Below, one piece after another: positions 1 through 64,000 of a stretch of DNA of 64,000 bases (its first letter is position 1; each line of letters begins with the position of its first letter). Below the pieces are notes generated by a model. That model had not been told where the DNA came from. It searched no databases and saw only the letters and a program-made list of their open reading frames with translations. Location of the stretch: assembly GCF_019056515.1 (NCBI RefSeq), contig NZ_CP064873.1:620001-684000 (forward strand), read 5' to 3'. Position numbers and translations under genes: made by a program. Source of the stretch: Microbacterium paraoxydans (GTDB lineage: Bacteria; Actinomycetota; Actinomycetes; Actinomycetales; Microbacteriaceae).

Positions 1-652
1 GCTCGATGTCGCCGTTCGGCACGGTTACGGCTCGACCGAGGCGTTCGCCCGGGCGTTCCGCGCCGTGCACGGCATCGGGCCGGCGGACGCGCGTCGGCAC
101 GGGGGTCCTCTCCACACACAACCCACGCTCCGGTTCCGCCTGAGCGTCGAAGGGAGTACCCCGATGGATGTCACCATCACCCACCGTCCCGCGTTCGTCC
201 TCGCGGGCCATGCCGCGGAGGTCCCGCTGATCCACGTCGGCGTCAATCCGCACATCCAGGCGCACATCGCCGCCATCCCGCCCGAGGAGCACGCGCGCCT
301 CAAGGCCCTCGGGAACGAGGAGCCCGCAGGCATCCTCGCCGTGACCGCCGACATCGATCCGGATGCCCCGGAGGGGACGCCGCTGACGTACCTGCACGGG
401 GTGGCCGTGCGCGCCGACACCGCGGTTCCCGACGACCTCGACGCCCTGCGCGTGGCGGAGGGCACCTGGGCCGTGTTCGGCGCGAGCGGACCCTTCCCCG
501 AGACCCTGCAGAATCTGTGGGCGGCGACGGCGACCGAGTGGTTCCCGTCGAACCCGTGGCGGCTGCGGCCCGGGCCGTCGATCGTCCGCTACCGGGAATT
601 CACCGGCGACACGGCCTCCTGCGAGCTCTGGCTCCCCGTCGAGCAGAGCTGA
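1..652 (+). CDS. AraC-family transcriptional regulator, 5' truncated by window edge
   Basis: The reading frame is open from position 2, ahead of any start codon, so the gene begins outside the window. The first codons read HGYGSTEAFARAFRAVHG, the second helix-turn-helix of AraC/XylS DNA-binding domains. A linker leads into a GyrI-like effector-binding domain of about 150 residues (from MDVTITHRPAF to the end). AraC-HTH plus GyrI-like is the layout of Rob/SoxS-like multidrug sensors, so a ligand-responsive regulator is likely; the ligand cannot be read from the sequence. The next gene also encodes a GyrI-like domain, which suggests a shared sensing theme. Confidence 0.82.
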   Translation, partial: LDVAVRHGYGSTEAFARAFRAVHGIGPADARRHGGPLHTQPTLRFRLSVEGSTPMDVTITHRPAFVLAGHAAEVPLIHVGVNPHIQAHIAAIPPEEHARLKALGNEEPAGILAVTADIDPDAPEGTPLTYLHGVAVRADTAVPDDLDALRVAEGTWAVFGASGPFPETLQNLWAATATEWFPSNPWRLRPGPSIVRYREFTGDTASCELWLPVEQS

Positions 653-738
653 CCGCCCATCGGGTCGGGCCCCTGGGGCTCGACCCGATGTCGGTGTCCC
701 GTGGCACACTGACCGCACGACGTACCGAGAGGCGGGCC

Positions 739-1374
739 ATGACGGCGATCGATCCCAAGAAGACGCTCGACGCGTATCAGGCGAAGCGGGGCGCCTTCCG
801 TGTCCTCGAGGTGCCACCGCTGACCTATCTGATGGTCGACGGCGCCGGAGATCCGAACACCGCTCCGGCCTTCTTCGACGCGGTCGCGGCGCTCTACCCG
901 CTGGCGTACACCCTCAAGTTCGCCAGCCGGGCAGAGCTCGGCGTCGATCAGGTCGTGATGCCCCTGGAAGGCCTGTGGCATGCGCCCGACATGGCGTCGT
1001 TCACCACCCGGCGCGACAAGTCGACCTGGCTCTGGACGCTCATGATCATGGTGGGCGATCACGTCACTCCCGCCCTGTTCGACCGCGCGGTCGAGACGGT
1101 CGCGGCGAAGAGCGCGAAGAAGGAGGAAGAGCTTCCGGCGCTGGCCGCCGTCCGGCGGGAGGTCCTCGACGAGGGCCTCTGCGTGCAGACGTTGCACATC
1201 GGGCCGTTCGACGATGAAGGACCCGTGCTCGAGGAGCTGCACGAGCGCTTCGTCCCGGAGAACGGGTTGCAGATGCGCGGACGGCACCACGAGATCTACC
1301 TCAGCGACCGCCGTCGGACGGCTCCGGAGAAACTGCGCACCATCCTGCGGCAGCCCGTCGAACGGATCACCTGA
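739..1374 (+). CDS. GyrI-like small-molecule-binding domain protein
   Basis: A 211-residue protein with no DNA-binding domain. The pattern KKTLDAYQAKRGAFRVLEVPPLTYLMVDGAGDPN matches stand-alone GyrI-like proteins (PF06445 superfamily), which fold as a tandem SHS2 domain and bind or hydrolyse small hydrophobic or cationic compounds. I chose the ATG at 739, preceded by GAGAGGCGGGCC, over a longer upstream frame that overlaps the AraC gene and has no domain content. It lies 86 bases after the AraC/GyrI-like regulator and may act on the same ligand. Family assignment is good; the substrate is unknown. Confidence 0.8.
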   Translation: MTAIDPKKTLDAYQAKRGAFRVLEVPPLTYLMVDGAGDPNTAPAFFDAVAALYPLAYTLKFASRAELGVDQVVMPLEGLWHAPDMASFTTRRDKSTWLWTLMIMVGDHVTPALFDRAVETVAAKSAKKEEELPALAAVRREVLDEGLCVQTLHIGPFDDEGPVLEELHERFVPENGLQMRGRHHEIYLSDRRRTAPEKLRTILRQPVERIT

Positions 1375-4127
<2,753 letters not shown>

Positions 4128-4185
4128 CCGCGTTCGCCTCCCTCCTCGACGGGAATAGCATCCGCCGGCAGGCGTTGGCCCGAGC

Positions 4186-4827
4186 ATGACAACTCTCGGA
4201 ATCATCGGAGCAGGCAACATCGGCAGCCAGGTCGCGCGTGTGGCGGTGGCCAACGGCTATGACGTCGTGATCGCGAACTCGAGAGGGCCGGAGACCTTGG
4301 CCGATCTCGTCGCAGAGCTCGGGCCGCGCGCGAAGGCGGCGACGGCGGAGGAGGCGGCCGCCGCGGCCGACGTGGCCGTGGTGACGGTGCCGCTGCACGC
4401 GATCGATCAGCTTCCCGCCGCGCAGCTCGCCGGGAAGATCGTGCTGGACACGAACAACTACTACTTCGAGCGCGACGGGCACATCGAGGCCCTCGACAAG
4501 GGCGAGACCACCACGTCCGAGCTCGTGCAGGCGCAGCTCCCGGACTCGAAGATCGCCAAGGCGTTCAACCACATCTACGCCGCCGAGATCACCACCGACG
4601 GCACGCCGGCCGGTACGCCGAACCGTCGCGCGCTGGCCACGGCCGGGGACGACGCAGAGGCCGTGGCCTTCGTCACCCGCTTCTACGACGAGGCCGGTTT
4701 CGACACGGTCAACGTCGGCCCGCTCAGCGAGTCGTGGCGAGTCGAGCGTGACCGTCCGGCGTACGTCATCCGGCAGAACGCGGAAGAGCTGGCGGCGAAC
4801 GTCGCGCGGGCGAACCGTCTGCCCTGA
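4186..4827 (+). CDS. NAD(P)-binding F420-dependent oxidoreductase-like protein
   Basis: A 213-residue single-domain Rossmann protein with dinucleotide motif GIIGAGNIGSQVARVAVANG at its N-terminus and the F420_oxidored (PF03807) pattern of short reductases. VVTVPLHAIDQLP followed by a DTNNYY stretch is usual for NADPH-dependent F420 reductase-like enzymes. It is soluble and stands alone; the 58-base gap after sufU has no clear terminator. Whether it uses F420 or another acceptor cannot be told from the sequence. The ATG at 4186 begins directly at the Rossmann strand. Confidence 0.82.
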   Translation: MTTLGIIGAGNIGSQVARVAVANGYDVVIANSRGPETLADLVAELGPRAKAATAEEAAAAADVAVVTVPLHAIDQLPAAQLAGKIVLDTNNYYFERDGHIEALDKGETTTSELVQAQLPDSKIAKAFNHIYAAEITTDGTPAGTPNRRALATAGDDAEAVAFVTRFYDEAGFDTVNVGPLSESWRVERDRPAYVIRQNAEELAANVARANRLP

Positions 4828-4847
4828 CGCGGCGCGCGCCCCGGTCT

Positions 4848-4889
4848 GGGATACCAAACTTGGCCAATCCCGGGCCGGGGTGCGACAAT
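4848..4889 (+). promoter_or_regulatory. Putative promoter and self-operator of the GntR gene
   Basis: A core inverted repeat CCAAACTTGG (4854-4863) lies in ATACCAAACTTGGCCA, close to the ATACCAA-N2-TTGGTAT layout of FadR/VanR-type GntR operators. TTGGCC (4860-4865) and GACAAT (4884-4889) are 18 bases apart and suit a -35 and -10 for near-leaderless transcription of the ATG at 4896. The operator would overlap the -35, which suggests autorepression. Pattern-based only. Confidence 0.5.
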
Positions 4890-4895
4890 GCCCGG

Positions 4896-5555
4896 ATGGC
4901 GGGGGCTGTGGGGGTAAGCGGGGAACTCGAGTCGGTCAGGGTCACGAGGATCCTCCGGGATGACATCGTGCTGGGTCGGCGCGCGCCCGGTTCCCGGCTC
5001 GTGGAGCGGGATATCGCCGCCGAGCTGAATGTGTCCCGACTCCCGGTGCGGGAAGCCATCCGCACGCTGGTCGCGGAGGGCGTGGTCGTCGCACGGCCCC
5101 GGACGTGGGCCGTGGTGCGGGAGTTCACCCATGACGACATCCGCAACTTCGCGGAGGTGCGCGAGGCGATCGAGACCCTCATCTTCGTGTTCGCGGCCGA
5201 GCGCCACGACGCGAAAGGGCTCGCCCGGCTGCGCGAGGCGTACGAGCGCGAAGTCGCCGCGGCCCGGGCCGGCGACGCGGAGACCGCCCGGACGGCGGCC
5301 GCGGCGTTCCATGAGATCGCCGTCGACCTGGCGGGCAACGAGATGCTCGGCGAGCTCATCGCCGTGTTCCTGACGCGCCTGCGCTGGCTGTTCGGACAGC
5401 ACGACGATCTGGAGGCGATGGCGGAGGAGCACCGCGTCATCCTCGAGGCCGTCCGCGCGCGCGATGTCGAGGCGCTGCGACGGATCGTGCCCGCGCACCT
5501 GGCGAGCGGGCACTCCGCGGCCGAACGGCGGCTGGCGCAGACGGCGACCACCTGA
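4896..5555 (+). CDS. GntR-family (FadR/VanR-type) transcriptional regulator
   Basis: A 219-residue protein with an N-terminal winged HTH (ERDIAAELNVSRLPVREAIR, residues about 45-64) and an all-helical FCD ligand-binding domain containing EVREAIETLIFVFAA and a late FHEI/EEHRVILEAV region, which normally supplies metal-binding histidines. The ATG at 4896 is preferred over the TTG at 4860 because the TTG falls in the putative -35 and operator. The regulated genes are not obvious; the flanking reductase and the gene itself are candidates. Confidence 0.85.
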   Translation: MAGAVGVSGELESVRVTRILRDDIVLGRRAPGSRLVERDIAAELNVSRLPVREAIRTLVAEGVVVARPRTWAVVREFTHDDIRNFAEVREAIETLIFVFAAERHDAKGLARLREAYEREVAAARAGDAETARTAAAAFHEIAVDLAGNEMLGELIAVFLTRLRWLFGQHDDLEAMAEEHRVILEAVRARDVEALRRIVPAHLASGHSAAERRLAQTATT

Positions 5556-5655
5556 GCCGTCCGTCGGGAGAACGACCCCCGGACGCGCCGCGAGCGGTTG
5601 TATCCTTGTCCGGTCGGAGTCGGTCCGGTCTGTTCGCGCTGTCCTGGGGAGCGAG

Positions 5656-5901
5656 ATGCGAAGTCTTGCTGTCGTCGTCGGGGGGATCCTCCTGCTCGGA
5701 GGTGCTGCGCTCCTGGTGGTGGCCGATCAGGAGCGCGCCGCCGGTGTCGCCGCCGTGAAGGCGGAGATCGCGCGGATCGAGCAGGTGCTCGCGGAGTCGC
5801 AGGCCGAGAACCTCGAACTGGCGGAGCGTCTCACCGCTCTGCGATCGCGCATCGCGGAGCAGGACGCCGAGCTGAACGACACGACGGGCTTCCTGCCGTG
5901 A
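5656..5901 (+). CDS. Small membrane-anchored coiled-coil protein
   Basis: An 81-residue protein with one N-terminal hydrophobic segment (SLAVVVGGILLLGGAALLVV, residues 3-22) followed by a charged heptad-rich helix rich in E, A, L and Q up to the C-terminus. The ATG at 5656 sits just behind GGGGAGCG. It overlaps the next gene by four bases (GTGA), and the partner has the same anchor-plus-coiled-coil start, so the two probably form a membrane complex. No family recognised. Confidence 0.68.
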   Translation: MRSLAVVVGGILLLGGAALLVVADQERAAGVAAVKAEIARIEQVLAESQAENLELAERLTALRSRIAEQDAELNDTTGFLP

Positions 5902-6760
5902 GGCGCCGGGTGCTCGCGGTGACGGTGTCGGCGGCCGTGCTCGTCGCGGCGGCTGCCGTCGCACGATCCGACGCACTGGACCAGGAGCGCGCCGAGGCGG
6001 TGGCCGAGCTCTCCGTGCTGGCCGACCAGTCCTACGACGCCGCACAGCGCACCGACCACCTGTCCGGCGCTGTGGCGCAGGCCGAGCAGGACGCGGAGGA
6101 TCGGGCTGCCGTGCTGGCGGTACGGCCGGCATTCCTGGAGGAGCTCTCGACGCTGGCCGCCGTCCTCCAGGGTGCGGACGGCAAGGTCGACACGGCGGCA
6201 CACCTCGCGTCCGCCCGGTCCGCCCAGGAGACCGTGCGCGCCGAGCGCCATGACCCGGACACCGTGGTCGCGGCGACCGCGACGGTGGAGGCGCTCACGC
6301 AGAAGGTCGGCACCGAGGTCGCCGGATGGCAGGCGTCGCAGAGTGCCGGCCCCGGCGGGCCCGCATGGACGTCGAGCGGGCCGGACGGCTACGCGCGGGT
6401 GCGCGCCGCCCTCGACAGGGTCGGCGGCGGGGGCGTGGGGCTGTACGAGTCGTCGTCGTGCGCGGGCGGCACGGCACCGGCCTGTGCCAACAGCAACGGC
6501 TACATCAAGTACCGCGCCGACATCACCGGGTGGAGTGACGGACGCCTGAACTGGGCGATGGCGCATGAGCTGGCCCACATCTATCAGTTCCGCGTCTGGG
6601 GCTCCCTCACCTCCTCGGGCGCGTACGGGGCGATGTTCGGTGGCGACCCGGAGTTCCTCGCCAACTGCATGGCCGTGGTCCGCGGCTTCCCGGGGCGGTG
6701 GGCTGCTCCGGCGAGCAGCAGGCCTGGGCCTCGGGGATCTGGGTCGGCGTCGTCGGCTGA
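5898..6760 (+). pseudogene. Membrane-anchored HELAH-motif protein with a -1 base frameshift
   Basis: The GTG start at 5898 opens a hydrophobic anchor (LAVTVSAAVLVAAAAVA), a long helical region, then a globular domain with MAHELAHIYQ (H223-E-L-A-H227), which resembles a zinc-peptidase HExxH site, and FLANCMAVVRG. In this frame the sequence becomes low-complexity after GFPGRW and would run into the next gene. Shifting frame near 6699-6702 gives W-GCSGEQQAWASGIWVGVVG and a TGA at 6758-6760, a far more protein-like C-terminus with a cysteine pairing the upstream ones. One G appears to be missing from a G-run, so this is a recent mutation or a sequencing error. Function unknown; a catalytic role is not shown. 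Confidence 0.7.
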
Positions 6761-6866
6761 GCCGCAGTACGACGCGATGTCGGAGGCCTCCGGCATCCTG
6801 ATCGGAGCCGTTCCGGCCGAGACTGCGCGGCATCGATACGGGTACGCTCGAGAGAAGGAGGTGCGG

Positions 6867-7451
6867 GTGGGACGGACTGCGGATGCCATCGCCGAAGGTG
6901 TCGCGATCGCGACGGCCGCTGCGCGCCTCGCCGTGAAGAATCACATCCTCATCGGCACCATCGCGGAGGACGGCGTCTTCGACCTCGACAAGTACGTCGA
7001 GGATGCGAGGGCTGCCCTCGGGGCGATGGCCGAGGAGTCGGAGGAGGCCGCCGCCACGGTCACCGCCCTGCGCAAGCGCGCCCGCGGCCGGCATTCCGAT
7101 CCGGTCGGCACGCACGACTACCGTGACCGCGATGTGCGCAATCTCCGGCGGCGGGCCAAGCAGTCGCTCGGCGTCGCGCAGCGTCTGCGCGAGATGATGG
7201 ACGACCGTGCCCGGCTGGAGAGCATCGTCGAGGAGGCGCGCGCGGCGGCCTGGGCCGACGTGCGGCACAACCTCGACCGCCGGCTGCGCGTCGAGGGCAT
7301 GCGACCGGATCAAGACCCGGACTACGCGCGCATGCGGGAGGCACGCATGCAGGCTCTGCGCCTTGTCGATCTCCAGGCGCTCTCGTCGCAGCAGCGGGCC
7401 AAGGAGAAACGGCGGAAGAAGCAGGAGAAGGCGGCCGCGAAGGGGGAGTGA
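6867..7451 (+). CDS. Cytoplasmic helical protein often labelled asparagine synthase in actinobacteria
   Basis: A 194-residue, mostly helical, highly charged protein starting MGRTADAIAEGVAIATAAARL and ending in a lysine-rich tail (KEKRRKKQEKAAAKGE). I chose the GTG at 6867 because AGAAGGAG (6853-6860) lies at ideal distance; the frame is open further upstream only because of the frameshift in the previous gene. Homologues in Microbacteriaceae are frequently annotated asparagine synthase, but no ATP-pyrophosphatase or glutaminase motif is visible, so that name is not supported. Function unknown. Confidence 0.75.
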   Translation: MGRTADAIAEGVAIATAAARLAVKNHILIGTIAEDGVFDLDKYVEDARAALGAMAEESEEAAATVTALRKRARGRHSDPVGTHDYRDRDVRNLRRRAKQSLGVAQRLREMMDDRARLESIVEEARAAAWADVRHNLDRRLRVEGMRPDQDPDYARMREARMQALRLVDLQALSSQQRAKEKRRKKQEKAAAKGE

Positions 7452-7528
7452 GGCCTCGTTTCGCTTTCCGGTCTCGTCTGTTGTAGGCTGGTCGTCGGCC
7501 CGCTGAGCGGTAAAGCACCGCGGGTCCT

Positions 7529-7601
7529 GCGCCTCTAGCTCAATGGATAGAGCATCTGACTACGGATCAGAAGGTTGGGGGTTCGAGTCCCTCGAGGCGC
7601 A
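7529..7601 (+). tRNA. tRNA-Arg (anticodon ACG)
   Basis: The acceptor stem GCGCCTC (7529-7535) pairs with GAGGCGC (7594-7600), with discriminator A at 7601. The D-arm AGCTCAATGGATAGAGC, the anticodon stem TCTGA/TCAGA with loop CTACGGA (7560-7566) and the T-arm GGGTTCGAGTCCC are all present. The anticodon is 7562-7564 (ACG), read as ICG for CGU/CGC/CGA arginine codons. CCA is not encoded. A strong hairpin follows. Confidence 0.97.
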
Positions 7602-7620
7602 CACTGTGTTGAGACAGTAC

Positions 7621-7654
7621 GAGAACCCCCGTCGCGGAAGCGGCGGGGGTTCTC
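7621..7654 (+). terminator. Terminator hairpin after tRNA-Arg
   Basis: GAGAACCCCCGTCGC (7621-7635) and GCGGCGGGGGTTCTC (7640-7654) form a 15-bp stem with one G-T pair and a GGAA loop. There is no long T-run, as is common in actinobacteria. It also separates the tRNA from the convergent lysR gene. Confidence 0.8.
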
Positions 7655-7678
7655 GCTGTTCCGGGGCGAGTGCTCCGG

Positions 7679-8614
7679 TCAGAGCAGGCTGGTGATCGCC
7701 GGGTCGCGCTCGGCGAGGTCGGCCGCCGTGGCCATGATGGCGGTGCGCATCGCGGCCACCGCGACCGCGGGGGTGACGTCGGAGCGATGGGCGAGACTGA
7801 TCGTCCGCGACATCGCCGGGTGGGCGAGGCGCGCCGACCGCAGCGCCGGGCGTTCGTAGAGCACCATCGCCGGGACCACTGCGACCCCGACGCCTCGTTC
7901 GACGAAGCGGAGCACCGCATCCATCTCCGCACCCTCCAGCGCGAGGGTCGGGGTGAGGTCGGCGGCGCGGAAAGCGGCGTCCATCGCGGCCCGCAGCTCA
8001 TAACTCTCGTCGAACTGGATGAGCGGGAGGGTGGCGAGGTGCGCGAGGCTCACGGACGGGCCGTGGGTGACCGGAGGTGCGGCCGCCGATGAGATCACCA
8101 CGAGCTCCTCGGCGAGGAGCGGAACGTGCGTGAGGCTGACCCCCGCGGGCACCGGTCCCTCGGACTGGGTGACGAGGGCGATGTCGACCGCCCCGACCGC
8201 GAGCTGCTCGACGAGCAGCCTTGAGCCGCCCTCGGTGAGGTGCAGATCGATGCCGGGGTGGGTGGCATGGAACGAGCTGAGGGCCTCCGCCACGAGGCTG
8301 ATGCAGAGCGTGGGTGGGGCGCCCAGGCGCACGCGGCCGCGGCGGAGTCCGGCGAGTTCGGCCACCTCGTCGCGGATGGCGTCGGCCTCGGCGAGCATGC
8401 GCTGCGCATGGGGGAGGACCGTCTCGCCGGCGGCCGTCAAGGCGATGTGACCGCGCGCGCGATGGAACAGCTCGGCGCCGAGTTCCCTCTCGAGGGTCGA
8501 GATCTGACGGCTCAGCGAGGGCTGCGCGAGGTGGAGGTGCTCGGACGCGCGGGTGAAATGGCCGAGGCGGGCGACTTCGACGAACCCGCGGAGCTGCTCG
8601 AGGTTCATATCCAT
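7679..8614 (-). CDS. LysR-family transcriptional regulator
   Basis: A 311-residue protein with N-terminal winged HTH (LEQLRGFVEVARLGHFTRAS, then AQPSLSRQISTLERELG) followed by a periplasmic-binding-protein-like effector domain in two subdomains. It is divergent from the flavoprotein gene at 8686 with a 71-base shared promoter region containing ACTATGCATTGGAG, a plausible T-N11-A site. By the usual LysR arrangement it should control the adjacent flavoprotein. The start could be M1 (8614) or M3 (8608). Confidence 0.93.
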   Translation of the reverse strand: MDMNLEQLRGFVEVARLGHFTRASEHLHLAQPSLSRQISTLERELGAELFHRARGHIALTAAGETVLPHAQRMLAEADAIRDEVAELAGLRRGRVRLGAPPTLCISLVAEALSSFHATHPGIDLHLTEGGSRLLVEQLAVGAVDIALVTQSEGPVPAGVSLTHVPLLAEELVVISSAAAPPVTHGPSVSLAHLATLPLIQFDESYELRAAMDAAFRAADLTPTLALEGAEMDAVLRFVERGVGVAVVPAMVLYERPALRSARLAHPAMSRTISLAHRSDVTPAVAVAAMRTAIMATAADLAERDPAITSLL

Positions 8615-8685
8615 AGCGTACCCGCATGGTTTCCAGACGAACTATGCATTGGAGTTATTAGGATCGCCTAACTAGCGTCGAGAGC

Positions 8686-10416
8686 ATGAATGCACCCGAA
8701 CGACAGATCTCCACCACGGTCCTCGTGATCGGCACCGGAGGCTCCGGGCTCCGCGCCGCGATCGAGGTCGCCGAGCACGGCGTCGACGTGCTCGCCGTCG
8801 GCAAACGCCCCCGGCAGGACGCCCACACGTCGCTCGCGGCGGGCGGCATCAACGCCGCTCTCGGCACGATGGATGCCGAGGACAGCTGGCAGCAGCACGC
8901 GGCGGACACGATCAAGGAGAGCTACCTCCTCGCCAACCCCCACACCGTCCAGATCGTCACCCAGGGTGCCGAACGCGGTATCCGCGACCTCGAGCGCTGG
9001 GGCATGGACTTCGCCCGCGAAGGGGACGGCCGCATCTCGCAGCGCTTCTTCGGCGCGCACACGTACCGCCGCACGGCCTTCGCCGGCGACTACACGGGCC
9101 TCGAGATCCAGCGGACGCTGGTCGCCCGCGCGGAGCAGCTCGACGTCCCCATCCTCGACAACGTCTACATCACACGTCTGCTCGTGCGCGACAACGTCGT
9201 CTTCGGCGCCTATGGCTTCGACCAGGCGGACGGCACGCGCTACCTCATCCATGCGGACGCCGTGATCCTCGCCGCCGGCGGACACAACCGCATCTGGCGC
9301 CGCACGTCGTCGCGCCGCGACGAGAACACCGGAGACTCCTTCCGGCTCGCCGTCGAGGCGGGGGCGCGACTTCGCGATCCGGAGCTGGTGCAGTTCCATC
9401 CGTCCGGCATCATCGAGCCCGAGAACGCCGCCGGCACGCTCATCTCCGAGGCCGCGCGCGGGGAGGGCGGCATCCTCCGCAACGCACTCGGCGAGCGGTT
9501 CATGGCGAAGTATGACCCCGAGCGGATGGAGCTGTCGACGCGGGACCGGGTCGCGCTCGCCGCCTACACCGAGATCCAGGAAGGGCGCGGCACCGCGAAC
9601 GGCGGCGTCTGGCTCGACGTGTCGCACCTGCCCCGCGAGACCATCATGACGCGGCTTCCGCGCGTCTATCAGACGATGATGGAGCTGCAGATGCTCGACA
9701 TCACGGCGGAGCCGATCGAGATCGCGCCGACCGCGCACTACTCGATGGGCGGCGTGTGGGTGCGGCCGGACGACCACCGGACCGACGTCGACGGGCTGTA
9801 CGCGATCGGGGAGGCGTCGAGCGGACTCCACGGCGCGAACCGTCTCGGGGGCAACTCCCTCATCGAGCTGCTCGTCTACGGCCGGATCGTCGGTCAGGCC
9901 GCGATGGCCCACGCCGCGGGACTCGACGCCCAGCGCCGGTCGGCCGATGCGGTCGCCGCCGCCCGTGCCGAGATCGACGACCTCCTCGCCGCGGAGGGGC
10001 GCGAGAACGTGCGGGCTCTGCAGCGCGCGATCCGCAACCTCATGACGGAGTACGCCGGTGTGGTGCGGTCGGAGGACGGGCTGAACGCCGGCCTCGCCGA
10101 CCTCGACATGATCGAGGGGCGGATGGAGGACATCGGCATCCACCCGGACATCGCCGGGTTCCAGGACCTCGCGCACGCGTTCGACCTCAAGGCCTCCGCG
10201 CTCGCCGCCCGAGCCACGCTGGAGGCGGCGCGGGAGCGGCGGGAGACCCGCGGATGCCACAACCGCAGCGACTTCCCGGACACCGATCCCACGCTGCAGG
10301 TGAACCTCGTCTGGTCGCCGACCGCCGGCGTGACCCGCGAGGAGATCCCCGCGATTCCCGACGAGATCGCCGAGCTCATGCGCGACGTCGACACGACCGG
10401 CAAGCTCGTCGAGTAG
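8686..10416 (+). CDS. Fumarate reductase/succinate dehydrogenase/L-aspartate-oxidase family flavoprotein
   Basis: A 576-residue flavoprotein with FAD Rossmann motif VIGTGGSGLRAAIEVAEHG near residue 14. It has the family's substrate-site segments: SLAAGGINAAL, QFHPSG, a catalytic-arginine-type segment SEAARGEGG, the FAD motif AIGEASSGLHGANRLGGNSL, and the C-terminal helical domain. No iron-sulfur or membrane-anchor subunit lies next to it, so it is an orphan and not a standard SdhA. A soluble dicarboxylate or aspartate oxidase-like role is possible. The divergent LysR gene probably regulates it. Confidence 0.85.
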   Translation: MNAPERQISTTVLVIGTGGSGLRAAIEVAEHGVDVLAVGKRPRQDAHTSLAAGGINAALGTMDAEDSWQQHAADTIKESYLLANPHTVQIVTQGAERGIRDLERWGMDFAREGDGRISQRFFGAHTYRRTAFAGDYTGLEIQRTLVARAEQLDVPILDNVYITRLLVRDNVVFGAYGFDQADGTRYLIHADAVILAAGGHNRIWRRTSSRRDENTGDSFRLAVEAGARLRDPELVQFHPSGIIEPENAAGTLISEAARGEGGILRNALGERFMAKYDPERMELSTRDRVALAAYTEIQEGRGTANGGVWLDVSHLPRETIMTRLPRVYQTMMELQMLDITAEPIEIAPTAHYSMGGVWVRPDDHRTDVDGLYAIGEASSGLHGANRLGGNSLIELLVYGRIVGQAAMAHAAGLDAQRRSADAVAAARAEIDDLLAAEGRENVRALQRAIRNLMTEYAGVVRSEDGLNAGLADLDMIEGRMEDIGIHPDIAGFQDLAHAFDLKASALAARATLEAARERRETRGCHNRSDFPDTDPTLQVNLVWSPTAGVTREEIPAIPDEIAELMRDVDTTGKLVE

Positions 10417-10418
10417 TT

Positions 10419-10502
10419 CCCCGAGACCCCGGTTTCGCGTCGAGACCCCGCCCTGCACGCATCAGCAGGGCGGGGTCTCGACGATAGTGCGGGGTCTCGG
10501 GG
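10419..10502 (+). terminator. Nested double hairpin between convergent genes
   Basis: The inner stem CGAGACCCCGCCCTGC (10441-10456) pairs perfectly with 10465-10480 around an eight-base loop. An outer pair, CCCCGAGACCCCG (10419-10431) and 10490-10502, encloses it. Lying between the convergent flavoprotein gene and the minus-strand small ORF, it can act as a bidirectional terminator. The repeated CGAGACCCC unit may belong to a dispersed repeat. Confidence 0.75.
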
Positions 10503-10508
10503 CGGGAG

Positions 10509-10781
10509 TCAGTCGACGCCGAGGCCGACGGCCTCGTGGTCAGGCTCCGGGTCGTCGCGCTTCGGGGCCTTCGGCTCCTCGCCCGGGGCCTTCTCGGTGC
10601 TGGGCTCCTCCAGCTCCTCGGTGCTCGGGACCTCGGCCGGGTCCGCGTCCTCGGGGGAGTCCGCCTGCTCCGGCGTCGTCGCCTCGCCCTCCGTGGTGTC
10701 GGAGGCCGGGGTCGGGGTGGGGGTCTGCGCCTCGGGCGAGAGCTCGTCGTTCGCGGTCGGTTCGGGAGTGCTGTCGGTCAT
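10509..10781 (-). CDS. Small acidic disordered protein
   Basis: A 90-residue protein made mostly of T, P, E, D, A and S with no hydrophobic core, so probably intrinsically disordered. A ribosome-binding stretch AAAGGGACG precedes the ATG at 10781 on the minus strand, which supports real translation. No family recognised. Low-complexity high-GC sequence can produce spurious ORFs, so confidence is moderate. Confidence 0.55.
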   Translation of the reverse strand: MTDSTPEPTANDELSPEAQTPTPTPASDTTEGEATTPEQADSPEDADPAEVPSTEELEEPSTEKAPGEEPKAPKRDDPEPDHEAVGLGVD

Positions 10782-10917
10782 GATCGTCCCTTTCTGCGAT
10801 GTCGTGCCCTCAGCCTGCCTCCGATTCTCCGGGAGATGAAGGGCCTTGACGCGGACCCGCCGGCCGCGCGGTTAATCGCGGTGAACCGGAATCCCGAACT
10901 CGGCGTAGCCTGGAGGG

Positions 10918-12411
10918 GTGACTGCGTACGTCTCGGCCTTCGACCTCTTCTCCATCGGCGTCGGCCCGTCCAGCTCGCACACCGTCGGACCCATGCGCGC
11001 GGCGCTCGACTTCGCGCGGCAGCTGACCGCCTCCGGGGAACTGGACCGTGTCGGCCGCGTCGAGTGCACGCTGTTCGGCTCGCTCGGCGCCACCGGGATC
11101 GGCCACGGCACCCCGGATGCGGTGGTCGCGGGGCTTCGCGGTCTCGCTCCGGAGACGTGCGATCCGGCGGCCGTCCGTGCGGCGTGGTCCGCGTATCCGG
11201 AGGGGGAGCCGCTGCGGATCGACGGCGCCCATGCGGTGCCGTTCCGGAAGGACGACATCGTGTTCGCGCCCCGGACCCGACTCCCCGGCCACCCGAACGC
11301 CATGACGCTCATCGCCCGTGATGCCGACGGGACCACCCTGTTCGAGCAGACGTACTACTCGATCGGCGGCGGGTTCATCCGGCGCGAGGGGGAAGAGGCG
11401 CACCTCTCGACCGGTGCCTTCCCGCATCCCTATGCCGATGCCGCCTCGCTGCTCGCCCTCTGCGATGAGCACGGCCTGTCCATCGCGGAGGTCGCTCGCC
11501 GCAATGAGACGGCACTGCGCAGCGAGGAGGAGGTCGCCGCCGGCCTCGATGCGATCTGGGACGCGATGGCGGGCTGCGTGGACGCCGGCCTGCACGCCGA
11601 GGGCGTCCTTCCCGGCATGCTGCAGGTGAAGCGCCGTGCGGGCACGATCCGTGCGCAGCTCGAGGCGGTCGAAGCCGACGGGCACCGGGAGCTCCCCGGC
11701 GAGTGGCTCGGGGCGTTCGCGCTCGCGGTGAACGAGGAGAACGCGGCGGGTGGCCGCGTCGTGACGGCACCCACCAACGGCGCGGCGGGCATCCTCCCGG
11801 CGGTGGCGATGTACTGGTGGCGCTTCCTCGCCGACTCGGGCCTCGGTGCCGGGAACGCGGTCACGCCGTACGGCGAGCTCGTGGGCAGCGCGCTGCTCGG
11901 GTTCGACGGGGCTCCGCCGTCGCCTCCCGCACTCGACGGCGAGGACGCGGAGATCGCGGAGGCCAACCGCCGCCGGGGTATCCGCAGGTTCCTGCTGACG
12001 GCCACCGCCCTCGGGTCGCTGTTCAAGGCCAACGCCTCGATCTCCGGCGCCGAGGGCGGGTGTCAAGCCGAGGTCGGCTCCGCGTGCGCGATGGCCGCGG
12101 GCGGGCTCACCGCGGTGATGGGCGGCACGAACCGGCAGATCGAGAACGCCGCGGAGATCGCGATGGAGCACCACCTCGGCCTCACGTGCGACCCGATCGG
12201 GGGACTCGTGCAGATCCCGTGCATCGAGCGCAACGCGATCGCCGCCTCGACCGCCGTCACCGCCGCCCGCCTCGCGCTCCGCGGCGACGGAAGCCACTAC
12301 GTCTCGCTGGATGCCGTCGTCGAGACGATGCGCCAGACGGGCCTCGACATGTCGACGAAGTACAAGGAGACCAGCGAGGGTGGTCTGGCGGTGAACGTCA
12401 TCGAGTGCTGA
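10918..12411 (+). CDS. sdaA: L-serine ammonia-lyase (iron-sulfur L-serine dehydratase)
   Basis: A 497-residue single-chain enzyme that deaminates L-serine to pyruvate and ammonia. FDLFSIGVGPSSSHTVGPMR at the N-terminus is the beta-domain signature. The alpha domain shows GGCQAEVGSACAMAAGG and CDPIGGLVQIPCIERNAIAA, which supply cysteines for the oxygen-labile [4Fe-4S] cluster. The start is GTG at 10918. Fused beta and alpha domains at this length match the type II SdaA of actinobacteria and enterobacteria. It is monocistronic, followed by an inverted repeat. Confidence 0.95.
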   Translation: MTAYVSAFDLFSIGVGPSSSHTVGPMRAALDFARQLTASGELDRVGRVECTLFGSLGATGIGHGTPDAVVAGLRGLAPETCDPAAVRAAWSAYPEGEPLRIDGAHAVPFRKDDIVFAPRTRLPGHPNAMTLIARDADGTTLFEQTYYSIGGGFIRREGEEAHLSTGAFPHPYADAASLLALCDEHGLSIAEVARRNETALRSEEEVAAGLDAIWDAMAGCVDAGLHAEGVLPGMLQVKRRAGTIRAQLEAVEADGHRELPGEWLGAFALAVNEENAAGGRVVTAPTNGAAGILPAVAMYWWRFLADSGLGAGNAVTPYGELVGSALLGFDGAPPSPPALDGEDAEIAEANRRRGIRRFLLTATALGSLFKANASISGAEGGCQAEVGSACAMAAGGLTAVMGGTNRQIENAAEIAMEHHLGLTCDPIGGLVQIPCIERNAIAASTAVTAARLALRGDGSHYVSLDAVVETMRQTGLDMSTKYKETSEGGLAVNVIEC

Positions 12412-12421
12412 CCTCGCCAAC

Positions 12422-12471
12422 CCACCCCCTTTCGCGCGCCCCGGCCCGTTGCGTGCGCACGGAGGGGGTGG
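12422..12471 (+). terminator. Inverted repeat downstream of sdaA
   Basis: CCACCCCCT (12422-12430) and AGGGGGTGG (12463-12471) form arms around a GC-rich interior. A weaker outer pair involves the GGGGTGGG just downstream. It probably terminates sdaA transcription before the ATPase gene. Confidence 0.5.
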
Positions 12472-12513
12472 CAGGCACACAGAGGGGTGGGTCGACGGAG
12501 GAGGGAGAGGCAC

Positions 12514-13236
12514 ATGCGGCAGCAGCCGGTCGTCGCGGTGCGGCCGAACGAGGAGGCGCCGATCCCGGACGGGACGTGGCCGACGAACATCCCCGCGGTG
12601 GCCCAGGTGCTGCGCGAGGGACTGGATCTCGGGCCGGGAGTGACCTTCCTCGTCGGTGAGAACGGCAGCGGGAAGTCCACCCTCGTCGAGGGCATCGCGA
12701 TCGCGTACGGTCTCTCCCCGGAAGGCGGGTCCCGCCAGGCGCAGCACCGGACGCGGCCGAGCGAGTCGCCGCTGTCGGACTGGCTGCGCCTCCAACGAGG
12801 CGTCGGGGCGCACCGCTGGGGGTTCTTCCTCCGGGCGGAGACGATGCACTCGTTCTACACGTATCTCGAGGAGAACCCCTCCCTGCGCGGCGATGTGCCC
12901 TTCCATGAGATGAGCCACGGGGAGTCGTTCCTCGCCCTGCTCGACAGCCGCTTCGATGATCCGGGGTTCTACTGCCTGGACGAGCCGGAGGCCGCGCTGT
13001 CGTTCCACTCGACTCTCACGCTGATCGCCGTGCTACAGCGCATCGCCGACGAGGGCGGCCAGGTGCTGTGCGCCACGCACTCGCCGGTGCTCGCGGCGCT
13101 TCCGGGTGCGGCCATCCTGGAGGTCGGGGAGTGGGGACTCCGCCCGACCGCCTGGGAGGACCTCGAGATCGTGAACCACTGGCGCTCGTTCCTCGGGCAG
13201 CCGCAGCGGTATCTCCGGCATCTGCTCGGTGAGTGA
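12514..13236 (+). CDS. Small AAA-type (SMC/OLD-like) ATPase
   Basis: A 240-residue protein with Walker A FLVGENGSGKSTLVEGIA, a short lid, the ABC-like signature MSHGESFLALLDSRF, Walker B FYCLDEPEAALS and a switch histidine in CATHSPVLAALPGA. This is the compact P-loop ATPase layout of predicted ABC/OLD-like ATPases (AAA_21/AAA_23). The ATG at 12514 follows a strong GGAGGAGGGAGAGG site. No partner nuclease or transporter lies beside it, so its process is unknown. Confidence 0.85.
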   Translation: MRQQPVVAVRPNEEAPIPDGTWPTNIPAVAQVLREGLDLGPGVTFLVGENGSGKSTLVEGIAIAYGLSPEGGSRQAQHRTRPSESPLSDWLRLQRGVGAHRWGFFLRAETMHSFYTYLEENPSLRGDVPFHEMSHGESFLALLDSRFDDPGFYCLDEPEAALSFHSTLTLIAVLQRIADEGGQVLCATHSPVLAALPGAAILEVGEWGLRPTAWEDLEIVNHWRSFLGQPQRYLRHLLGE

Positions 13237-13264
13237 GGATCCGCGGAGCCGTAGGCTGGCGGGC

Positions 13265-13861
13265 ATGACCGAGCAGAAGGCGCCGAGACGACGCGGGCGC
13301 CCGCGCGGCGGCACCGACTCCCGCGAGCGCATCGTGTCCGCGGCCGTCGACGAGTTCGGTGCGCAGGGGTACGACGGCGCCACGGTGCGGTCGATCGCCG
13401 CCCGCGCCGGGGTCGACTCCGCGCTCGTCCACCACTACTTCGGCACCAAGGCCGACCTGTTCTCCGAGGCCGCCGGAATACCGCTGCGCCCCGACCTCGA
13501 CGTCCCCGAGATCCTCGCGGGGCCGAAGGACGAAGCGGGGGCCCGGCTCGTCCGCTATGTGCTCGACGCGTTCGAGAAGCCCGACGTGCGCCGCCGCGGC
13601 GTGCTCCTCCTGCGCACGGCGATCGGGAGCAGACTGACGACGCCCCTGCTCGCCGGATTCCTCTCCCGCGAACTGCTCTCCCGTGTGGCGCGCCGCCTCG
13701 ACGTGGAGGACGCCGACTTCCGTGCCGCCCTCGTCGCGTCGCAGATCGCCGGCATGCTCATCGGCCGCTACGTCCTGCAGCTTCCCGCGCTCGCCGGCGC
13801 CTCCGTCGACGAGCTCGTCGGCCGCGTCGGCCCCACCGTCCAGCGCTACCTCTTCGACTGA
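13265..13861 (+). CDS. TetR-family repressor
   Basis: A 198-residue protein with a basic N-terminus (RRRGRPRGG), a TetR HTH (ATVRSIAARAGVDSALVHHY followed by FGTKADLFSEA) and a helical ligand domain of the TetR_C type. It lies 146 bases upstream of an ABC exporter pair whose promoter carries an inverted repeat, so it is the likely repressor of that exporter. The ATG at 13265 is chosen; upstream codons overlap the ATPase gene end. Confidence 0.9.
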   Translation: MTEQKAPRRRGRPRGGTDSRERIVSAAVDEFGAQGYDGATVRSIAARAGVDSALVHHYFGTKADLFSEAAGIPLRPDLDVPEILAGPKDEAGARLVRYVLDAFEKPDVRRRGVLLLRTAIGSRLTTPLLAGFLSRELLSRVARRLDVEDADFRAALVASQIAGMLIGRYVLQLPALAGASVDELVGRVGPTVQRYLFD

Positions 13862-13874
13862 TCCGCCCCGCGGC

Positions 13875-13960
13875 GGGCACAGCTTCGGAGATCTCGCCCG
13901 CCGCCGCCGGACCGCACGGCCGGCGGCGGCGTGTCGATCCGGCGCTCCGAAGCTGTGCCC
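13875..13960. repeat. 86-bp palindromic intergenic repeat, copy 2
   Basis: The arms GGGCACAGCTTCGGAG (13875-13890) and CTCCGAAGCTGTGCCC (13945-13960) are perfect inverted copies. The interior has its own GC-rich hairpin (CCGCCGCCGG against CCGGCGGCGG). Total length and arm core match the copy at 2257-2342, and both share GGAGATC and GCGTGTC inside. The repeat sits between the tetR gene and the ABC promoter. Confidence 0.78.
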
Positions 13961-13971
13961 ACTGAGAGGCG

Positions 13972-14020
13972 TTGACGCCCGACGAGGCGAGGCGCATAAT
14001 TCATCGCATGGTGAATAATG
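13972..14020 (+). promoter_or_regulatory. Promoter and TetR-type operator of the ABC exporter
   Basis: TTGACG (13972-13977), 17 bases, then CATAAT (13995-14000) form a near-ideal sigma-70-type promoter whose start site would fall at or next to the ATG at 14008, giving a leaderless message. CATAATTCA (13995-14003) and TGAATAATG (14012-14020) form an inverted repeat with one mismatch that covers the -10 and the start codon, a good TetR operator candidate. Confidence 0.7.
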
Positions 14021-14793
14021 CGGCCGTCGAGATCACGCAGCTCCGCGTGCGGCGTGGGGCCGTGTCCGTGTTCGACGCCATCGACCTCGCCGTTCCCCGC
14101 GGCCAGATCACAGGTCTCCTCGGCCCCTCCGGGTGCGGCAAGACCACGCTCATGCGGTCGATCGTCGGTGTGCAGCGGATCGCCTCCGGTGACGTGACCG
14201 TTCTCGGCGAGCCGGGCGGGTCCCGCCGGCTCCGGCACCGTGTCGCGTACGGCACGCAGGGCGCCTCGGTCTACGGCGATCTCAGCGTGCGGCAGAATCT
14301 CGCCTACTTCGCCGCGCTCCTGAAGGCGCCGAAGGGGGACGTCGACCGGGTCATCCAGGAGGTCGGTCTCGACGCGCAGACGGGGCAGCTCGTCGATGCG
14401 CTGAGCGGCGGCCAGGCGACGCGGGTGTCGCTCGCGACGGCCCTGATCGGCTCCCCGGAGCTCATCGTGCTGGACGAGCCGACGGTCGGTCTCGACCCCG
14501 TGTTGCGGGCGGAGCTCTGGACCCTGTTCCGCCGCCTGGCCGATCGGGGCGTCACGCTCATCGTGTCCAGTCACGTGATGGACGAGGCGGTGCGCTGCGA
14601 CCGGCTGCTGCTGATGCGGGAGGGGAGGATCATCGCCGACACGACGCCGTCCGCACTGCTCGCCGACACCGGAACGACCGACGCCGAAGCCGCGTTCCTG
14701 GCGCTGATCGAACGCGACAGGGCCGCCGGCACCGCGACCACCAGGCGCGCACGCCGAGAAGCGCACGAGCGCCAGGAGGAGGACGGGACATGA
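14008..14793 (+). CDS. ABC-2 exporter ATP-binding protein (DrrA type)
   Basis: A 261-residue nucleotide-binding protein with Walker A GLLGPSGCGKTTLMRS, a Q-loop region, signature LSGGQATRVSLATAL, Walker B LIVLDEPTVGLDP and switch HVMDEA. A polar C-terminal tail follows the catalytic core. The ATG at 14008 is set by the promoter; the upstream TTG at 13972 is part of the -35. It overlaps the permease gene by four bases. The pair should form a multidrug or antibiotic exporter under TetR control. Confidence 0.92.
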   Translation: MVNNAAVEITQLRVRRGAVSVFDAIDLAVPRGQITGLLGPSGCGKTTLMRSIVGVQRIASGDVTVLGEPGGSRRLRHRVAYGTQGASVYGDLSVRQNLAYFAALLKAPKGDVDRVIQEVGLDAQTGQLVDALSGGQATRVSLATALIGSPELIVLDEPTVGLDPVLRAELWTLFRRLADRGVTLIVSSHVMDEAVRCDRLLLMREGRIIADTTPSALLADTGTTDAEAAFLALIERDRAAGTATTRRARREAHERQEEDGT

Positions 14794-15524
14794 ACGGCCG
14801 ACGGCTGTTCGCGACCGCCGGCCGTGTGCTCACGCAGCTCCGACACGACCCGCGGTCCATCGCCCTGATGCTCATCGCCCCGAGCCTGCTCGTCGGTCTC
14901 TTCGCCTGGCTGTTCAGCGAGCAGGACGGTGTGTTCGATCAGTTCGGCGGTGCCATCCTGGCGTTGTTCCCGTTCATCGTGATGTTCCTCATCACGTCGA
15001 TCACCACCCTGCGGGAGCGTCGTTCCGGCACGCTTGAACGGCTGATGACCACGCCGCTCGAGAAGGCCGACTTCATCCTCGGCTACGCGCTCGCGTTCGG
15101 GTTGATGGCTCTGCTGCAGGCGGTGATCACGGTCTCGTTCGCGGTCGGGGTGTGCGGGCTCGACGTGGACGGGCCGCTGTGGCAGCTGGGTCTCGTCGCG
15201 GTGGTCGATGCCCTGCTCGGCACGGCGCTGGGGCTCCTGGCGAGCGCGTTCGCCCAGACCGAGTTCCAGGCGGTGCAGTTCATGCCGTTGCTGGTGTTCC
15301 CGCAGATCATCCTCGGCGGTCTGTTCATGCCGCGCGACCAGATGCCCGACGCGCTGTACGCCATCTCCGAGTGGCTGCCGCTGAGCTACGCGATCGACAC
15401 GATCAACGCGGTCGCGGCGGGGGACGAGGGTGGGGACGTGTTCGGTCCGCTGCTCATCGTCGTGGCCTTCGCGGTCGGCGCTCTGGTGCTCGCCGCCCTC
15501 ACGCTGCGGCGGCGCACACGCTGA
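14790..15524 (+). CDS. ABC-2 type exporter permease
   Basis: A 244-residue membrane protein with six hydrophobic segments (near residues 25-45, 55-75, 100-125, 130-155, 165-185 and 215-237). It has the ABC-2 family mid-region REGRSGTLERLMTTPL-like stretch (here RERRSGTLERLMTTPLEKADF) and PQIILGGLFMPRDQMP before the last helix. It starts within the stop codon of the ATPase gene. Together they make a DrrAB-like exporter of unknown substrate. Confidence 0.92.
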   Translation: MNGRRLFATAGRVLTQLRHDPRSIALMLIAPSLLVGLFAWLFSEQDGVFDQFGGAILALFPFIVMFLITSITTLRERRSGTLERLMTTPLEKADFILGYALAFGLMALLQAVITVSFAVGVCGLDVDGPLWQLGLVAVVDALLGTALGLLASAFAQTEFQAVQFMPLLVFPQIILGGLFMPRDQMPDALYAISEWLPLSYAIDTINAVAAGDEGGDVFGPLLIVVAFAVGALVLAALTLRRRTR

Positions 15525-15543
15525 GCCGGAGTCCTGGCCTGGG

Positions 15544-18120
15544 TCAGCGCGCGGCGCGGTTCTTGGTGTGCTTCGTCGGCACGGCGGCCCACGGGTCCTC
15601 GGGCCACGGGTGCCGGGGGTAGCGGCCGCGCATCTCGGCGCGTACCTGGGCGTAGGGGCCCGACCAGAACGAGGCGAGGTCGTCGGTGACCGCGAGCGGC
15701 CGCCCCGCCGGGGACAGCAGATGGAAGAGCACGGGGACGCGGCCGTCCACGAGCCGGGGAGTCTCCGCCCAGCCGAAGCACTCCTGCAGCTTCACCGCCA
15801 CGACGGGCCGTGCGGTCGCGTCGCCGTCGGGCTCCGGGTAGGTGATGCGTACACGGGAGCCGCTGGGCACCTCGAGCCGCTCCGGGACGAGCGCATCGAG
15901 GTGCACGGCCTCGGGCCAGGGCAGCAGACGGCGAAGGGCGGATGACAGATCCAGCCGACTCGCGGGCGTGCCGGAGGCGAGAGCGTCGAGCTCCGGTGCC
16001 AGCCACACGTCGAGCGATGCGAGCAGACCCGCGTCCGACACATCGGGCCAGGGGTCTCCGAGCTCACGTCGCAGTAGCGCGAGTCGGCGGCGCAGGGCCT
16101 CCGCCCCGTCGGACCACGTGAACATGCCGAGGCCATCGCGTCGGAGTGCTCGGCCCACGGCATCCCGGCCTTCCGAGGCCGACGGGCGCACCGGCACCGA
16201 TGAGCGCACGATCGCACTGATCCGGCGTTCGCGGCGGGCCTGTACGCGGCCTCCGACGAACTCGGCCTCGACGCGGTCGCTCATCAAGGGGCCTGCCGCG
16301 CGCTCCACCTGCTCCTCGGTGAGGGCCGCTGCGGCGCGGATGACCGCACCGGAGCCGGCTGCCGTCCGGGACGAGGCTCGGGCGACGTCGGCCACGGCGA
16401 GCCATTCCGACGCGGCCAGGGCGCCGCTGACACCGGCCCGGGTGCCGGACGCCAGCAGGAACGTCGCTCCCGATCCCGAGTGCTCGGCGCGGTGGGCGAC
16501 GCGCTCGGGGAAGGCCAGCGCAATCACGAGACCGACGCCGTCGAGACCGGCGCGGGTGTCCGGTGCCGGAGCGACCAGGCGTTCCAGACGGCGAGCGTCC
16601 TCGCGCCACCGCCGGGCCTCGGCCGTGCTCCCTCCGCGCAACGCGACGAGAGCGCGGGCGACATCGGCGTCCGAGATGCGCTGGTCCCCGCCGAGAAGCG
16701 CCACGACCTCGGCGGCGAGCCGGCTCCCCACCGCGGGGCTGCCGTCCCGCAGCGCTCTGGCCAACCGTGGATCGGTGGGGATTCGTGCCAGCGCACGGCC
16801 CTCTGCCGTGGCGCGCCCGTCGTCGTCGATCGCTCCGAGACCGCGGAGCACCGTGACGGCATCGGCCAGGCTGTCGGCTCGCAGCGGTTCGATCATGCGC
16901 AGGCCGGCGCCGCCCGGGGCGCCCCAGCAGGCGAGCAGGAGGGCGGCGTCGGTGAGGTCTGCCGTGGCGATCTCCGGCGACGGCCGCGCAGGAGCGGCAG
17001 CATAGGTGCGCTCGTCCACACAGCGGATGACGGTGCCGGGGCCCTGTCGGGTGGCGCGTCCGGCTCGCTGCACGCACGAGGAACGGGAGGCGGCGGTGGT
17101 GACCAGACCGGTCATCCCGCGGGCGGCGTCGCGCTGCGGCTGCCGGGCCAGGCAGCTGTCCACGACCAGCCGCACACCCGGCACCGTGAGAGACGACTCG
17201 GCGAGGGAGGTGGCGACGATGATGCGGGGCCGGGCTTCCGACGCACGACCGCGGATCACGGCATCCTGCTCCGCCAGCGGGATCTGGCCGTGCAACTCCC
17301 GGACGTCGAAGGCGCTGTTCCGGTCGCGGACTCGTCGCGCGATCTCCGCCACTTCGCGCGCGCCGGGGGCGAACACGAGCACATCCGCTTCGGGGCCATT
17401 CCGGACGAGCTCGGCGGCGGCGGTGGCGGTGACACTCGCGACGTGATCGAGGAAGCCCCGGGTGACTCCGCGTTCGTCGAGGCGGGGCGCAGAACTCGGT
17501 GCCCAGCGCTCGGTGAGGGGGAAAGCCGGGACGTCGTGGTCGACGATCGACGCGGGAGACTCCTCGGTCCCGATGACCGCGGCGATCCGGTCCGCGTCGA
17601 GGGTCGCGGACATCGCGATGACGACGAGGTCATCTCGCAGCTCGCGCACCTCGGAGAGCAGGCCGAGGAGGAGGTCGGTCTCGAGGGCACGCTCATGCAC
17701 CTCGTCGATGATGACCGCGCTCACGCCGTCGAGTCCGGGGTCGTCGAGCATCCGTCGCAGGAGCACGCCAGCGGTGACGAACTCGACCCTCGTGTCCGGC
17801 CCGACAGTGCGCTCGCCACGGACGGTGAAGCCCACCCGGGAGCCGAGGGGTGTGCCGTCGAGCTGTGCGAGTCGGCGAGCGGCCGCGCGCGCGGCGATCC
17901 GGCGCGGCTGGGTGACGATCACGCGTCCGGTGCGGCGTGAGGCGAGGAGCGGCGGGACGAGCGTGGTCTTGCCCGTACCTGGCGGCGCGGTCACGACCAC
18001 GGATCCGCTCGTGTCGAGGGCGGTGGAGAGGTCGTCGAGGGCGCCCGCGAAAGACAGACCGGCGCCGATGGCGGTGAGGTCGAAGGCGGCGCGGGTCACC
18101 CGTCCAGTCTGCCGGGTCAT
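15544..18120 (-). CDS. hrpB: ATP-dependent helicase HrpB
   Basis: An 858-residue DEAH-type SF2 helicase. Walker A is APPGTGKTT at residues 45-53 and the Walker B box is DEVH at 139-142. The SAT motif (AMSATLDADR), helicase C motifs (QRAGRATRQGPG), the HA2 domain and the C-terminal HrpB domain ending WPEDPWAAVPTKHTKNRAAR are all present. Length is normal for HrpB. It is encoded opposite to the ABC genes and downstream of the flotillin gene, separated by a hairpin. Its cellular substrate is unclear in most bacteria. Confidence 0.95.
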   Translation of the reverse strand: MTRQTGRVTRAAFDLTAIGAGLSFAGALDDLSTALDTSGSVVVTAPPGTGKTTLVPPLLASRRTGRVIVTQPRRIAARAAARRLAQLDGTPLGSRVGFTVRGERTVGPDTRVEFVTAGVLLRRMLDDPGLDGVSAVIIDEVHERALETDLLLGLLSEVRELRDDLVVIAMSATLDADRIAAVIGTEESPASIVDHDVPAFPLTERWAPSSAPRLDERGVTRGFLDHVASVTATAAAELVRNGPEADVLVFAPGAREVAEIARRVRDRNSAFDVRELHGQIPLAEQDAVIRGRASEARPRIIVATSLAESSLTVPGVRLVVDSCLARQPQRDAARGMTGLVTTAASRSSCVQRAGRATRQGPGTVIRCVDERTYAAAPARPSPEIATADLTDAALLLACWGAPGGAGLRMIEPLRADSLADAVTVLRGLGAIDDDGRATAEGRALARIPTDPRLARALRDGSPAVGSRLAAEVVALLGGDQRISDADVARALVALRGGSTAEARRWREDARRLERLVAPAPDTRAGLDGVGLVIALAFPERVAHRAEHSGSGATFLLASGTRAGVSGALAASEWLAVADVARASSRTAAGSGAVIRAAAALTEEQVERAAGPLMSDRVEAEFVGGRVQARRERRISAIVRSSVPVRPSASEGRDAVGRALRRDGLGMFTWSDGAEALRRRLALLRRELGDPWPDVSDAGLLASLDVWLAPELDALASGTPASRLDLSSALRRLLPWPEAVHLDALVPERLEVPSGSRVRITYPEPDGDATARPVVAVKLQECFGWAETPRLVDGRVPVLFHLLSPAGRPLAVTDDLASFWSGPYAQVRAEMRGRYPRHPWPEDPWAAVPTKHTKNRAAR

Positions 18121-18122
18121 GA

Positions 18123-18165
18123 GACAGCGGATGCCGCGACCCGATCGGCCGCGGCATCCGCTGTC
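18123..18165 (-). terminator. Terminator hairpin after the flotillin gene
   Basis: GACAGCGGATGCCGCG (18123-18138) pairs perfectly over 16 bases with 18150-18165 around an 11-base loop. It lies nine bases past the flotillin stop and just before the hrpB start codon on the same strand, so it may also limit readthrough into hrpB. Confidence 0.75.
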
Positions 18166-18174
18166 GTACGCTTC

Positions 18175-19776
18175 TTACTCCGCGGCGGGAGCGGGCGGCG
18201 CGGGCGGCGGTGGAGTGGTCGGCGCGGGCGTACGCGGCGCCGGGGCGGGCGCGGACGCTTCGGCGACTCCCGCTCCGAAACCGCGGCCGACGGCCTGTCC
18301 CTGGATGATGCCGGCGAGGTCGAGGCCGGTCGCGGAGTGCACGCTGTCGAAGACCGAACGCAGGGCCTTCGCGCTGTCGGCACCGACGACGTTGGACGCG
18401 CCGTCCTCGCCGGATCCGCCGACGATCGAGACGCTGCCGATCGCGGCGTAGCCCTTCGCGAACTCGGACATGATCGAGGGCAGCACCTCCAGAACGCGCT
18501 GCGAGAGGAACGCGTCCTGGTTGGAGGCGATGGCTTTGGCCTCAGCCTCGACGGCCGCGGCACGGGCCTCACCCTCGGCGCGGATCGCCTCGGCCTCGGC
18601 GTTGGCGCGCAGGCGACGGGCTTCGGCTTCCGCCTCCGCCTGGGCGCGCAGCGCGTCGGCGTCACCGGTGGCCTTCGCGATCGCGGCCGCCGCCTCACCG
18701 TCGGCGCGCGCCTTGTCGGCCTGCGCCTGCTGCTCGGCGATGCGGGTGCGCGCCTCGGCCTGCTTGACCTGCTCGATCGCCGCCGCCTCGGCCGCGCGCT
18801 CACGCGTGTAGAGCTCGGCCTGCGCGCGGGTCTCCGCCTCGTACCGCTGCGCGTCCGCGACGCGCTTGACGTCGGCGTCGAGCTGCGCCTGCTTGTTCTC
18901 GGCCTGCTGCTGGAGCACGGCCTGCTCGGCCTGGGCGCGGGCGAGCTGCTCGGCCTGCTCCGCCTCGGCGCGGGCGCGGCCGATTCCGGCGTTGGCGTTG
19001 GCCGTGTTCGTGTCGAGCGCGGTCTGCTCTACGAGGTTCGCCTCCTGGTTCGCGATGTTCTTCTGGTTGATCGCGCGGTCGGCGTTGGTCTGCGAGATCT
19101 CCGCGGCCTGGCGCTTCGCCTGGATCTCCGGGGCACCGAGGGACTGGATGTAGCCGACCTTGTCGGTGATGCCCTTGATCTGGAAGGAGTCGAGGATGAG
19201 GCCCTGCTCGGCGAGCTCCTGGGAGACGTCGGCGGCGATCTGGTCGGAGAACTTCTTGCGCTCCCGCATGAGCTCCACGACGGAGAGCGTCGCGACGATG
19301 CCGCGCAGGGCGCCCTCGAGCTGCTCGGTGGTGAACTGCTCGATGGCCTTGTCCTGGGAGGCGAAGCGCTCGGCGGCCCGGCGCACAAGCAGCGGGTCGG
19401 AGCCGATCTTCACGATCGCGACGCCGTCGACGTTGAGCGTCACGTTGTCGAGCGACTGCGCCTCGGCGTTGAGCGACACCTGCCGCGACCGGAGGGAGAT
19501 GATCTCGTGGCGCTGGGTGATCGGGTTGACAAGCGACTTCCCGTTCACGATGACCGTGACGGGCGACTCCGACATCTCGGAGCTGCTCGTGCCGTCGGTG
19601 CCGATCACGGCACGCTGCACCTTCTGCTTGCGTCCGGAGATGACGAGCGCTTCGTCGGCGCGAGCCACCTTGATCCAGCTGCGTGCGAACAGCAGCAGGA
19701 TCAGCAGGACGACGATCGCGGCGACAACCGCGATCCCGATGACGATGAGGATGCCGACGATTCCGGCGATCTCCAT
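18175..19776 (-). CDS. Flotillin-family membrane protein
   Basis: A 533-residue protein with an N-terminal membrane segment (GIVGILIVIGIAVVAAIVVL, about residues 5-24), an SPFH/prohibitin domain, a long alanine/glutamate-rich coiled coil (about residues 230-430) and a proline/alanine-rich tail (PAPAPRTPAPTTPPPPAPP). Flotillins scaffold membrane microdomains. The ATG at 19776 follows GGGAGGTCATCC. The frame stays open for 45 more codons upstream, to a GTG at 19911, and would add a second hydrophobic helix; I treat this as non-coding but cannot exclude it. Confidence 0.92.
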   Translation of the reverse strand: MEIAGIVGILIVIGIAVVAAIVVLLILLLFARSWIKVARADEALVISGRKQKVQRAVIGTDGTSSSEMSESPVTVIVNGKSLVNPITQRHEIISLRSRQVSLNAEAQSLDNVTLNVDGVAIVKIGSDPLLVRRAAERFASQDKAIEQFTTEQLEGALRGIVATLSVVELMRERKKFSDQIAADVSQELAEQGLILDSFQIKGITDKVGYIQSLGAPEIQAKRQAAEISQTNADRAINQKNIANQEANLVEQTALDTNTANANAGIGRARAEAEQAEQLARAQAEQAVLQQQAENKQAQLDADVKRVADAQRYEAETRAQAELYTRERAAEAAAIEQVKQAEARTRIAEQQAQADKARADGEAAAAIAKATGDADALRAQAEAEAEARRLRANAEAEAIRAEGEARAAAVEAEAKAIASNQDAFLSQRVLEVLPSIMSEFAKGYAAIGSVSIVGGSGEDGASNVVGADSAKALRSVFDSVHSATGLDLAGIIQGQAVGRGFGAGVAEASAPAPAPRTPAPTTPPPPAPPAPAAE

Positions 19777-19947
19777 GGATGACCTCCCTGGTTCCCCCCG
19801 AGGGGGCGGTCCGATATGCCCACGGTCGATGTGGGCGTGCGCAACCCACCCTGCCAGAAAAGCGACGCCCGCCACCGTCGCGGCCGTCATGATGCCGTCG
19901 TCGGTGGACACGCCCCCGACCGCGGCGCCTGTGGAGATGGGGAGCGG

Positions 19948-20376
19948 TCAGCGGGTGCGGAGCTTCTCCGCGAGGTCGCGGAGCAGACGCAGCTCCTCGT
20001 CGTCGAGGCGTGACATCCGGTCGGCGATCGACCGGCCGTGCACCGTGGCGAGCGCACGGAACGCCCGGGCACCCTCGTCCGTCGCGCGGATCAGGGCGCC
20101 GCGGCCGTCGTCCGGGTCGGCGCATTTCGCGACCAGCCCCCGGGTCACCATCCGGTCGACGAGGCGGGAGACGCTCGGCTGGCTGATGAGCATGTTGGCG
20201 GTGATGTCGCGCAGCCGCGCTGTCATCTCCGGCGAGCGCGTCACCGTGAGCAGTACGTCGTACTCGGCCTGGGTGATATCGCCGGTGTCGAAGTCCGCCG
20301 CCATCTCGGTGAACAGTTCGTGCTGCGCGCGGAAGAGGCTTTCCCAGGCCTCCAGCGCGAGCTTCCGATCGGTCAT
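19948..20376 (-). CDS. MarR-family transcriptional regulator
   Basis: A 142-residue winged-helix protein with DITQAEYDVLLTVTRSPEMT, recognition helix region DITANMLISQPSVSRLVDRM and the wing RGLVAKCADPDDGRGALIRATDEG. The N-terminal helix carries the dimer interface. The ATG at 20376 is chosen because codons farther upstream show no MarR similarity and cross a strong hairpin. It precedes the flotillin gene on the same strand by about 170 bases and may regulate it or itself. The transposon left end lies less than 200 bases upstream. Confidence 0.92.
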   Translation of the reverse strand: MTDRKLALEAWESLFRAQHELFTEMAADFDTGDITQAEYDVLLTVTRSPEMTARLRDITANMLISQPSVSRLVDRMVTRGLVAKCADPDDGRGALIRATDEGARAFRALATVHGRSIADRMSRLDDEELRLLRDLAEKLRTR

Positions 20377-20400
20377 CCTCACAGAGTACCGGGCGCAGTA

Positions 20401-20434
20401 AAGGGCCGGTCGGAGAGGCTCCCGACCGGCCCTT
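20401..20434. terminator. Hairpin between marR and the transposon left end
   Basis: AAGGGCCGGTCGG (20401-20413) and CCGACCGGCCCTT (20422-20434) make a perfect 13-bp stem with an eight-base loop. It faces the 5' side of marR, so it may be the terminator of a gene once located to the right, now displaced by the transposon, or an element in the marR leader. Confidence 0.55.
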
Positions 20435-20570
20435 GTCCCTTGCACCAAGAGTGTCCTGCAATCACATGCGGTGGATGCCACAGCAAACATTCACCGTGTG
20501 ATCACTGTATAACGGCGAGGTAACGAATGCAACGGTTTGATCACGATGATTCGGGCGGATACTGGAAGGG
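20435..20570. other. Intergenic stretch before the transposon
   Basis: This segment holds no ORF that I can support. It is lower in GC than the flotillin/marR region and presumably contains the marR promoter on the minus strand. Its last five bases, AAGGG (20566-20570), match the five bases directly outside the right end of the transposon. Confidence 0.5.
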
Positions 20571-20675
20571 TTGTCCCATCTCTCGGGAGTTGTCAATATC
20601 TCACGTACCTGTCAGTAACGCTCCTCGTAGGTGTCAGTCTTCTCACCTATCTGTCACAACTCCTCGGCGTGTCGC
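20571..20675. repeat. Tn7-like left end with repeated TnsB-site-like motifs
   Basis: TGTC occurs at 20572, 20591, 20610, 20632, 20652 and 20670, with spacings of 19, 19, 22, 20 and 18 bases. Two units are closely related: CTCACGTACCTGTCAGTAAC (20600-20619) and CTCACCTATCTGTCACAAC (20642-20660). This dense array next to the terminus is how overlapping transposase-binding sites look at Tn7-type ends. The region between it and tnsA has no supported gene. Confidence 0.7.
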
Positions 20676-20829
20676 CCGTGCCCGCGAGCGGCGTCCGCGT
20701 AGCTTGATCGGCGAAGCAGGCACATCTCCCAATTCACCTCGATGAGTCATCGTCAGCGAGGGGCGCGTTCGGCTTCACGTCGTCTTAGGCCGCCGGACGA
20801 ACACAACTGTTGTTCGTCGATGGGCTTGG

Positions 20830-21573
20830 ATGATGTTCTCGAATTTTGTGTGGCCAGCGCCGGCCGAGGCGCCCGCGGTCGTTCCTCGTCGGATCGAGTA
20901 TCAGCTCGACGGCGTACGAGTCGAGGTAGATGTTGCCGATGTTGGGAGCGTGCCGTTCGAAGACTGCGAACCGGTGCGCGACTTCCCAACCTGGCCGGGC
21001 AAGCAGCACTACTCCGGTCTCCTCTACATGCAGGGCGTGCAGGCGCACGTCGGGTTCGAGTCGCTTGCGGAACGGTCGTTCCTGATCGAACTGGATCGTC
21101 TTGAGGGCGTCCGCTCCGTCACCAGCCAACCGATGTGGATTCGCTGGCTCGGCACCGTTCCCGGCAATCATGCCCCGGACTTCTTCGTACGGTTCGCCGA
21201 CGGGTCGAGGATGCTCGTCGATGTGCGGCCGCTGCAGCGGATTGATGCCGCAGCGCGAGCAGTATTCGACCGAACCGCCGTGCTGTGCGCTGACTTCGGA
21301 TGGCGCTACGTCGTGTACTCGGAAGACTCCCCGATACGCGACGCCAACGCCCGCTTCTTGATGCGGTTCCGTGAGCCAAGGTGGTCGGTCGACGACCTGG
21401 CGCAGGCGCTGTCCGGGTTTGCCGGAACGATCAGCGAGGCAGCGGAACGACTGGGCGGGGGCCAGGAAGGACTGGGGCGCTGTTACGCGCTGATTTGGAG
21501 TCGTCGCCTCGATGTAGATCTGGAACAACCGTTGTCTTTGAGGACCCTCGTGACGTGGAGGAACGACGCATGA
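20830..21573 (+). CDS. tnsA: TnsA-like transposase endonuclease subunit
   Basis: A 247-residue protein expected to cut the 5' ends of the transposon while TnsB cuts the 3' ends, allowing cut-and-paste movement. The nuclease core is visible as FESLAERSFLIELD, then APDFFVRFADGSRMLVDVRP. The usual final VEVKP is VDVRP here, so the canonical lysine is replaced by arginine; whether another residue substitutes is unknown. It overlaps tnsB by four bases (ATGA). Two consecutive ATG codons (20830, 20833) are possible starts. Confidence 0.85.
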   Translation: MMFSNFVWPAPAEAPAVVPRRIEYQLDGVRVEVDVADVGSVPFEDCEPVRDFPTWPGKQHYSGLLYMQGVQAHVGFESLAERSFLIELDRLEGVRSVTSQPMWIRWLGTVPGNHAPDFFVRFADGSRMLVDVRPLQRIDAAARAVFDRTAVLCADFGWRYVVYSEDSPIRDANARFLMRFREPRWSVDDLAQALSGFAGTISEAAERLGGGQEGLGRCYALIWSRRLDVDLEQPLSLRTLVTWRNDA

Positions 21574-23561
21574 ACGCTACAGCAGGATCGCGCATCGTGT
21601 GGCGCGGACAGACCTATGACGTGATCGTGGTGCGTCCGTCCGCAGTCACCTTGCGAGACCAGGATGGTGGCGAGTTCGACGTCAGCCATGACGAACTCAA
21701 CCGTGCCGCCGAGCCTCCCGCGACTGATCTCCTCCTCGGAGCGGCGGAGACGCTCGTCGAAGGAGCACAGTCAACGAGCGAGCTTCTGGTGTGGAGAGAG
21801 GCCCTTGCTCGAATCGCGGCTGCCTCCGAGACACACGGTCAGCAACGTGAAGCAGTCGAGAAGGAAGTAACTCGGCTCGCGCACGAGCTTGGTCGCACCG
21901 TGACGGCACGGACCGTCTTCCGCAAGCTGAAGTCTTACAACGAGGGCGGGATCGCTGCAGTCGCGGATCGACGTTCTCGTGAAGGGCGCGTAAGACGATC
22001 ATCCAGTATTGACCCGCGCGTCATCGAGGCCCTCAACATTGTTCTCGCCCGTCGCGCGCGAGAATCCACGACCAGCAAGGCGGTCATCCTCGCGCAGGTT
22101 GAAGCCCTAGTCCGAAGGAACCATGGGGACGATGTCGCGATGCCGAGCCGTGCGACCTTCTATCGGGTCCTTGCTGCAGAGGACCGCGGACGATTCTCGT
22201 TCGGTTCTGCGAAGACTCGAGAATCTCTGTCATTGCGTCCGGACCGTGCTCTCGGTGGCCGACCCGGCCTACGCCCTGGTGAGCACGTGCAGATAGACAC
22301 CACTCGACTGGACGTGATGGTGCGTATCGACGCTGCAACCGTGGGTCGGCCCGAGCTGACGATCATGGTCGACGTCGCGACCCGCTCCATTCTGTCGGCA
22401 GTGTTGCGTCCGGTTTCCACAAAGAGCATGGACTTGGTCATCGTGCTTGCGCGCGCCTTGGTTCCCTACGGACGGCGTCCAGAGGGAGCCCGTGAAACGA
22501 GAAGACTGCTCTCGACTGCGTGGGCGGAAGAGGCGTTGATCGATCAGGAGAGGTATGAACGTCTTCGGCTCGCGCAGCCGTTCATCTTCCCGGAGACGAT
22601 CACCACCGACAACGGTCGACCGTTTCTTTCTCAACACTTTCGCGCGGTCTGCGCGGCGTTAGGGATCTCGCTCACGAAGGCTGCCCCTCACACGCCGACA
22701 GACAAGGCCCATGTCGAGCGGACCTTCGCATCGATCTCGTCGCTGTTCTTGCAGCACGTCAAGGGATACGTAGGACGAAGCGTCGAACACCGTGGGAAGA
22801 ACGTCGAAGCCCAGTCGGCAGAGCTGCTCACCATCGCTCAGATGCAAGAGCTGCTGGAGGACTGGGTGGCGGTCGAGTGGCAGAACCGAAACCACGACGG
22901 ACTTCGCGACCCCTTGGAACCAACGATCTCGCTGACCCCGAACGAGATGTGTCGAGCGTTTCGAGAGGTCGTCCCGGAGCTCCACGTGCCCCTCGCCAAA
23001 GATGACTTCATCGCGCTGCTGCCGATCGTGCACCGCAGGATCAATCGATATGGAGTCACCATCGAGCACCGCATCTATGACTCCGAACGCCTTGCCCATT
23101 ACAGGCGACGAGAGTCGCAGTCGAAACGGCAGAAGGGGAAGTGGCCGATCCGTGTCGATCCCTACAACCTGCATGTCGTGTGGCTCGAGGACAACGGCGA
23201 GTTCATCCCGCTGCGATGGTCGAACGGCCTGCACGAACTCCCGATGATGGGGGACGTGTGGAGGTCTGCGCGCGCTGCGCACCGTTCCGTCGACCGCGAC
23301 GGGCAGCAGGATCTCGATCTCGTGCACGCCATGCGCGATTATGCCGGACGAGGCAACAACAAGCCGATGGTCACGAGATCCGCTCGTGAGAAGGCGGTGG
23401 CGGCAGACCCGATGAATCTGCTCAGCGCGGAAGCATCAGCCGCCACCACCCCACTAAGCGACGGCGCAAAGACCGACGTGCCAGTACCGCAGGAAGAGGA
23501 ATGGCCGAACCGCGGTGGCTTTTCCTTCATCTCGGAACCGACGACAGACGAAGGCGAGTAG
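21570..23561 (+). CDS. tnsB: TnsB-like DDE transposase
   Basis: A 663-residue Mu/Tn7-type transposase. N-terminal HTH-rich DNA-binding region (residues about 60-190), then the RNase H-like core with D243 (HVQIDTTRLDV), D347 (TTDNGRPFLS) and E383 (KAHVERTF). Thirty-five residues separate the second D and the E, the classic DD35E spacing. A beta-barrel Mu-C-like region follows, and the C-terminal tail (PQEEEWPNRGGFSF) probably contacts TnsC. The start within the tnsA stop codon gives translational coupling; a longer upstream frame lies wholly inside tnsA. Confidence 0.94.
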   Translation: MNATAGSRIVWRGQTYDVIVVRPSAVTLRDQDGGEFDVSHDELNRAAEPPATDLLLGAAETLVEGAQSTSELLVWREALARIAAASETHGQQREAVEKEVTRLAHELGRTVTARTVFRKLKSYNEGGIAAVADRRSREGRVRRSSSIDPRVIEALNIVLARRARESTTSKAVILAQVEALVRRNHGDDVAMPSRATFYRVLAAEDRGRFSFGSAKTRESLSLRPDRALGGRPGLRPGEHVQIDTTRLDVMVRIDAATVGRPELTIMVDVATRSILSAVLRPVSTKSMDLVIVLARALVPYGRRPEGARETRRLLSTAWAEEALIDQERYERLRLAQPFIFPETITTDNGRPFLSQHFRAVCAALGISLTKAAPHTPTDKAHVERTFASISSLFLQHVKGYVGRSVEHRGKNVEAQSAELLTIAQMQELLEDWVAVEWQNRNHDGLRDPLEPTISLTPNEMCRAFREVVPELHVPLAKDDFIALLPIVHRRINRYGVTIEHRIYDSERLAHYRRRESQSKRQKGKWPIRVDPYNLHVVWLEDNGEFIPLRWSNGLHELPMMGDVWRSARAAHRSVDRDGQQDLDLVHAMRDYAGRGNNKPMVTRSAREKAVAADPMNLLSAEASAATTPLSDGAKTDVPVPQEEEWPNRGGFSFISEPTTDEGE

Positions 23562-23567
23562 GGGCCA

Positions 23568-24545
23568 ATGGAGATTGCGACGCGTGAGGGATGGCGTGAT
23601 TTCGTCGAGCTGAAGATCGAGAAACCGGCAGAGATCCCGTTCGCCGTCCTCGGGAGGCTCACGCCCGAGGATCGCCAGATCTACAACTGGGCGCGTGCTC
23701 GCTACTCACAGGCCGGAGCCTTTGTGAAGACACCGCAGTTCGTAGAGTTCCAACGCGCCGCACGCGACCGGGTGTATCTGAACGCCCATCGCCAGGTTGG
23801 GAAGCTCGGGCTGATCCTCTCGGGAGAACCAGGCCAAGGAAAGACGACGACGTTGCTGCAGATCGGCAAGGAGCACGAACTTCGCCGCAGACAGACCGCT
23901 CAGCCCACAGCAGCAGAAGGGTGGACTCCTGTGGCCTACGTCGCCGTACCTGCCCAGTGCTCGGCGAAAGCTCTCCTCCTGGAGTTCGCCAGATTCCTGG
24001 GCCTTCCCACGCTGAGCCGAGCGACCTACGGAACCCTCCTCGACACTGTCGCGAACGCCCTGCGCCGTTGCCGAACCGAACTCGTACTGATTGATGACGT
24101 GCATCATCTCGATCTGCGATTTCGGCAAAACATCGAAGCATCTGACATGCTGAAGCAACTCTCCGAGCGATGCGGCGGCACATTCGTCTACGCGGGAATC
24201 GCTGTGGAAGAGACAGGGCTGCTCGACGGTACTCGCGAGGGCCAGATCCGCAAACGGTTCGAACTGCACCCGGCATCCCCGTTCCGCATCACTACGAAAC
24301 GAGGACAGGCTGACTGGGGTGACCTTCTGTTGGCCATCGAGGACTCGCTCGGCCTACTGCAGCAGCCTGCGGGGAAGATTCTCGCAAGCGCGAAGACCCT
24401 GCATGCGCTCACCGGAGGGGAGATCGGCCCGCTCAAGGATCTCCTCCAGCTCGCCGCGCTACACGCCATGCAAGACGGCTCGGAAACCCTAGAAGCGGCG
24501 CTCTTCGAACGCGACCTGAAACGCCGGCAAGCGGAGCGGCTCTGA
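23568..24545 (+). CDS. tnsC: TnsC-like AAA+ transposition regulator
   Basis: A 325-residue AAA+ ATPase with Walker A SGEPGQGKTTT (residues 85-95), Walker B ELVLIDDVHHLD (171-182) and a sensor-1-like FVYAGI. TnsC forms ATP-dependent filaments on target DNA and bridges TniQ to TnsB. It lies six bases after tnsB, and its TGA shares a base with the tniQ ATG (TGATG), so the operon is tight. The family is also called TniB. Confidence 0.93.
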   Translation: MEIATREGWRDFVELKIEKPAEIPFAVLGRLTPEDRQIYNWARARYSQAGAFVKTPQFVEFQRAARDRVYLNAHRQVGKLGLILSGEPGQGKTTTLLQIGKEHELRRRQTAQPTAAEGWTPVAYVAVPAQCSAKALLLEFARFLGLPTLSRATYGTLLDTVANALRRCRTELVLIDDVHHLDLRFRQNIEASDMLKQLSERCGGTFVYAGIAVEETGLLDGTREGQIRKRFELHPASPFRITTKRGQADWGDLLLAIEDSLGLLQQPAGKILASAKTLHALTGGEIGPLKDLLQLAALHAMQDGSETLEAALFERDLKRRQAERL

Positions 24546-25459
24546 TGAGGGCGCTGCCGGTGCCAGTCCGGTTCTACCCCGACGAAACCGTCTCGAGCTT
24601 CTTCAGTCGGCTGTGCGCGGCCAATCAGATCTCCGAGTATGAAGCGTGGCGTGCACTGAGAGCGGAGGACCCTGAACTCGGCATCGCAGTGACACCGCCG
24701 ATAGCGCGAGTCGCGATCGAGGAGCTCGGCGGACTGCGTCGTGATGCGATGCCCAGAATCAGACGCAGCTACTCGACGTGCAAGCACGACCCCACGATGT
24801 GGGTGCGCGCCTGTGCCTTCTGCAATGGCCAAGGGTTCGGACCGACGACCCTCTGCAGGCGATGCTCGCGAGGAGATCTGGTATTCGTGGAAAGGTTCAG
24901 CGGGCCGATCTGTGTCAGGCATGCCCGATGGCACAGCAACGGACTCGACGTCGACGTCCGCGACCACGTCCCGTCACTAATCGCGCAGAAGCGACTCAAC
25001 GGAAGCCTGCATCAACAGTCGATTGGATATCGCACGCCCATTGCAACCATCGCGCGAGACATCATCCACGAGTGGTGGCACCCCGCTCGCCTCTCGACAG
25101 AACAGATCGGTCTCGAGGAAGAAGTCACCGGCCTGCCGCGCCTGGTCGAAACGATGGCGGCTCTGACGTCTCCGGCGCTTCAGACGCTCCTGACCTACGA
25201 GCACGCGTCTTACAAGGCGATTGCTTCAGTGCTGATGAGACTTGGTGCGGTCGCGCGTGCTGGTGAGAATGTAACCCGTTTCGCGGAAACGATTGGCGTC
25301 GACGAACCTAACTCCGCTCTCCACATCGGAGGTGAGAAGTGGTCACTCACGTCGTCGCGATCTGGGCCGGCGCTCGAGGCGCCGGAGCGACTTTGGCGCC
25401 GCATCCTGACCGTGCGAGCAGCGCTATTGAAGCACCGGAAGGTGCGTAGGACATTGTGA
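24545..25459 (+). CDS. tniQ: TniQ family target-selection protein
   Basis: A 304-residue protein with the TniQ start (LPVPVRFYPDETVSSFFSRL) and a zinc finger formed by C90, C93, C104 and C107 (CAFC...CRRC), followed by PICVRHARWH and helical HTH-like segments. TniQ/TnsD proteins read the target site and recruit TnsC. As the only TniQ in the element, it should decide where it inserts. The target is not glmS here; the insertion lies between marR and older accessory DNA. No Cas partner is present. Confidence 0.9.
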   Translation: MRALPVPVRFYPDETVSSFFSRLCAANQISEYEAWRALRAEDPELGIAVTPPIARVAIEELGGLRRDAMPRIRRSYSTCKHDPTMWVRACAFCNGQGFGPTTLCRRCSRGDLVFVERFSGPICVRHARWHSNGLDVDVRDHVPSLIAQKRLNGSLHQQSIGYRTPIATIARDIIHEWWHPARLSTEQIGLEEEVTGLPRLVETMAALTSPALQTLLTYEHASYKAIASVLMRLGAVARAGENVTRFAETIGVDEPNSALHIGGEKWSLTSSRSGPALEAPERLWRRILTVRAALLKHRKVRRTL

Positions 25460-25572
25460 TCAGCGCGGTGGTCGGGTTTCACGGGCGCGGAGCGAGCTCG
25501 TGACCGGGTGAAGCGAACCGTTTCGCGGCGTACGATCGCAGTATCGGCTCGCGTCTCAGACAGGAGAACCGG

Positions 25573-26208
25573 ATGTCGAACCTCGAGCGACCGCTGACTC
25601 TGGATGCTGCTGCCGCAGAGCTGCTCGAATCGATCGACGCGAGCGAGTGCGACCCGGAGATCATGGAAACGCTTCAACGCGAGGCGGCCCGCCTTTCTCG
25701 GCGCATGCGTCCGCCGAGCCCCGGCATATCGATGGAACAGCGTGCGTATCTCGTCGATTCCGGCGCTTTCACGGCGGAGCAGTTCGCTCAGACCGAGCAA
25801 CGGGTGGCTCGCGGCGAGCTGCGCGAGGATGAGAACCGCACACGTCTCGGAACCGTCGCGCGTTCGTACGGTGAGCGAGCGGCCGCGGCGCGGCTAGGGC
25901 TGGAAGTCGACGATCTCCGAATGGGCCAACGAGCGGGCGCACTGTATTCGTTCGACGCATCCGGTGTGACGGCTTACCCGAAATGGCAATTCACAGACCA
26001 AACCGATGACGGGCTTCTGCCGCACCTCGCGCTCGTCGTGACGTGGCTCCTCGAAGACTGGCACCCCGCGAGTGTCGAGGGATTCATGACCACGCCGAAG
26101 GACAGCCTGATCTATCGCAGCGAGCTGCAGACGCCCATTCAGTGGCTACTACGGGGTGCCGACCCGCGTCCCATTGAGCAGATCCTCGAAGGTGCGCGGT
26201 GGCGATGA
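25573..26208 (+). CDS. MbcA/ParS/Xre-like antitoxin-type protein
   Basis: A 211-residue protein. The C-terminal half has an excisionase-like HTH (YGERAAAARLGLEVDDLRMGQ), then AYPKWQF and a helical segment with PIQWLLRGADPRPIEQILEGA. This order resembles the toxin-binding domain of actinobacterial Xre/MbcA/ParS antitoxins that pair with RES toxins. No RES gene is adjacent; the RES-domain gene of this island is 4.5 kb away. Its first gene position after tniQ could also suit a cargo regulator. Assignment is by pattern only. Confidence 0.6.
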   Translation: MSNLERPLTLDAAAAELLESIDASECDPEIMETLQREAARLSRRMRPPSPGISMEQRAYLVDSGAFTAEQFAQTEQRVARGELREDENRTRLGTVARSYGERAAAARLGLEVDDLRMGQRAGALYSFDASGVTAYPKWQFTDQTDDGLLPHLALVVTWLLEDWHPASVEGFMTTPKDSLIYRSELQTPIQWLLRGADPRPIEQILEGARWR

Positions 26209-26403
26209 CGACAGCCTGAGTGCTCGCGACGCTGTCTTCGATCCTCGGTGTTCTGCCGCTTGGCTTGATGGCGGCTAGATGACGAGATCGGGCACGACGG
26301 ACGACTTCTCCTTGGACGCGAGCGCTCATCGATGGCTCCTGGCCGGGCTGGATCTGAAGCCGCGAAGCGCGACCCGGCCATGCGGGAAAATGGTCTCGTG
26401 TCC

Positions 26404-27582
26404 ATGCGCATTCACGCGATCCAGTGGCGAGACGACGGGCTAATCGCTGTCAAGTTTGCGGACGGTCGTGTCGTTGCCGAGGCGGATCCCACCGATCTCG
26501 CAGTTATGCTTGAGCTGTTCTCGGTGGTCGAGTATCGCCCCTGGCATCGTCGTCTGATCTTCAAGTTTCGCGATGGCTACGGCTTCGAGTGTGAGCTCGG
26601 AACTGCGAGGGACCCTTCGCCGACTCGTGGTCGCCCAGTCGTGTACCTGGACCAGAACCAGTGGAGCACTCTGAGTAAGTCGCTCTTCGCACCTCAGCGT
26701 GTTTCGGACTCCGAGCGTCTCGCGGCAGTGCGACTGCTCAGGATGGCCGAAGCGGGCGAGGTCATCCTGCCGTTGTCGTCCGCTCATCTGTCGGAAACCG
26801 GTGCCTGGTCAAATGATGTCGGGCGTGCGGAATTGTCACGGACGATACTCGCTGGGAGTCGTGGCTGGCAGACGCGAGATGCGCTGGAAGTGCGAGCGGG
26901 CGAATTCCGACAACGCCTCGCTGCACTCGCGGGAATCGACATCGCGCCACCGGCCCCCGTGATCACGCTCGAGCCGTACGCCGCGCTGGACCCGAGTATC
27001 CGAGCAGATGACGAGCGGGTATCCTTGCCCGACGATCTCCCCGAGGCGTGGAAGTTCGGCTACCTGTCGACCCTGTCGAACACCGTCTACGTAGGGTGCC
27101 TTCTGGACCGTGAGCCGACGCCGCGCGGCTCCCTCGCCGGATGGTTGGCACGTGTGCAGCGGTTCTCCTCTTGGCTGGACGGAGAACGACAACGCAGCAA
27201 GAGTGATCGCCGCAAGGCCGCGCAGCTATTCGCCGCCGCAGACGCGACTAAGGAGATAGCAAATGCTGCCGCCGAGATCGGCGCGACTCCTGCTCAAGCG
27301 ACGGAGTGGTTCGCAGGTGCTTGGGACCAGGGGTGTCTCGGCGCCCCCGCGATCACTCTGTTCCGCTCGGTGATGGCCGACAAGATGGTCGCTGGCGCCC
27401 GCTGGGAGGAGAACGACCTCACCGATCTCATGTACCTCTGCACAGCCGCGGGCTACGCCGATCACGTGGTTGGTGAACGGCGGACTATCGGATTGCTTCG
27501 TCAATCGGTGCGGCGCTTTGATACTGCGGTGCAGTTGCACACGAGGCTCGGCACTCTGGTGCAGAGCCTTGATCAAGTCTGA
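26404..27582 (+). CDS. PIN-like domain protein with DUF2442-like N-terminus
   Basis: A 392-residue protein. The N-terminal 70 residues (IQWRDDGLIAVKFADGRVVAEADPTDLAVM) resemble the small DUF2442-type fold. From residue 80, VYLDQNQWSTLSK is a PIN-like nuclease start with D83, and the C-terminal NDLTDLMYLCTAAGYADHVVGERRT carries the matching acidic residues. Such proteins are predicted metal-dependent RNases in defence loci. The start is uncertain; ATGs at 26332 and 26380 are also in frame. Its last ten bases overlap the end of the convergent HEPN gene. Confidence 0.68.
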   Translation: MRIHAIQWRDDGLIAVKFADGRVVAEADPTDLAVMLELFSVVEYRPWHRRLIFKFRDGYGFECELGTARDPSPTRGRPVVYLDQNQWSTLSKSLFAPQRVSDSERLAAVRLLRMAEAGEVILPLSSAHLSETGAWSNDVGRAELSRTILAGSRGWQTRDALEVRAGEFRQRLAALAGIDIAPPAPVITLEPYAALDPSIRADDERVSLPDDLPEAWKFGYLSTLSNTVYVGCLLDREPTPRGSLAGWLARVQRFSSWLDGERQRSKSDRRKAAQLFAAADATKEIANAAAEIGATPAQATEWFAGAWDQGCLGAPAITLFRSVMADKMVAGARWEENDLTDLMYLCTAAGYADHVVGERRTIGLLRQSVRRFDTAVQLHTRLGTLVQSLDQV

Positions 27583-29303
27583 GGTGCCGCGCGATCAGTT
27601 CTGAGGATGAGCGCTCTGAGATCGATGGGCGGCATGATCCCTTGGGCTGCCGTTTGGGACTCGAGTTCAATCAACTCGGGGTCGCCTGGCAGCAGCTCCA
27701 CCGCTTTTGACAAGTGAACTAGAGCTCGCTCCTGATTGCCGCCAATCGAAGCGCGCTGCGCTAAATCGAGGTGCAGGACGGCGTCGAAGATAACCGGCAA
27801 CTCGAGCAGGCGCTTTCCCTGTTGCTTGAGGTCAGCCTCGCGCTGCTCGGCGAGGCTCTCGAGGTCGGCGCCGCTCCACTCGATCGAGCCTCCGAGCGCC
27901 CACAAGGCGTACGCATACATGGTCGCCGCCTCCAACAACTTGGCATGGGACTCGACGGTCTCATTGAACTCAGTGATGCGCAGTTCGTCAGCGACCCATC
28001 CGTTCCAAAGGACGATGCTCGCGACAAGCGCTAGACGATCTGCCGGTTTCGACCCGTTCCTGAGTAGTGCTCCGAGCCGGCGTATAGGGGTTCGCATGTC
28101 GATGACGCCCTCGGATTCTCCCGCACCCGTGCTCCGCAGTGATTCCACCAGCACCGAGAAGACTCGTGGTGCCTCGGACGTACCGAAGTTATCGAACCCG
28201 GTGATCCAATACTCCGGTGCCATGCGGACACGCACGATACCCGGAATGGCGCTGCGGTAGGAGGAATTGAACTCAGGATCTACTCCTCTCGGTGCCCGCT
28301 CGACATACTGACGTACGACGTGCTGACAGATCCGGTGGAGGCCCTCGAGGCTCAACACCGTCTTGCCGTCGTGCCAGATCGTTTCTCCGTGGCCGGGGAG
28401 CTCTCGAAGCTCGGGGGCAAGATCGCGCAGTTCATGCATGGTCTTGGAGCGCACCACATACGCGAAATCTAGTGCTTTAGGAAGGTCGACCGCACGGATT
28501 GGGTCGCGTGCATCCGAGGCTTCGCTTCGGAAGAAGGAGGGAGCGAGATGGTCGAGTACGAATCCTTGAAATCTGCGCCTGAGGGCGAGCCGGTCAATGG
28601 CGAGCACGGCCTCCTGTACTTTCGTGCGATTCGTAGTGTCGAGTTCCTCACATGCCGCGTCGACAATCTTGCGCTTCTTCGGCTCGTAGTCACTCCAGGG
28701 GGCTTCCGGCGCCGGCCAGTCTTTCGCGAGCGACTCGAGCGCTGCAACGAAGAGCGTGTAGGACAGAGCGACGTCGCTGCTCGATAACGTCACTGCATCG
28801 ACGATTCGCCGAACGGCGCGCATCGCTGACTCGAAGTAAGGGCGTTGTAAAGCTATCAGTTGGTCGCAGAAACTTCGGAGCCCGTCTATTTCAGAGTCGC
28901 TAATGAATCGGGCGGGCTCCAGGACGTGAGCGAGCAGCTTCTCGCGCCGCCGTAATCCCGACCCTCCACCCGCGATAACTCGGCCGGTCAGATCCTGGTC
29001 CTGCAAAACAACGACGTCGAGACCGAAGGCAACGACTGCCGCGGCGTCCGCGACGAGCTCGTCTCCTCCAGTAGCAATGTGGATCGAGTCGCTACCGTCG
29101 GCGTTGGTTCGCTCTAGGCGATCGATGACCTCGATCTGAAGGCCCCGGACATCCCCGTGTCCCGTGGAGAATCGCAACGTCCCGATCGGCAACTCCACGT
29201 CATCCGCGCGCACCCGGATGCCATTCGAGTAAAGAACCCGCCGGTGAACGGTCTCGTGGGGGTTGTCGCTCTCGAAATACATCCCGCTCGATATCTGGAG
29301 CAC
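27573..29303 (-). CDS. HEPN-domain (ApeA-like) protein
   Basis: A 576-residue protein. An N-terminal beta-rich region (residues 1-130) is followed by helices, with SYTLFVAALESLAKDW and then FAYVVRSKTMHELRDL at 279-294. RSKTMH (R285-x4-H290) fits the catalytic R-x4-6-H motif of HEPN RNases, placed as in Apea-like HEPN domains. The C-terminal 200 residues are helical and repeat-like. It is convergent with the PIN-like gene, sharing ten bases. A role in RNA cleavage upon infection is an inference from the motif and island. Confidence 0.65.
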   Translation of the reverse strand: MLQISSGMYFESDNPHETVHRRVLYSNGIRVRADDVELPIGTLRFSTGHGDVRGLQIEVIDRLERTNADGSDSIHIATGGDELVADAAAVVAFGLDVVVLQDQDLTGRVIAGGGSGLRRREKLLAHVLEPARFISDSEIDGLRSFCDQLIALQRPYFESAMRAVRRIVDAVTLSSSDVALSYTLFVAALESLAKDWPAPEAPWSDYEPKKRKIVDAACEELDTTNRTKVQEAVLAIDRLALRRRFQGFVLDHLAPSFFRSEASDARDPIRAVDLPKALDFAYVVRSKTMHELRDLAPELRELPGHGETIWHDGKTVLSLEGLHRICQHVVRQYVERAPRGVDPEFNSSYRSAIPGIVRVRMAPEYWITGFDNFGTSEAPRVFSVLVESLRSTGAGESEGVIDMRTPIRRLGALLRNGSKPADRLALVASIVLWNGWVADELRITEFNETVESHAKLLEAATMYAYALWALGGSIEWSGADLESLAEQREADLKQQGKRLLELPVIFDAVLHLDLAQRASIGGNQERALVHLSKAVELLPGDPELIELESQTAAQGIMPPIDLRALILRTDRAAPQT

Positions 29304-29372
29304 TAGAAAGGCCTTCCGTTCTCTTCCTTTGCTGCGGATGTCTGTGTTCCTCCTGATGAGTGTATTCGCCCC

Positions 29373-29422
29373 ATAGGCTGCGCTCGCCGGCTACTCAATA
29401 GGCTGCGCTCGCCGGCTACTCA
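29373..29422. repeat. 25-bp perfect tandem duplication
   Basis: Positions 29373-29397 and 29398-29422 are identical 25-base units beginning ATAGGCTGCGCTCGCC. They lie in the 250-base gap between the divergent HEPN gene and the gene at 29556, so they sit in the promoter region of one or both. Copy number may vary between isolates. Confidence 0.85.
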
Positions 29423-29555
29423 AGTCGAACCCCTGGCTATAGGTCGGTTCGCGAATCGCAAAAGCGAAGCTCGATAACATCCGGCACTTCCACGAGCGCG
29501 GGATGCTCGGCCAGAATGAGGGTCCCGGTGTCCTCGAGCAGAACGGCTGGTACAC

Positions 29556-30464
29556 ATGACCGGTGCAGAAGAGAAACGCGACGCGGTTGCGCTCGCTGAT
29601 CTGAGTGACCTACTCGTCGCGGCCTGGCTCGAAGTCGCACGCCAGGCGGGGGCGGGTCCACGCCCGGGCTCGGCGGCTGCTCTCGACGCGGCCGAAGCCA
29701 AGCGCGAGCTTCCCGCAGGCGTGCCGAATGCCGAGCACGCGGCGGGGTACATGGCGGGGCGCATGGTCGACGCGATTGCGCTGCTGCTTCAGTCCCTCGG
29801 TACGCAGTTGCGTGCGGAGCCGATGGTGCCGTTGGCGGTCTGGCCGTTGGTGCGCGCCGAGCTCGAGTACGCGGGCAGGGTAGCGTGGCTGCTCGAGCCA
29901 CTGACTGGCAGCGCTCCCGCCGCTCGCCGAGTGGCCCGCGCGATGCTCGAGCATGCGTCAGCGCTACAGCGGGAGAAATACACCGCAAGTAAGCACTCCG
30001 GTCCGTTGGCGAAGACGTACAAGCGGAACCGCGATGAGTTGCTTCGCCGGATCGGAGTGCTGTTCTCAGAGGTGCACACGCCTCTCGAAACCCCGGATCA
30101 AATCGGGGATTGGAGGATTGGCGGGGAGACGATGATTGGGCTGGGCAAGGCGAGCGATCTGTTCCTTTCGCAGAACTTCACCAAGGGCAGTGGGGTCTAT
30201 GACATCTTGTCGGATCGGTCGCACCCATCGGTGATGTCGCTGGCATCACAGTCGGTGGCAGAGGAATCCGAGGGTGTGACGTCGTGGACCTATCCGGCAG
30301 ACCCGGAGGTCCTCGACTTCCAGGTCCGCCTCGGATGCCTGATCCTTTACAAGTCCGCCCACACGATCTCTGCCTACTACGGCCTCAATTCCGCCCCGCT
30401 CGAGCGTTGGGCGGATGAGACGCCGGCGCACTGGCTCGATGAAGGTCCCCGGGCCACGTCGTGA
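29556..30464 (+). CDS. Uncharacterised helical protein in the defence island
   Basis: A 302-residue predicted helical protein. Points of note are ELEYAGRVAWLLEPL and GVYDILSDRSHPSVMSLASQ near residue 205. The S-D-R-S-H-P-S stretch resembles a pattern in uncharacterised actinobacterial proteins and DUF5677-like families, where conserved His and Ser lie near a helical core. No nuclease or nucleotide-binding motif can be named. It stands alone between the HEPN and RES genes. Its function is unknown. Confidence 0.65.
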   Translation: MTGAEEKRDAVALADLSDLLVAAWLEVARQAGAGPRPGSAAALDAAEAKRELPAGVPNAEHAAGYMAGRMVDAIALLLQSLGTQLRAEPMVPLAVWPLVRAELEYAGRVAWLLEPLTGSAPAARRVARAMLEHASALQREKYTASKHSGPLAKTYKRNRDELLRRIGVLFSEVHTPLETPDQIGDWRIGGETMIGLGKASDLFLSQNFTKGSGVYDILSDRSHPSVMSLASQSVAEESEGVTSWTYPADPEVLDFQVRLGCLILYKSAHTISAYYGLNSAPLERWADETPAHWLDEGPRATS

Positions 30465-30729
30465 AACGCGCCAGCCCCGCCTGTGCCGGAGAGGAAGCAT
30501 CGTCGCTCTCGCCGTATGGATCTCTGACAGGATCTCGGCTCCACGAGTGCGACGTCCGTCCATCACGGTCCTCAGCCCTGTGCGGGCGATAGGCATAGTC
30601 CATTCAGATTGTGTTCTCGGCGTGTGGTGCCGAAGATTCGAGTATTGACCTGTCCGGCCTGTCTGGCCTTCCCGAATCCACCCGCGACGGCGTCCGCAAC
30701 TCCGACGCTGGCACGGCTAGCATCGGCTC

Positions 30730-32025
30730 ATGTATGAACCCGAGGGCTTCACCGGCCTGACCGAGACCATCTGCCTTTCCCACATCACCGACCTCGTTCT
30801 TCTCGATCTAGTGATCGGTGAAGCTGACAGCCGCATTTGCTCTTATTGCGACCACCGCAGCACGGATGGGCGAATAACAGCTGTGTCGATGGACGTTGTA
30901 GGGCGCCTGGTTTACGACGCAGCGACATGGCTCTACCACGACCACGGCGGTCTGGTACCGGACGAATGGGACGAGTGGAATGCTGGTCATGAGACCGACT
31001 ACGTCGTCGGCGACTGTACTTCCGGCGCCTTCGACGCCTCGGTCATAGACGAAGTGAACGCGCACATCGCCGACGCTATCGCCACACCGAACTACTGGAT
31101 GGAATCGGGGCTACGGGACGAGTTCCAGTTCTCCTGGGACGGGTTTGCGCAGATCGTGAAGTATCAATCCCGATTCGTGTACGTTGGCGCCCGTGAGCGT
31201 GAAGGGCGTCGCAACGAGCCGCCAGCTCGCGTCTCGCGGTTCCTGGACGGACTTCTGGCCTACGTCCAGGACGACATGCTGACGATGGTCGAGCCGGGGG
31301 AGAAGCTATACCGTGCGCGAATGGCCGAGGACGGCTTCACATTCCGCCATGAGGCGCGAGCCGACCCCGCGAAGCATCTCGGCCCAGCACCCGCCGGCAA
31401 GGCATCTGCGGGACGGCTGAACCCTGAGGGAGTGGGCCTGTTCTACGGAGCTACGACGCGCCAGATCGCAGTGAAAGAAATCGCACTGCACAGCCTGTTT
31501 GACGACGCAATTGTCGGAGGGTTTGTCGTCCAGCGGCCGCTGACGGTCTTGGACTTCACAAAGCAGCCAGCGCCACCGAGCATCTTCGCGGTGGACAAGC
31601 GGCGTCAATTCTTGTTCGCGCGGTTCGCCGACGACTTCGAGGAGCGCCTGACTCAGTCGGTGCGGTTGACCGGCGTGGAGCGCGTCGAGTACGTGGTAAC
31701 TCAAATCATCGGTGAGTACTTCCGATGGGCCCCAGAGAAGAAGCTGGACGGAATCGCCTGGAAGAGCCACCTCCTGAGCGGGGATGAAAACGGCAAGAAC
31801 GTGCTCGTTTGGGCGAGCGCCGATGACGTCCGCTCCGACCCGCCGCCTGCGGACGACCCAGCTGACTCGGAGCTGTGGCGCCGTTCTTTCGGCCCGCCGA
31901 CCCCGACTTTGACGTTGTCGGACCGGGACGTTACGGTGCATCGCGCGAAGCGGTTCGTCACGGTAAGCCACGCGATTCTGCCGGGTGACGATGACCCGGA
32001 CCCGATGTTCATGGACTTGAAGTGA
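30730..32025 (+). CDS. RES-domain protein with HEPN/RES N-terminal domain
   Basis: A 431-residue protein. The N-terminal part holds a CSYC pair (C37, C40) and helices, as in the HEPN/RES N-terminal domain 1 family. From about residue 190, KLYRARM begins the RES domain, followed by GRLNPEGVGLFYGATTRQIAVKEI and a later Q-F-L-F-A-R segment. RES toxins of the MbcT/Res type degrade NAD+; the R, Y and E of this fold are present. No antitoxin gene is adjacent, so it may be a self-contained abortive-infection effector held off by its own N-terminal domain. Confidence 0.75.
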   Translation: MYEPEGFTGLTETICLSHITDLVLLDLVIGEADSRICSYCDHRSTDGRITAVSMDVVGRLVYDAATWLYHDHGGLVPDEWDEWNAGHETDYVVGDCTSGAFDASVIDEVNAHIADAIATPNYWMESGLRDEFQFSWDGFAQIVKYQSRFVYVGAREREGRRNEPPARVSRFLDGLLAYVQDDMLTMVEPGEKLYRARMAEDGFTFRHEARADPAKHLGPAPAGKASAGRLNPEGVGLFYGATTRQIAVKEIALHSLFDDAIVGGFVVQRPLTVLDFTKQPAPPSIFAVDKRRQFLFARFADDFEERLTQSVRLTGVERVEYVVTQIIGEYFRWAPEKKLDGIAWKSHLLSGDENGKNVLVWASADDVRSDPPPADDPADSELWRRSFGPPTPTLTLSDRDVTVHRAKRFVTVSHAILPGDDDPDPMFMDLK

Positions 32026-32313
32026 TTTGCGTGAGTCGAAGTCGCGCGCTGCTCCGCCAATTGGGGCGGAGTAACCTACCAGGACAGCGTCGTCGATGAG
32101 TGCAGACGATGCTTCTATCGCGCTGGGAGCGATACACGCGACGCTGGCCGGACGGGCACACATCAGTCAGGCGGGATGGCGGCATCCGCCGAGCCGACTT
32201 CTCGACAGCTCAGTCGTGGCCGTTCTGCAAGACGATGAGATCCGCGATCGCCATCTTCTGGCGGCGACGAACCCTGCGTCAGTCGTTAGATTCATGAGGA
32301 GAGGAGGCAGGGG

Positions 32314-35300
32314 ATGCTCAACGTTTGGAGTCGGTCAGGGGCGATAGCGGGGCGAGGTTTTCACTATCAGGACGCGGTCGGTGCGTGGCTTAGCGGCCGG
32401 CTGATCGCAGGCGAGTTGGATGCGCGTCGCATCGTCCCGGAGGGATTCGAAGATCTACATATCGAGGGGCCCGAGCTAACGTTCGTGCAGGTGAAGAGTC
32501 GCCAGGAGAAGCGAGGCGCATTCTCAGTCAGCGAGACTCTCGGATTTCTTGAGGAGATGTGGGCCAAGCACCTGACCCGCGAGGCAGTAGGCATTGCCTC
32601 AGGTCGTTTGATGCTCGTCCAAGAGCGGAGCATCTCCGGAGAGGTCTTCGACGGACATGCCGCGGTCCTGGCTGACCTGCCGCTGACTCACCCGCTTGTG
32701 GAAGGCGTGGTCGAGAGACTTGGCTTGGAGCATGCTCGAACGCTCCTGCAACTGACGACCTTGATCACTTTGGATTGGCAGGATGCGCAGTCCGCCGCGG
32801 TGGATGCGATTACATCCGCCTCCGGGGCGGTGCGCGGTGCGGCAGAGCTCATTGAGCGCCTGCTGCGGATCGACATTGCAACCGCGGCGGATCGAAACGC
32901 GGCAGCTCCTGACCCGGACGACGCGGCGTTCGTGAACGTGAGCTCGATCTCGAAGCGAATCGAAGAAGTGCTAACCCTCCTTGACCGAGATGCCCTGGAG
33001 CGGGCACTCCTGGATGGCATCTGTGTTCCCGTTCAGTTCTCGAGCGACGTGGCGGCGAATGACTACTACTTGGGCACCGCAGCCCGACCTTCGCATATCG
33101 CATCTGGTTTGCCAGCGCCGATGCCTGATATCGCCGCGCAGGCCATCGAGAGCCTGAACTCGGGTGCTTCCGTCCTTTTGGCCGGTCCTTCCGGAGTTGG
33201 AAAATCAACTGCGCTTTGGTCGACGGTCTACACGCGCCGCGACGTCACCTGGTATCGAGTGACTCGTCTCTCGGACGATGCCATCCAGGGAATCAGAGAT
33301 CTCCTCACTGCACGGATGCCGAGCCGCCGAAATCAGATCGGTCTGGTCGTGGACGGCGTCGGGACCGGCGAGCTTGTCGGTTGGGACGCGATCAATCAGG
33401 CCGTTCGTGATTTCGAAGGCGTCATGCTGCTCGGGACGGTTCGCAATGAGGACCTCGTCAGCGTTCAAGATCGGGCCGGGAGCGCGATCGTGGAGGTTAC
33501 CCTTACGGAGGATATCGCCGAATCGCTGCACGAGAATCTTCGGCAACGCGGGTTGACCTCAAACGCGCATTGGCGTGAGGCGTACGTCGAAGCGGACGGA
33601 CTGACGATGGAGTTCACCTACATGCTCACGCGTGGCCGTCGGCTTCGAGACGTCCTGCGGGACCAAGTGCTCTCGCGCGTCCGGGCCCAGCAAGAGACTG
33701 AGCTCCAGATCCTCGCCCTGATCGCAACCGCAGGAAGGTGGGCGCTCTCTGTGCCTATCTCGGAACTGTCGGAGTTTGAGAACGGCTCTGGCAGCCTGCG
33801 ACGTGCCCTGACACGGCTCAACGAGGAACACCTCGTTCAAGTCGTGAGTGAGTCGGTGCAAGGGCTACATCCGCTGAGATCACGGTTCCTCTCTGAGATC
33901 GTCCATGAGCTGCCGCCACCGACGGCCAGCATGACGACAGTGAAGCTCGTGTCCATGCTTCCTGCTCCTGCCTTACCGGCGCTGCTAGCAGGAATCTCGC
34001 AAGACCTCCCGGCCGCCTTGCCAGCGGCCGTAGAGGCGCTTATCCTCAGGATGCAGTCGGGCACCAACGCCGATGTGCTCGAAGGGCTCCGCGCCGTGAA
34101 GTTCGTCGATCTGAGCGCACGATCAGGGCGGTGGGTCGAAGTACTCGATCGACACGATGTGCAACCGCCGTCAAAACTCCTCGCGATCCAGCTGGCGCTG
34201 ATCGATTCGGACCTAGCGGGTTTGCCGTTCCCTGAAAACGTCTCAGCGGCGATTGCGGAGCTGCGTGCTGCAGTGCGCGAGCCTTTCGATTCTTTAGATA
34301 GGGCTGTGCAACAAGTGGGTGTGCAACGACTCGGTGAAGTGATACTCGACTCGCCAGATTTGGCCAGTGTGAACCAGGCGCTCGGATATTCTCAAAGCCT
34401 TGCGCCGGCGATCGCCAGCGACCTCGTCCAGGCACTTAGGCGGATGCGCGACGAAGGCCGCCCCGTCCGATCGCTCGACGTCGAACCAGATCTGGACGAC
34501 TTGGCTGACCTCTTGCTAACAGCGGCTACGTTTGCTTCGGAAGTTGCGGAACTACTGCTCGCGGCCGCGGGCGGTGCTGACCGCGCGCAACAGCGCATCC
34601 TCGAGCGTTTCCCCTGGGCGACGACGGCAGGAATCGTTGACGGACCTGAAGGCGCAGTTTTCCGTGGCCAGATCCTCCACATTTCCGATCAAGTGCAGGG
34701 TGACGCTGACCGAAACGCCAAGGAATTTGCTCGTTTAGGGATCGCCCTCAACCCGAGCGTCGTACATGCAGACATCACCACGATCTGGTCGGACGGAGCG
34801 CCTTATGAGGTTGGAGGTAACTTGATGGGAGTGTCGACGCTTCGTCGGCAGTATCTTCACTCTCGGTCGTCTGTGAGCGGCCATCGGCAGACCGCTGGGT
34901 TCGCCGCAGCTCGCTTGCACGATCTAACAGCGACTGATCGTATGGAGATCGCGCTAGCAGGAATCACCATCGCCGAATCGCTCCTCCCAAGCATTATCCG
35001 TGTGTGGCTCCGTGGCGAGAATCGTCCTTCTGCCATGTCTGCGATTCACGCCTCACGCGTTGAACTTGACGCGCTCTCACGTCGACTGGTCCCGGTGTTT
35101 CGCGAGCCTCTTGCGGCTGAAATCTCCGTTATCGCGGATAGTCTCCAGACTCTGCTTTCCGCGATCGCGGTGGACCTCCCAAGTCGGCTGACCGACGCTT
35201 CAGGCTACTTAGCGCTCGCTTCGCATATCAGTGAAACCCTCGTGGATGCAGTGGGCAAGGCGCGGCAAGAGCAGTGGGAGATGATCGGCGTTCATCCCGG

Positions 35301-36195
35301 CGGGCTGCTTGACGTCGTTGAGCGAGAGCTCCAACAACTCGCGACCGTGCTCCAGGAGGTCGGGTCAGCTGGCACTATGCCGCAGGACATTCGACGAGCC
35401 GCACGGTCCGGCGACTCGCAGCGGGCCTTGTCTCGCGCGGCAGACCTGTCAACCAGGAACGCGTTGCGGCGTGCCGAGCGCGGACAACAGGAGAGACTCG
35501 CGGTCATCCGAGATTTCGGTCGGGAGGCTGCTTCTTACTCAAGGATGGTCCAGGGCATTCATGATGGCTGGCCGCCACAGCAATATGCCATTGCGGTAAA
35601 GGCCGAGAACGTTGTCGATTGGCTCCTCGTGGTGGAGAGAACGCTCGCGGCTCTGACTCCCGCGGAGATGAGTAACGCGTACCGCCCCGCATTGATCATC
35701 TTCCCGGAGATAGCTGGACGCCGAGTCGACTCGTTCGGCTGGCAAATCATTCGGTCTGCGTTTCCGATCGTCGAACCACTCACTGGTTGGGGTGCGACGT
35801 TTCCAGAGGCATGGGAGACTCCTCGGTTCGAGGCGCTCGGTGCGGGCCAGCATGCGCTCGCTGTGTTGTCCGGGCTGGCACTGCTAGAGCGCTCTCGGTC
35901 GACCGCTCCGCTAGCCGAAACGCGTTTGGCGGCTGAACAAGAGTTCCTGGTTGCCCGCGCGGCGCTCGGCGCTTACCCGGATCGGATCACTCAAGACATT
36001 GCTGCCTTTCTCGACTCCTTGGCCGCACAAGTCGCCCGGGAAGCAGACGAGAATATGGGTGAGACGTTCTCGGCACAGTTTGTAGCGCTTGTCCGGGGAC
36101 AGCAAACCTCATTTACGAGACAGCTTAGTAAGTACGCAAGCCTCGCGATGCAGGCCGACATAGATCCGGAGGTGGCCGAGGCCCTCGCTGAATGA
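32314..36195 (+). CDS. Cap4-type nuclease fused to STAND NTPase (Avs2-like defence protein)
   Basis: A 1293-residue protein. The first 65 residues have GFHYQDAVGAW and EGFEDLHIEG...FVQVKSR (D47, Q59, K61), the PD-(D/E)XK-type pattern of the Cap4/DUF4297 dsDNA endonuclease. Walker A is AGPSGVGKST at about 290-299 and Walker B GLVVDGVG at about 345-352, followed by winged-helix and long helical repeats of about 700 residues that would form a sensor. This is the layout of Avs-type STAND immune proteins: pathogen-protein sensing, oligomerisation, then DNA degradation. A strong AGGAGAGGAGGCAGGGG precedes the ATG. No partner gene is needed in that family. Confidence 0.78.
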   Translation: MLNVWSRSGAIAGRGFHYQDAVGAWLSGRLIAGELDARRIVPEGFEDLHIEGPELTFVQVKSRQEKRGAFSVSETLGFLEEMWAKHLTREAVGIASGRLMLVQERSISGEVFDGHAAVLADLPLTHPLVEGVVERLGLEHARTLLQLTTLITLDWQDAQSAAVDAITSASGAVRGAAELIERLLRIDIATAADRNAAAPDPDDAAFVNVSSISKRIEEVLTLLDRDALERALLDGICVPVQFSSDVAANDYYLGTAARPSHIASGLPAPMPDIAAQAIESLNSGASVLLAGPSGVGKSTALWSTVYTRRDVTWYRVTRLSDDAIQGIRDLLTARMPSRRNQIGLVVDGVGTGELVGWDAINQAVRDFEGVMLLGTVRNEDLVSVQDRAGSAIVEVTLTEDIAESLHENLRQRGLTSNAHWREAYVEADGLTMEFTYMLTRGRRLRDVLRDQVLSRVRAQQETELQILALIATAGRWALSVPISELSEFENGSGSLRRALTRLNEEHLVQVVSESVQGLHPLRSRFLSEIVHELPPPTASMTTVKLVSMLPAPALPALLAGISQDLPAALPAAVEALILRMQSGTNADVLEGLRAVKFVDLSARSGRWVEVLDRHDVQPPSKLLAIQLALIDSDLAGLPFPENVSAAIAELRAAVREPFDSLDRAVQQVGVQRLGEVILDSPDLASVNQALGYSQSLAPAIASDLVQALRRMRDEGRPVRSLDVEPDLDDLADLLLTAATFASEVAELLLAAAGGADRAQQRILERFPWATTAGIVDGPEGAVFRGQILHISDQVQGDADRNAKEFARLGIALNPSVVHADITTIWSDGAPYEVGGNLMGVSTLRRQYLHSRSSVSGHRQTAGFAAARLHDLTATDRMEIALAGITIAESLLPSIIRVWLRGENRPSAMSAIHASRVELDALSRRLVPVFREPLAAEISVIADSLQTLLSAIAVDLPSRLTDASGYLALASHISETLVDAVGKARQEQWEMIGVHPGGLLDVVERELQQLATVLQEVGSAGTMPQDIRRAARSGDSQRALSRAADLSTRNALRRAERGQQERLAVIRDFGREAASYSRMVQGIHDGWPPQQYAIAVKAENVVDWLLVVERTLAALTPAEMSNAYRPALIIFPEIAGRRVDSFGWQIIRSAFPIVEPLTGWGATFPEAWETPRFEALGAGQHALAVLSGLALLERSRSTAPLAETRLAAEQEFLVARAALGAYPDRITQDIAAFLDSLAAQVAREADENMGETFSAQFVALVRGQQTSFTRQLSKYASLAMQADIDPEVAEALAE

Positions 36196-36561
36196 TGCCT
36201 CCTGAAGCGGCGCTGACGCCCGACGTCCGTGAGCGCAGGCAGATTGGAGGCTTGGGGCGACCATTAATGACAAGCGCTCGGCTCGAAGTTAACGTCGGCA
36301 GGGGTTGCTCGCAGGATTCTTTGAGCCCGGCTCGGATGACGAGACGCCGGTGCGGCAGCCGAGCAACGAAAATCGTGCGATCGCACGGCACCGCGCACCC
36401 CGATTCTGACTCGGTTGGGTGCCGTCGGAGCATCGGCGTGGAGGTCGACGTTGGCGCGCACAGTTGCTGACATGCCGCGAGCGACGCGAGCCTCGGAAGC
36501 GCTACGGTGGCGCTGTATCAAGATGCTTCGAGGGCAAAGTCGCCAGAGGAAGAAGGCAGTG
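36196..36561. other. Intergenic region without a supported gene
   Basis: I see no convincing coding sequence. A 92-codon frame starts across the stop of the previous gene but has no domain pattern and unusual Arg/Cys composition. The last 20 bases, rich in AGAGGAAGAAGG, are the ribosome-binding region of the interrupted gene that follows. Confidence 0.5.
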
Positions 36562-36598
36562 GTGAACCAGGAACGTCCGAATGAACTAGTCGCCAAGC

Positions 36599-36606
36599 AG
36601 ATTGTC
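36599..36606. repeat. Target-site duplication of the ISL3-family element, left copy
   Basis: AGATTGTC directly precedes the left inverted repeat and recurs directly after the right inverted repeat at 38065-38072. Eight bases is the normal duplication for ISL3 elements. Confidence 0.93.
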
Positions 36607-38064
36607 GGCTCTTCGGACATTCGGTGGGGGTGAGGCTTGCCGGGTGGGGTTCGGCGGGTAGGGGTCGAGGTCCCCGAGGATCAGTAGCGCTAACTGTCTG
36701 ATCTTCACGAGGACCTCGACGTGCTTCACCCTACTTCGGGGTGCGCTTCCGCGCGCTCTGCCGCTGATCCGTGTTCCCGCTGCGACGTTCTGCTGGGTCT
36801 TCCCGATGTCCATGTCGAGCGCGTCGACCGTCGCGACGGGCTGCTGGTGGTGACGGTCTCGACGCCAGCGGCGCCGACCGGCTGCCCCTCGTGTGGGGTC
36901 GTCGCGACCGGCCGCGGACGCCGTCGACGGGTGCTTCATGATGTGCCCGCGACGACGCGGGTGCGGATCGTATGGCGGCAGCGGGTCTGGCGGTGCGACG
37001 AGGTGGGATGCGCGCGGCGGACGTTCGTGGAGCAGCTCCCGGGTCTGGTCGCCCGGCGCGGGTCGATCACCACGCGCGCCGTCGGCTGGGCGATCGGGCA
37101 GCTGCGCCGCGAGCACGCCACCGTGCACGGTATCGCCCGTCAGCTCGGCACGTCGTGGAAGACGGTGTGGCGCGCTGTCGAGCCTGAGTTGGAGCGGCTC
37201 GCGGCCGACGAGTCCCGATTCGAGAACGTCACCACGCTCGGTGTCGATGAGCACATCTGGCATCACGTCGACCCCCGCAAGCGCGGTCCGAAGGAGCTTA
37301 CCGGGATGGTCGATCTGAGCCGCGACGCGGACGGGAAGACGCGGGCCAGGCTGCTCGACCTGGTGCCGGGCCGCTCCGGGAAGGCCTACGCGTCCTGGCT
37401 CGCCGAACGCGGCGAAGCGTTCCGGCAGAACGTGAAAGTCGCGGCTCTTGACCCGTTCGCCGGCTACAAGACCGCGATCGACGACCAGCTCGAAGACGCC
37501 ACGGCCGTGCTGGACGCATTCCACGTCGTCAAGCTCGGCACCGCCGCCGTCGACGAGGTCCGCCGCCGCGTCCAGCAGGACACCCTCGGGCATCGCGGTC
37601 GGACCGGCGACCCGCTCTACGGGATCCAGACCATCCTCCGCGCCGGCGCCGAGAACCTCACCGAGAAGCAGCGGACCAGGCTCGCGGCAGCGATCGAGGC
37701 CGACCCCGCGCACGACGAGGTGTTCGTCGCATGGCAGTGCGCCCAGCAACTGCGTTCCGCCTACCACCAGAAGGACCTCGCCGAGGGCCGCCAGATCGCG
37801 GAGAAGGTCGTCGACACATTCCACACCTGCCCGATCCCCGAGATCGCCCGCCTCGGCCGCACCCTCCGCCGCTGGCGAGCCGCGTTCCTGGCCTACTTCA
37901 CGACCGGACGATCATCGAACGGCGGCACTGAGGCCGTGAACGGGATCATCGAGCTGCACCGCCGCCTCGCCCGCGGCTTCCGCAACCGCGACAACTACCG
38001 GCTCCGCATGCTCCTCGCCGCCGGCGGACTCACCCCATGACCCCCACCGAATGTCCGAAGAGCC
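36607..38064 (+). mobile_element. ISL3-family insertion sequence (1458 bp)
   Basis: Perfect 25-bp terminal inverted repeats: left 36607-36631, beginning GGCTCTTCGGACATTCGG, and right 38040-38064. An 8-bp duplication AGATTGTC flanks it on both sides. One transposase gene fills the element. Intact ends, intact transposase and identical duplications point to a recent and possibly still active insertion. It is GC-rich like the host chromosome, in contrast to the lower-GC island around it. Confidence 0.96.
36721..38040 (+). CDS. tnpA: ISL3-family transposase
   Basis: A 439-residue transposase with an N-terminal zinc finger (CPSCG...WRCDEVGCARRTF), an HTH (IARQLGTSWKTVWRAVEPEL) and a DDE catalytic domain with LGVDEHIWHH, VAALDPFAGYKTAI, DAFHVVKLG and the C-terminal SNGGTEAVNGIIELHRRLARGFRNRDNYRLR, which is diagnostic for the ISL3 family. 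It starts with GTG at 36721; the terminal TGA ends on the first base of the right inverted repeat. It looks full length and functional. Confidence 0.95.
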   Translation: MLHPTSGCASARSAADPCSRCDVLLGLPDVHVERVDRRDGLLVVTVSTPAAPTGCPSCGVVATGRGRRRRVLHDVPATTRVRIVWRQRVWRCDEVGCARRTFVEQLPGLVARRGSITTRAVGWAIGQLRREHATVHGIARQLGTSWKTVWRAVEPELERLAADESRFENVTTLGVDEHIWHHVDPRKRGPKELTGMVDLSRDADGKTRARLLDLVPGRSGKAYASWLAERGEAFRQNVKVAALDPFAGYKTAIDDQLEDATAVLDAFHVVKLGTAAVDEVRRRVQQDTLGHRGRTGDPLYGIQTILRAGAENLTEKQRTRLAAAIEADPAHDEVFVAWQCAQQLRSAYHQKDLAEGRQIAEKVVDTFHTCPIPEIARLGRTLRRWRAAFLAYFTTGRSSNGGTEAVNGIIELHRRLARGFRNRDNYRLRMLLAAGGLTP

Positions 38065-38072
38065 AGATTGTC
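38065..38072. repeat. Target-site duplication of the ISL3-family element, right copy
   Basis: AGATTGTC, identical to 36599-36606. The interrupted gene resumes in frame directly after it. Confidence 0.93.
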
Positions 38073-38840
38073 GAACAGAGGCTCGGGGTGGAGCTCGAGC
38101 ACGCGGACACCCATGGTGGGGTGGACTATAAGTCTGCCGATGGGAAGATTGCGTTGGAGGTCACCGCGGTGACCGAAGGTGGGAACAAGGGTGCTCGCGA
38201 TGCTCTGAAGAAGTCCGCGAAGAAGGGCGTGCCAGGCGTGGATCTCGCGACATGCTGGCTTGTGTTCGCGCCTGAGGGGCAGGCGAACATGAAGACTTTC
38301 ATGCAACGGGTGAAGCCGGCGCTGGCTCAGCTAGAGAGGGTGGGTGAGTCGTATTTCCGTCGAGAGCGCGCGGCGATCCACACCATTGAGGGCGGCCCTC
38401 TGGCCGAGATCTATCGCACCCTACTGAACGCGGGCGTGGAGATGGCGAGCTCCGCGCCGCACGAGGTGAAGTCGGACGATCCCAGTCACGTGCATCAGGT
38501 GTTGGTATCCACGGGCAGCGGCGGGTCGGTCAGCGGCAGCGACGAATCGCTGGCGCGGCTGCTAGATGCGCTCAGCGACAAGACCGACAACCCTCAGAAA
38601 CTGGCGGCCACGGGCGCCGTGCAGCGGCATCTCTTCGTGTGGGTAAACGACGACACCTGGCACAACATCGCTCGGCCCTTGAGTAGGACATCGCCGTCCT
38701 GGGCCGACGAGGGGTGGGGCGTCCCCTCAGTTGCTCCGACGCTGGATCCTGCAATCACACACTTTTGGGTCATGCATGAGCGGTCGCGTCTCGGATGGTT
38801 CTGGGATGGAAAGACATGGAGCGCGTTGTCGCCTGAGTAA

Positions 38841-39303
38841 AGCCACGTCGTCGTGTTTGACACTGAGCGAACAGCGTGATGCCAGCGGTTGTCGCGTTCG
38901 ACGTGAGCCTTCGCCCAAGTCGATGACGAGCTCGCTGGCTTCACGGCGGCCGATCGATGTCGAAGGGGTGTACCCAGAGGTTAAGACGGTTCGCAAAGCG
39001 GGGACGCATCGACTCGTGCACCTAACGCGCCGTGTACCGACAGAAGCAACCGAGCCCTCTCACAGCAATATCGCCGCGACAGCGTTAGGCCACGCTACTC
39101 GGCAGTTTCTGCGTGTGGCGCGAGCCGCGTACCCTGCCGTTATTAGATCTGCCGTGAGCCGCCTTGTGTTCGGGTCTAGGCAGTCGGTACGCCAAAATAC
39201 GCGAGATTTTATGCAGCGGTTTGACTTACTCGCTCACGTGGCCGCCATTCGCCGGTAGACCACGCATTAGTGTGAGCGAAGACGACTCGATCGAAGGGGA
39301 GCG
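38841..39303. other. 463-base gap before mcrB, no supported gene
   Basis: Several frames are open, but none shows family patterns or a good ribosome-binding site. The base composition is mixed and lower in GC than the chromosome. The final stretch GATCGAAGGGGAGCG is the ribosome-binding site for mcrB. A decayed gene remnant cannot be excluded. Confidence 0.5.
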
Positions 39304-40890
39304 ATGACCTCCGAAACTACCGACACCGCAGACGCGCCCATCTGGTTGCACCCTCACGGGGAGCGGCCGGACGACAGCACAGTGGACAGCATCACGGAGG
39401 CATTTGCGGCTGATGACCCTCGGTTCGCGGTGCAGGCCGACAAGCTCGACGAGCTCCTGAAGCTGGGGTATCAGCCTATCCCGCGTTTTCTGTTCTCTCT
39501 TGAGAATGTCGAGCCCGAGGTGATCGGCCCGATGAATTCCTCTAACAAACTCGGTATTCGTTTACACAACGCCGTCGTCAAGTCGGGGGATCTTGGTGAC
39601 GATGTCCTGGAGGCCCTTGTCCTACGACGTGACGCGATCGGCCAGGTTCTTAAGTGGTCTGACCCTGCTGCGTTTCCCGCAATCCTAGAGTATCTACGGG
39701 AGCTGGCGCGGGCACGGGGTAGTTCGATTAGCGACTTTACGCTGCGCGGCTCACCCGCGCCGTCACTGTACAAGAGACTCGACACGCATGGCGACGCCGA
39801 AGCGGCATCAACATTAGACGCCGAGGTTGAGCCAGAAGATGCGGCGGACGACTTTCCGATCGCACGAGAAGTGTTGGCGAAGCTCCGGGACAGCCTCAAT
39901 GTGGTTGTCGAGGGTGTTGCCGGATCAGGAAAGTCGCATCTGATTCATCAGCTTCGGACGGCGTACCAACACGTCGAGCTGGTCGTGTTCCATCCGTCTA
40001 CAGGCTACGAAGAGTTCGTCTCGGGACTGCGCCCCAGGGCGGACGGCGGCTTCGAGGGCCGAGCCGGGGTGTTCGTAGAGATGTGTATCCGCGCGGCGCG
40101 CCACCCCGATGAGCTATTCCTATTGTTCGTCGACGAGATCAATCGCGCGAACACGTCACGTGTTTTCGGCGATCTGCTTCTCCCTCTCGAAAAGTCGAAG
40201 CGTGTAGATTTCGCCGAGACTGCTCTTGACGAGGCGCTATTGAAGTACCGGCCATTGGGTGATGACATCTCAGTGCGACTGCAGACTCCTATAGACGTGC
40301 TTCCCGACGTGGGGCCGGCTCCCGAAGAAGAGGAAGTCCATGACGTTGCACTACCGCTGCTCGACAAACTGGGGATTTCGACGCCGTCCGCAAAACCACT
40401 CGGCCTTAGCTATCTAGTGGTTCCGCAAAACCTGCATGTGCTTGGAACAATGAACTCGACGGACCGCTCCGTTGGCTCGATCGATCTGGCGCTACGTCGG
40501 CGATTCACTTGGATGGACATGCAGCCGCTAACGAGCGATGACCTTATTTCGAACACGCTCGTGGGCGCGCGAGTATCAGAGGACCCGGAGTGGCGAACGG
40601 TGATCGAGTGGTATGGTCAGGTCAACGCGCTTCTGCTTGCGCAACTCGGACCGGATGCTCGACTGGGGCACTCGTACTTTTTTGCTGACGAAAGCGCGAG
40701 TGGCACCGCCGCGCTTCTGCTCGCACAGCTCGCGGAGATCATTCACGTCTTCAACGCATCGGAGACGCTGCTGGAGTTGATACCTGAGTTGTTACTGCGA
40801 TCTGAGAGCACCAGCTGGACGATCGCTTACGTCGGTTTGGGGCTTGGGCGCCGGCCCATCGTGCGATCCACGCCGGCCGTCGCTCTATGA
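39304..40890 (+). CDS. mcrB: McrB-like AAA+ GTPase of a type IV restriction system
   Basis: A 528-residue motor protein. Walker A is VEGVAGSGKSHL (G204-S211), Walker B LFLLFVDEINRAN (271-283), and MNSTDRS at 383-389 is the variant of the McrB guanine-recognition signature MNTADRS. The N-terminal 190 residues, before the AAA+ core, should form the modified-DNA-reading domain and do not resemble the E. coli one, so target specificity is probably different. McrB hexamers translocate and activate McrC. The gene overlaps mcrC by four bases (ATGA). Confidence 0.9.
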   Translation: MTSETTDTADAPIWLHPHGERPDDSTVDSITEAFAADDPRFAVQADKLDELLKLGYQPIPRFLFSLENVEPEVIGPMNSSNKLGIRLHNAVVKSGDLGDDVLEALVLRRDAIGQVLKWSDPAAFPAILEYLRELARARGSSISDFTLRGSPAPSLYKRLDTHGDAEAASTLDAEVEPEDAADDFPIAREVLAKLRDSLNVVVEGVAGSGKSHLIHQLRTAYQHVELVVFHPSTGYEEFVSGLRPRADGGFEGRAGVFVEMCIRAARHPDELFLLFVDEINRANTSRVFGDLLLPLEKSKRVDFAETALDEALLKYRPLGDDISVRLQTPIDVLPDVGPAPEEEEVHDVALPLLDKLGISTPSAKPLGLSYLVVPQNLHVLGTMNSTDRSVGSIDLALRRRFTWMDMQPLTSDDLISNTLVGARVSEDPEWRTVIEWYGQVNALLLAQLGPDARLGHSYFFADESASGTAALLLAQLAEIIHVFNASETLLELIPELLLRSESTSWTIAYVGLGLGRRPIVRSTPAVAL

Positions 40891-42413
40891 CCGACTCGAC
40901 CCCGCTGGCTGATGTGCACAACCTAAGCTGGTTCCGCGTTAGTGAGCGGGGAAACGGTGTGGGCCTCACCGTGCTTAACGACGGCGCGTCTCGATCGTCG
41001 CTGGTGATACATGTGCTGCCCAAGCTATGGCGTGGGTCGAGCACCCCGCGAAGCGTTAAGGCACCTGTCGCCGGAGGCTCGGTCGATATCTACGAAGGTG
41101 ACTATGTCGGCTTCCCTCCGGTGTGGGCGGCGCGGATAGAAACAACGACCTTGCCGATCGCCGAGGCTGAGGCCGAGGTCTTGGTGCCGGCCAGTCACTC
41201 GAGCGATGGCGACCGCGAACCCGGGGCGGGCGATCAACTCTGGACACCCGTTGCGCGACCGCGTCGACCCGAAACGTCGGTAGAGCGCCCGGAGCTTCGT
41301 ACGGCGATGTGGGATCTCCTGCTTGGTAGCCGTCAGAAGATCGCACCGGTGCGTGGCAGCATCGCTGACTTCACTGCTGCGGCCGGCGTCTTCGCTTCTA
41401 TGCCTGAACTGCGCCCGCTCTTGCAATCTGTCTTCGTGGATCGCGCGGTGGCGGCAATCCCGCTTCGCAAACCGGTGTACCGCGAAGTAGTCGAATCGCT
41501 CGGTGTGGTGCGTGGACGTATTCTCGTCGCTCCCCTCGTGCGACGGCAGGCGACTCAAGCGCTCCCCATCGACTGCGAGTTTGACACGCTGACGGGTGAT
41601 GACGACGTCTGGCGTGCCATTAAGGCGGCGCTTATCGCGTCCACGGAAGCCATAGCGCGCACCGACCTGATCCGTGAAGCGGTGGCGCGACTGGAGGATG
41701 TTGGCAGCGTGCAAGCCGCCTCTGTCCTATCACGCGCGAGACGCGCTTGGTCTAGCCGCGATCCAAAACTGAAGGAGTTGCATGACCTGGCCGTTGCAGT
41801 CTTGCGGAGTGATTCTCGGCACAGCGGCGAGAGTCTGACAGCGAGCGGCGTCGCCATCAACGTGAAATTTGTGACGAGCGACCTGTGGGAGCACCTGCTG
41901 GTCGAAGCTTTCCGAGGTGCAGGCGCCGACGTCTCCAAACCGCGGCTGCCCCTCTTCTATCGCCAAGAGCCGCTGGGGTGGAAGGCACTTACGGGGAAGG
42001 CACCGGACTTAGTGGTATCACCGCCTGGCGGCCGGAAGATCATCGTCGATGCGAAGTACATGGCCAGTAGCTCGTTGTACTCGGCGCCCATGTCCGCGCA
42101 ATATCAGATCGCGACCTATGCTCTGCGATCTGGTGCGCCGGCATTCCTTGCCTTCTCCGCGCCCCCGGGCGAGACTGCGTCGGACGATGCCACTGCGGAG
42201 ATGGCGCTGGTGCCTGCGCTCTGGGACGAGTGGGAGCAGCGATACCTTCCAGACGCAACAACCACGCAAACCGTGATTGTGGGGTCGCTCCGGTTTCTGT
42301 TTCCCGCTCCGGGCGACGCGTCGCACGGAGTTCGCCTTATCGCTCAGGCGCAACAGCTGCTCGCGTTAGTCGAAGCGACGATGGACCGTTCGGAAGACGA
42401 CGTTCCTATCTGA
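40887..42413 (+). CDS. mcrC: McrC-like endonuclease subunit
   Basis: A 508-residue partner of McrB. The C-terminal PD-(D/E)XK nuclease is clear: KAPDLVV (P373-D374), then IIVDAKYM (D388-A389-K390) and SAQYQIATYALRSG. The N-terminal 250 residues contact the McrB ring in known systems. It starts inside the mcrB stop codon. With McrB it should cut methylated or otherwise modified invading DNA. It is the last gene before the transposon right end. Confidence 0.9.
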   Translation: MTDSTPLADVHNLSWFRVSERGNGVGLTVLNDGASRSSLVIHVLPKLWRGSSTPRSVKAPVAGGSVDIYEGDYVGFPPVWAARIETTTLPIAEAEAEVLVPASHSSDGDREPGAGDQLWTPVARPRRPETSVERPELRTAMWDLLLGSRQKIAPVRGSIADFTAAAGVFASMPELRPLLQSVFVDRAVAAIPLRKPVYREVVESLGVVRGRILVAPLVRRQATQALPIDCEFDTLTGDDDVWRAIKAALIASTEAIARTDLIREAVARLEDVGSVQAASVLSRARRAWSSRDPKLKELHDLAVAVLRSDSRHSGESLTASGVAINVKFVTSDLWEHLLVEAFRGAGADVSKPRLPLFYRQEPLGWKALTGKAPDLVVSPPGGRKIIVDAKYMASSSLYSAPMSAQYQIATYALRSGAPAFLAFSAPPGETASDDATAEMALVPALWDEWEQRYLPDATTTQTVIVGSLRFLFPAPGDASHGVRLIAQAQQLLALVEATMDRSEDDVPI

Positions 42414-42630
42414 TCGAGGAAGATGCTTTGCCACTAGCGATTGCGGCCGTCTGAAATTCACCGTAAAAGTATCGCTGTGTCAGCGCACCAGGGGGCGACC
42501 GCCCTGCCCCCATGTGCCGGGATTACGCCGCTGGTGCAGAGTCTCCTCACCGAGGTTGGAGGAGGTATGCCCCGGTTCGCCCTCCCCGTAGATCTCCATG
42601 CCTCGCCTTCCGACCTGCTGCTCCGATCTG
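42414..42630. other. Non-coding stretch between mcrC and the transposon right end
   Basis: No supported gene. Short frames overlap in several phases without family patterns. The segment leads into the inverted TnsB-site-like repeat at 42631. Confidence 0.5.
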
Positions 42631-42739
42631 GTTACTGACAGCTTTCGTGAGACGAATGGCGGTGACTACAAAGTACGGAAGTGGCGGAGTTCCGCGAGAC
42701 CTGCGTCTCACGCGCTGTCAACTTTCATGAGATCGGACA
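42631..42739. repeat. Tn7-like right end
   Basis: GTTACTGACAGCTTTCGTGAG (42631-42651 without its last base shown) is the inverse of the left-end unit at 20600-20619, apart from spacer changes. The terminal bases, read inward from 42739 on the minus strand, are TGTCCGATCTCATGAAAGTT, matching the left terminus at 20572 onward. CTGTCAAC at 42717-42724 adds another partial site. AAGGG follows directly at 42740-42744. Confidence 0.7.
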
Positions 42740-42914
42740 AAGGGACTGAGTTCAGGTCGCTGCTGTCGCCGCTCGCATACGCCGAGGGCCCGATGATCCG
42801 AATCGCAACGACGCACTCGCCCATGAGCTGATCGGCATCGGGGCGCTCAGATCGCCCAAGCGGACAGCAACTGCGAGGTGTCCGGCGTGTCGGAGGCGTG
42901 TGGTTCGATGAGGC

Positions 42915-45353
42915 ATGGCATCGAAGTCGAAGCGTTTGAAGGCGCGTACGAAGAGGCGGCGGCATTTGCCTCACGGGGACGCTGCAGCGCCGTCGGATCC
43001 TTATGTGGATTTTGTGATGCAGTCCTCGGATACGGTGCAGTCACTGTTTGCTGAACTCAGTGCTGAGGGCGACTTCGCGGCGAACGTGAGTACCAGGTTC
43101 GCTGACCGTGTAATTGAGCTTGCGGCAATGGGTTCGCGTTTCACGCCGGCGAGGTTGGCAGAAACCGCCAGGCTGGCGTACTTCCCCTTATCTAAGGCGG
43201 GGCAGGTTGTGGCGAGCCCGGACGGCGGCGCGTGGCAGGTCGAGTTGCTCGTGCTGTTGGCGATCGCGGGTCGCAGTACGGATGAGGTGGATGTTCCACC
43301 GGCTGAGCCGAATGAGATGAGCGGGGTGGTGCAGGACGCCCGGCCGATTCTCGAAGAGATCACGAACCTGGGCTGGTTCCGGACGCTGGTCGCAGCTGGC
43401 CCGGACGCACCACTGGGGTGGCTATCGCTCAGTGTGCAGGGGTCAGAGGTCGCGATGCGCAACTCCTCGTACGCAGACGTGTTGCAGGCGACGGCGGTCG
43501 AGCTGCTCGATAGCAACCGGGGGGTTCGCGATGCGTTGGAGGCGGGTTTGGGATTTAGCGCTGCTGAGGCGCTGAGTGTTCTGAATGCCTGTCATTCGAT
43601 CCAGGCACGCAAACTTAACAAGCGGGGGCAGCAGTTCGCGAGTTCGCTGTCAGAGCCTGCGGGCGCGCCCGGCGATGATGTCGTATCGATGGCCAAGGGG
43701 GCCATGAATGTGCTGATGTCAATGTTCGAACCGTCTGCGGACGACTGCACGGTCGGTATCGATGAGCTTGTCGCGGAGACTGGCCTCCCACTGGAGCGTG
43801 TCGAACGAGTGGTCGCCTTCTTCACTCTTGATGCGTCCGGGATGACAGCGTTGGAGGCCGCAGAGAAGTTCGTTCAGGGAGACAACCCGTGGCGACGTCA
43901 CCCGTTGCTTTCGGGCTATGCGGGTCGGGTGATGCTGCTGCACGACGGACACACAGCACCGGCGTTGAGGGAGAGGCTTGAGGAGTTCCTGAAAACGCAG
44001 AAGGTGGAATGGGACGCGTACGCGAAGCACCGCGGAGAGGTCCTGGAGGAGCGAGTCATTCGCGCGGTGAAGATGATTCTTCCGACGGCGACGTACCGGA
44101 ACGGGTTCGAGTTCTACGTCCCCGCAACGGAGGCAGAGAAGGCGACTGGCTCTGCTGATGCGTATACCAAACGGGTGGAGTGTGATCATCTGGTTCTTGT
44201 GGATGACGTGGCCTTCGTCATCGAGGACAAGGCGGTTGCGTTCAGTGCCCTGTCGCGGGGAGGAAAGACAACGCGCCAGCTCGGTGATTTGCGGCGCATC
44301 ATTACGAACGCAGCGAATCAGGCGGGGCGCGTGCGATCAGGGATCGTCGAAGACGGCGGGCTACGCGTCGAGGGTGAGGGATGGGTGGACCTCGCCCACA
44401 TCCGCGAGATCCATACGATTGCTGTAAGCCTTGACGACATCCCCGCCGTGTTCACGGCGACCGCGGATCTTCTCGAGGCCGGGCTAATCGATCTGGAGAA
44501 CGTCCCATGGACGGTTTCGCTGCACGATCTCGAGCTGATCGCGGAGCTGGTGGACCGGCCTGCAGAGTTCCTCCTTTATCTGCGGCGCAGGCGCGACCCG
44601 ATGACGACGATGATGTTCGTGGCGCCTGACGAACTCGACCTGTTCCTCTACTTCTACGAAGCTGGATTGTGGGTGGCGCCCGACCCGGCCCTTGTAAAGG
44701 AAGCCTTCCCATTCATGCCCAGCCCCACCACGGGTGAGCTGCGTCGCTTCCGGCAGCAGGTACCGGCGTTCATCACGAGCCGGACGGATGCGGTCGATCA
44801 GTGGCATCTCACCCGCGATGCCAGCCCGCGTGCACCGAAGCCGTCGATGCCGACGACGAGCATCGTTGACCTTATCGACGAGCTGCACGACCGACAGAGC
44901 TTCGGCTGGCTAAGTGTCGGGGCGACACTGCTTTCCGGAAACGAGGCGGCGCAAGAGAAGTTCGCGCGGCATGCAAAGGACCTGCTCAATAACCCTGACC
45001 CGGAAGGTCGCGGACGTAGCCTGACCGTTCCGGTCACCGGAAGTGTCAACGTCGAGGAAGGCTGGGTGCTGGTATGGGCGGTCAAGCCTCCTGGAATCTC
45101 CTCCGCGACGTGGGAGGCACACATCCGCAACTACATGAAGGCTAAAGGGCACCAGCTCAATATCCCGCGGGTGGCCGCATTCGCGTATGACGAGCTGAGC
45201 CGCGAGTTGATAGCCCTCTACTACGAAGGGGAGACCAGCACGCTGGATCCCTCGGCGACAGCGTCGCTGCAGCGGTTGCGGCCCGCGTCCGCTCTGCAAT
45301 CGCTGCTTCCACCTGCGGCGAAGCGACGCCGTGGCTCTAACAACCCGGGGTAG
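42915..45353 (+). CDS. Large uncharacterised protein with PD-(D/E)XK-like nuclease core
   Basis: An 812-residue protein with a lysine/arginine-rich N-terminus (KSKRLKARTKRRRHLPHG). After a helical region comes VECDHLVLVDDVAFVIEDKAV, where D424 and E437-x-K439 fit the D-(D/E)-x-K core of NERD-like or restriction-type nucleases, preceded by an acidic EERVIRAVK helix. The C-terminal half is mixed alpha/beta without recognised motifs. It lies 175 bases right of the Tn7-like end, in the second accessory block, alone in its transcript. A defence role is an inference from context. Confidence 0.65.
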   Translation: MASKSKRLKARTKRRRHLPHGDAAAPSDPYVDFVMQSSDTVQSLFAELSAEGDFAANVSTRFADRVIELAAMGSRFTPARLAETARLAYFPLSKAGQVVASPDGGAWQVELLVLLAIAGRSTDEVDVPPAEPNEMSGVVQDARPILEEITNLGWFRTLVAAGPDAPLGWLSLSVQGSEVAMRNSSYADVLQATAVELLDSNRGVRDALEAGLGFSAAEALSVLNACHSIQARKLNKRGQQFASSLSEPAGAPGDDVVSMAKGAMNVLMSMFEPSADDCTVGIDELVAETGLPLERVERVVAFFTLDASGMTALEAAEKFVQGDNPWRRHPLLSGYAGRVMLLHDGHTAPALRERLEEFLKTQKVEWDAYAKHRGEVLEERVIRAVKMILPTATYRNGFEFYVPATEAEKATGSADAYTKRVECDHLVLVDDVAFVIEDKAVAFSALSRGGKTTRQLGDLRRIITNAANQAGRVRSGIVEDGGLRVEGEGWVDLAHIREIHTIAVSLDDIPAVFTATADLLEAGLIDLENVPWTVSLHDLELIAELVDRPAEFLLYLRRRRDPMTTMMFVAPDELDLFLYFYEAGLWVAPDPALVKEAFPFMPSPTTGELRRFRQQVPAFITSRTDAVDQWHLTRDASPRAPKPSMPTTSIVDLIDELHDRQSFGWLSVGATLLSGNEAAQEKFARHAKDLLNNPDPEGRGRSLTVPVTGSVNVEEGWVLVWAVKPPGISSATWEAHIRNYMKAKGHQLNIPRVAAFAYDELSRELIALYYEGETSTLDPSATASLQRLRPASALQSLLPPAAKRRRGSNNPG

Positions 45354-45526
45354 CCCGCGCGGCATCGGCTATCCGGGGGGAACACGCGCATCCACTGGGG
45401 CGGTGGTCAAGCCCAGGAGCGCCAAAGCTCCCCAATCGCGCTAGGTGGCGTCAGGGCACCCAACACATCGTCCGGCAGACCCCTAGCGGGACCTTTCCCA
45501 CTGCGGCGTCTCTGCTTTCCAATGAC

Positions 45527-45547
45527 TGGCTGGCTGGCTGGCACAAT
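45527..45547 (+). promoter_or_regulatory. Tetranucleotide repeat in a putative promoter
   Basis: Four perfect TGGC units (45527-45542) run directly into CACAAT (45542-45547), a plausible -10 box seven bases before the GTG at 45554. TTTCCA at 45516-45521 is a possible -35 with 20-base spacing. Slippage by one unit would move the spacing to 16 or 24, so expression could be phase-variable. Confidence 0.35.
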
Positions 45548-45553
45548 GACAGC

Positions 45554-46960
45554 GTGACGAGAAACTCAGGCTTCTATCTCGGTGTCGGCACGATCATGAC
45601 CGAGTCGGTGACAAGCAAGATCAACACCTCCGGCGGCGAGTACGTCCTGAAATCTCTGAACTCCAAGCCAGGAAACTGGGTAAGAATCGCCGAGATTGTC
45701 AAGCGAAGCGATCTCACCGGCGTCATCATGAAGCTGACGGGGAAGGACTTCCAGCGCATCGCGAGCGCCGCCTACGCGCAGGCCACAGACGTTCTGTTCC
45801 GCGAGCTCGCGACCAAGCCGCACCTGCTGCTCGTCCACGAGGAGGTCGTGACCCCGCGCGATCCGGAACTCGAACCGGCGACTCCCGAAGGTGCGAGCGC
45901 TGACGAGGACGACGACGTAGACGAAGAGGACTGGTTGATGGACCTCGACGGGGATGAGTGGAACGACGACATCGCCCGCGAGTACTTCGGGACCCTGCCG
46001 AAGGAGGTCCGTGAAGCCGCCCAGCGGCGGTTCGAGCCGCACGGCCTGACTCTCACCACCTACAAACGCAACGCTGAGGCGTCCATCTTCGCGACTGCGT
46101 TCGTCGAGGACACCCTGAACAATCTCCTGTTCCGGATCTACGTCCCGGCCGGTCGGCTGTACGAGGACGAGCTCGCCAAGGTGCTGGAGCTCTTCCATGA
46201 CTGGCTGGGTTCGGTGAAGGAGCAGACTGTCAGGCAGTCCGGCTATCGCACCCCGAGCGGCCGTGTCATCGAGTTCTTCGGTGAGCCGGGCATGAACGCT
46301 GACGTGGTAAGTGACGAGCTCCAGGAGTTCGCTCAGTTTCTGAATATCATCGAAGACTCCGCGACCGCCGAGCAGATGCTTCTCCATCTGGGCGTCACGC
46401 CCGATCGAGCGGGCGGTCTGGTGTCGAAGTACGCCAAGGCCGCACGCAGGGTTCTCGTCGACACGAAGCACACCAGGGAACGCATGATCCTCGAGATCCA
46501 GCAGCAGCTCGAATCGGAACTCATCGACGAGCTGCCTGACCTCACTACGGCAGAGCTCGGAGACCTGGTGAGCCAACTGGTCCCCGTCTCGCCGTTCGCA
46601 GCGAGCCCGGAGACGAGGAGCTTGGCGGCTGGTCAAGATGTACCGTCCCCTACGGTCAACGTTCAGGTCATCCAACGAGTCGAAGGCATCGTCGCCCAGA
46701 ACGTGAACGGCCCGGTCACGGTGGGTACGCCGGCGGCGGAGCTGATCCAGCTCGTCCGCCAGTTCGGCGACGACTCCGCTGGGGTCTTGGAGACCTGCGC
46801 GCGGGAGCTCGCTGATCCCGGCGCACCTCAGCCTGCGCGGCTTCGTGCTCGTCAGGCCTTGAAGAATTTCCTCCTGCGCAACGCTGCTCGGATCGAAAAG
46901 TCCGTCTACGACAATGCTTTGAAGTGGGTCGTGGACAGCGTCAGTGACTGGCTGGGGTAG
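45554..46960 (+). CDS. Uncharacterised protein with acidic central region
   Basis: A 468-residue protein. The N-terminal third has an IAEIVKRSDLTGVIMKLTGKDFQ stretch, then a strongly acidic segment (SADEDDDVDEEDWLMDLDGDEWNDD, residues about 115-140). A helical middle and a C-terminus with VNVQVIQRVEGIVAQNVNGPVTVGTPAAEL followed by helices complete it. The C-terminal layout recalls small effector-associated modules but I cannot name a family. The GTG at 45554 is near-leaderless. It is a solitary gene in the accessory block; function unknown. Confidence 0.62.
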   Translation: MTRNSGFYLGVGTIMTESVTSKINTSGGEYVLKSLNSKPGNWVRIAEIVKRSDLTGVIMKLTGKDFQRIASAAYAQATDVLFRELATKPHLLLVHEEVVTPRDPELEPATPEGASADEDDDVDEEDWLMDLDGDEWNDDIAREYFGTLPKEVREAAQRRFEPHGLTLTTYKRNAEASIFATAFVEDTLNNLLFRIYVPAGRLYEDELAKVLELFHDWLGSVKEQTVRQSGYRTPSGRVIEFFGEPGMNADVVSDELQEFAQFLNIIEDSATAEQMLLHLGVTPDRAGGLVSKYAKAARRVLVDTKHTRERMILEIQQQLESELIDELPDLTTAELGDLVSQLVPVSPFAASPETRSLAAGQDVPSPTVNVQVIQRVEGIVAQNVNGPVTVGTPAAELIQLVRQFGDDSAGVLETCARELADPGAPQPARLRARQALKNFLLRNAARIEKSVYDNALKWVVDSVSDWLG

Positions 46961-47068
46961 AGAACCCGCGACCGATCACGACCGCAAGCGAAGCAGTCTG
47001 TTCGCCTTGGCCATCGCGACCTGGCGCGCCCACTGCTGCCCACGTCACCGGTGCGATTGCATGGACCT

Positions 47069-47230
47069 GTGAACCAGGAGAGACCGAACGAGCGCCGCGC
47101 GAAGAAGGCCGTCGAGAAAATGCTGGGCGTCACGCTCGACCACGCCGATAAGAACGGTGGCGCCGACTATCTGTTCCCTCGCGACACCATCGCCCTTGAA
47201 GTGACGCAGGTCACTGATGAGGACGTGTGA
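47069..47230 (+). pseudogene. Truncated paralogue of the IS-interrupted gene
   Basis: A 53-codon frame, VNQERPNERRAKKAVEKMLG then VTLDHADKNGGADYLF and TIALEVTQVT, matches the start of the gene at 36562 (VNQERPNELVAKQIV, HADTHGGVDYK, KIALEVTAVT). It then stops at 47228-47230, where the interrupted gene continues for more than 200 residues. The break falls exactly where a minus-strand SIR2-like remnant begins, so a recombination junction near 47210-47220 truncated it. It has no visible ribosome-binding site. Confidence 0.8.
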
Positions 47231-48010
47231 CTACTTCGCTCCGAAGATGACATCTGAACGGGAGGCGGCGTATGGAAGGGTGCGCGGTCAAGTCATTTCC
47301 GCGTGGGCCTCGCATCGGAACGTCTACCTTCGTCTGGAGCTCAGAGGTCAACGTATGGCCCTCGACCTCGAGCGTGAGTGTCTCGTTCCGTTGGGTCGGC
47401 CAGATCCGGAGCGTGATCTTGTCGCCGGCTGGCCATGAGTTCACTCTTGATGGCACGCCGTCGTAGGTCGTCACGCGGGACAAGTCGCTGCCTTCGAACT
47501 CCGGCGTCACTCGTCCCGTGTTGGATCGGAATCCCACGTGAGACAGTTGCGGCCCGGCATGGGCGATCTCGACGAGTATTTCGCCGTTGTCCGCGACTGT
47601 CGCACTGAGGTCCGCTAAAACTATGGTGTCCGCCGCGAGTGGCTCGGTTGAAAGCGCATGGGGCAGCTGGGCTTTCGCGCCGCCCTGATACCCGAAGACC
47701 CGCTGGGGGCGATCGGTGAGATTGTCCCGCCACGAGCCGCCGTACTCGCTGACCAACTGGCCAAAGAATGACCCAGATCCCGCATAGGACCAGGTCGGCT
47801 CGATGACCCCGACAATCCGCTGCTCCGACCGGAGCATCCAGTTGCGGATGGCGTGGTTGACGTGCGTGTCCGCGAAGCGGTAGCCCACGATCACGAGGTG
47901 GTCGGCGCGCTCTATCGCTTCTTCCGCGGCGTGAAGCAGTTCAAGGGTCGGACCGTCGGTCGCAAGTTTCTCCCGATCACCGACAACAATCCAGGGTTGT
48001 TCCTCGCAGG
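47211..48010 (-). pseudogene. SIR2-like protein remnant (C-terminal part)
   Basis: Read on the minus strand from about 48010: PWIVVGDREKLATDGP, then ELLHAAEEAIERADHLVIVG and YRFADTHVNHAIRNWM, the conserved C-terminal end of SIR2-like domains (VFGTREKL, then LVVVGYSFxDxHIN). About 190 more residues follow, to a stop at 47211. The N-terminal NAD-binding half is missing, and the frame loses similarity above 48010. SIR2 proteins of this kind are NADase effectors in phage defence, so this is probably a dead defence gene. Confidence 0.62.
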
Positions 48011-48153
48011 TGCCGGGGTGGGAATCCTGCTGCCGCTGCTCACCGTCGTCGTGCTCGCCGTGGCCCTAGGTGCCAACCGCCGCCGGGGGAGCGCTGTGCC
48101 CGCCTCCGGGGGAGCCGCGACGGGTGCGCCGGCGCCGGTGCTCGCTTCCCGCG

Positions 48154-48732
48154 CTACTGCCGAGGTCCGGGGTCGTTCTTCCGCGTCCAGCGCTGTGCGA
48201 TGACCCGGGCTCCCCTCATCTGCATCTGCGCGAACTGCTCGCTCACTCCGAACGCGAATGCCACCTGCTGGTTGCTCCACCCCGCGAACGCGGCCTTGCG
48301 TGCGGCGATGTCGGGGACGAGGAGTTCCCCGGCCATGAACGTGGCCTGCTTCTCTTTCATCGTGTCGAAGACCCGTTCATGGTTCGCCCCGATGAGGGAC
48401 GCGTCGAAGGCGTGCTCCAGAAGATGATGTCCGAGCTCGTGCGCGATGCTCGCCCGCCGGCGGACCTCCGCGTGGCCGTCGTTGTCGAGGATGATGCGGC
48501 TCGTGCCCAACGGCACCAGTGCCGCCGACCACCGTCCCGTCGTATCGGCGAGGAAGTGGCTCAGCGCCGCCTCGCTGAGCGCCCACGCGTGCAGCTCCGA
48601 CAGCGGATAGACGGAGATGCCGTGTTCGTCGGCGAGGAGATAGGGGTCGAAGCGTTCCGTCGGCGTGAGGCCGAGGTTCTTCCGCTCCTCGGCGGCGACC
48701 TCTCGCATCGATTTCTGGGTCCACCGCTCCAC
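48154..48732 (-). CDS. ImmA/IrrE-family metallopeptidase
   Basis: A 192-residue protein with zinc-peptidase motif IAHELGHHLLEHAF (H98-E99-x2-H102) and third-ligand region KEKQATFMAGELLVP, the ImmA/IrrE (PF06114) pattern. A C-terminal HTH-like segment (NQQVAFAFGVSEQFAQMQMR) follows. Such peptidases cleave or antagonise HTH repressors. Its GTG start shares one base with the stop codon of the upstream HTH gene (TAGTG), so the two are made together. It should act on that repressor and release the divergent ubiquitin-like operon. Confidence 0.9.
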   Translation of the reverse strand: MERWTQKSMREVAAEERKNLGLTPTERFDPYLLADEHGISVYPLSELHAWALSEAALSHFLADTTGRWSAALVPLGTSRIILDNDGHAEVRRRASIAHELGHHLLEHAFDASLIGANHERVFDTMKEKQATFMAGELLVPDIAARKAAFAGWSNQQVAFAFGVSEQFAQMQMRGARVIAQRWTRKNDPGPRQ

Positions 48733-49112
48733 TACTCGCCCCGTGACGCGCTTTCAGCCTGGAAGCGTCGCGCCGCGGCGCCGATGACTTCCTCGAGGTA
48801 CTCCACATCCTTGCCGGTGAGGTCTTTGCGGGCGCGCAGGAGCGGCGCGAGCGTGGCGACGAGATCCGGCTCATCGACGTCTGACCGGACGGCACCGCCG
48901 ATGTAGAAATCCTCGGCCGGCATGCGCAGCCAGGTGGTCATCGCCGCGAAGGCCGTGACATCCGGTTTCAAGTTATTCGCCATCCGGGAGATCGTCGACG
49001 CGCTCACGCCGATCTCTTTCGCGAGCTGCCGCCAGGAAAGACCCCTGCTCTCCCGTGTCCTATCCAACGCCGCATGCAGCGACCTCACGTCAACGCGTAG
49101 CTCTTCGGTCAT
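48732..49112 (-). CDS. XRE-family HTH repressor
   Basis: A 126-residue protein with a lambda-repressor-type HTH (RGLSWRQLAKEIGVSASTIS, residues about 23-42) and a helical C-terminus. It is the promoter-proximal gene of the minus-strand pair and faces the ubiquitin-like operon across 131 bases that contain a perfect palindrome. Known XRE/ImmA pairs switch on a neighbouring operon after a trigger such as DNA damage or ssDNA, which is the likely model here. Confidence 0.9.
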   Translation of the reverse strand: MTEELRVDVRSLHAALDRTRESRGLSWRQLAKEIGVSASTISRMANNLKPDVTAFAAMTTWLRMPAEDFYIGGAVRSDVDEPDLVATLAPLLRARKDLTGKDVEYLEEVIGAAARRFQAESASRGE

Positions 49113-49170
49113 CCCTGCTCCGCCTCTTTCGCACTGCTCGACATGTCGATCATGTGTGCTATTCTACTAC

Positions 49171-49188
49171 TGCTCGAAACTTCGAGCA
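49171..49188. promoter_or_regulatory. Perfect palindromic operator between XRE and Ubl genes
   Basis: TGCTCGAAACTTCGAGCA has perfect eight-base arms around AC. A second shorter palindrome, TCGACATGTCGA, lies at 49138-49149. TATTCT (49160-49165) between them could be a -10 for the rightward operon. Placement between divergent genes makes this the best candidate site for the XRE protein. Confidence 0.75.
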
Positions 49189-49243
49189 CCGCACTAAATC
49201 CGGCGCGTCTGGTGCGGCGACTATCAGCGTCGGAGGAGAAGTC

Positions 49244-49519
49244 ATGGACACGATCTCGGAAGAGGGCGTTCAGCGCGGCAAGCCAGCGGTCACGATTTTC
49301 GTGAACACCCGCGAGTTCGCGTGGAGTGAGAAGGAGATCTCGTACGAGCAGGTGTACGCGCTCGCGTTCCCGAACGACCCGCTCAACGACGGCGACGTCG
49401 TGCGTATCGAGTACTCGCGGGGACACAACGGTGGTGGGGCGGGCGCGCTGCAGCCGGGCAAGACCGTCCGTGTGAAGAAGGGCATGGTGTTCGATGTCTA
49501 CGTCACCGTTCGCAGCTGA
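49244..49519 (+). CDS. Ubiquitin-like (multiubiquitin-type, single domain) protein
   Basis: A 91-residue protein starting at the ATG behind GGAGGAGAAGTC. The body, TIFVNTREFAWSEKEISYEQ, VYALAFPNDPLNDGDVVRIEYSRG and KTVRVKKGMVFDVYVTVRS, follows the beta-grasp pattern of bacterial multiubiquitin domains (PF14452). Only one domain is present and the C-terminus is TVRS, with no Gly-Gly. In conjugation systems a glycine tail is normally adenylated by the E1. It overlaps the E1-like gene by 26 bases. Acting as a platform or sensor and not a conjugated modifier is possible. Confidence 0.82.
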   Translation: MDTISEEGVQRGKPAVTIFVNTREFAWSEKEISYEQVYALAFPNDPLNDGDVVRIEYSRGHNGGGAGALQPGKTVRVKKGMVFDVYVTVRS

Positions 49520-50726
49520 TCCCTCGATCCGCCGGCTGCTCGAGGAGGACTATTGCCTCACCGTGGACAGCAACCATCTCCTCGTCGAGCACATCCCGTA
49601 CGTCACCCCCGCAGGGGAGGTGGCGTACGGACGGCTCGCCCTTCCGGTCACGTTCAGCGGGGACGACATCGTGCAGGACGCGACCGGCAGTCACGTGATC
49701 TGGTTCATCGGGGAGCAGCCGTGCGACGAGAATGGGAAGCCGATCGAGGGGGCGACGCCGTCGCCGCACGCGGTGACGGCGCATCTCACGGCGTACTTCA
49801 TGATCTCGAGCAAGCCGCGACGGATCGAGGCCTTCGACACCATGTACGAGAAGGTCAGGTCGTATGCGCGGGTGCTGAGCCACCCGGCGCGCGCGCTCGA
49901 TCCGACGGTGACGGCGACCCCGGGGGCGGGGTGGTCCGAGGTCCCGGATGACCTGCCCTTCGTGTATCGCGACACCGGGACGGCGCGGGTGGGGCTGGCT
50001 GACATGAACGCGCGGTTCCGGGGACAGAAGGTCGCGATCATCGGCCTCGGCGGGACGGGCAGCTACATCCTCGACCAGGTGGCGAAGACGTGGGTTGACA
50101 GCATCGACCTGTTCGACGGGGACGTGTTCGACAACCACAATGCGTTTCGGGCACCCGGGGCGGCCTCTCTCGAGGAGCTCGCCCAGCGACCGAACAAGGC
50201 CGACTACTTCGCGGGCCGGTATGCGCACATGCACACGGGCATCACCGCCCACCCCACGTTCGTCACCGCCGAGACGCTCGATGTCCTTACCGGGTTCACG
50301 TTCGTGTTCATGGCTGCGGCGGACGCGGACGACAAGCCGCAGATCCTGGCCTGGCTGCGCGAACGGGGTGTGCCGGTGATCGAGGTGGGGATGGGGATTC
50401 AGGACGAGGGTGGACAGTTGTCCGGCCTGCTCACCGTGGTGAACCACTTCCCGGGCCTTCCGGTTTCGCCAGCGGCGTCCTCCGCGGGCGGTATCAACGA
50501 GTACGACCGCAACATCCAGGTCGCGGACCTCAACGCGCTGAACGCGACGCTCGCGGTCCTGGAGTGGAAGAAGCACCTCGGCTACTATGCCAGCGCCGGT
50601 GCGACGACGGAGTCCATCTATAAGATCTTCACGGGCGACATCCGTGTTGGCACGGACATCGACACGGATATCGGCGCGGACGGCGCGACGAGTGCGGATG
50701 CGGCGCCGTCCGAGGAGGCCGCATGA
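49494..50726 (+). CDS. E1-like ThiF-family adenylyltransferase with extra N-terminal domain
   Basis: A 410-residue protein. Residues 1-170 form an N-terminal domain of the type I recall as DUF6791, with C21 and C77 its only cysteines. The ThiF domain has VAIIGLGGTGSYILDQVAKT (G184-x-G-G-x-G), the acidic LFDGDVFDNHNAFR (D208, D210, N216, R219), K235 and FMAAADADDK for ATP binding. No cysteine is present in the E1 region, so a thioester step would have to use the N-terminal domain or not occur. It is coupled to the ubiquitin-like gene upstream and DUF6527 downstream (ATGA). Confidence 0.85.
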   Translation: MSTSPFAADPSIRRLLEEDYCLTVDSNHLLVEHIPYVTPAGEVAYGRLALPVTFSGDDIVQDATGSHVIWFIGEQPCDENGKPIEGATPSPHAVTAHLTAYFMISSKPRRIEAFDTMYEKVRSYARVLSHPARALDPTVTATPGAGWSEVPDDLPFVYRDTGTARVGLADMNARFRGQKVAIIGLGGTGSYILDQVAKTWVDSIDLFDGDVFDNHNAFRAPGAASLEELAQRPNKADYFAGRYAHMHTGITAHPTFVTAETLDVLTGFTFVFMAAADADDKPQILAWLRERGVPVIEVGMGIQDEGGQLSGLLTVVNHFPGLPVSPAASSAGGINEYDRNIQVADLNALNATLAVLEWKKHLGYYASAGATTESIYKIFTGDIRVGTDIDTDIGADGATSADAAPSEEAA

Positions 50727-51130
50727 GAGTGGACCGGATCGTCCCGGAGTTCGTGGCCTCGTTCCCGTCCGATCTAGAGCCGGGTGTGCTGTACGTGTCG
50801 ACGATGTTCTCCACCACGGCGCACGCCTGCGCCTGCGGATGTGGCCGTGAAGTGATCGCCCCGTTGTCTCCGGCACAGTGGGTGCTCACCTTCGACGGGA
50901 CGGTGTCGTTGCGACCGTCGATCGGCAACTGGGGGCTGCCGTGTGGTTCCCATTACCTCATCGATCGAGGGCGCATCCGGTGGGCGGGCCGCTTCACCTC
51001 GTCCGAGGTGCGCCGCAACCGGGAGGCGGATGGCCGGGCCCTGGATGCGGCGCGACCGTCGACGACGCGGTCGTGGTGGCGCCGCCTCGGGGACGTTCTG
51101 CGGCGGCGCCGGTCAGCGGTGCGGGACTGA
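50723..51130 (+). CDS. DUF6527-like putative zinc-binding protein
   Basis: A 135-residue protein with HACACGCGREV (C36, C38, C40) and GLPCGSHYLIDRGRIRW (C74, H77), which together look like a zinc site. The GSHY-x-I-x-x-G-x-I-x-W end is the family's signature as I recall it for DUF6527. The tail is arginine-rich. It starts within the stop of the E1-like gene, so three proteins come from one operon. The family tends to travel with multiubiquitin and ThiF genes; its activity, perhaps peptidase or ligase-like, is not established. Confidence 0.75.
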   Translation: MRVDRIVPEFVASFPSDLEPGVLYVSTMFSTTAHACACGCGREVIAPLSPAQWVLTFDGTVSLRPSIGNWGLPCGSHYLIDRGRIRWAGRFTSSEVRRNREADGRALDAARPSTTRSWWRRLGDVLRRRRSAVRD

Positions 51131-51176
51131 CGCGTCCCGCACCGGCCCAGGAGTACGGAGAGATCACCCGGAGCCG

Positions 51177-51404
51177 CTCGACCGGGTGCGTCACCGCCGC
51201 GCTCGCTCCTGCGTTGGGAGCCGACCCCAGTCCGGCTTCGTTGGAGAACATCCCCCTCATGACGCCGGTGAGGATGATGTAGCCGAGCGCCGCGCCGACG
51301 ACCTCGTTCGGGCCGAAGGCTTCGAGGAAGATCGTGGCGGAGACTCCGGGCAGGCGCTCGATGTGCATCGCGACGATCACCAAGCCGAGAAGCAGATCCA
51401 GGAG
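51177..51404 (-). pseudogene. Remnant of a sodium:alanine symporter (AGCS) gene
   Basis: On the minus strand the frame reads GLVIVAMHIERLPG, FLEAFGPNEVVGAALGYIIL and GMFSNEAGLGSAPNAGASAA followed by VTHPV, which is the conserved core of alanine/glycine:cation symporters. Similarity ends abruptly at about 51177, some 46 bases from the DUF6527 stop, and fades upstream of 51404. The rest of the gene is missing. It probably marks the chromosomal edge of the accessory block. The remaining bases of the 51131-51552 gap hold no other gene I can support. Confidence 0.75.
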
Positions 51405-51552
51405 CTGAGAAGCTGCCGGGTCCGCCTGCGTCTGCCCGGCCGGCGGACGACGAGGAAGGTCCCGATCGGGCGGATACTGGAGGGGACGGTTTCGAGAGCC
51501 CCCGCCTCCGCACCGCGCGGCAGACCTCTCGAACGCCAGGAAGAAGATGCTC

Positions 51553-52599
51553 ATGAAAGCTCTCCGCTACGTCGAGATCGGCAAGCCCCCGGTGGTGGTC
51601 GACATCCCGATTCCGAAGCCCGGCCCCGGACAGGTCCTGCTCAAGATCACCGCGGGTGGTGTCTGCCACTCCGACGACTACGTCATGGGACTCTCCGAGA
51701 AGGACTACCACGAGCAGGGCTACCCGCTGCCGTTGACGCTCGGGCATGAAGGCGCCGGCGTCGTGCACGAGATCGGCGAGGGCGTCGACTCGACGCTCAA
51801 GGTCGGAGATGCCGTGGCCGTCTACGGGCCCTGGGGCTGTGGCCGCTGCCACAACTGCTCGATGGGCAAGGAGAACTACTGCACGAACGCCGCCGCCGAG
51901 GGCATCCGTCCTCCGGGCCTGGGCAGCCAGGGGTCGATGGCCGAGTACATGATCGTCGACGACGCGCGCCACCTCGTGCCGCTCGGGGATCTCGACCCCG
52001 TGCAGAACGTCTCGCTGACCGACGCGGGCCTCACCCCGTACCACGCGATCAAGAACTCGCTTCCGAAGCTCGGCGCCGGCACGGTCGCGGTCGTGATCGG
52101 CACCGGCGGGCTCGGCCACGTCGGCATCCAGATCCTCAAGGCCATCTCGGGTGCCACGGTCATCGCGCTGGACGTGAACGACGAGAAGCTGAAGCTCGCC
52201 ACCGAGGTCGGCGCGGATCACGTGCTGATCAGCGACGCGTCGGCGGCCGAGAAGATCCGCGAGCTCACCGGCGGTCTCGGCGCGAACGCCGTGTTCGACT
52301 TCGTCGGCGCGAACCCGACGATCGCCCTGGCGCAGAGCGTGGCCGCGCTCGAGGCCGACATCACGATCGTGGGCATCGGCGGAGGCAGCATGACGCTCGG
52401 CTTCGGCTCGATCGCCTACGACGCGGCCGTGCGCATCCCCTACTGGGGTTCGCGCGCCGAGCTGATCGAGGTGCTGGACCTCGCCCGCGCCGGCAAGATC
52501 CACGTCCAGACCGAGAGCTACACGCTCGACGACGGCCCGAAGGCGTACGAAGACCTCGCGTCGAACAGCATCCGCGGACGCGCCGTCATCGTCCCCTGA
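51553..52599 (+). CDS. Zinc-dependent alcohol dehydrogenase
   Basis: A 348-residue medium-chain dehydrogenase. Catalytic-zinc ligands are in GGVCHSDDYV and LGHEGAGVV; structural-zinc cysteines are in CGRCHNCSMGKENYC. The Rossmann motif is VIGTGGLGHVGIQ. NAD-type specificity is suggested by the aspartate in IALDVNDEKL. The ATG at 51553 is preferred over 51547 because AGGAAGAAG then lies at a workable distance. It begins just right of the accessory block and is probably an ordinary chromosomal gene. Confidence 0.92.
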   Translation: MKALRYVEIGKPPVVVDIPIPKPGPGQVLLKITAGGVCHSDDYVMGLSEKDYHEQGYPLPLTLGHEGAGVVHEIGEGVDSTLKVGDAVAVYGPWGCGRCHNCSMGKENYCTNAAAEGIRPPGLGSQGSMAEYMIVDDARHLVPLGDLDPVQNVSLTDAGLTPYHAIKNSLPKLGAGTVAVVIGTGGLGHVGIQILKAISGATVIALDVNDEKLKLATEVGADHVLISDASAAEKIRELTGGLGANAVFDFVGANPTIALAQSVAALEADITIVGIGGGSMTLGFGSIAYDAAVRIPYWGSRAELIEVLDLARAGKIHVQTESYTLDDGPKAYEDLASNSIRGRAVIVP

Positions 52600-52660
52600 T
52601 GTCGGCCTCGAACGCCCGGGAGGGATCGCCCTCCCGGGCGTTCGTCGTCTCGGTGCGGCC

Positions 52661-53254
52661 TCAGCCGCGGCGTCGCCGGTCGGCGAGGAGGGCGAGCGCC
52701 GCATCGATCGCGCTCGCCGCCGCGTCGGGAGCCACGCGCACGAGGGCGAAGGCGGAGACCACGAGCCCCGTGCAGGCGTCGGCCAGGGTCTCGATCTCCG
52801 TTCCCGTGAGCGCGGGGAGAGCAGCCCGGATGCCGCGGGCGAACGCCGCGCGGAGCTCCGCGCGATAGGACGCCACGACCCGGGCGACCGCGTCGTCGGT
52901 GCCGATGGGGGCGGCAGCGGTGTTGACCAGCAGGCAGCCGCTCGTCGCCGGGAGGCTGCCCGTCGTCAGCAGGGCCGCGCGTAGTCCGCCGAGATAGGTC
53001 TCCAGGGCCTCCGGCGCCACGGTCTCACCCGTCAACGGGGCGAGGCGCGGGCGGATGACCTCGTCCAGGTAGCTCTCGACGGCGGCGTCGAAGAGTCCGC
53101 GTTTGGAACCGAAGGCGTGATAGATGCTCGAGCGGCTGAGACCGGTCGCGCGCTCGAGCTCGGGCAGCGGCGCGCTCTCGAAGCCGCGCTCCCAGAACAC
53201 GCCGCGTGCCGCGCGGACCGCTTCCGCGGTGTCGAAGGTCTGTGTGCGCCCCAT
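52661..53254 (-). CDS. TetR-family repressor
   Basis: A 197-residue protein with HTH FESAPLPELERATGLSRSSI followed by YHAFGSKRGLFDAAV and a TetR_C-type ligand domain containing TSGCLLVNTA, common in the AcrR/YxaF-like group. It is divergent from a DUF1304/oxidoreductase pair, with a palindromic operator in the 98-base gap. It probably represses that pair and itself. The ATG at 53254 is chosen over an upstream GTG-initiated frame that runs into the operator. Confidence 0.92.
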   Translation of the reverse strand: MGRTQTFDTAEAVRAARGVFWERGFESAPLPELERATGLSRSSIYHAFGSKRGLFDAAVESYLDEVIRPRLAPLTGETVAPEALETYLGGLRAALLTTGSLPATSGCLLVNTAAAPIGTDDAVARVVASYRAELRAAFARGIRAALPALTGTEIETLADACTGLVVSAFALVRVAPDAAASAIDAALALLADRRRRG

Positions 53255-53288
53255 CCGCCCTGCTCCTGCCCTTTTGTGAATCGCTCGA

Positions 53289-53304
53289 TCCAATATATAT
53301 TGGA
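53289..53304. promoter_or_regulatory. TetR operator between tetR and the DUF1304 gene
   Basis: TCCAATATATATTGGA is a perfect 16-bp palindrome. TCG before it and CGA after it, each one base away, extend the symmetry to 24 bp with one mismatched pair. Its AT-rich core stands out in a 70 percent GC region and also supplies -10-like sequences in both directions. Confidence 0.82.
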
Positions 53305-53352
53305 ACGACCGATACAGAATGCGCGGCCTCGCCGCGTCGAAGGGGGACTGCC

Positions 53353-53742
53353 ATGGTCATCGCCGGACTCGTGCTCGCAGGCATCGCCGCGCTCGTGCAC
53401 GTCTACATCTTCTGGCTCGAGTCGTTCGCCTGGACCAGCGCGCGCGCTCGCCGCACGTTCGGCACCGGCACGGCGGAGGAGGCCGCGCGACAGAAGGAGC
53501 TCGCCTTCAACCAGGGCTTCTACAACCTGTTCCTCGCGATCGCCGTCCTCCTCGGCATCGTCCTCTTCGCCACGGGAGCGACGGCCGTCGGCGCGACCCT
53601 CGTCTTCACCGGCGCCGGATCGATGGTCGCCGCGAGCCTCGTGCTGCTGCTGTCGAGCCCTGACAAGGCGTCCGCCGCCCTGAAGCAGGGCGTCATCCCG
53701 GCGCTCGGCGTCATCGCGCTGGCCATCGGCCTCCTCGTCTGA
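53353..53742 (+). CDS. DUF1304 membrane protein
   Basis: A 129-residue protein with four hydrophobic helices and the family start VIAGLVLAGIAALVHVYIFW LESFAW-type pattern (written here in two parts), then RTFGT and NQGFYNLFLA. DUF1304 proteins are small inner-membrane proteins of unknown role. It lies behind the TetR operator and 41 bases before an oxidoreductase gene, so the two are probably co-transcribed. The ATG at 53353 follows AGGGGGACTGCC. Confidence 0.88.
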   Translation: MVIAGLVLAGIAALVHVYIFWLESFAWTSARARRTFGTGTAEEAARQKELAFNQGFYNLFLAIAVLLGIVLFATGATAVGATLVFTGAGSMVAASLVLLLSSPDKASAALKQGVIPALGVIALAIGLLV

Positions 53743-53783
53743 GTCCGGCCGCAGCCCCCCCCAGATCCTCACGAAGGAGAGTA

Positions 53784-54806
53784 ATGTCCCACGCCATCAG
53801 CACCCAGATCCAGCTCGCCCGCCGCCCCGAGGGGTGGCCGACCCACGACGACTTCCGCACCGTCGAGGTCGAGCTGAGCGATCCGGCGCCGGGGGAGGTG
53901 CGCGTGGCGAACGAGTTCGTCTCCGTCGACCCCTACATGCGCGGGCGGATGAACGACGTCCGCAGCTATGTTGCCCCCTACGCCCTCGACGAGGTCATCG
54001 CGGGTGGCGCCATCGGCCGGGTCGTCGCCTCTGCGGCGGACGACCTCCCCATCGGCACCGTCGTGCTGCACCAGCACGGCTGGAGCGATGTCGTGCAGGC
54101 GGACGCGTCGACCTTCCGGGCCGTGCCCGAGGTGCCCGGCATGCCGCTGTCGCTGCGCCTGCACATCCTCGGCATGACCGGCCTCACCGCGTACGTCGGC
54201 CTCACCGCGATCGCCGGACTCGCCCCGGGCGACACCGTCTTCGTCTCCGGCGCCGCCGGTGCCGTCGGCACGGCTGTCGGTCAGATCGCCAAGCTCCTCG
54301 GCGCGGGCCGCGTGATCGGCTCGGCGGGCTCACCCGAGAAGGTCGCCCTGCTGACCGAGAAGTACGGCTACGACGCGGCGTTCAACTACAAGGACGGCCC
54401 GGTGCGCGAGCAACTCGCCGCCCTCGCGCCCGAGGGCGTGGACGTGTTCTTCGACAACGTCGGCGGCGACCACCTCGAAGCCGCGCTCGACGTGATGAAC
54501 GACGGTGGCCGGATCGCGCTGTGCGGCGCCATCACGAGCTACAACACCACCGAGCGCGTGCCCGGGCCCGACAACATGGCGAACATCATCACGCGCGGGC
54601 TCCGTCTCCAGGGCTTCACGCTGGCCGCGTACCTACCCCTGTCGCCGGAGTTCAGCGAGAAGATGACCCGCTGGTTCGCGGAAGGGCGGATCGCCTACGA
54701 CGAGACCATCGTCGACGGGATCGAGAACACGGTCGACGCGTTCCTCGACATGATGCGCGGAGCCAACACGGGGAAGATGCTCGTGCGCGTCACGCCCTCC
54801 GCCTGA
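53784..54806 (+). CDS. NADP-dependent oxidoreductase, zinc-free MDR family (CurA/PTGR-like)
   Basis: A 340-residue medium-chain reductase lacking zinc ligands. VSVDPYMRGRMND and the Rossmann motif VFVSGAAGAVGTAVGQIAKLLG, with YDAAFNYKDGP and DVFFDNVGGDHLEAAL, are hallmarks of the prostaglandin reductase/CurA/leukotriene-dehydrogenase group that reduces alpha,beta-unsaturated carbonyls with NADPH. A good AAGGAGAGTA precedes the ATG. It is co-transcribed with DUF1304 under the divergent TetR, which suggests a response to reactive electrophiles. Confidence 0.92.
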   Translation: MSHAISTQIQLARRPEGWPTHDDFRTVEVELSDPAPGEVRVANEFVSVDPYMRGRMNDVRSYVAPYALDEVIAGGAIGRVVASAADDLPIGTVVLHQHGWSDVVQADASTFRAVPEVPGMPLSLRLHILGMTGLTAYVGLTAIAGLAPGDTVFVSGAAGAVGTAVGQIAKLLGAGRVIGSAGSPEKVALLTEKYGYDAAFNYKDGPVREQLAALAPEGVDVFFDNVGGDHLEAALDVMNDGGRIALCGAITSYNTTERVPGPDNMANIITRGLRLQGFTLAAYLPLSPEFSEKMTRWFAEGRIAYDETIVDGIENTVDAFLDMMRGANTGKMLVRVTPSA

Positions 54807-54890
54807 CGTCCGGGGCGGGCCGCCAGCGCATTTGAGATATATTGCTTGAGACGTAGAACTTCACTCTCCATGACCCCCACTGGAGGCAGT

Positions 54891-55574
54891 GTGACACTCT
54901 CTGGCGGCCCCCTCGAACGCCGGTCGATGAGCGACGAGGCTTTCGTGCGCCTGCAGGATGCCATCATCAGCGGCGAACTCCAGCCCGGCGAGCGCCTGCG
55001 CGACTACGAGCTCGCCGAACGCCTCGGCACCTCGAAGACGCCGATCCGTCATGCCCTCGACCGCCTGGCCGACAACGGCCTCGTCGAGATGCAGCGCAAT
55101 CGCTACACCCGCGTGGCTCCGATCGATCTGGAGCGGGTGCGCAACGCCGTCGACCTGTTCGGCGACATCTGGATCGGCTCGGTCCGTCACGTCATGCCGG
55201 TGATCCAGGACGACGATGTGGCCTATCTCGTCGAGCTGGCCGACGACATGGCGGCGTCGGTGCAGGCGCGGGACATCATCGCGTTCGGCGCGGCGCTCCG
55301 CAGCGCGGCGACGGGTTTCGCCCGGATCGAGGGCAACGCCACGCGTGCCAACTCCATCGAGCGCCTCGGCCCGCAGATCCGTCGGTTCACCCAGCACGCG
55401 AAGGACGCCGTGGACTGGTCCGCCGTCGAGGTGTTCGTCGGTGCGATCCGCGAGGCGACGTCGGAGCGCGACGCGGTCAAGACCCGTGCCGTGCTGGTGA
55501 CCTTCTTCGATGAGACGCTCCCAGCCATCATCGATCGGGCCGAGCAGTCGGGACTGGCCGAGATGTCGGAGTGA
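54891..55574 (+). CDS. GntR-family regulator
   Basis: A 227-residue protein with winged HTH (LQDAIISGELQPGERLRDYE then LAERLGTSKTPIRHALDRLA) and a helical FCD-like C-terminal domain. The GTG at 54891 follows GGAGG closely; an ATG at 54870 is possible but lacks a ribosome-binding site. It has no divergent partner, and the target genes are not evident. Confidence 0.85.
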   Translation: MTLSGGPLERRSMSDEAFVRLQDAIISGELQPGERLRDYELAERLGTSKTPIRHALDRLADNGLVEMQRNRYTRVAPIDLERVRNAVDLFGDIWIGSVRHVMPVIQDDDVAYLVELADDMAASVQARDIIAFGAALRSAATGFARIEGNATRANSIERLGPQIRRFTQHAKDAVDWSAVEVFVGAIREATSERDAVKTRAVLVTFFDETLPAIIDRAEQSGLAEMSE

Positions 55575-55633
55575 TCGACCGCTGACGAACGAGGGCGACG
55601 GCACACCGCGGTCGCCCTCGTCGCGTCACGGGG

Positions 55634-56935
55634 CTACGGCGTGAGGCGATGGACGTCGCGCGGGAACAGCGTCACCTCGCGGACGTTGGCCGCCTCGACC
55701 AGGCGGCCCACCCAGCGCTCCAGTCCGATGGCGAAGCCGCCGTGGAGAGGCATCCCGTGCGCGAATGCCTCCAGGTAGCCGGCGTACGCCGAGGGCGATT
55801 CTCCTCGCGCCTCGATCGCGGCGACGACCTCGCTGTGCCGATGCAGACGCTGTCCACCGGTCACGAGCTCCAGGCCGCGGAACAGGAGGTCGAAGCTGTT
55901 GCTCCCCTCCGCGTCGTCAGCCTGCGGATGCGTGTAGAACGGGCGCTTGCGCATCGGGTAGCCCTCGACGGCCAACACGTCGCTGCCGAACTCCTCCTTC
56001 GCCCATGCCCCGAGCGCCCGCTCGTGCGCCGGGGAGAGGTCGGGCTCGTCGGCCGGAGCACCGACCCGGCGCAGCGCGTCGCGGAAGTGCACGACGGGGA
56101 TGTCCTCGGGGATGACGGGGAGCGTCACGTCGAGCAGCGCGAGCTCTTCCGCGGCGTCGGCGCGGATGCCGTCGAGCATGCCGCGCAGCACGTCGCCGAG
56201 GAGGCGCAGGACGTCGCGGTGGTCGCGGATGAACCCGAGCTCGACGTCCAGCGACACGTACTCGGACAGATGCCGCACGGTGTCGTGGGGCTCGGCTCGG
56301 AAGACCGGCCCCACCTCGTAGACGCGTTCGAACACGCCGACGAGCTGCTGCTTGTAGAACTGGGGGCTCTGCGCGAGGTACCCGGTCCTGCCGAAGTAGT
56401 CGACGGGGAACACGTTCGCCCCTGACTCGGTCACGGTGTCGACGATCTTCGGGGTCTGCACCTCGGTGAAGTCCGCGGCGTCGAGCACCCGGCGGAACGC
56501 GCGCACGCTCGCCGCGGCGATCTGCCAGGTCGCGCGGCGTGCGGGATGACGCCAGGTCACCGCCGCGTGGTCGAGCAGAGTCGGCAGGCTCGTCTCGAGC
56601 GTCGGGCGCCACAGCTCCACGACCGGCGGTGCGGCCGGCTCCGACAGGCTCTCGATCTGCGGGTCGACGATCTCGACGCCGCCGGGGGCCTGCGGGTTCG
56701 CGGCGACGGTCCCCGTCACGCGGACCACTGTCTCCTCCGGAGGGAGGCCATCCGCTGGATGCTCGGCGGAACGGACCACGACCTGTGCGAGGCCCGAACG
56801 GTCGCGGATGATCAGGAAGGCGACGGTGGCGAGTTCCCTCCGGCGATGGACGTGACCGAGCAGGGTGACACGGCGGCCGGGGACGGCCTCGGCGAGCTCC
56901 GCGGCGAGAGTGCGGGCGGGGTCGGGTGTTCTCAT
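55634..56935 (-). CDS. aspS: Aspartyl-tRNA synthetase, archaeal/nondiscriminating type
   Basis: A 433-residue class II synthetase: OB-fold anticodon domain (RVTLLGHVHRRRELATVAFL), then a catalytic core with motif 2 FRAEPHDTVRHLSEYVSLDV and motif 3 GFAIGLERWVGRLV. It lacks the large GAD insertion of bacterial AspRS, so it belongs to the archaeal-type group annotated aspartate--tRNA(Asn) ligase. The ATG at 56935 follows GGAGGAGAA, which is paired in a sequestering hairpin of a T-box leader. It may be a second, regulated AspRS beside a housekeeping copy elsewhere. Confidence 0.92.
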   Translation of the reverse strand: MRTPDPARTLAAELAEAVPGRRVTLLGHVHRRRELATVAFLIIRDRSGLAQVVVRSAEHPADGLPPEETVVRVTGTVAANPQAPGGVEIVDPQIESLSEPAAPPVVELWRPTLETSLPTLLDHAAVTWRHPARRATWQIAAASVRAFRRVLDAADFTEVQTPKIVDTVTESGANVFPVDYFGRTGYLAQSPQFYKQQLVGVFERVYEVGPVFRAEPHDTVRHLSEYVSLDVELGFIRDHRDVLRLLGDVLRGMLDGIRADAAEELALLDVTLPVIPEDIPVVHFRDALRRVGAPADEPDLSPAHERALGAWAKEEFGSDVLAVEGYPMRKRPFYTHPQADDAEGSNSFDLLFRGLELVTGGQRLHRHSEVVAAIEARGESPSAYAGYLEAFAHGMPLHGGFAIGLERWVGRLVEAANVREVTLFPRDVHRLTP

Positions 56936-57110
56936 TTCTCCTCCAGGTTGTGGGAGCCCTGGAGGTGTGGGCGGGGGCCAGATCGCGGTGCCACCACACC
57001 TTCGCCGGTGAGAAGCCGGCCTCTCGTCGGTACGCCGGACGCGCGGGGACCGCCTGCCCGGAGGCCGGGGGTCGTCACGCCCCGGCGGTCGCCGCGTCCA
57101 GTCTAGGGGC
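56936..57110 (-). promoter_or_regulatory. T-box riboswitch leader of aspS (translational type)
   Basis: On the minus strand, TGGTGGCACCGCGA (56996-56983) matches the T-box core; its TGGC can pair with the GCCA 3' end of tRNA-Asp or tRNA-Asn. Downstream, CCTCCAGG and CCTGGAGG form a hairpin that hides the aspS ribosome-binding site, as in actinobacterial translational T-boxes. Upstream, GACGCG and CGCGTC can close a short Stem I, and GTGACGACC within it offers a GAC (Asp) specifier. TAGACT near 57107 is a likely -10. Confidence 0.78.
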
Positions 57111-57160
57111 GTTCTCGGCAGATCCACAGAATCGCTCGGGCACCGTCTCGTACCCTGGAT

Positions 57161-57256
57161 TATCCAAGGGGAGTACTCCGACACGGTCGGGTCGTCATTA
57201 CGGATGCGTCTGCATCCCGGCCTACCGGTCCCGCTCGGGATGGGGAAGACTTTGGC
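57161..57256 (+). promoter_or_regulatory. yybP-ykoY manganese riboswitch upstream of terC
   Basis: CCAAGGGGAGTACTCC (57164-57179), GGTCGTCATTACGG-type central region (57190-57203) and GGGGAAGACTTTGG (57242-57255) match the conserved strands of yybP-ykoY Mn2+ riboswitches. The outer CCAAG pairs with CTTTGG to close P1. It precedes a terC-family gene, the usual target in actinobacteria. GGAG at 57279-57282 then serves the TTG start. Confidence 0.85.
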
Positions 57257-57289
57257 GCTGTTCCGTCACGCCCGAGTCTGGAGTATCCG

Positions 57290-58309
57290 TTGGAAATCAC
57301 CCCTTTGATCTGGGTCATCACGATCGCGGTCACCATCGCGTTCTTCGTGTACGAGTTCTTCGCGCACGTCCGCAAGCCGCACGAGCCGAGCATCGGCGAG
57401 TCCGCACGCTGGTCGATCTTCTACATCAGCCTCGCGCTGCTCTTCGGCGTGGGCATCGGCATGGTGTCCGGCTGGACCTACGGCGGCGAGTACTTCGCCG
57501 GCTACCTCACCGAGAAGGCGCTGTCGATCGACAACCTCTTCGTGTTCCTCATCGTGATGACGGGCTTCGCGGTGCCGAAGATCTATCAGCAGAAGGTGCT
57601 GATGATCGGCATCGTGATCGCGCTGATCCTCCGCGGCATCTTCATCGCCGTCGGTGCGACCCTCATCGAGAACTTCTCCTGGATCTTCTACGTCTTCGGC
57701 GCGCTGCTGCTCTTCCTCGCGTACCGCCAGGCCTTCAGCAGCCACGAGAGCAACCCCGCGAACGGCCGCTTCATGACGTTCGTCCGTCGTCACCTCCCCG
57801 TCAGCGAGGAGTACAACGGCGACAAGCTCACGGTCGTCCAGAAGGGCAAGCGCTACGTCACGCCGATGCTGCTGACGATCATCGCGATCGGCTTCATCGA
57901 CCTCGTCTTCGCCGTCGACTCGATCCCCGCCATCTACGGCCTCACCGACCAGGCGTACATCGTCTTCACCGCGAACGCGTTCGCGCTGATGGGGCTTCGG
58001 CAGCTGTACTTCCTCATCGGCGGGCTGCTGGAGCGCCTGGTGTACCTGGCCCAGGGCCTCGCCGTCATCCTCGCGTTCATCGGCGTGAAGCTCGTGCTGC
58101 ACGCCCTGCACGTCAACGAGGTGCCGTTCATCAACGGCGGTGAGCCGATGCTGTGGGCGCCCGAGATCCCGATCTGGTTCTCGCTGCTCTTCATCGCCGC
58201 GACCATCGCGGTCGCCACCGTCGCGAGCCTGATGAAGACGCGCCGGCACCGCAACGCCGTCTCTTCCTCGACCGATTCCACCCCCACCATCGACAAGGAG
58301 CACTCTTGA
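57290..58309 (+). CDS. TerC/Alx-family membrane protein, probable Mn2+ exporter
   Basis: A 339-residue protein with about nine transmembrane helices and TerC hallmarks: EKALSIDNLFVFLIVM and GFIDLVFAVDSIPAIYGLT, whose acidic residues in the membrane are thought to bind metal. KTRRHRNAV forms a cytoplasmic tail. The TTG at 57290 is used. The Mn riboswitch ahead of it supports a role in manganese export or homeostasis, as shown for related TerC/Alx/MeeF proteins. Confidence 0.93.
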   Translation: MEITPLIWVITIAVTIAFFVYEFFAHVRKPHEPSIGESARWSIFYISLALLFGVGIGMVSGWTYGGEYFAGYLTEKALSIDNLFVFLIVMTGFAVPKIYQQKVLMIGIVIALILRGIFIAVGATLIENFSWIFYVFGALLLFLAYRQAFSSHESNPANGRFMTFVRRHLPVSEEYNGDKLTVVQKGKRYVTPMLLTIIAIGFIDLVFAVDSIPAIYGLTDQAYIVFTANAFALMGLRQLYFLIGGLLERLVYLAQGLAVILAFIGVKLVLHALHVNEVPFINGGEPMLWAPEIPIWFSLLFIAATIAVATVASLMKTRRHRNAVSSSTDSTPTIDKEHS

Positions 58310-58349
58310 GCGCGCAGCGCTGTTCTGACTCTTCGGACTCTGACAGTAC

Positions 58350-58375
58350 GAGCACCCGGTTCATCCCGGGTGCTC
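58350..58375 (+). terminator. Hairpin between terC and the CBS-domain gene
   Basis: GAGCACCCGG (58350-58359) and CCGGGTGCTC (58366-58375) form a 10-bp perfect stem with a six-base loop. It lies 41 bases after the terC stop and just before the next start. Confidence 0.65.
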
Positions 58376-58403
58376 ACCCCGCCACCGAGGAGGTCGCCCG
58401 CTG

Positions 58404-59696
58404 ATGGGCGATCTGCTCTGGAACATCGCCCTCGTCCTGCTCTTCGTGCTGATCGGCGGTGTCTTCGCTGCGACGGAGATGGCCCTGGTCACGCTGCGTG
58501 AGAGCCAGCTCAACGCGATCGCCGCTCGCGGCCGTCGCGGAGCGAAGGTCGCCGCCCTGGCCCGCAACCCCAACACCTTCCTCTCGGCGGTGCAGATCGG
58601 CGTGACCGTGGCGGGCTTCGCGTCCGCCGCCTACGGCGCGACCTCGATCGCGCCGTCCGTCGCGCCGCTGCTGGAGGGCTGGGGTGTCGCGCCTCCGCTT
58701 GCGATGACGCTCGCCACGATCGTGCTGACGCTGATCATCGCGTACCTGTCGCTCGTGCTCGGCGAGCTCGTGCCGAAGCGGCTCGCGATCCAGCGCAACG
58801 CGCAGTTCGCGTACGCCGTGGCGCCGGCGCTGAACGGCTTCGCGACCGTCATGCGCCCGGTGATCTGGCTGCTGTCGGTCTCGACGAACGCCCTCGTCCG
58901 CGTGCTCGGCGGCGACCCGCACAAGACGAGCGACGAGCTCACCGACGAGGAGGTGCGCGACATCGTGGCGACCCACCAGGGCCTGCCCGACGACGAGCGC
59001 CGCATCCTCGACGACGTGCTCTCCCTGCGCGGACGTCAGGTGAGCGAGGTCATGCGCCCGCGTCCCGAGGTCGTGGCGCTCGACGAAGCGGCGACCGTGG
59101 GGGCGGCGATGGAGCAGGTCCGCGAGCTGCCCTTCTCCCGGTACCCCGTGTCCCAGACGTCGATCGACGACATCACCGGCTTCGTGCACGTGCGCGACCT
59201 CTTCGAGGCTGCGGCCGACGATCCGGAGCGTCCGCTGCAGGGGCTCGTCCGCGACATCCCCTACATCCCGTCCACCGCGCGGGTGTTGCCCACCCTCACC
59301 CGGATGCGGGCGGAGGGACACCACATCGCGGTCGTCGTGGACGAGTACGGCGGCACCGATGGTCTCGTCACGCTGGAGGACCTCGTGGAGGAGGTCGTCG
59401 GCGAGATCTTCGACGAGTATGACGCCGAGGTCTTCATCTCCGCTGACGACGGCTTGGACGGGCGCCTCAACCTGCAGGACTTCGAGGAGGCGACGGGGCT
59501 CGCGATGCCCCGGGGGTCTTCCGACACGATCGCGGGATTCGTCACCGAGCAGCTCGGCCGGCTCGCCGTGGTCGGCGACACCGTCGAGGTGCCGGGCGCG
59601 ACCATCCAGGTGGCCGAGGTCGATCGGCGGCGCATCGCGCGGGTGCGCGTCTCGATGCACACCGATCCGGGTGCCGAGCGGGGCACCGAGGACTGA
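58404..59696 (+). CDS. Hemolysin-C/CorC-family CNNM-type membrane protein with CBS domains
   Basis: A 430-residue protein: an N-terminal CNNM (DUF21) membrane domain with three to four helices ([32 protein letters not shown]), two CBS domains ([37 protein letters not shown]) and a C-terminal CorC_HlyC domain ([24 protein letters not shown]). These proteins are linked to magnesium, cobalt or sodium efflux. The hemolysin name is historical. Placement after the manganese-controlled terC gene suggests metal homeostasis. Confidence 0.92.
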
Positions 59697-59720
59697 CGGG
59701 CAGCAGGGTGGCGGGGCGCG

Positions 59721-60623
59721 TCAGTCGCGCGCTCCGCTGCCCAGCTCGCGCAGTCCATCGCCGAGGACCTCGGTCAGGAGCTGGGCGTAGCGACCGTCGG
59801 GGTCCAGGTCCGGGTCGAACACGGTGATGCTCGCCCCGATGGCCTGCGGGGCGAGGGCGCGCAGGAGAGCGGTGAGTTCTGCGGCCCCGAGTCCGCCCGG
59901 GTCCGGGCTGTCGACGGCGGGCATCACCGACGGGTCGAGCACGTCGACGTCGAGCTGCAGCCAGTAGCGCCCGCCGGCGGACGCCGCGGCCTCGGCGGCG
60001 ACCGCGTCGGCTCCTCGTGCCAGGACGTCGGCCGCCGGCGTGACGCGCAGGAGGAGGCCGCGGACCTCCTCCTGCTCCTCGTCGTCGTCGCGATGCCCGA
60101 TGTGGGCCGTGCGTGCGGGGGAGAAGTACGGCGCGAGTCCGTCGATGTCGGCGATCGCCGGCCAGTGCTCGCCGACGGCTGCCGCCAGCGCTTCGCCGGC
60201 CACGCTCGCGCACTCGTCGCTGTTGCCCGGGTGGCGGAAGTCGGTGTGCCCGTCGATGTGCACGAGGCCCGCGCCTCCACGGCGCTTCACGGCGATCCCG
60301 GCGCCGACGAGGATGCCGCAGTCGCCCCCGATCACGAGCGGGGCGCGGCCCTCGTCGAGGACCTCGCCGATGCGCGAAGCCAGGCGGAGGGAGTGGTCGA
60401 CGAAAGCGGCCTCGTTCCGCACCCGGCCGGCGGGCCGCGTGGCGTCGTCGTCCACGTAGCGTCCGGCGAGCACGATGCCGCCGTCGCTCGCGCCCTGATC
60501 GGTGAAGCGCCGGAACAGCCCCGCCTCCCGGAACGCCTCCGGCGCCTTCGCGGAGCCGGGCACGCTGCCGGGCTCCGGTGGGCGCAGGCCGAGGTTGCTG
60601 GGGGCCGACAGCAGAGTGATCAT
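59721..60623 (-). CDS. Arginase/agmatinase-family ureohydrolase
   Basis: A 300-residue enzyme with the binuclear manganese ligands in [23 protein letters not shown] and [24 protein letters not shown], all three family signatures. Arginase hydrolyses L-arginine to ornithine and urea; specificity within the family cannot be settled. The ATG at 60623 begins directly at [12 protein letters not shown]; upstream codons lie in the next gene's 3' end. The neighbouring membrane gene ends 38 bases upstream on the same strand. Confidence 0.9.
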
Positions 60624-60661
60624 GCGCTCATCCTGCCGCGGGCGTCCGACATCGCCTCCGC

Positions 60662-61204
60662 TCAGCGGATGGCGTAGACGGCGCTCCCCACGATCACCGC
60701 GATGACGGTCGTCCAGCCGATGATCGCGACGGCCTGCCACACGAGGATGCGCCCCTTGCCGATGCCGGACGCGGCGAGCATGGTGGCGGTGAAGTGCGTC
60801 GGCAGCAGCAGCGGTCCCAGCAGGCTCACCCCAGGCACGCCGTAGCGCTCGAACGCGCGCTGGAACTTCTCGCGGCGGGCGGAGCCGCGTCCGGTCTCCG
60901 CCGGGACGCCGTCGGCCTCCCGGCTCGTCCCGCCGCCCACCGTCACCGGCTGCTTCGCCCGCGAGCGGTCCACGATGGCCCGGCGGGCGCCCGCGCTGGC
61001 CAGCACCAGGATCGCGACGCAGAGGAAGTTGCCGACCATCGCGGCGATGGCCGCGACCACGGGCGGGATGCCGCCGAGGATGCCGATGCTCGCGGCACCC
61101 TCGCCTTCGACGAACGGCACCGCTCCGGCGAGGGCGACGATGAGGGGCTGGACGAGGTCGGGGACCTGGGCGACGAGGGTCTGGAAGGTCTCGATGAGGT
61201 TCAT
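60662..61204 (-). CDS. Small multi-drug export family membrane protein
   Basis: A 180-residue membrane protein with hydrophobic helices near residues 20-35, 45-70, 125-145 and 155-178 and the family start PLIVALAGAVPFVEGEGAAS, as in PF06695 small multi-drug export proteins. The central loop is charged and hydrophilic (RSRAKQPVTVGGG). The family name is not backed by transport data that I can point to. The ATG at 61204 is chosen; it sits upstream of arginase on the same strand. Confidence 0.82.
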   Translation of the reverse strand: MNLIETFQTLVAQVPDLVQPLIVALAGAVPFVEGEGAASIGILGGIPPVVAAIAAMVGNFLCVAILVLASAGARRAIVDRSRAKQPVTVGGGTSREADGVPAETGRGSARREKFQRAFERYGVPGVSLLGPLLLPTHFTATMLAASGIGKGRILVWQAVAIIGWTTVIAVIVGSAVYAIR

Positions 61205-61361
61205 GGGGGAAGCTCCGGGTGTCGGTGCAGACGGTCTCTCCGTCGCGATGACCCCAGTCCAGTCGATGGCGGCCCGAGGCGGCAGTGCCGCCGCGTCATC
61301 GCTCTCCGTGCGGTTCGCACCCGGATCCCGTGACATGTGTCACGCCTCTATCGTGGGGAGC

Positions 61362-62555
61362 GTGAGCAGTCCTTCCCCCGCTTTCTCCGATCCCGGTCCC
61401 GGTGCCCGCCAGCTCGCGCGGGGCATCACCGCCACCTGGTGGTACACGGTCGGCGGGGTGGTCTTCATCGAGCTCATGCTGGTGGCCGCCTGGCTGGGCA
61501 TCGCCGTGGCACTGGATCGCTCGGGAGTCGCGCTGCTCGTCGTGGGGGTCGGCGGGGTGCTCTGGGCGGCGTCGACCATCCTGCTGCTGGTCGACTACCG
61601 TCATCGCGTCGACGCCGGCCCCGGGGTGGGCTGGGTGCGCTTGGCCGTGCCGACCGTCGTCGCCCTGATCTACGGCGGCGCGGCGGGGGCTCTGGTCGGC
61701 AGTTGGCAGCTCGCCGCGATGCCGGTGGTGCAGGTCTTCGTGCTGGTGAGCTGGCCCCGCGGGATCCGGGTGCGTGTGGCCGTGGCGGCGACGGTCGTGC
61801 TCGTCGCTCTCGCGCTGCTCGACTCGACCACCCCCCTCGGCTCCGAGGTCCCGGTGTGGGTGCCGGTGCTCTACGGAGTCATGCTGCCCGGGATGACCGT
61901 GAGCTCGCTGTGGTGGTGGGACGTGCTCGTGGCCCTCGATCGGGCACGCACCTCGGAGGCGCGACTGGCGGCGACGCAGGAGCGCCTGCGCGTGGCGACC
62001 GACGTGCACGACCTCCAGGGGCATCATCTCCAGGTGATCGCCCTGCAGCTCGAACTGGCGGAGCGCCTGCCGCCGACCGACCCGGCCGCCGGGATGGAGC
62101 AGCTCCGCGCCGCGAGGGCGAGCGTCGACGACGCGCGGCAGGGCACCAGGGACCTCGCCACGCGGTTCCGGTCCGTGCCCCTCGGCGACGAGCTGGCGAA
62201 CGCCCGAGACCTGCTCGTGGCGGCAGGACTGACGGTGGAGGCGCGGATCCATCCCCATGCGGACGCGGCGCCCGCGGCCGACCTCGGCCCCGTGATCCGG
62301 GAGACGACCACGAACGTCCTGCGGCACGGACGCGGCGGTCGCGCGCGCCTGATCCTCGACCGGACGGCGGACGCCTGGCGGTACGAGGTCGCCAACGACG
62401 CCGACCCCACGGCCGAGGACGGGGCGGGCGGCTCCGGGCTCGAGGGCGTCCGCCGACGGATCGGCGAGGCGGGCGGCACGTTCGAGCAGCGGCGAGACGC
62501 CGACGAGTTCGTCGTGACGGTCACCGTGCCCGCGCGGGCGGAGATCGTCCGATGA
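61362..62555 (+). CDS. Sensor histidine kinase (HisKA_3/NarX-DesK type)
   Basis: A 397-residue kinase with about six transmembrane helices (residues 25-180) and little extracellular loop. The dimerisation box ATDVHDLQGHHLQVIALQLE carries the phospho-accepting H216, and an HATPase domain has IRETTTNVLRHG (N box) and GSGLEGVRRRI (G box). The GTG at 61362 follows GGGGAGC. It overlaps the response regulator by four bases. The stimulus is unknown; intramembrane sensing of DesK type is likely. Confidence 0.92.
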   Translation: MSSPSPAFSDPGPGARQLARGITATWWYTVGGVVFIELMLVAAWLGIAVALDRSGVALLVVGVGGVLWAASTILLLVDYRHRVDAGPGVGWVRLAVPTVVALIYGGAAGALVGSWQLAAMPVVQVFVLVSWPRGIRVRVAVAATVVLVALALLDSTTPLGSEVPVWVPVLYGVMLPGMTVSSLWWWDVLVALDRARTSEARLAATQERLRVATDVHDLQGHHLQVIALQLELAERLPPTDPAAGMEQLRAARASVDDARQGTRDLATRFRSVPLGDELANARDLLVAAGLTVEARIHPHADAAPAADLGPVIRETTTNVLRHGRGGRARLILDRTADAWRYEVANDADPTAEDGAGGSGLEGVRRRIGEAGGTFEQRRDADEFVVTVTVPARAEIVR

Positions 62556-63154
62556 TCCGGGTGCTGCTCGCCGACGACGAGGGCATGATCCGCTCCGCGC
62601 TCGCCGCCCTGCTGCGTCTCGAGGCCGACATCGACGTCGTCGCGGAGTGCGCGGACGGCGAGGAGGCCGTCGCCGCCGCCGTCCGGCTCGAACCCGACGT
62701 ATGCCTGCTCGATCTGGAGATGCCGGGACTCGACGGTGTGCAGGTCGCCGAGAGGCTCAACCGCACGATCGCCACCCGCTGCATCGTCGTCACCCGGCAC
62801 GCCCGCCCCGGAGTGCTCCGGCGGGCGCTCGCCTCCGGCGTCTCCGGGTTCGTGCCCAAGTCGCGAGGTGCGGACGAGCTCGCCGCGATCATCCGCCGCG
62901 TCGCGGCCGGCGCCCGGTACGTCGACCCGGAGATCGCCGCGGATGCGCTGAGCGACGAGCGGTCGCCGCTCACCGATCGGGAGCTGGATGTGCTCCGCGC
63001 CGGGCGTCGCGGGGAGACCACGGGACAGATCGCCCGGGCGCTCGCGCTGGCGCCGGGGACGGTGCGCAACCACATCTCCGTCATCCTCGGGAAGCTCTCG
63101 GTGAGCACGCGTCAGCAGGCCGTGCTCGTCGCCGAGGAGCGCGGCTGGATCTGA
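62552..63154 (+). CDS. NarL/LuxR-type response regulator
   Basis: A 200-residue regulator. The receiver domain has LLADDEGMIRSAL, phospho-acceptor D54 in VCLLDLEMPGLDG and a lysine in GFVPKS. The C-terminal LuxR HTH reads PLTDRELDVLRAGRRGETTG then IARALALAPGTVRNHISVIL. It is translationally coupled to the kinase gene (ATGA). The targets are unknown; the adjacent small export gene is divergent from the kinase and is a candidate. Confidence 0.95.
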   Translation: MIRVLLADDEGMIRSALAALLRLEADIDVVAECADGEEAVAAAVRLEPDVCLLDLEMPGLDGVQVAERLNRTIATRCIVVTRHARPGVLRRALASGVSGFVPKSRGADELAAIIRRVAAGARYVDPEIAADALSDERSPLTDRELDVLRAGRRGETTGQIARALALAPGTVRNHISVILGKLSVSTRQQAVLVAEERGWI

Positions 63155-63229
63155 CCGTCGTCACGCGTCCGTTTCGGTCGTCACGGCCTGCGAGAATGGA
63201 GGCGCCGAGTCCCGAGCCGAGGAGCACAC

Positions 63230-64000
63230 GTGCCGTTCATCTCCACCCGCGGCGGCATGCAGCCGCAGTCGTTCAGCGAGACGCTGCTGGAGGGCCTGGC
63301 GCCCGACGGCGGTCTGGCCGTCCCCGACGCCATGCCCGAGGTCGACGGCGAGACGCTCGAGCGCTGGCGGGCCCTGACCTATCCGCAGCTGGCGACCGAG
63401 GTGCTCGGCCTCTTCGCGACCGACATCCCGCGGGAGGACCTCGCCCGGATGACGGCGGCGGCGTATGCGGACTTCCCGGACGGCGTCGTCCCGCTGCGTC
63501 GCGTGGACGACGACCTCACGCTGGTCGGCCTCTCCGAGGGCCCGACGCTGGCGTTCAAGGACATGGCCATGCAGTTCCTCGGGCAGGTGCTGGAGTACAC
63601 GCTCGAGCGCCAGGGCTCGGTCCTCAATATCCTCGGTGCCACGTCTGGTGACACCGGCTCGGCCGCGGAGCACGCCCTGCGCGGCAAGGAGCGCGTCGCG
63701 GTGTTCATGCTGTCGCCGCAGGGCCGGATGAGCGCGTTCCAGCGGGCGCAGATGTTCTCGCTCGACGACGCGAACGTGCACAACATCGCGGTGGAGGGCG
63801 TCTTCGACGACTGCCAGAACCTCGTGAAGAAGCTCGCCGGCGACCTCGACTTCAAGCGCGCTCAGCACCTGGGCGCTGTGAACTCGATCAACCTCGCCCG
63901 CATCACCGCGCAGACGGTCTACTACTTCTGGGCGTGGCTGCGCGCAACCGACGCCGGCGGCTGGGCCGAGGTGTCGTTCACCGTCCCCTCGGGGAACTTC
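63230..64000 (+). CDS. thrC: Threonine synthase, 3' truncated by window edge
   Basis: The first 257 residues of a PLP enzyme that converts O-phospho-L-homoserine to L-threonine. MPFISTRGGMQPQSFSETLL is the typical N-terminus. K110 in PTLAFKDMAMQFLGQVLE is the PLP lysine, and GATSGDTGSAAEHALRGK holds the phosphate-binding loop. The GTG at 63230 follows GAGGAG. The sequence pattern (long form with DDCQNLVKKLAGDLDFKRA) is that of the fungal/enterobacterial-like class of threonine synthases. The frame is open at the window end. Confidence 0.95.
   Translation, partial: MPFISTRGGMQPQSFSETLLEGLAPDGGLAVPDAMPEVDGETLERWRALTYPQLATEVLGLFATDIPREDLARMTAAAYADFPDGVVPLRRVDDDLTLVGLSEGPTLAFKDMAMQFLGQVLEYTLERQGSVLNILGATSGDTGSAAEHALRGKERVAVFMLSPQGRMSAFQRAQMFSLDDANVHNIAVEGVFDDCQNLVKKLAGDLDFKRAQHLGAVNSINLARITAQTVYYFWAWLRATDAGGWAEVSFTVPSGNF

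Follow-up and report, generated by a model that had tools for sequence, protein, structure and literature searches.

The closest described systems are the type 6e operons (polyUbl, row 6e) of Iyer, Burroughs and Aravind 2006 (PMC1779556), which were described from prediction; according to the available part of that paper, in a subset of them an uncharacterised domain X replaces JAB on the E1. The Synechocystis type-6e operon contains Multi_ubiq and DUF6527 (3.1e-22) as well. Its JAB-ThiF protein is similar to Citrobacter BubCD along most of the sequence (3.6e-42), as is its E2 to BubB (1e-14); Bub is therefore the present name of type 6e in its JAB/E2 form. Regulatory neighbours have also been described. 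In the accessible sections of Kopfmann et al. 2016 (PMC4963859) an XRE + COG2856/DUF955 pair adjoins 70% of the PF14452 genes and is named a toxin-antitoxin pair, and in those of PMC13373217 CapW or CapH+CapP is found beside 219 of 544 Bub operons, CapP being a repressor-cleaving peptidase.

The locus described here lies in the window, i.e. the whole stretch of 64,000 nucleotides of Microbacterium paraoxydans that was analysed (contig NZ_CP064873.1, positions 620,001 to 684,000). The five genes named in the preliminary description are all present, with families assigned by Pfam match, and the features are as follows (positions are those of the window).

48154..48732, minus strand: M78 (ImmA/IrrE) metallopeptidase, CapP-like, 192 aa; PF06114, E 1.8e-14; HELGHH motif
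48732..49112, minus strand: XRE-family repressor, 126 aa; PF01381 (HTH_3), E 3.1e-8
49135..49152, no strand: imperfect second operator-like site, TGCTCGACATGTCGATCA; one base off TGCTCGA-N4-TCGAGCA
49171..49188, no strand: operator-like palindrome, TGCTCGAAACTTCGAGCA; best palindrome in the xre-ubl gap
49244..49519, plus strand: Multi_ubiq ubiquitin-like protein (Ubl), single domain, 91 aa, C-terminus T-V-R-S; PF14452, E 3.5e-14
49494..50726, plus strand: DUF6791-ThiF E1-like protein, 410 aa; PF20590, E 9e-37; PF00899, E 7.5e-9
50723..51130, plus strand: DUF6527 protein, 135 aa, with a probable Zn site; PF20137, E 1.5e-21

The E1 gene shares 26 nt (49494-49519) with the Ubl gene and 4 nt with the DUF6527 gene. 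In the E1-like protein the Pfam profiles place DUF6791 at residues 11-161 and ThiF at residues 173-300. In other words, the proposed operon of a Ubl, a ThiF E1 with an extra N-terminal domain and a DUF6527 protein is upheld, gene identities included.

This operon is of a known kind, namely type 6e with X in place of JAB. As far as the available text of Iyer et al. 2006 goes, the two share a Ubl of one to three domains (here one), an E1 with an uncharacterised N-terminal domain (here DUF6791), a metal-binding protein Y (here DUF6527) and a sporadic, mobile distribution, which in type 6e includes one actinobacterium. From its description alone we infer that domain X is DUF6791. According to the same text there are also differences: the metal motif is C-x3-C...H-x2-C in type 6e and C-x3-C...C-x2-H in the window; an inactive E2/RWD-like domain, which is not required, occurs in part of the type 6e operons and is missing here; and most of the Ubls newly described there have no conserved C-terminal residue, whereas Ser is invariant in the DUF6791 branch. 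Novelty as a system was therefore not borne out, the operon type being present in Iyer et al. 2006 and the link to XRE/DUF955 in Kopfmann et al. 2016, as far as the available parts of both papers show.

The regulators of Bub (Citrobacter BubA, BubB and BubCD; PDB 9ea4, 9ea5, 9ea8, 9eae and 9eav) are similar to those of the window. Bub has, however, an E2 (BubB) and a JAB-E1 (BubCD), in place of which the window has DUF6791, and a Bub-type Ubl ends at Gly whereas that of the window ends at Ser. The best profile match of the E1 half is BubCD (5e-11), which is tied with ThiF when compared by fold (the predicted structure of the E1 has a mean pLDDT of 91.6), and the whole protein matches the NCBIfam 'hypothetical protein' PRK06153.1-3 with 343.4 bits (cut-off 340). 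Cap2 of Type II CBASS, an E2-E1 fusion, resembles the E1 of the window in having a ThiF half and an extra N-terminal domain. The PADLOC CBASS E1-E2 models gave weak matches to part of the ThiF half only, and none of the CD-NTase (nucleotidyltransferase) models matched among the neighbours scanned, which agrees with the earlier view that the layout is unlike that of CBASS Cap2. Bil systems carry a BilA-D set (Ubl, E2, DUB and E1), and the operon described here has three genes. The best reading of the operon is a JAB-less and E2-less branch of the row-6e/Bub-related bacterial ubiquitin-like systems.

Among 299 Microbacteriaceae genomes (the window's own included) DUF6791 was found in 9, PF14452 in 12 and PF20137 in 13 (12 of the 13 above cut-off). 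Each of the nine DUF6791 genes is flanked on its own strand by PF14452 immediately before it and PF20137 immediately after it, and the arrangement is not a matter of chance. The system is sparse, i.e. it occurs in 3 of 198 genomes of the phylum and 5 of 247 of the genus, the window's own genome being counted in both. For the wider comparison a set of 96 loci anchored on the DUF6791-E1 was used, consisting of 12 plasmid loci (out of 115 matching records), 80 species genomes (the best 80 of 574 confirmed candidates) and 4 viral contigs. A Ubl gene lies upstream in 94 of the 96 loci listed and a DUF6527 ORF is found in 95, though about 2 kb further on in L099 and L113. Among the misses, L136 and L098 end at a contig edge, and in L076, where the tblastn match begins only at E1 residue 60, no Ubl was found; L076 and L136 are left out of the Ubl counts below (n=94). 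By record title the 96 loci listed belong to Actinobacteria, Proteobacteria, Bacteroidota, Cyanobacteria, Bacillota, Acidobacteria, Phycisphaerae, Kiritimatiellae, Lentisphaerae and Elusimicrobia. The three-gene operon is thus conserved across about ten phyla by record title, or nine when Kiritimatiellae and Lentisphaerae count as one. The survey of Ubl, ThiF and DUF6527 triples that the preliminary description had called for was hereby run, and co-occurrence is conserved both in the family and in the 96 loci.

The genomic setting suggests mobility. Between 21.4 and 47.9 kb of the window most genes have a lower third-position GC than elsewhere in the window, and this region contains TniA/TniB-type transposition genes, a HEPN-RES protein, an ISL3 transposase and an McrBC pair; the operon is located at the right edge of this probable mobile island. 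Of the 115 matching plasmid records 83 are typed as mobilizable or conjugative. Phage records gave no match to the E1, and the viral contigs contributed the four loci mentioned. These data bear on the reading that the operon is a carrier or peptide-modifying system, in which the E1 would act like MccB, TcdA or ThiF and the Ubl would be the carrier or the product (e.g. a Ser-ended adenylate). We consider this unlikely: no metabolic genes recur beside the operon in the 12 annotated plasmid loci, the occurrence among congeners is sporadic (5/247), and the regulators are of types common to immune operons.

The Prok-E2_E and JAB models matched nothing in the window or in the 96 loci listed at E 0.01, in agreement with the earlier statement that a separate E2 or JAB is missing. 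The same models matched 9/9 (E2) and 7/9 (JAB) of the E2-type comparison loci (L021, L022, L023, L025, L138 and L143-L146), with the proviso that 7 of the 9 E2 matches and 1 of the 7 JAB matches are sequences from which the models were built. Among these loci L022 is E2-like by our own model only, L146 falls below the Pfam cut-off and has a weakly matching Ubl, and L144 and L146 belong to the same genome. In four of the nine the Ubl has a Gly end and in five a Gly 4-7 places from the end, a loose criterion given that Gly at position -3 is also seen in 2 of the 94 Ser-ended Ubls. In four of the five internal-Gly Ubls a further three to six residues follow I-N-P-G, an arrangement suggestive of peptidase trimming. 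A Ser end is present in two of the nine (L021 and L022), and T-x-[K/R/Q/E]-S in none.

To our knowledge, the well-studied ubiquitin-like modifiers are activated at a C-terminal glycine. In the DUF6791 branch the last residue of the Ubl is Ser in 94/94 loci listed. It is preceded by Lys or Arg in 85 of these (Gln in 7, Glu in 1, Leu in 1), and position -4 is occupied by Thr in 83, i.e. the usual tail is T-x-[K/R]-S. Moreover, 107 of the 108 database homologues of the window's Ubl are Ser-ended, and when the E1 proteins of the window and the listed loci are grouped at 60% identity, giving 48 clusters, the Ser end is found in all 44 clusters that have the gene overlap. The C-terminal domain of the multi-ubiquitin protein PDB 9cd2 matches the window's Ubl (E 0.0016), and its chain end, V-T-Q-T-D-K-S, is likewise Ser-ended, although at 222 aa it has further Ubl domains whereas the window's Ubl has a single domain in 91 aa. 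A description of the conserved Ser end was not found in the literature searched, a search that stops short of Gong 2025 and Ye 2026, and we claim no priority.

It is conspicuous that the Ubl and E1 genes overlap in a very regular manner: in 90 of the 94 loci listed the E1 gene begins at a codon placed precisely 26 nt upstream of the Ubl gene end (87 ATG, 2 GTG, 1 TTG). In the GC-rich loci the Asp/Asn codon that gives the AT of the ATG has a final T in 36/36 cases, as opposed to an expectation of 13.5% averaged over the same E1 genes; therefore the E1 start is kept by selection, and an annotation artefact is rejected as the source of the overlap. The overlap probably serves coupled translation, and no description of its regularity was found within the bounds of the same search. 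We also considered whether the Ser end arises simply because the E1 gene overlaps, and rejected this. The terminal Ser is encoded by TCG, TCA, TCT or TCC across the loci and by AGC in the window. In the E1 frame these codons give R, H, L, P or A at the overlapping residue; what is conserved is therefore the Ubl frame. The tail T-T-R-S also persists in L091 and L121, two loci without the overlap.

The DUF6791-ThiF E1 retains its adenylation residues, R165, G184, G186, G187, G189, D208, D210, R219 and K235 being invariant in 88 E1s. G184, put forward earlier as a target for mutation, is among them. The E1 half has no conserved Cys, i.e. no Cys column exceeds 34/88, and in DUF6791 H67, S105 and Y124 are invariant. 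The proposed catalytic residues C21 and C77 turned out to be weak candidates since they are present in only 16 and 70 of the 88 E1s, respectively. An ordinary thioester conjugation via C77 or another Cys, with an E2 encoded elsewhere in the genome, would agree with the protein families and with the retention of C77 in 70/88, yet C77 is neither invariant nor within the E1 half, the Ubl is without a Gly end, and no Prok-E2_E (PF14462) was detected in the window's own genome by a search that was positive in 3 of 396 other genomes. We regard this explanation as highly improbable.

The DUF6527 protein is strongly conserved at its putative metal ligands. In 74 sequences H34, C36, C40, C74 and H77 are invariant and C38 is retained in at least 90%; C36, C38, C40, C74 and H77 probably form a Zn site (pLDDT of the predicted structure 92.1).

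The divergent XRE/M78 pair supports, on the level of sequence, a possibly inducible expression of the operon. Among PADLOC models the M78 protein matches capP (7.5e-11) and RmrA (8e-8), and the XRE protein matches RmrA (6.4e-9) better than capH (7e-4). In 68 of the 94 loci listed an M78 gene precedes the Ubl at a distance of 3 kb or less. We note that this share is near the figure of 70% in the available part of Kopfmann et al. 2016 (PMC4963859). From 21 of the 26 loci without M78, 25 neighbour proteins were scanned, and four had a WYL domain. Within the xre-ubl gap an equally good palindrome as TGCTCGAAACTTCGAGCA arose in 18 of 1000 shuffles, and TGCTCGAAACTTCGAGCA is the sole site in the genome (3.59 Mb) that fits TGCTCGA-N4-TCGAGCA. 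The exact motif is absent from most of the 94 relatives listed (pattern scan). A slightly looser pattern, drawn up after the palindrome results were seen and adding one locus (L064), has 7 occurrences in 947 kb from the 94 relatives listed, all 327-392 nt before the Ubl stop and in the same gap of six loci (L061, L062, L064, L065, L069 and L081); 20 shuffled scans gave none. By shuffling, a palindrome p of 0.05 was reached in 6 of the 24 loci examined, so the operator is common to few actinobacterial loci only. Inducible expression, as proposed earlier, is supported rather than shown by the regulator matches and by the single-copy, operator-like palindrome in the divergent promoter region.

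The same regulators could be read as an addiction cassette, in which the XRE and M78 proteins, as a toxin-antitoxin pair, would stabilise the Ubl genes on mobile DNA. The mobile setting agrees with this, as do the linkage and the toxin-antitoxin view in the accessible sections of Kopfmann et al. 2016 (PMC4963859). However, M78 resembles CapP, a repressor-cleaving peptidase according to the available text of PMC13373217, the operator-like site common to relatives faces the operon, and in some loci a neighbour with a WYL domain takes the place of M78. We find the addiction cassette quite unlikely.

Instead, we tentatively prefer, at somewhat less than an even chance, a stress-inducible, mobile, E2-less system with a putative defence function, in which the E1 adenylates the C-terminal serine. 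Stress (DNA damage or infection) would activate the CapP-like M78 peptidase, which would remove the XRE repressor. The E1 would adenylate the Ubl at its C-terminal Ser, and the Ubl might then be passed on without a thioester, either straight to a target or by way of an oxyester. DUF6791 could take over the work of the E2 and JAB of the sister branch, as a transferase or a peptidase, and DUF6527 may recognise targets as an adaptor. The system would likely serve to fend off phages or other mobile elements. Ye 2026 is said to report oxyester intermediates and a Ser-His protease family. The thioester-free transfer, the roles of DUF6791 and DUF6527 and the defence function are the least secure steps, a defence role of the DUF6791 operon being plausible. 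The literature searched, within the bounds given above, yielded no experiment on the DUF6791 branch.

A more far-reaching version appears possible but rather doubtful to us, namely a separate Ubl chemistry with a Cys-free, E2-free E1 and an invariant Ser, transfer or removal by DUF6791 and a stress switch, spread by mobile elements over about ten phyla. The system is compact and offers clear residues for mutation. If true, a widespread family of Ser-ended Ubls without an E2 and without a conserved Cys in the E1 half would show that two core proteins suffice for a ubiquitin-like logic based on a different chemistry.

The low-GC3 island, at whose right edge the operon of the ubiquitin-like (Ubl), DUF6791-ThiF E1 and DUF6527 genes lies, carries the following features (window positions):

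21381-24542, genes resembling TniA/TnsB (rve and Mu-transpos_C domains) and TniB/TnsC
30730-32025, protein with a HEPN/RES N-terminal domain and a RES domain, by domain match
32314-36195, ORF of 1293 aa
39304-42413, an AAA_5 gene and an McrBC gene, separated from the operon by a few kb
42915-46960, two large ORFs of 812 and 468 aa
47211-47894, minus strand, ORF of 227 aa with a weak PADLOC match (0.006) to a SIR2-like end

The first of these is a Tn5053/Tn7-type transposition module, located at the left edge of the island. The HEPN/RES protein is toxin-like, and the AAA_5 and McrBC genes are probably a restriction pair. The 1293-aa ORF had no Pfam or PADLOC matches at the thresholds used, and none were found in Pfam, PADLOC or NCBIfam for the 812-aa and 468-aa ORFs. 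The 227-aa ORF may be a remnant.

Among the comparison loci with a DUF6791-type E1, the E1 and DUF6527 genes are separated by about 2 kb of other sequence in two (L099 and L113). In a third, on a Leptolyngbya boryana plasmid (L044), a UvrD-type helicase gene flanks the operon, and a large caspase-family gene is found one gene beyond it.

In four of the operons with an E2-type gene (L021, L023, L025 and L143) the Ubl ends in I-N-P-G followed by three to six further residues, which suggests a precursor that would be trimmed after the glycine.
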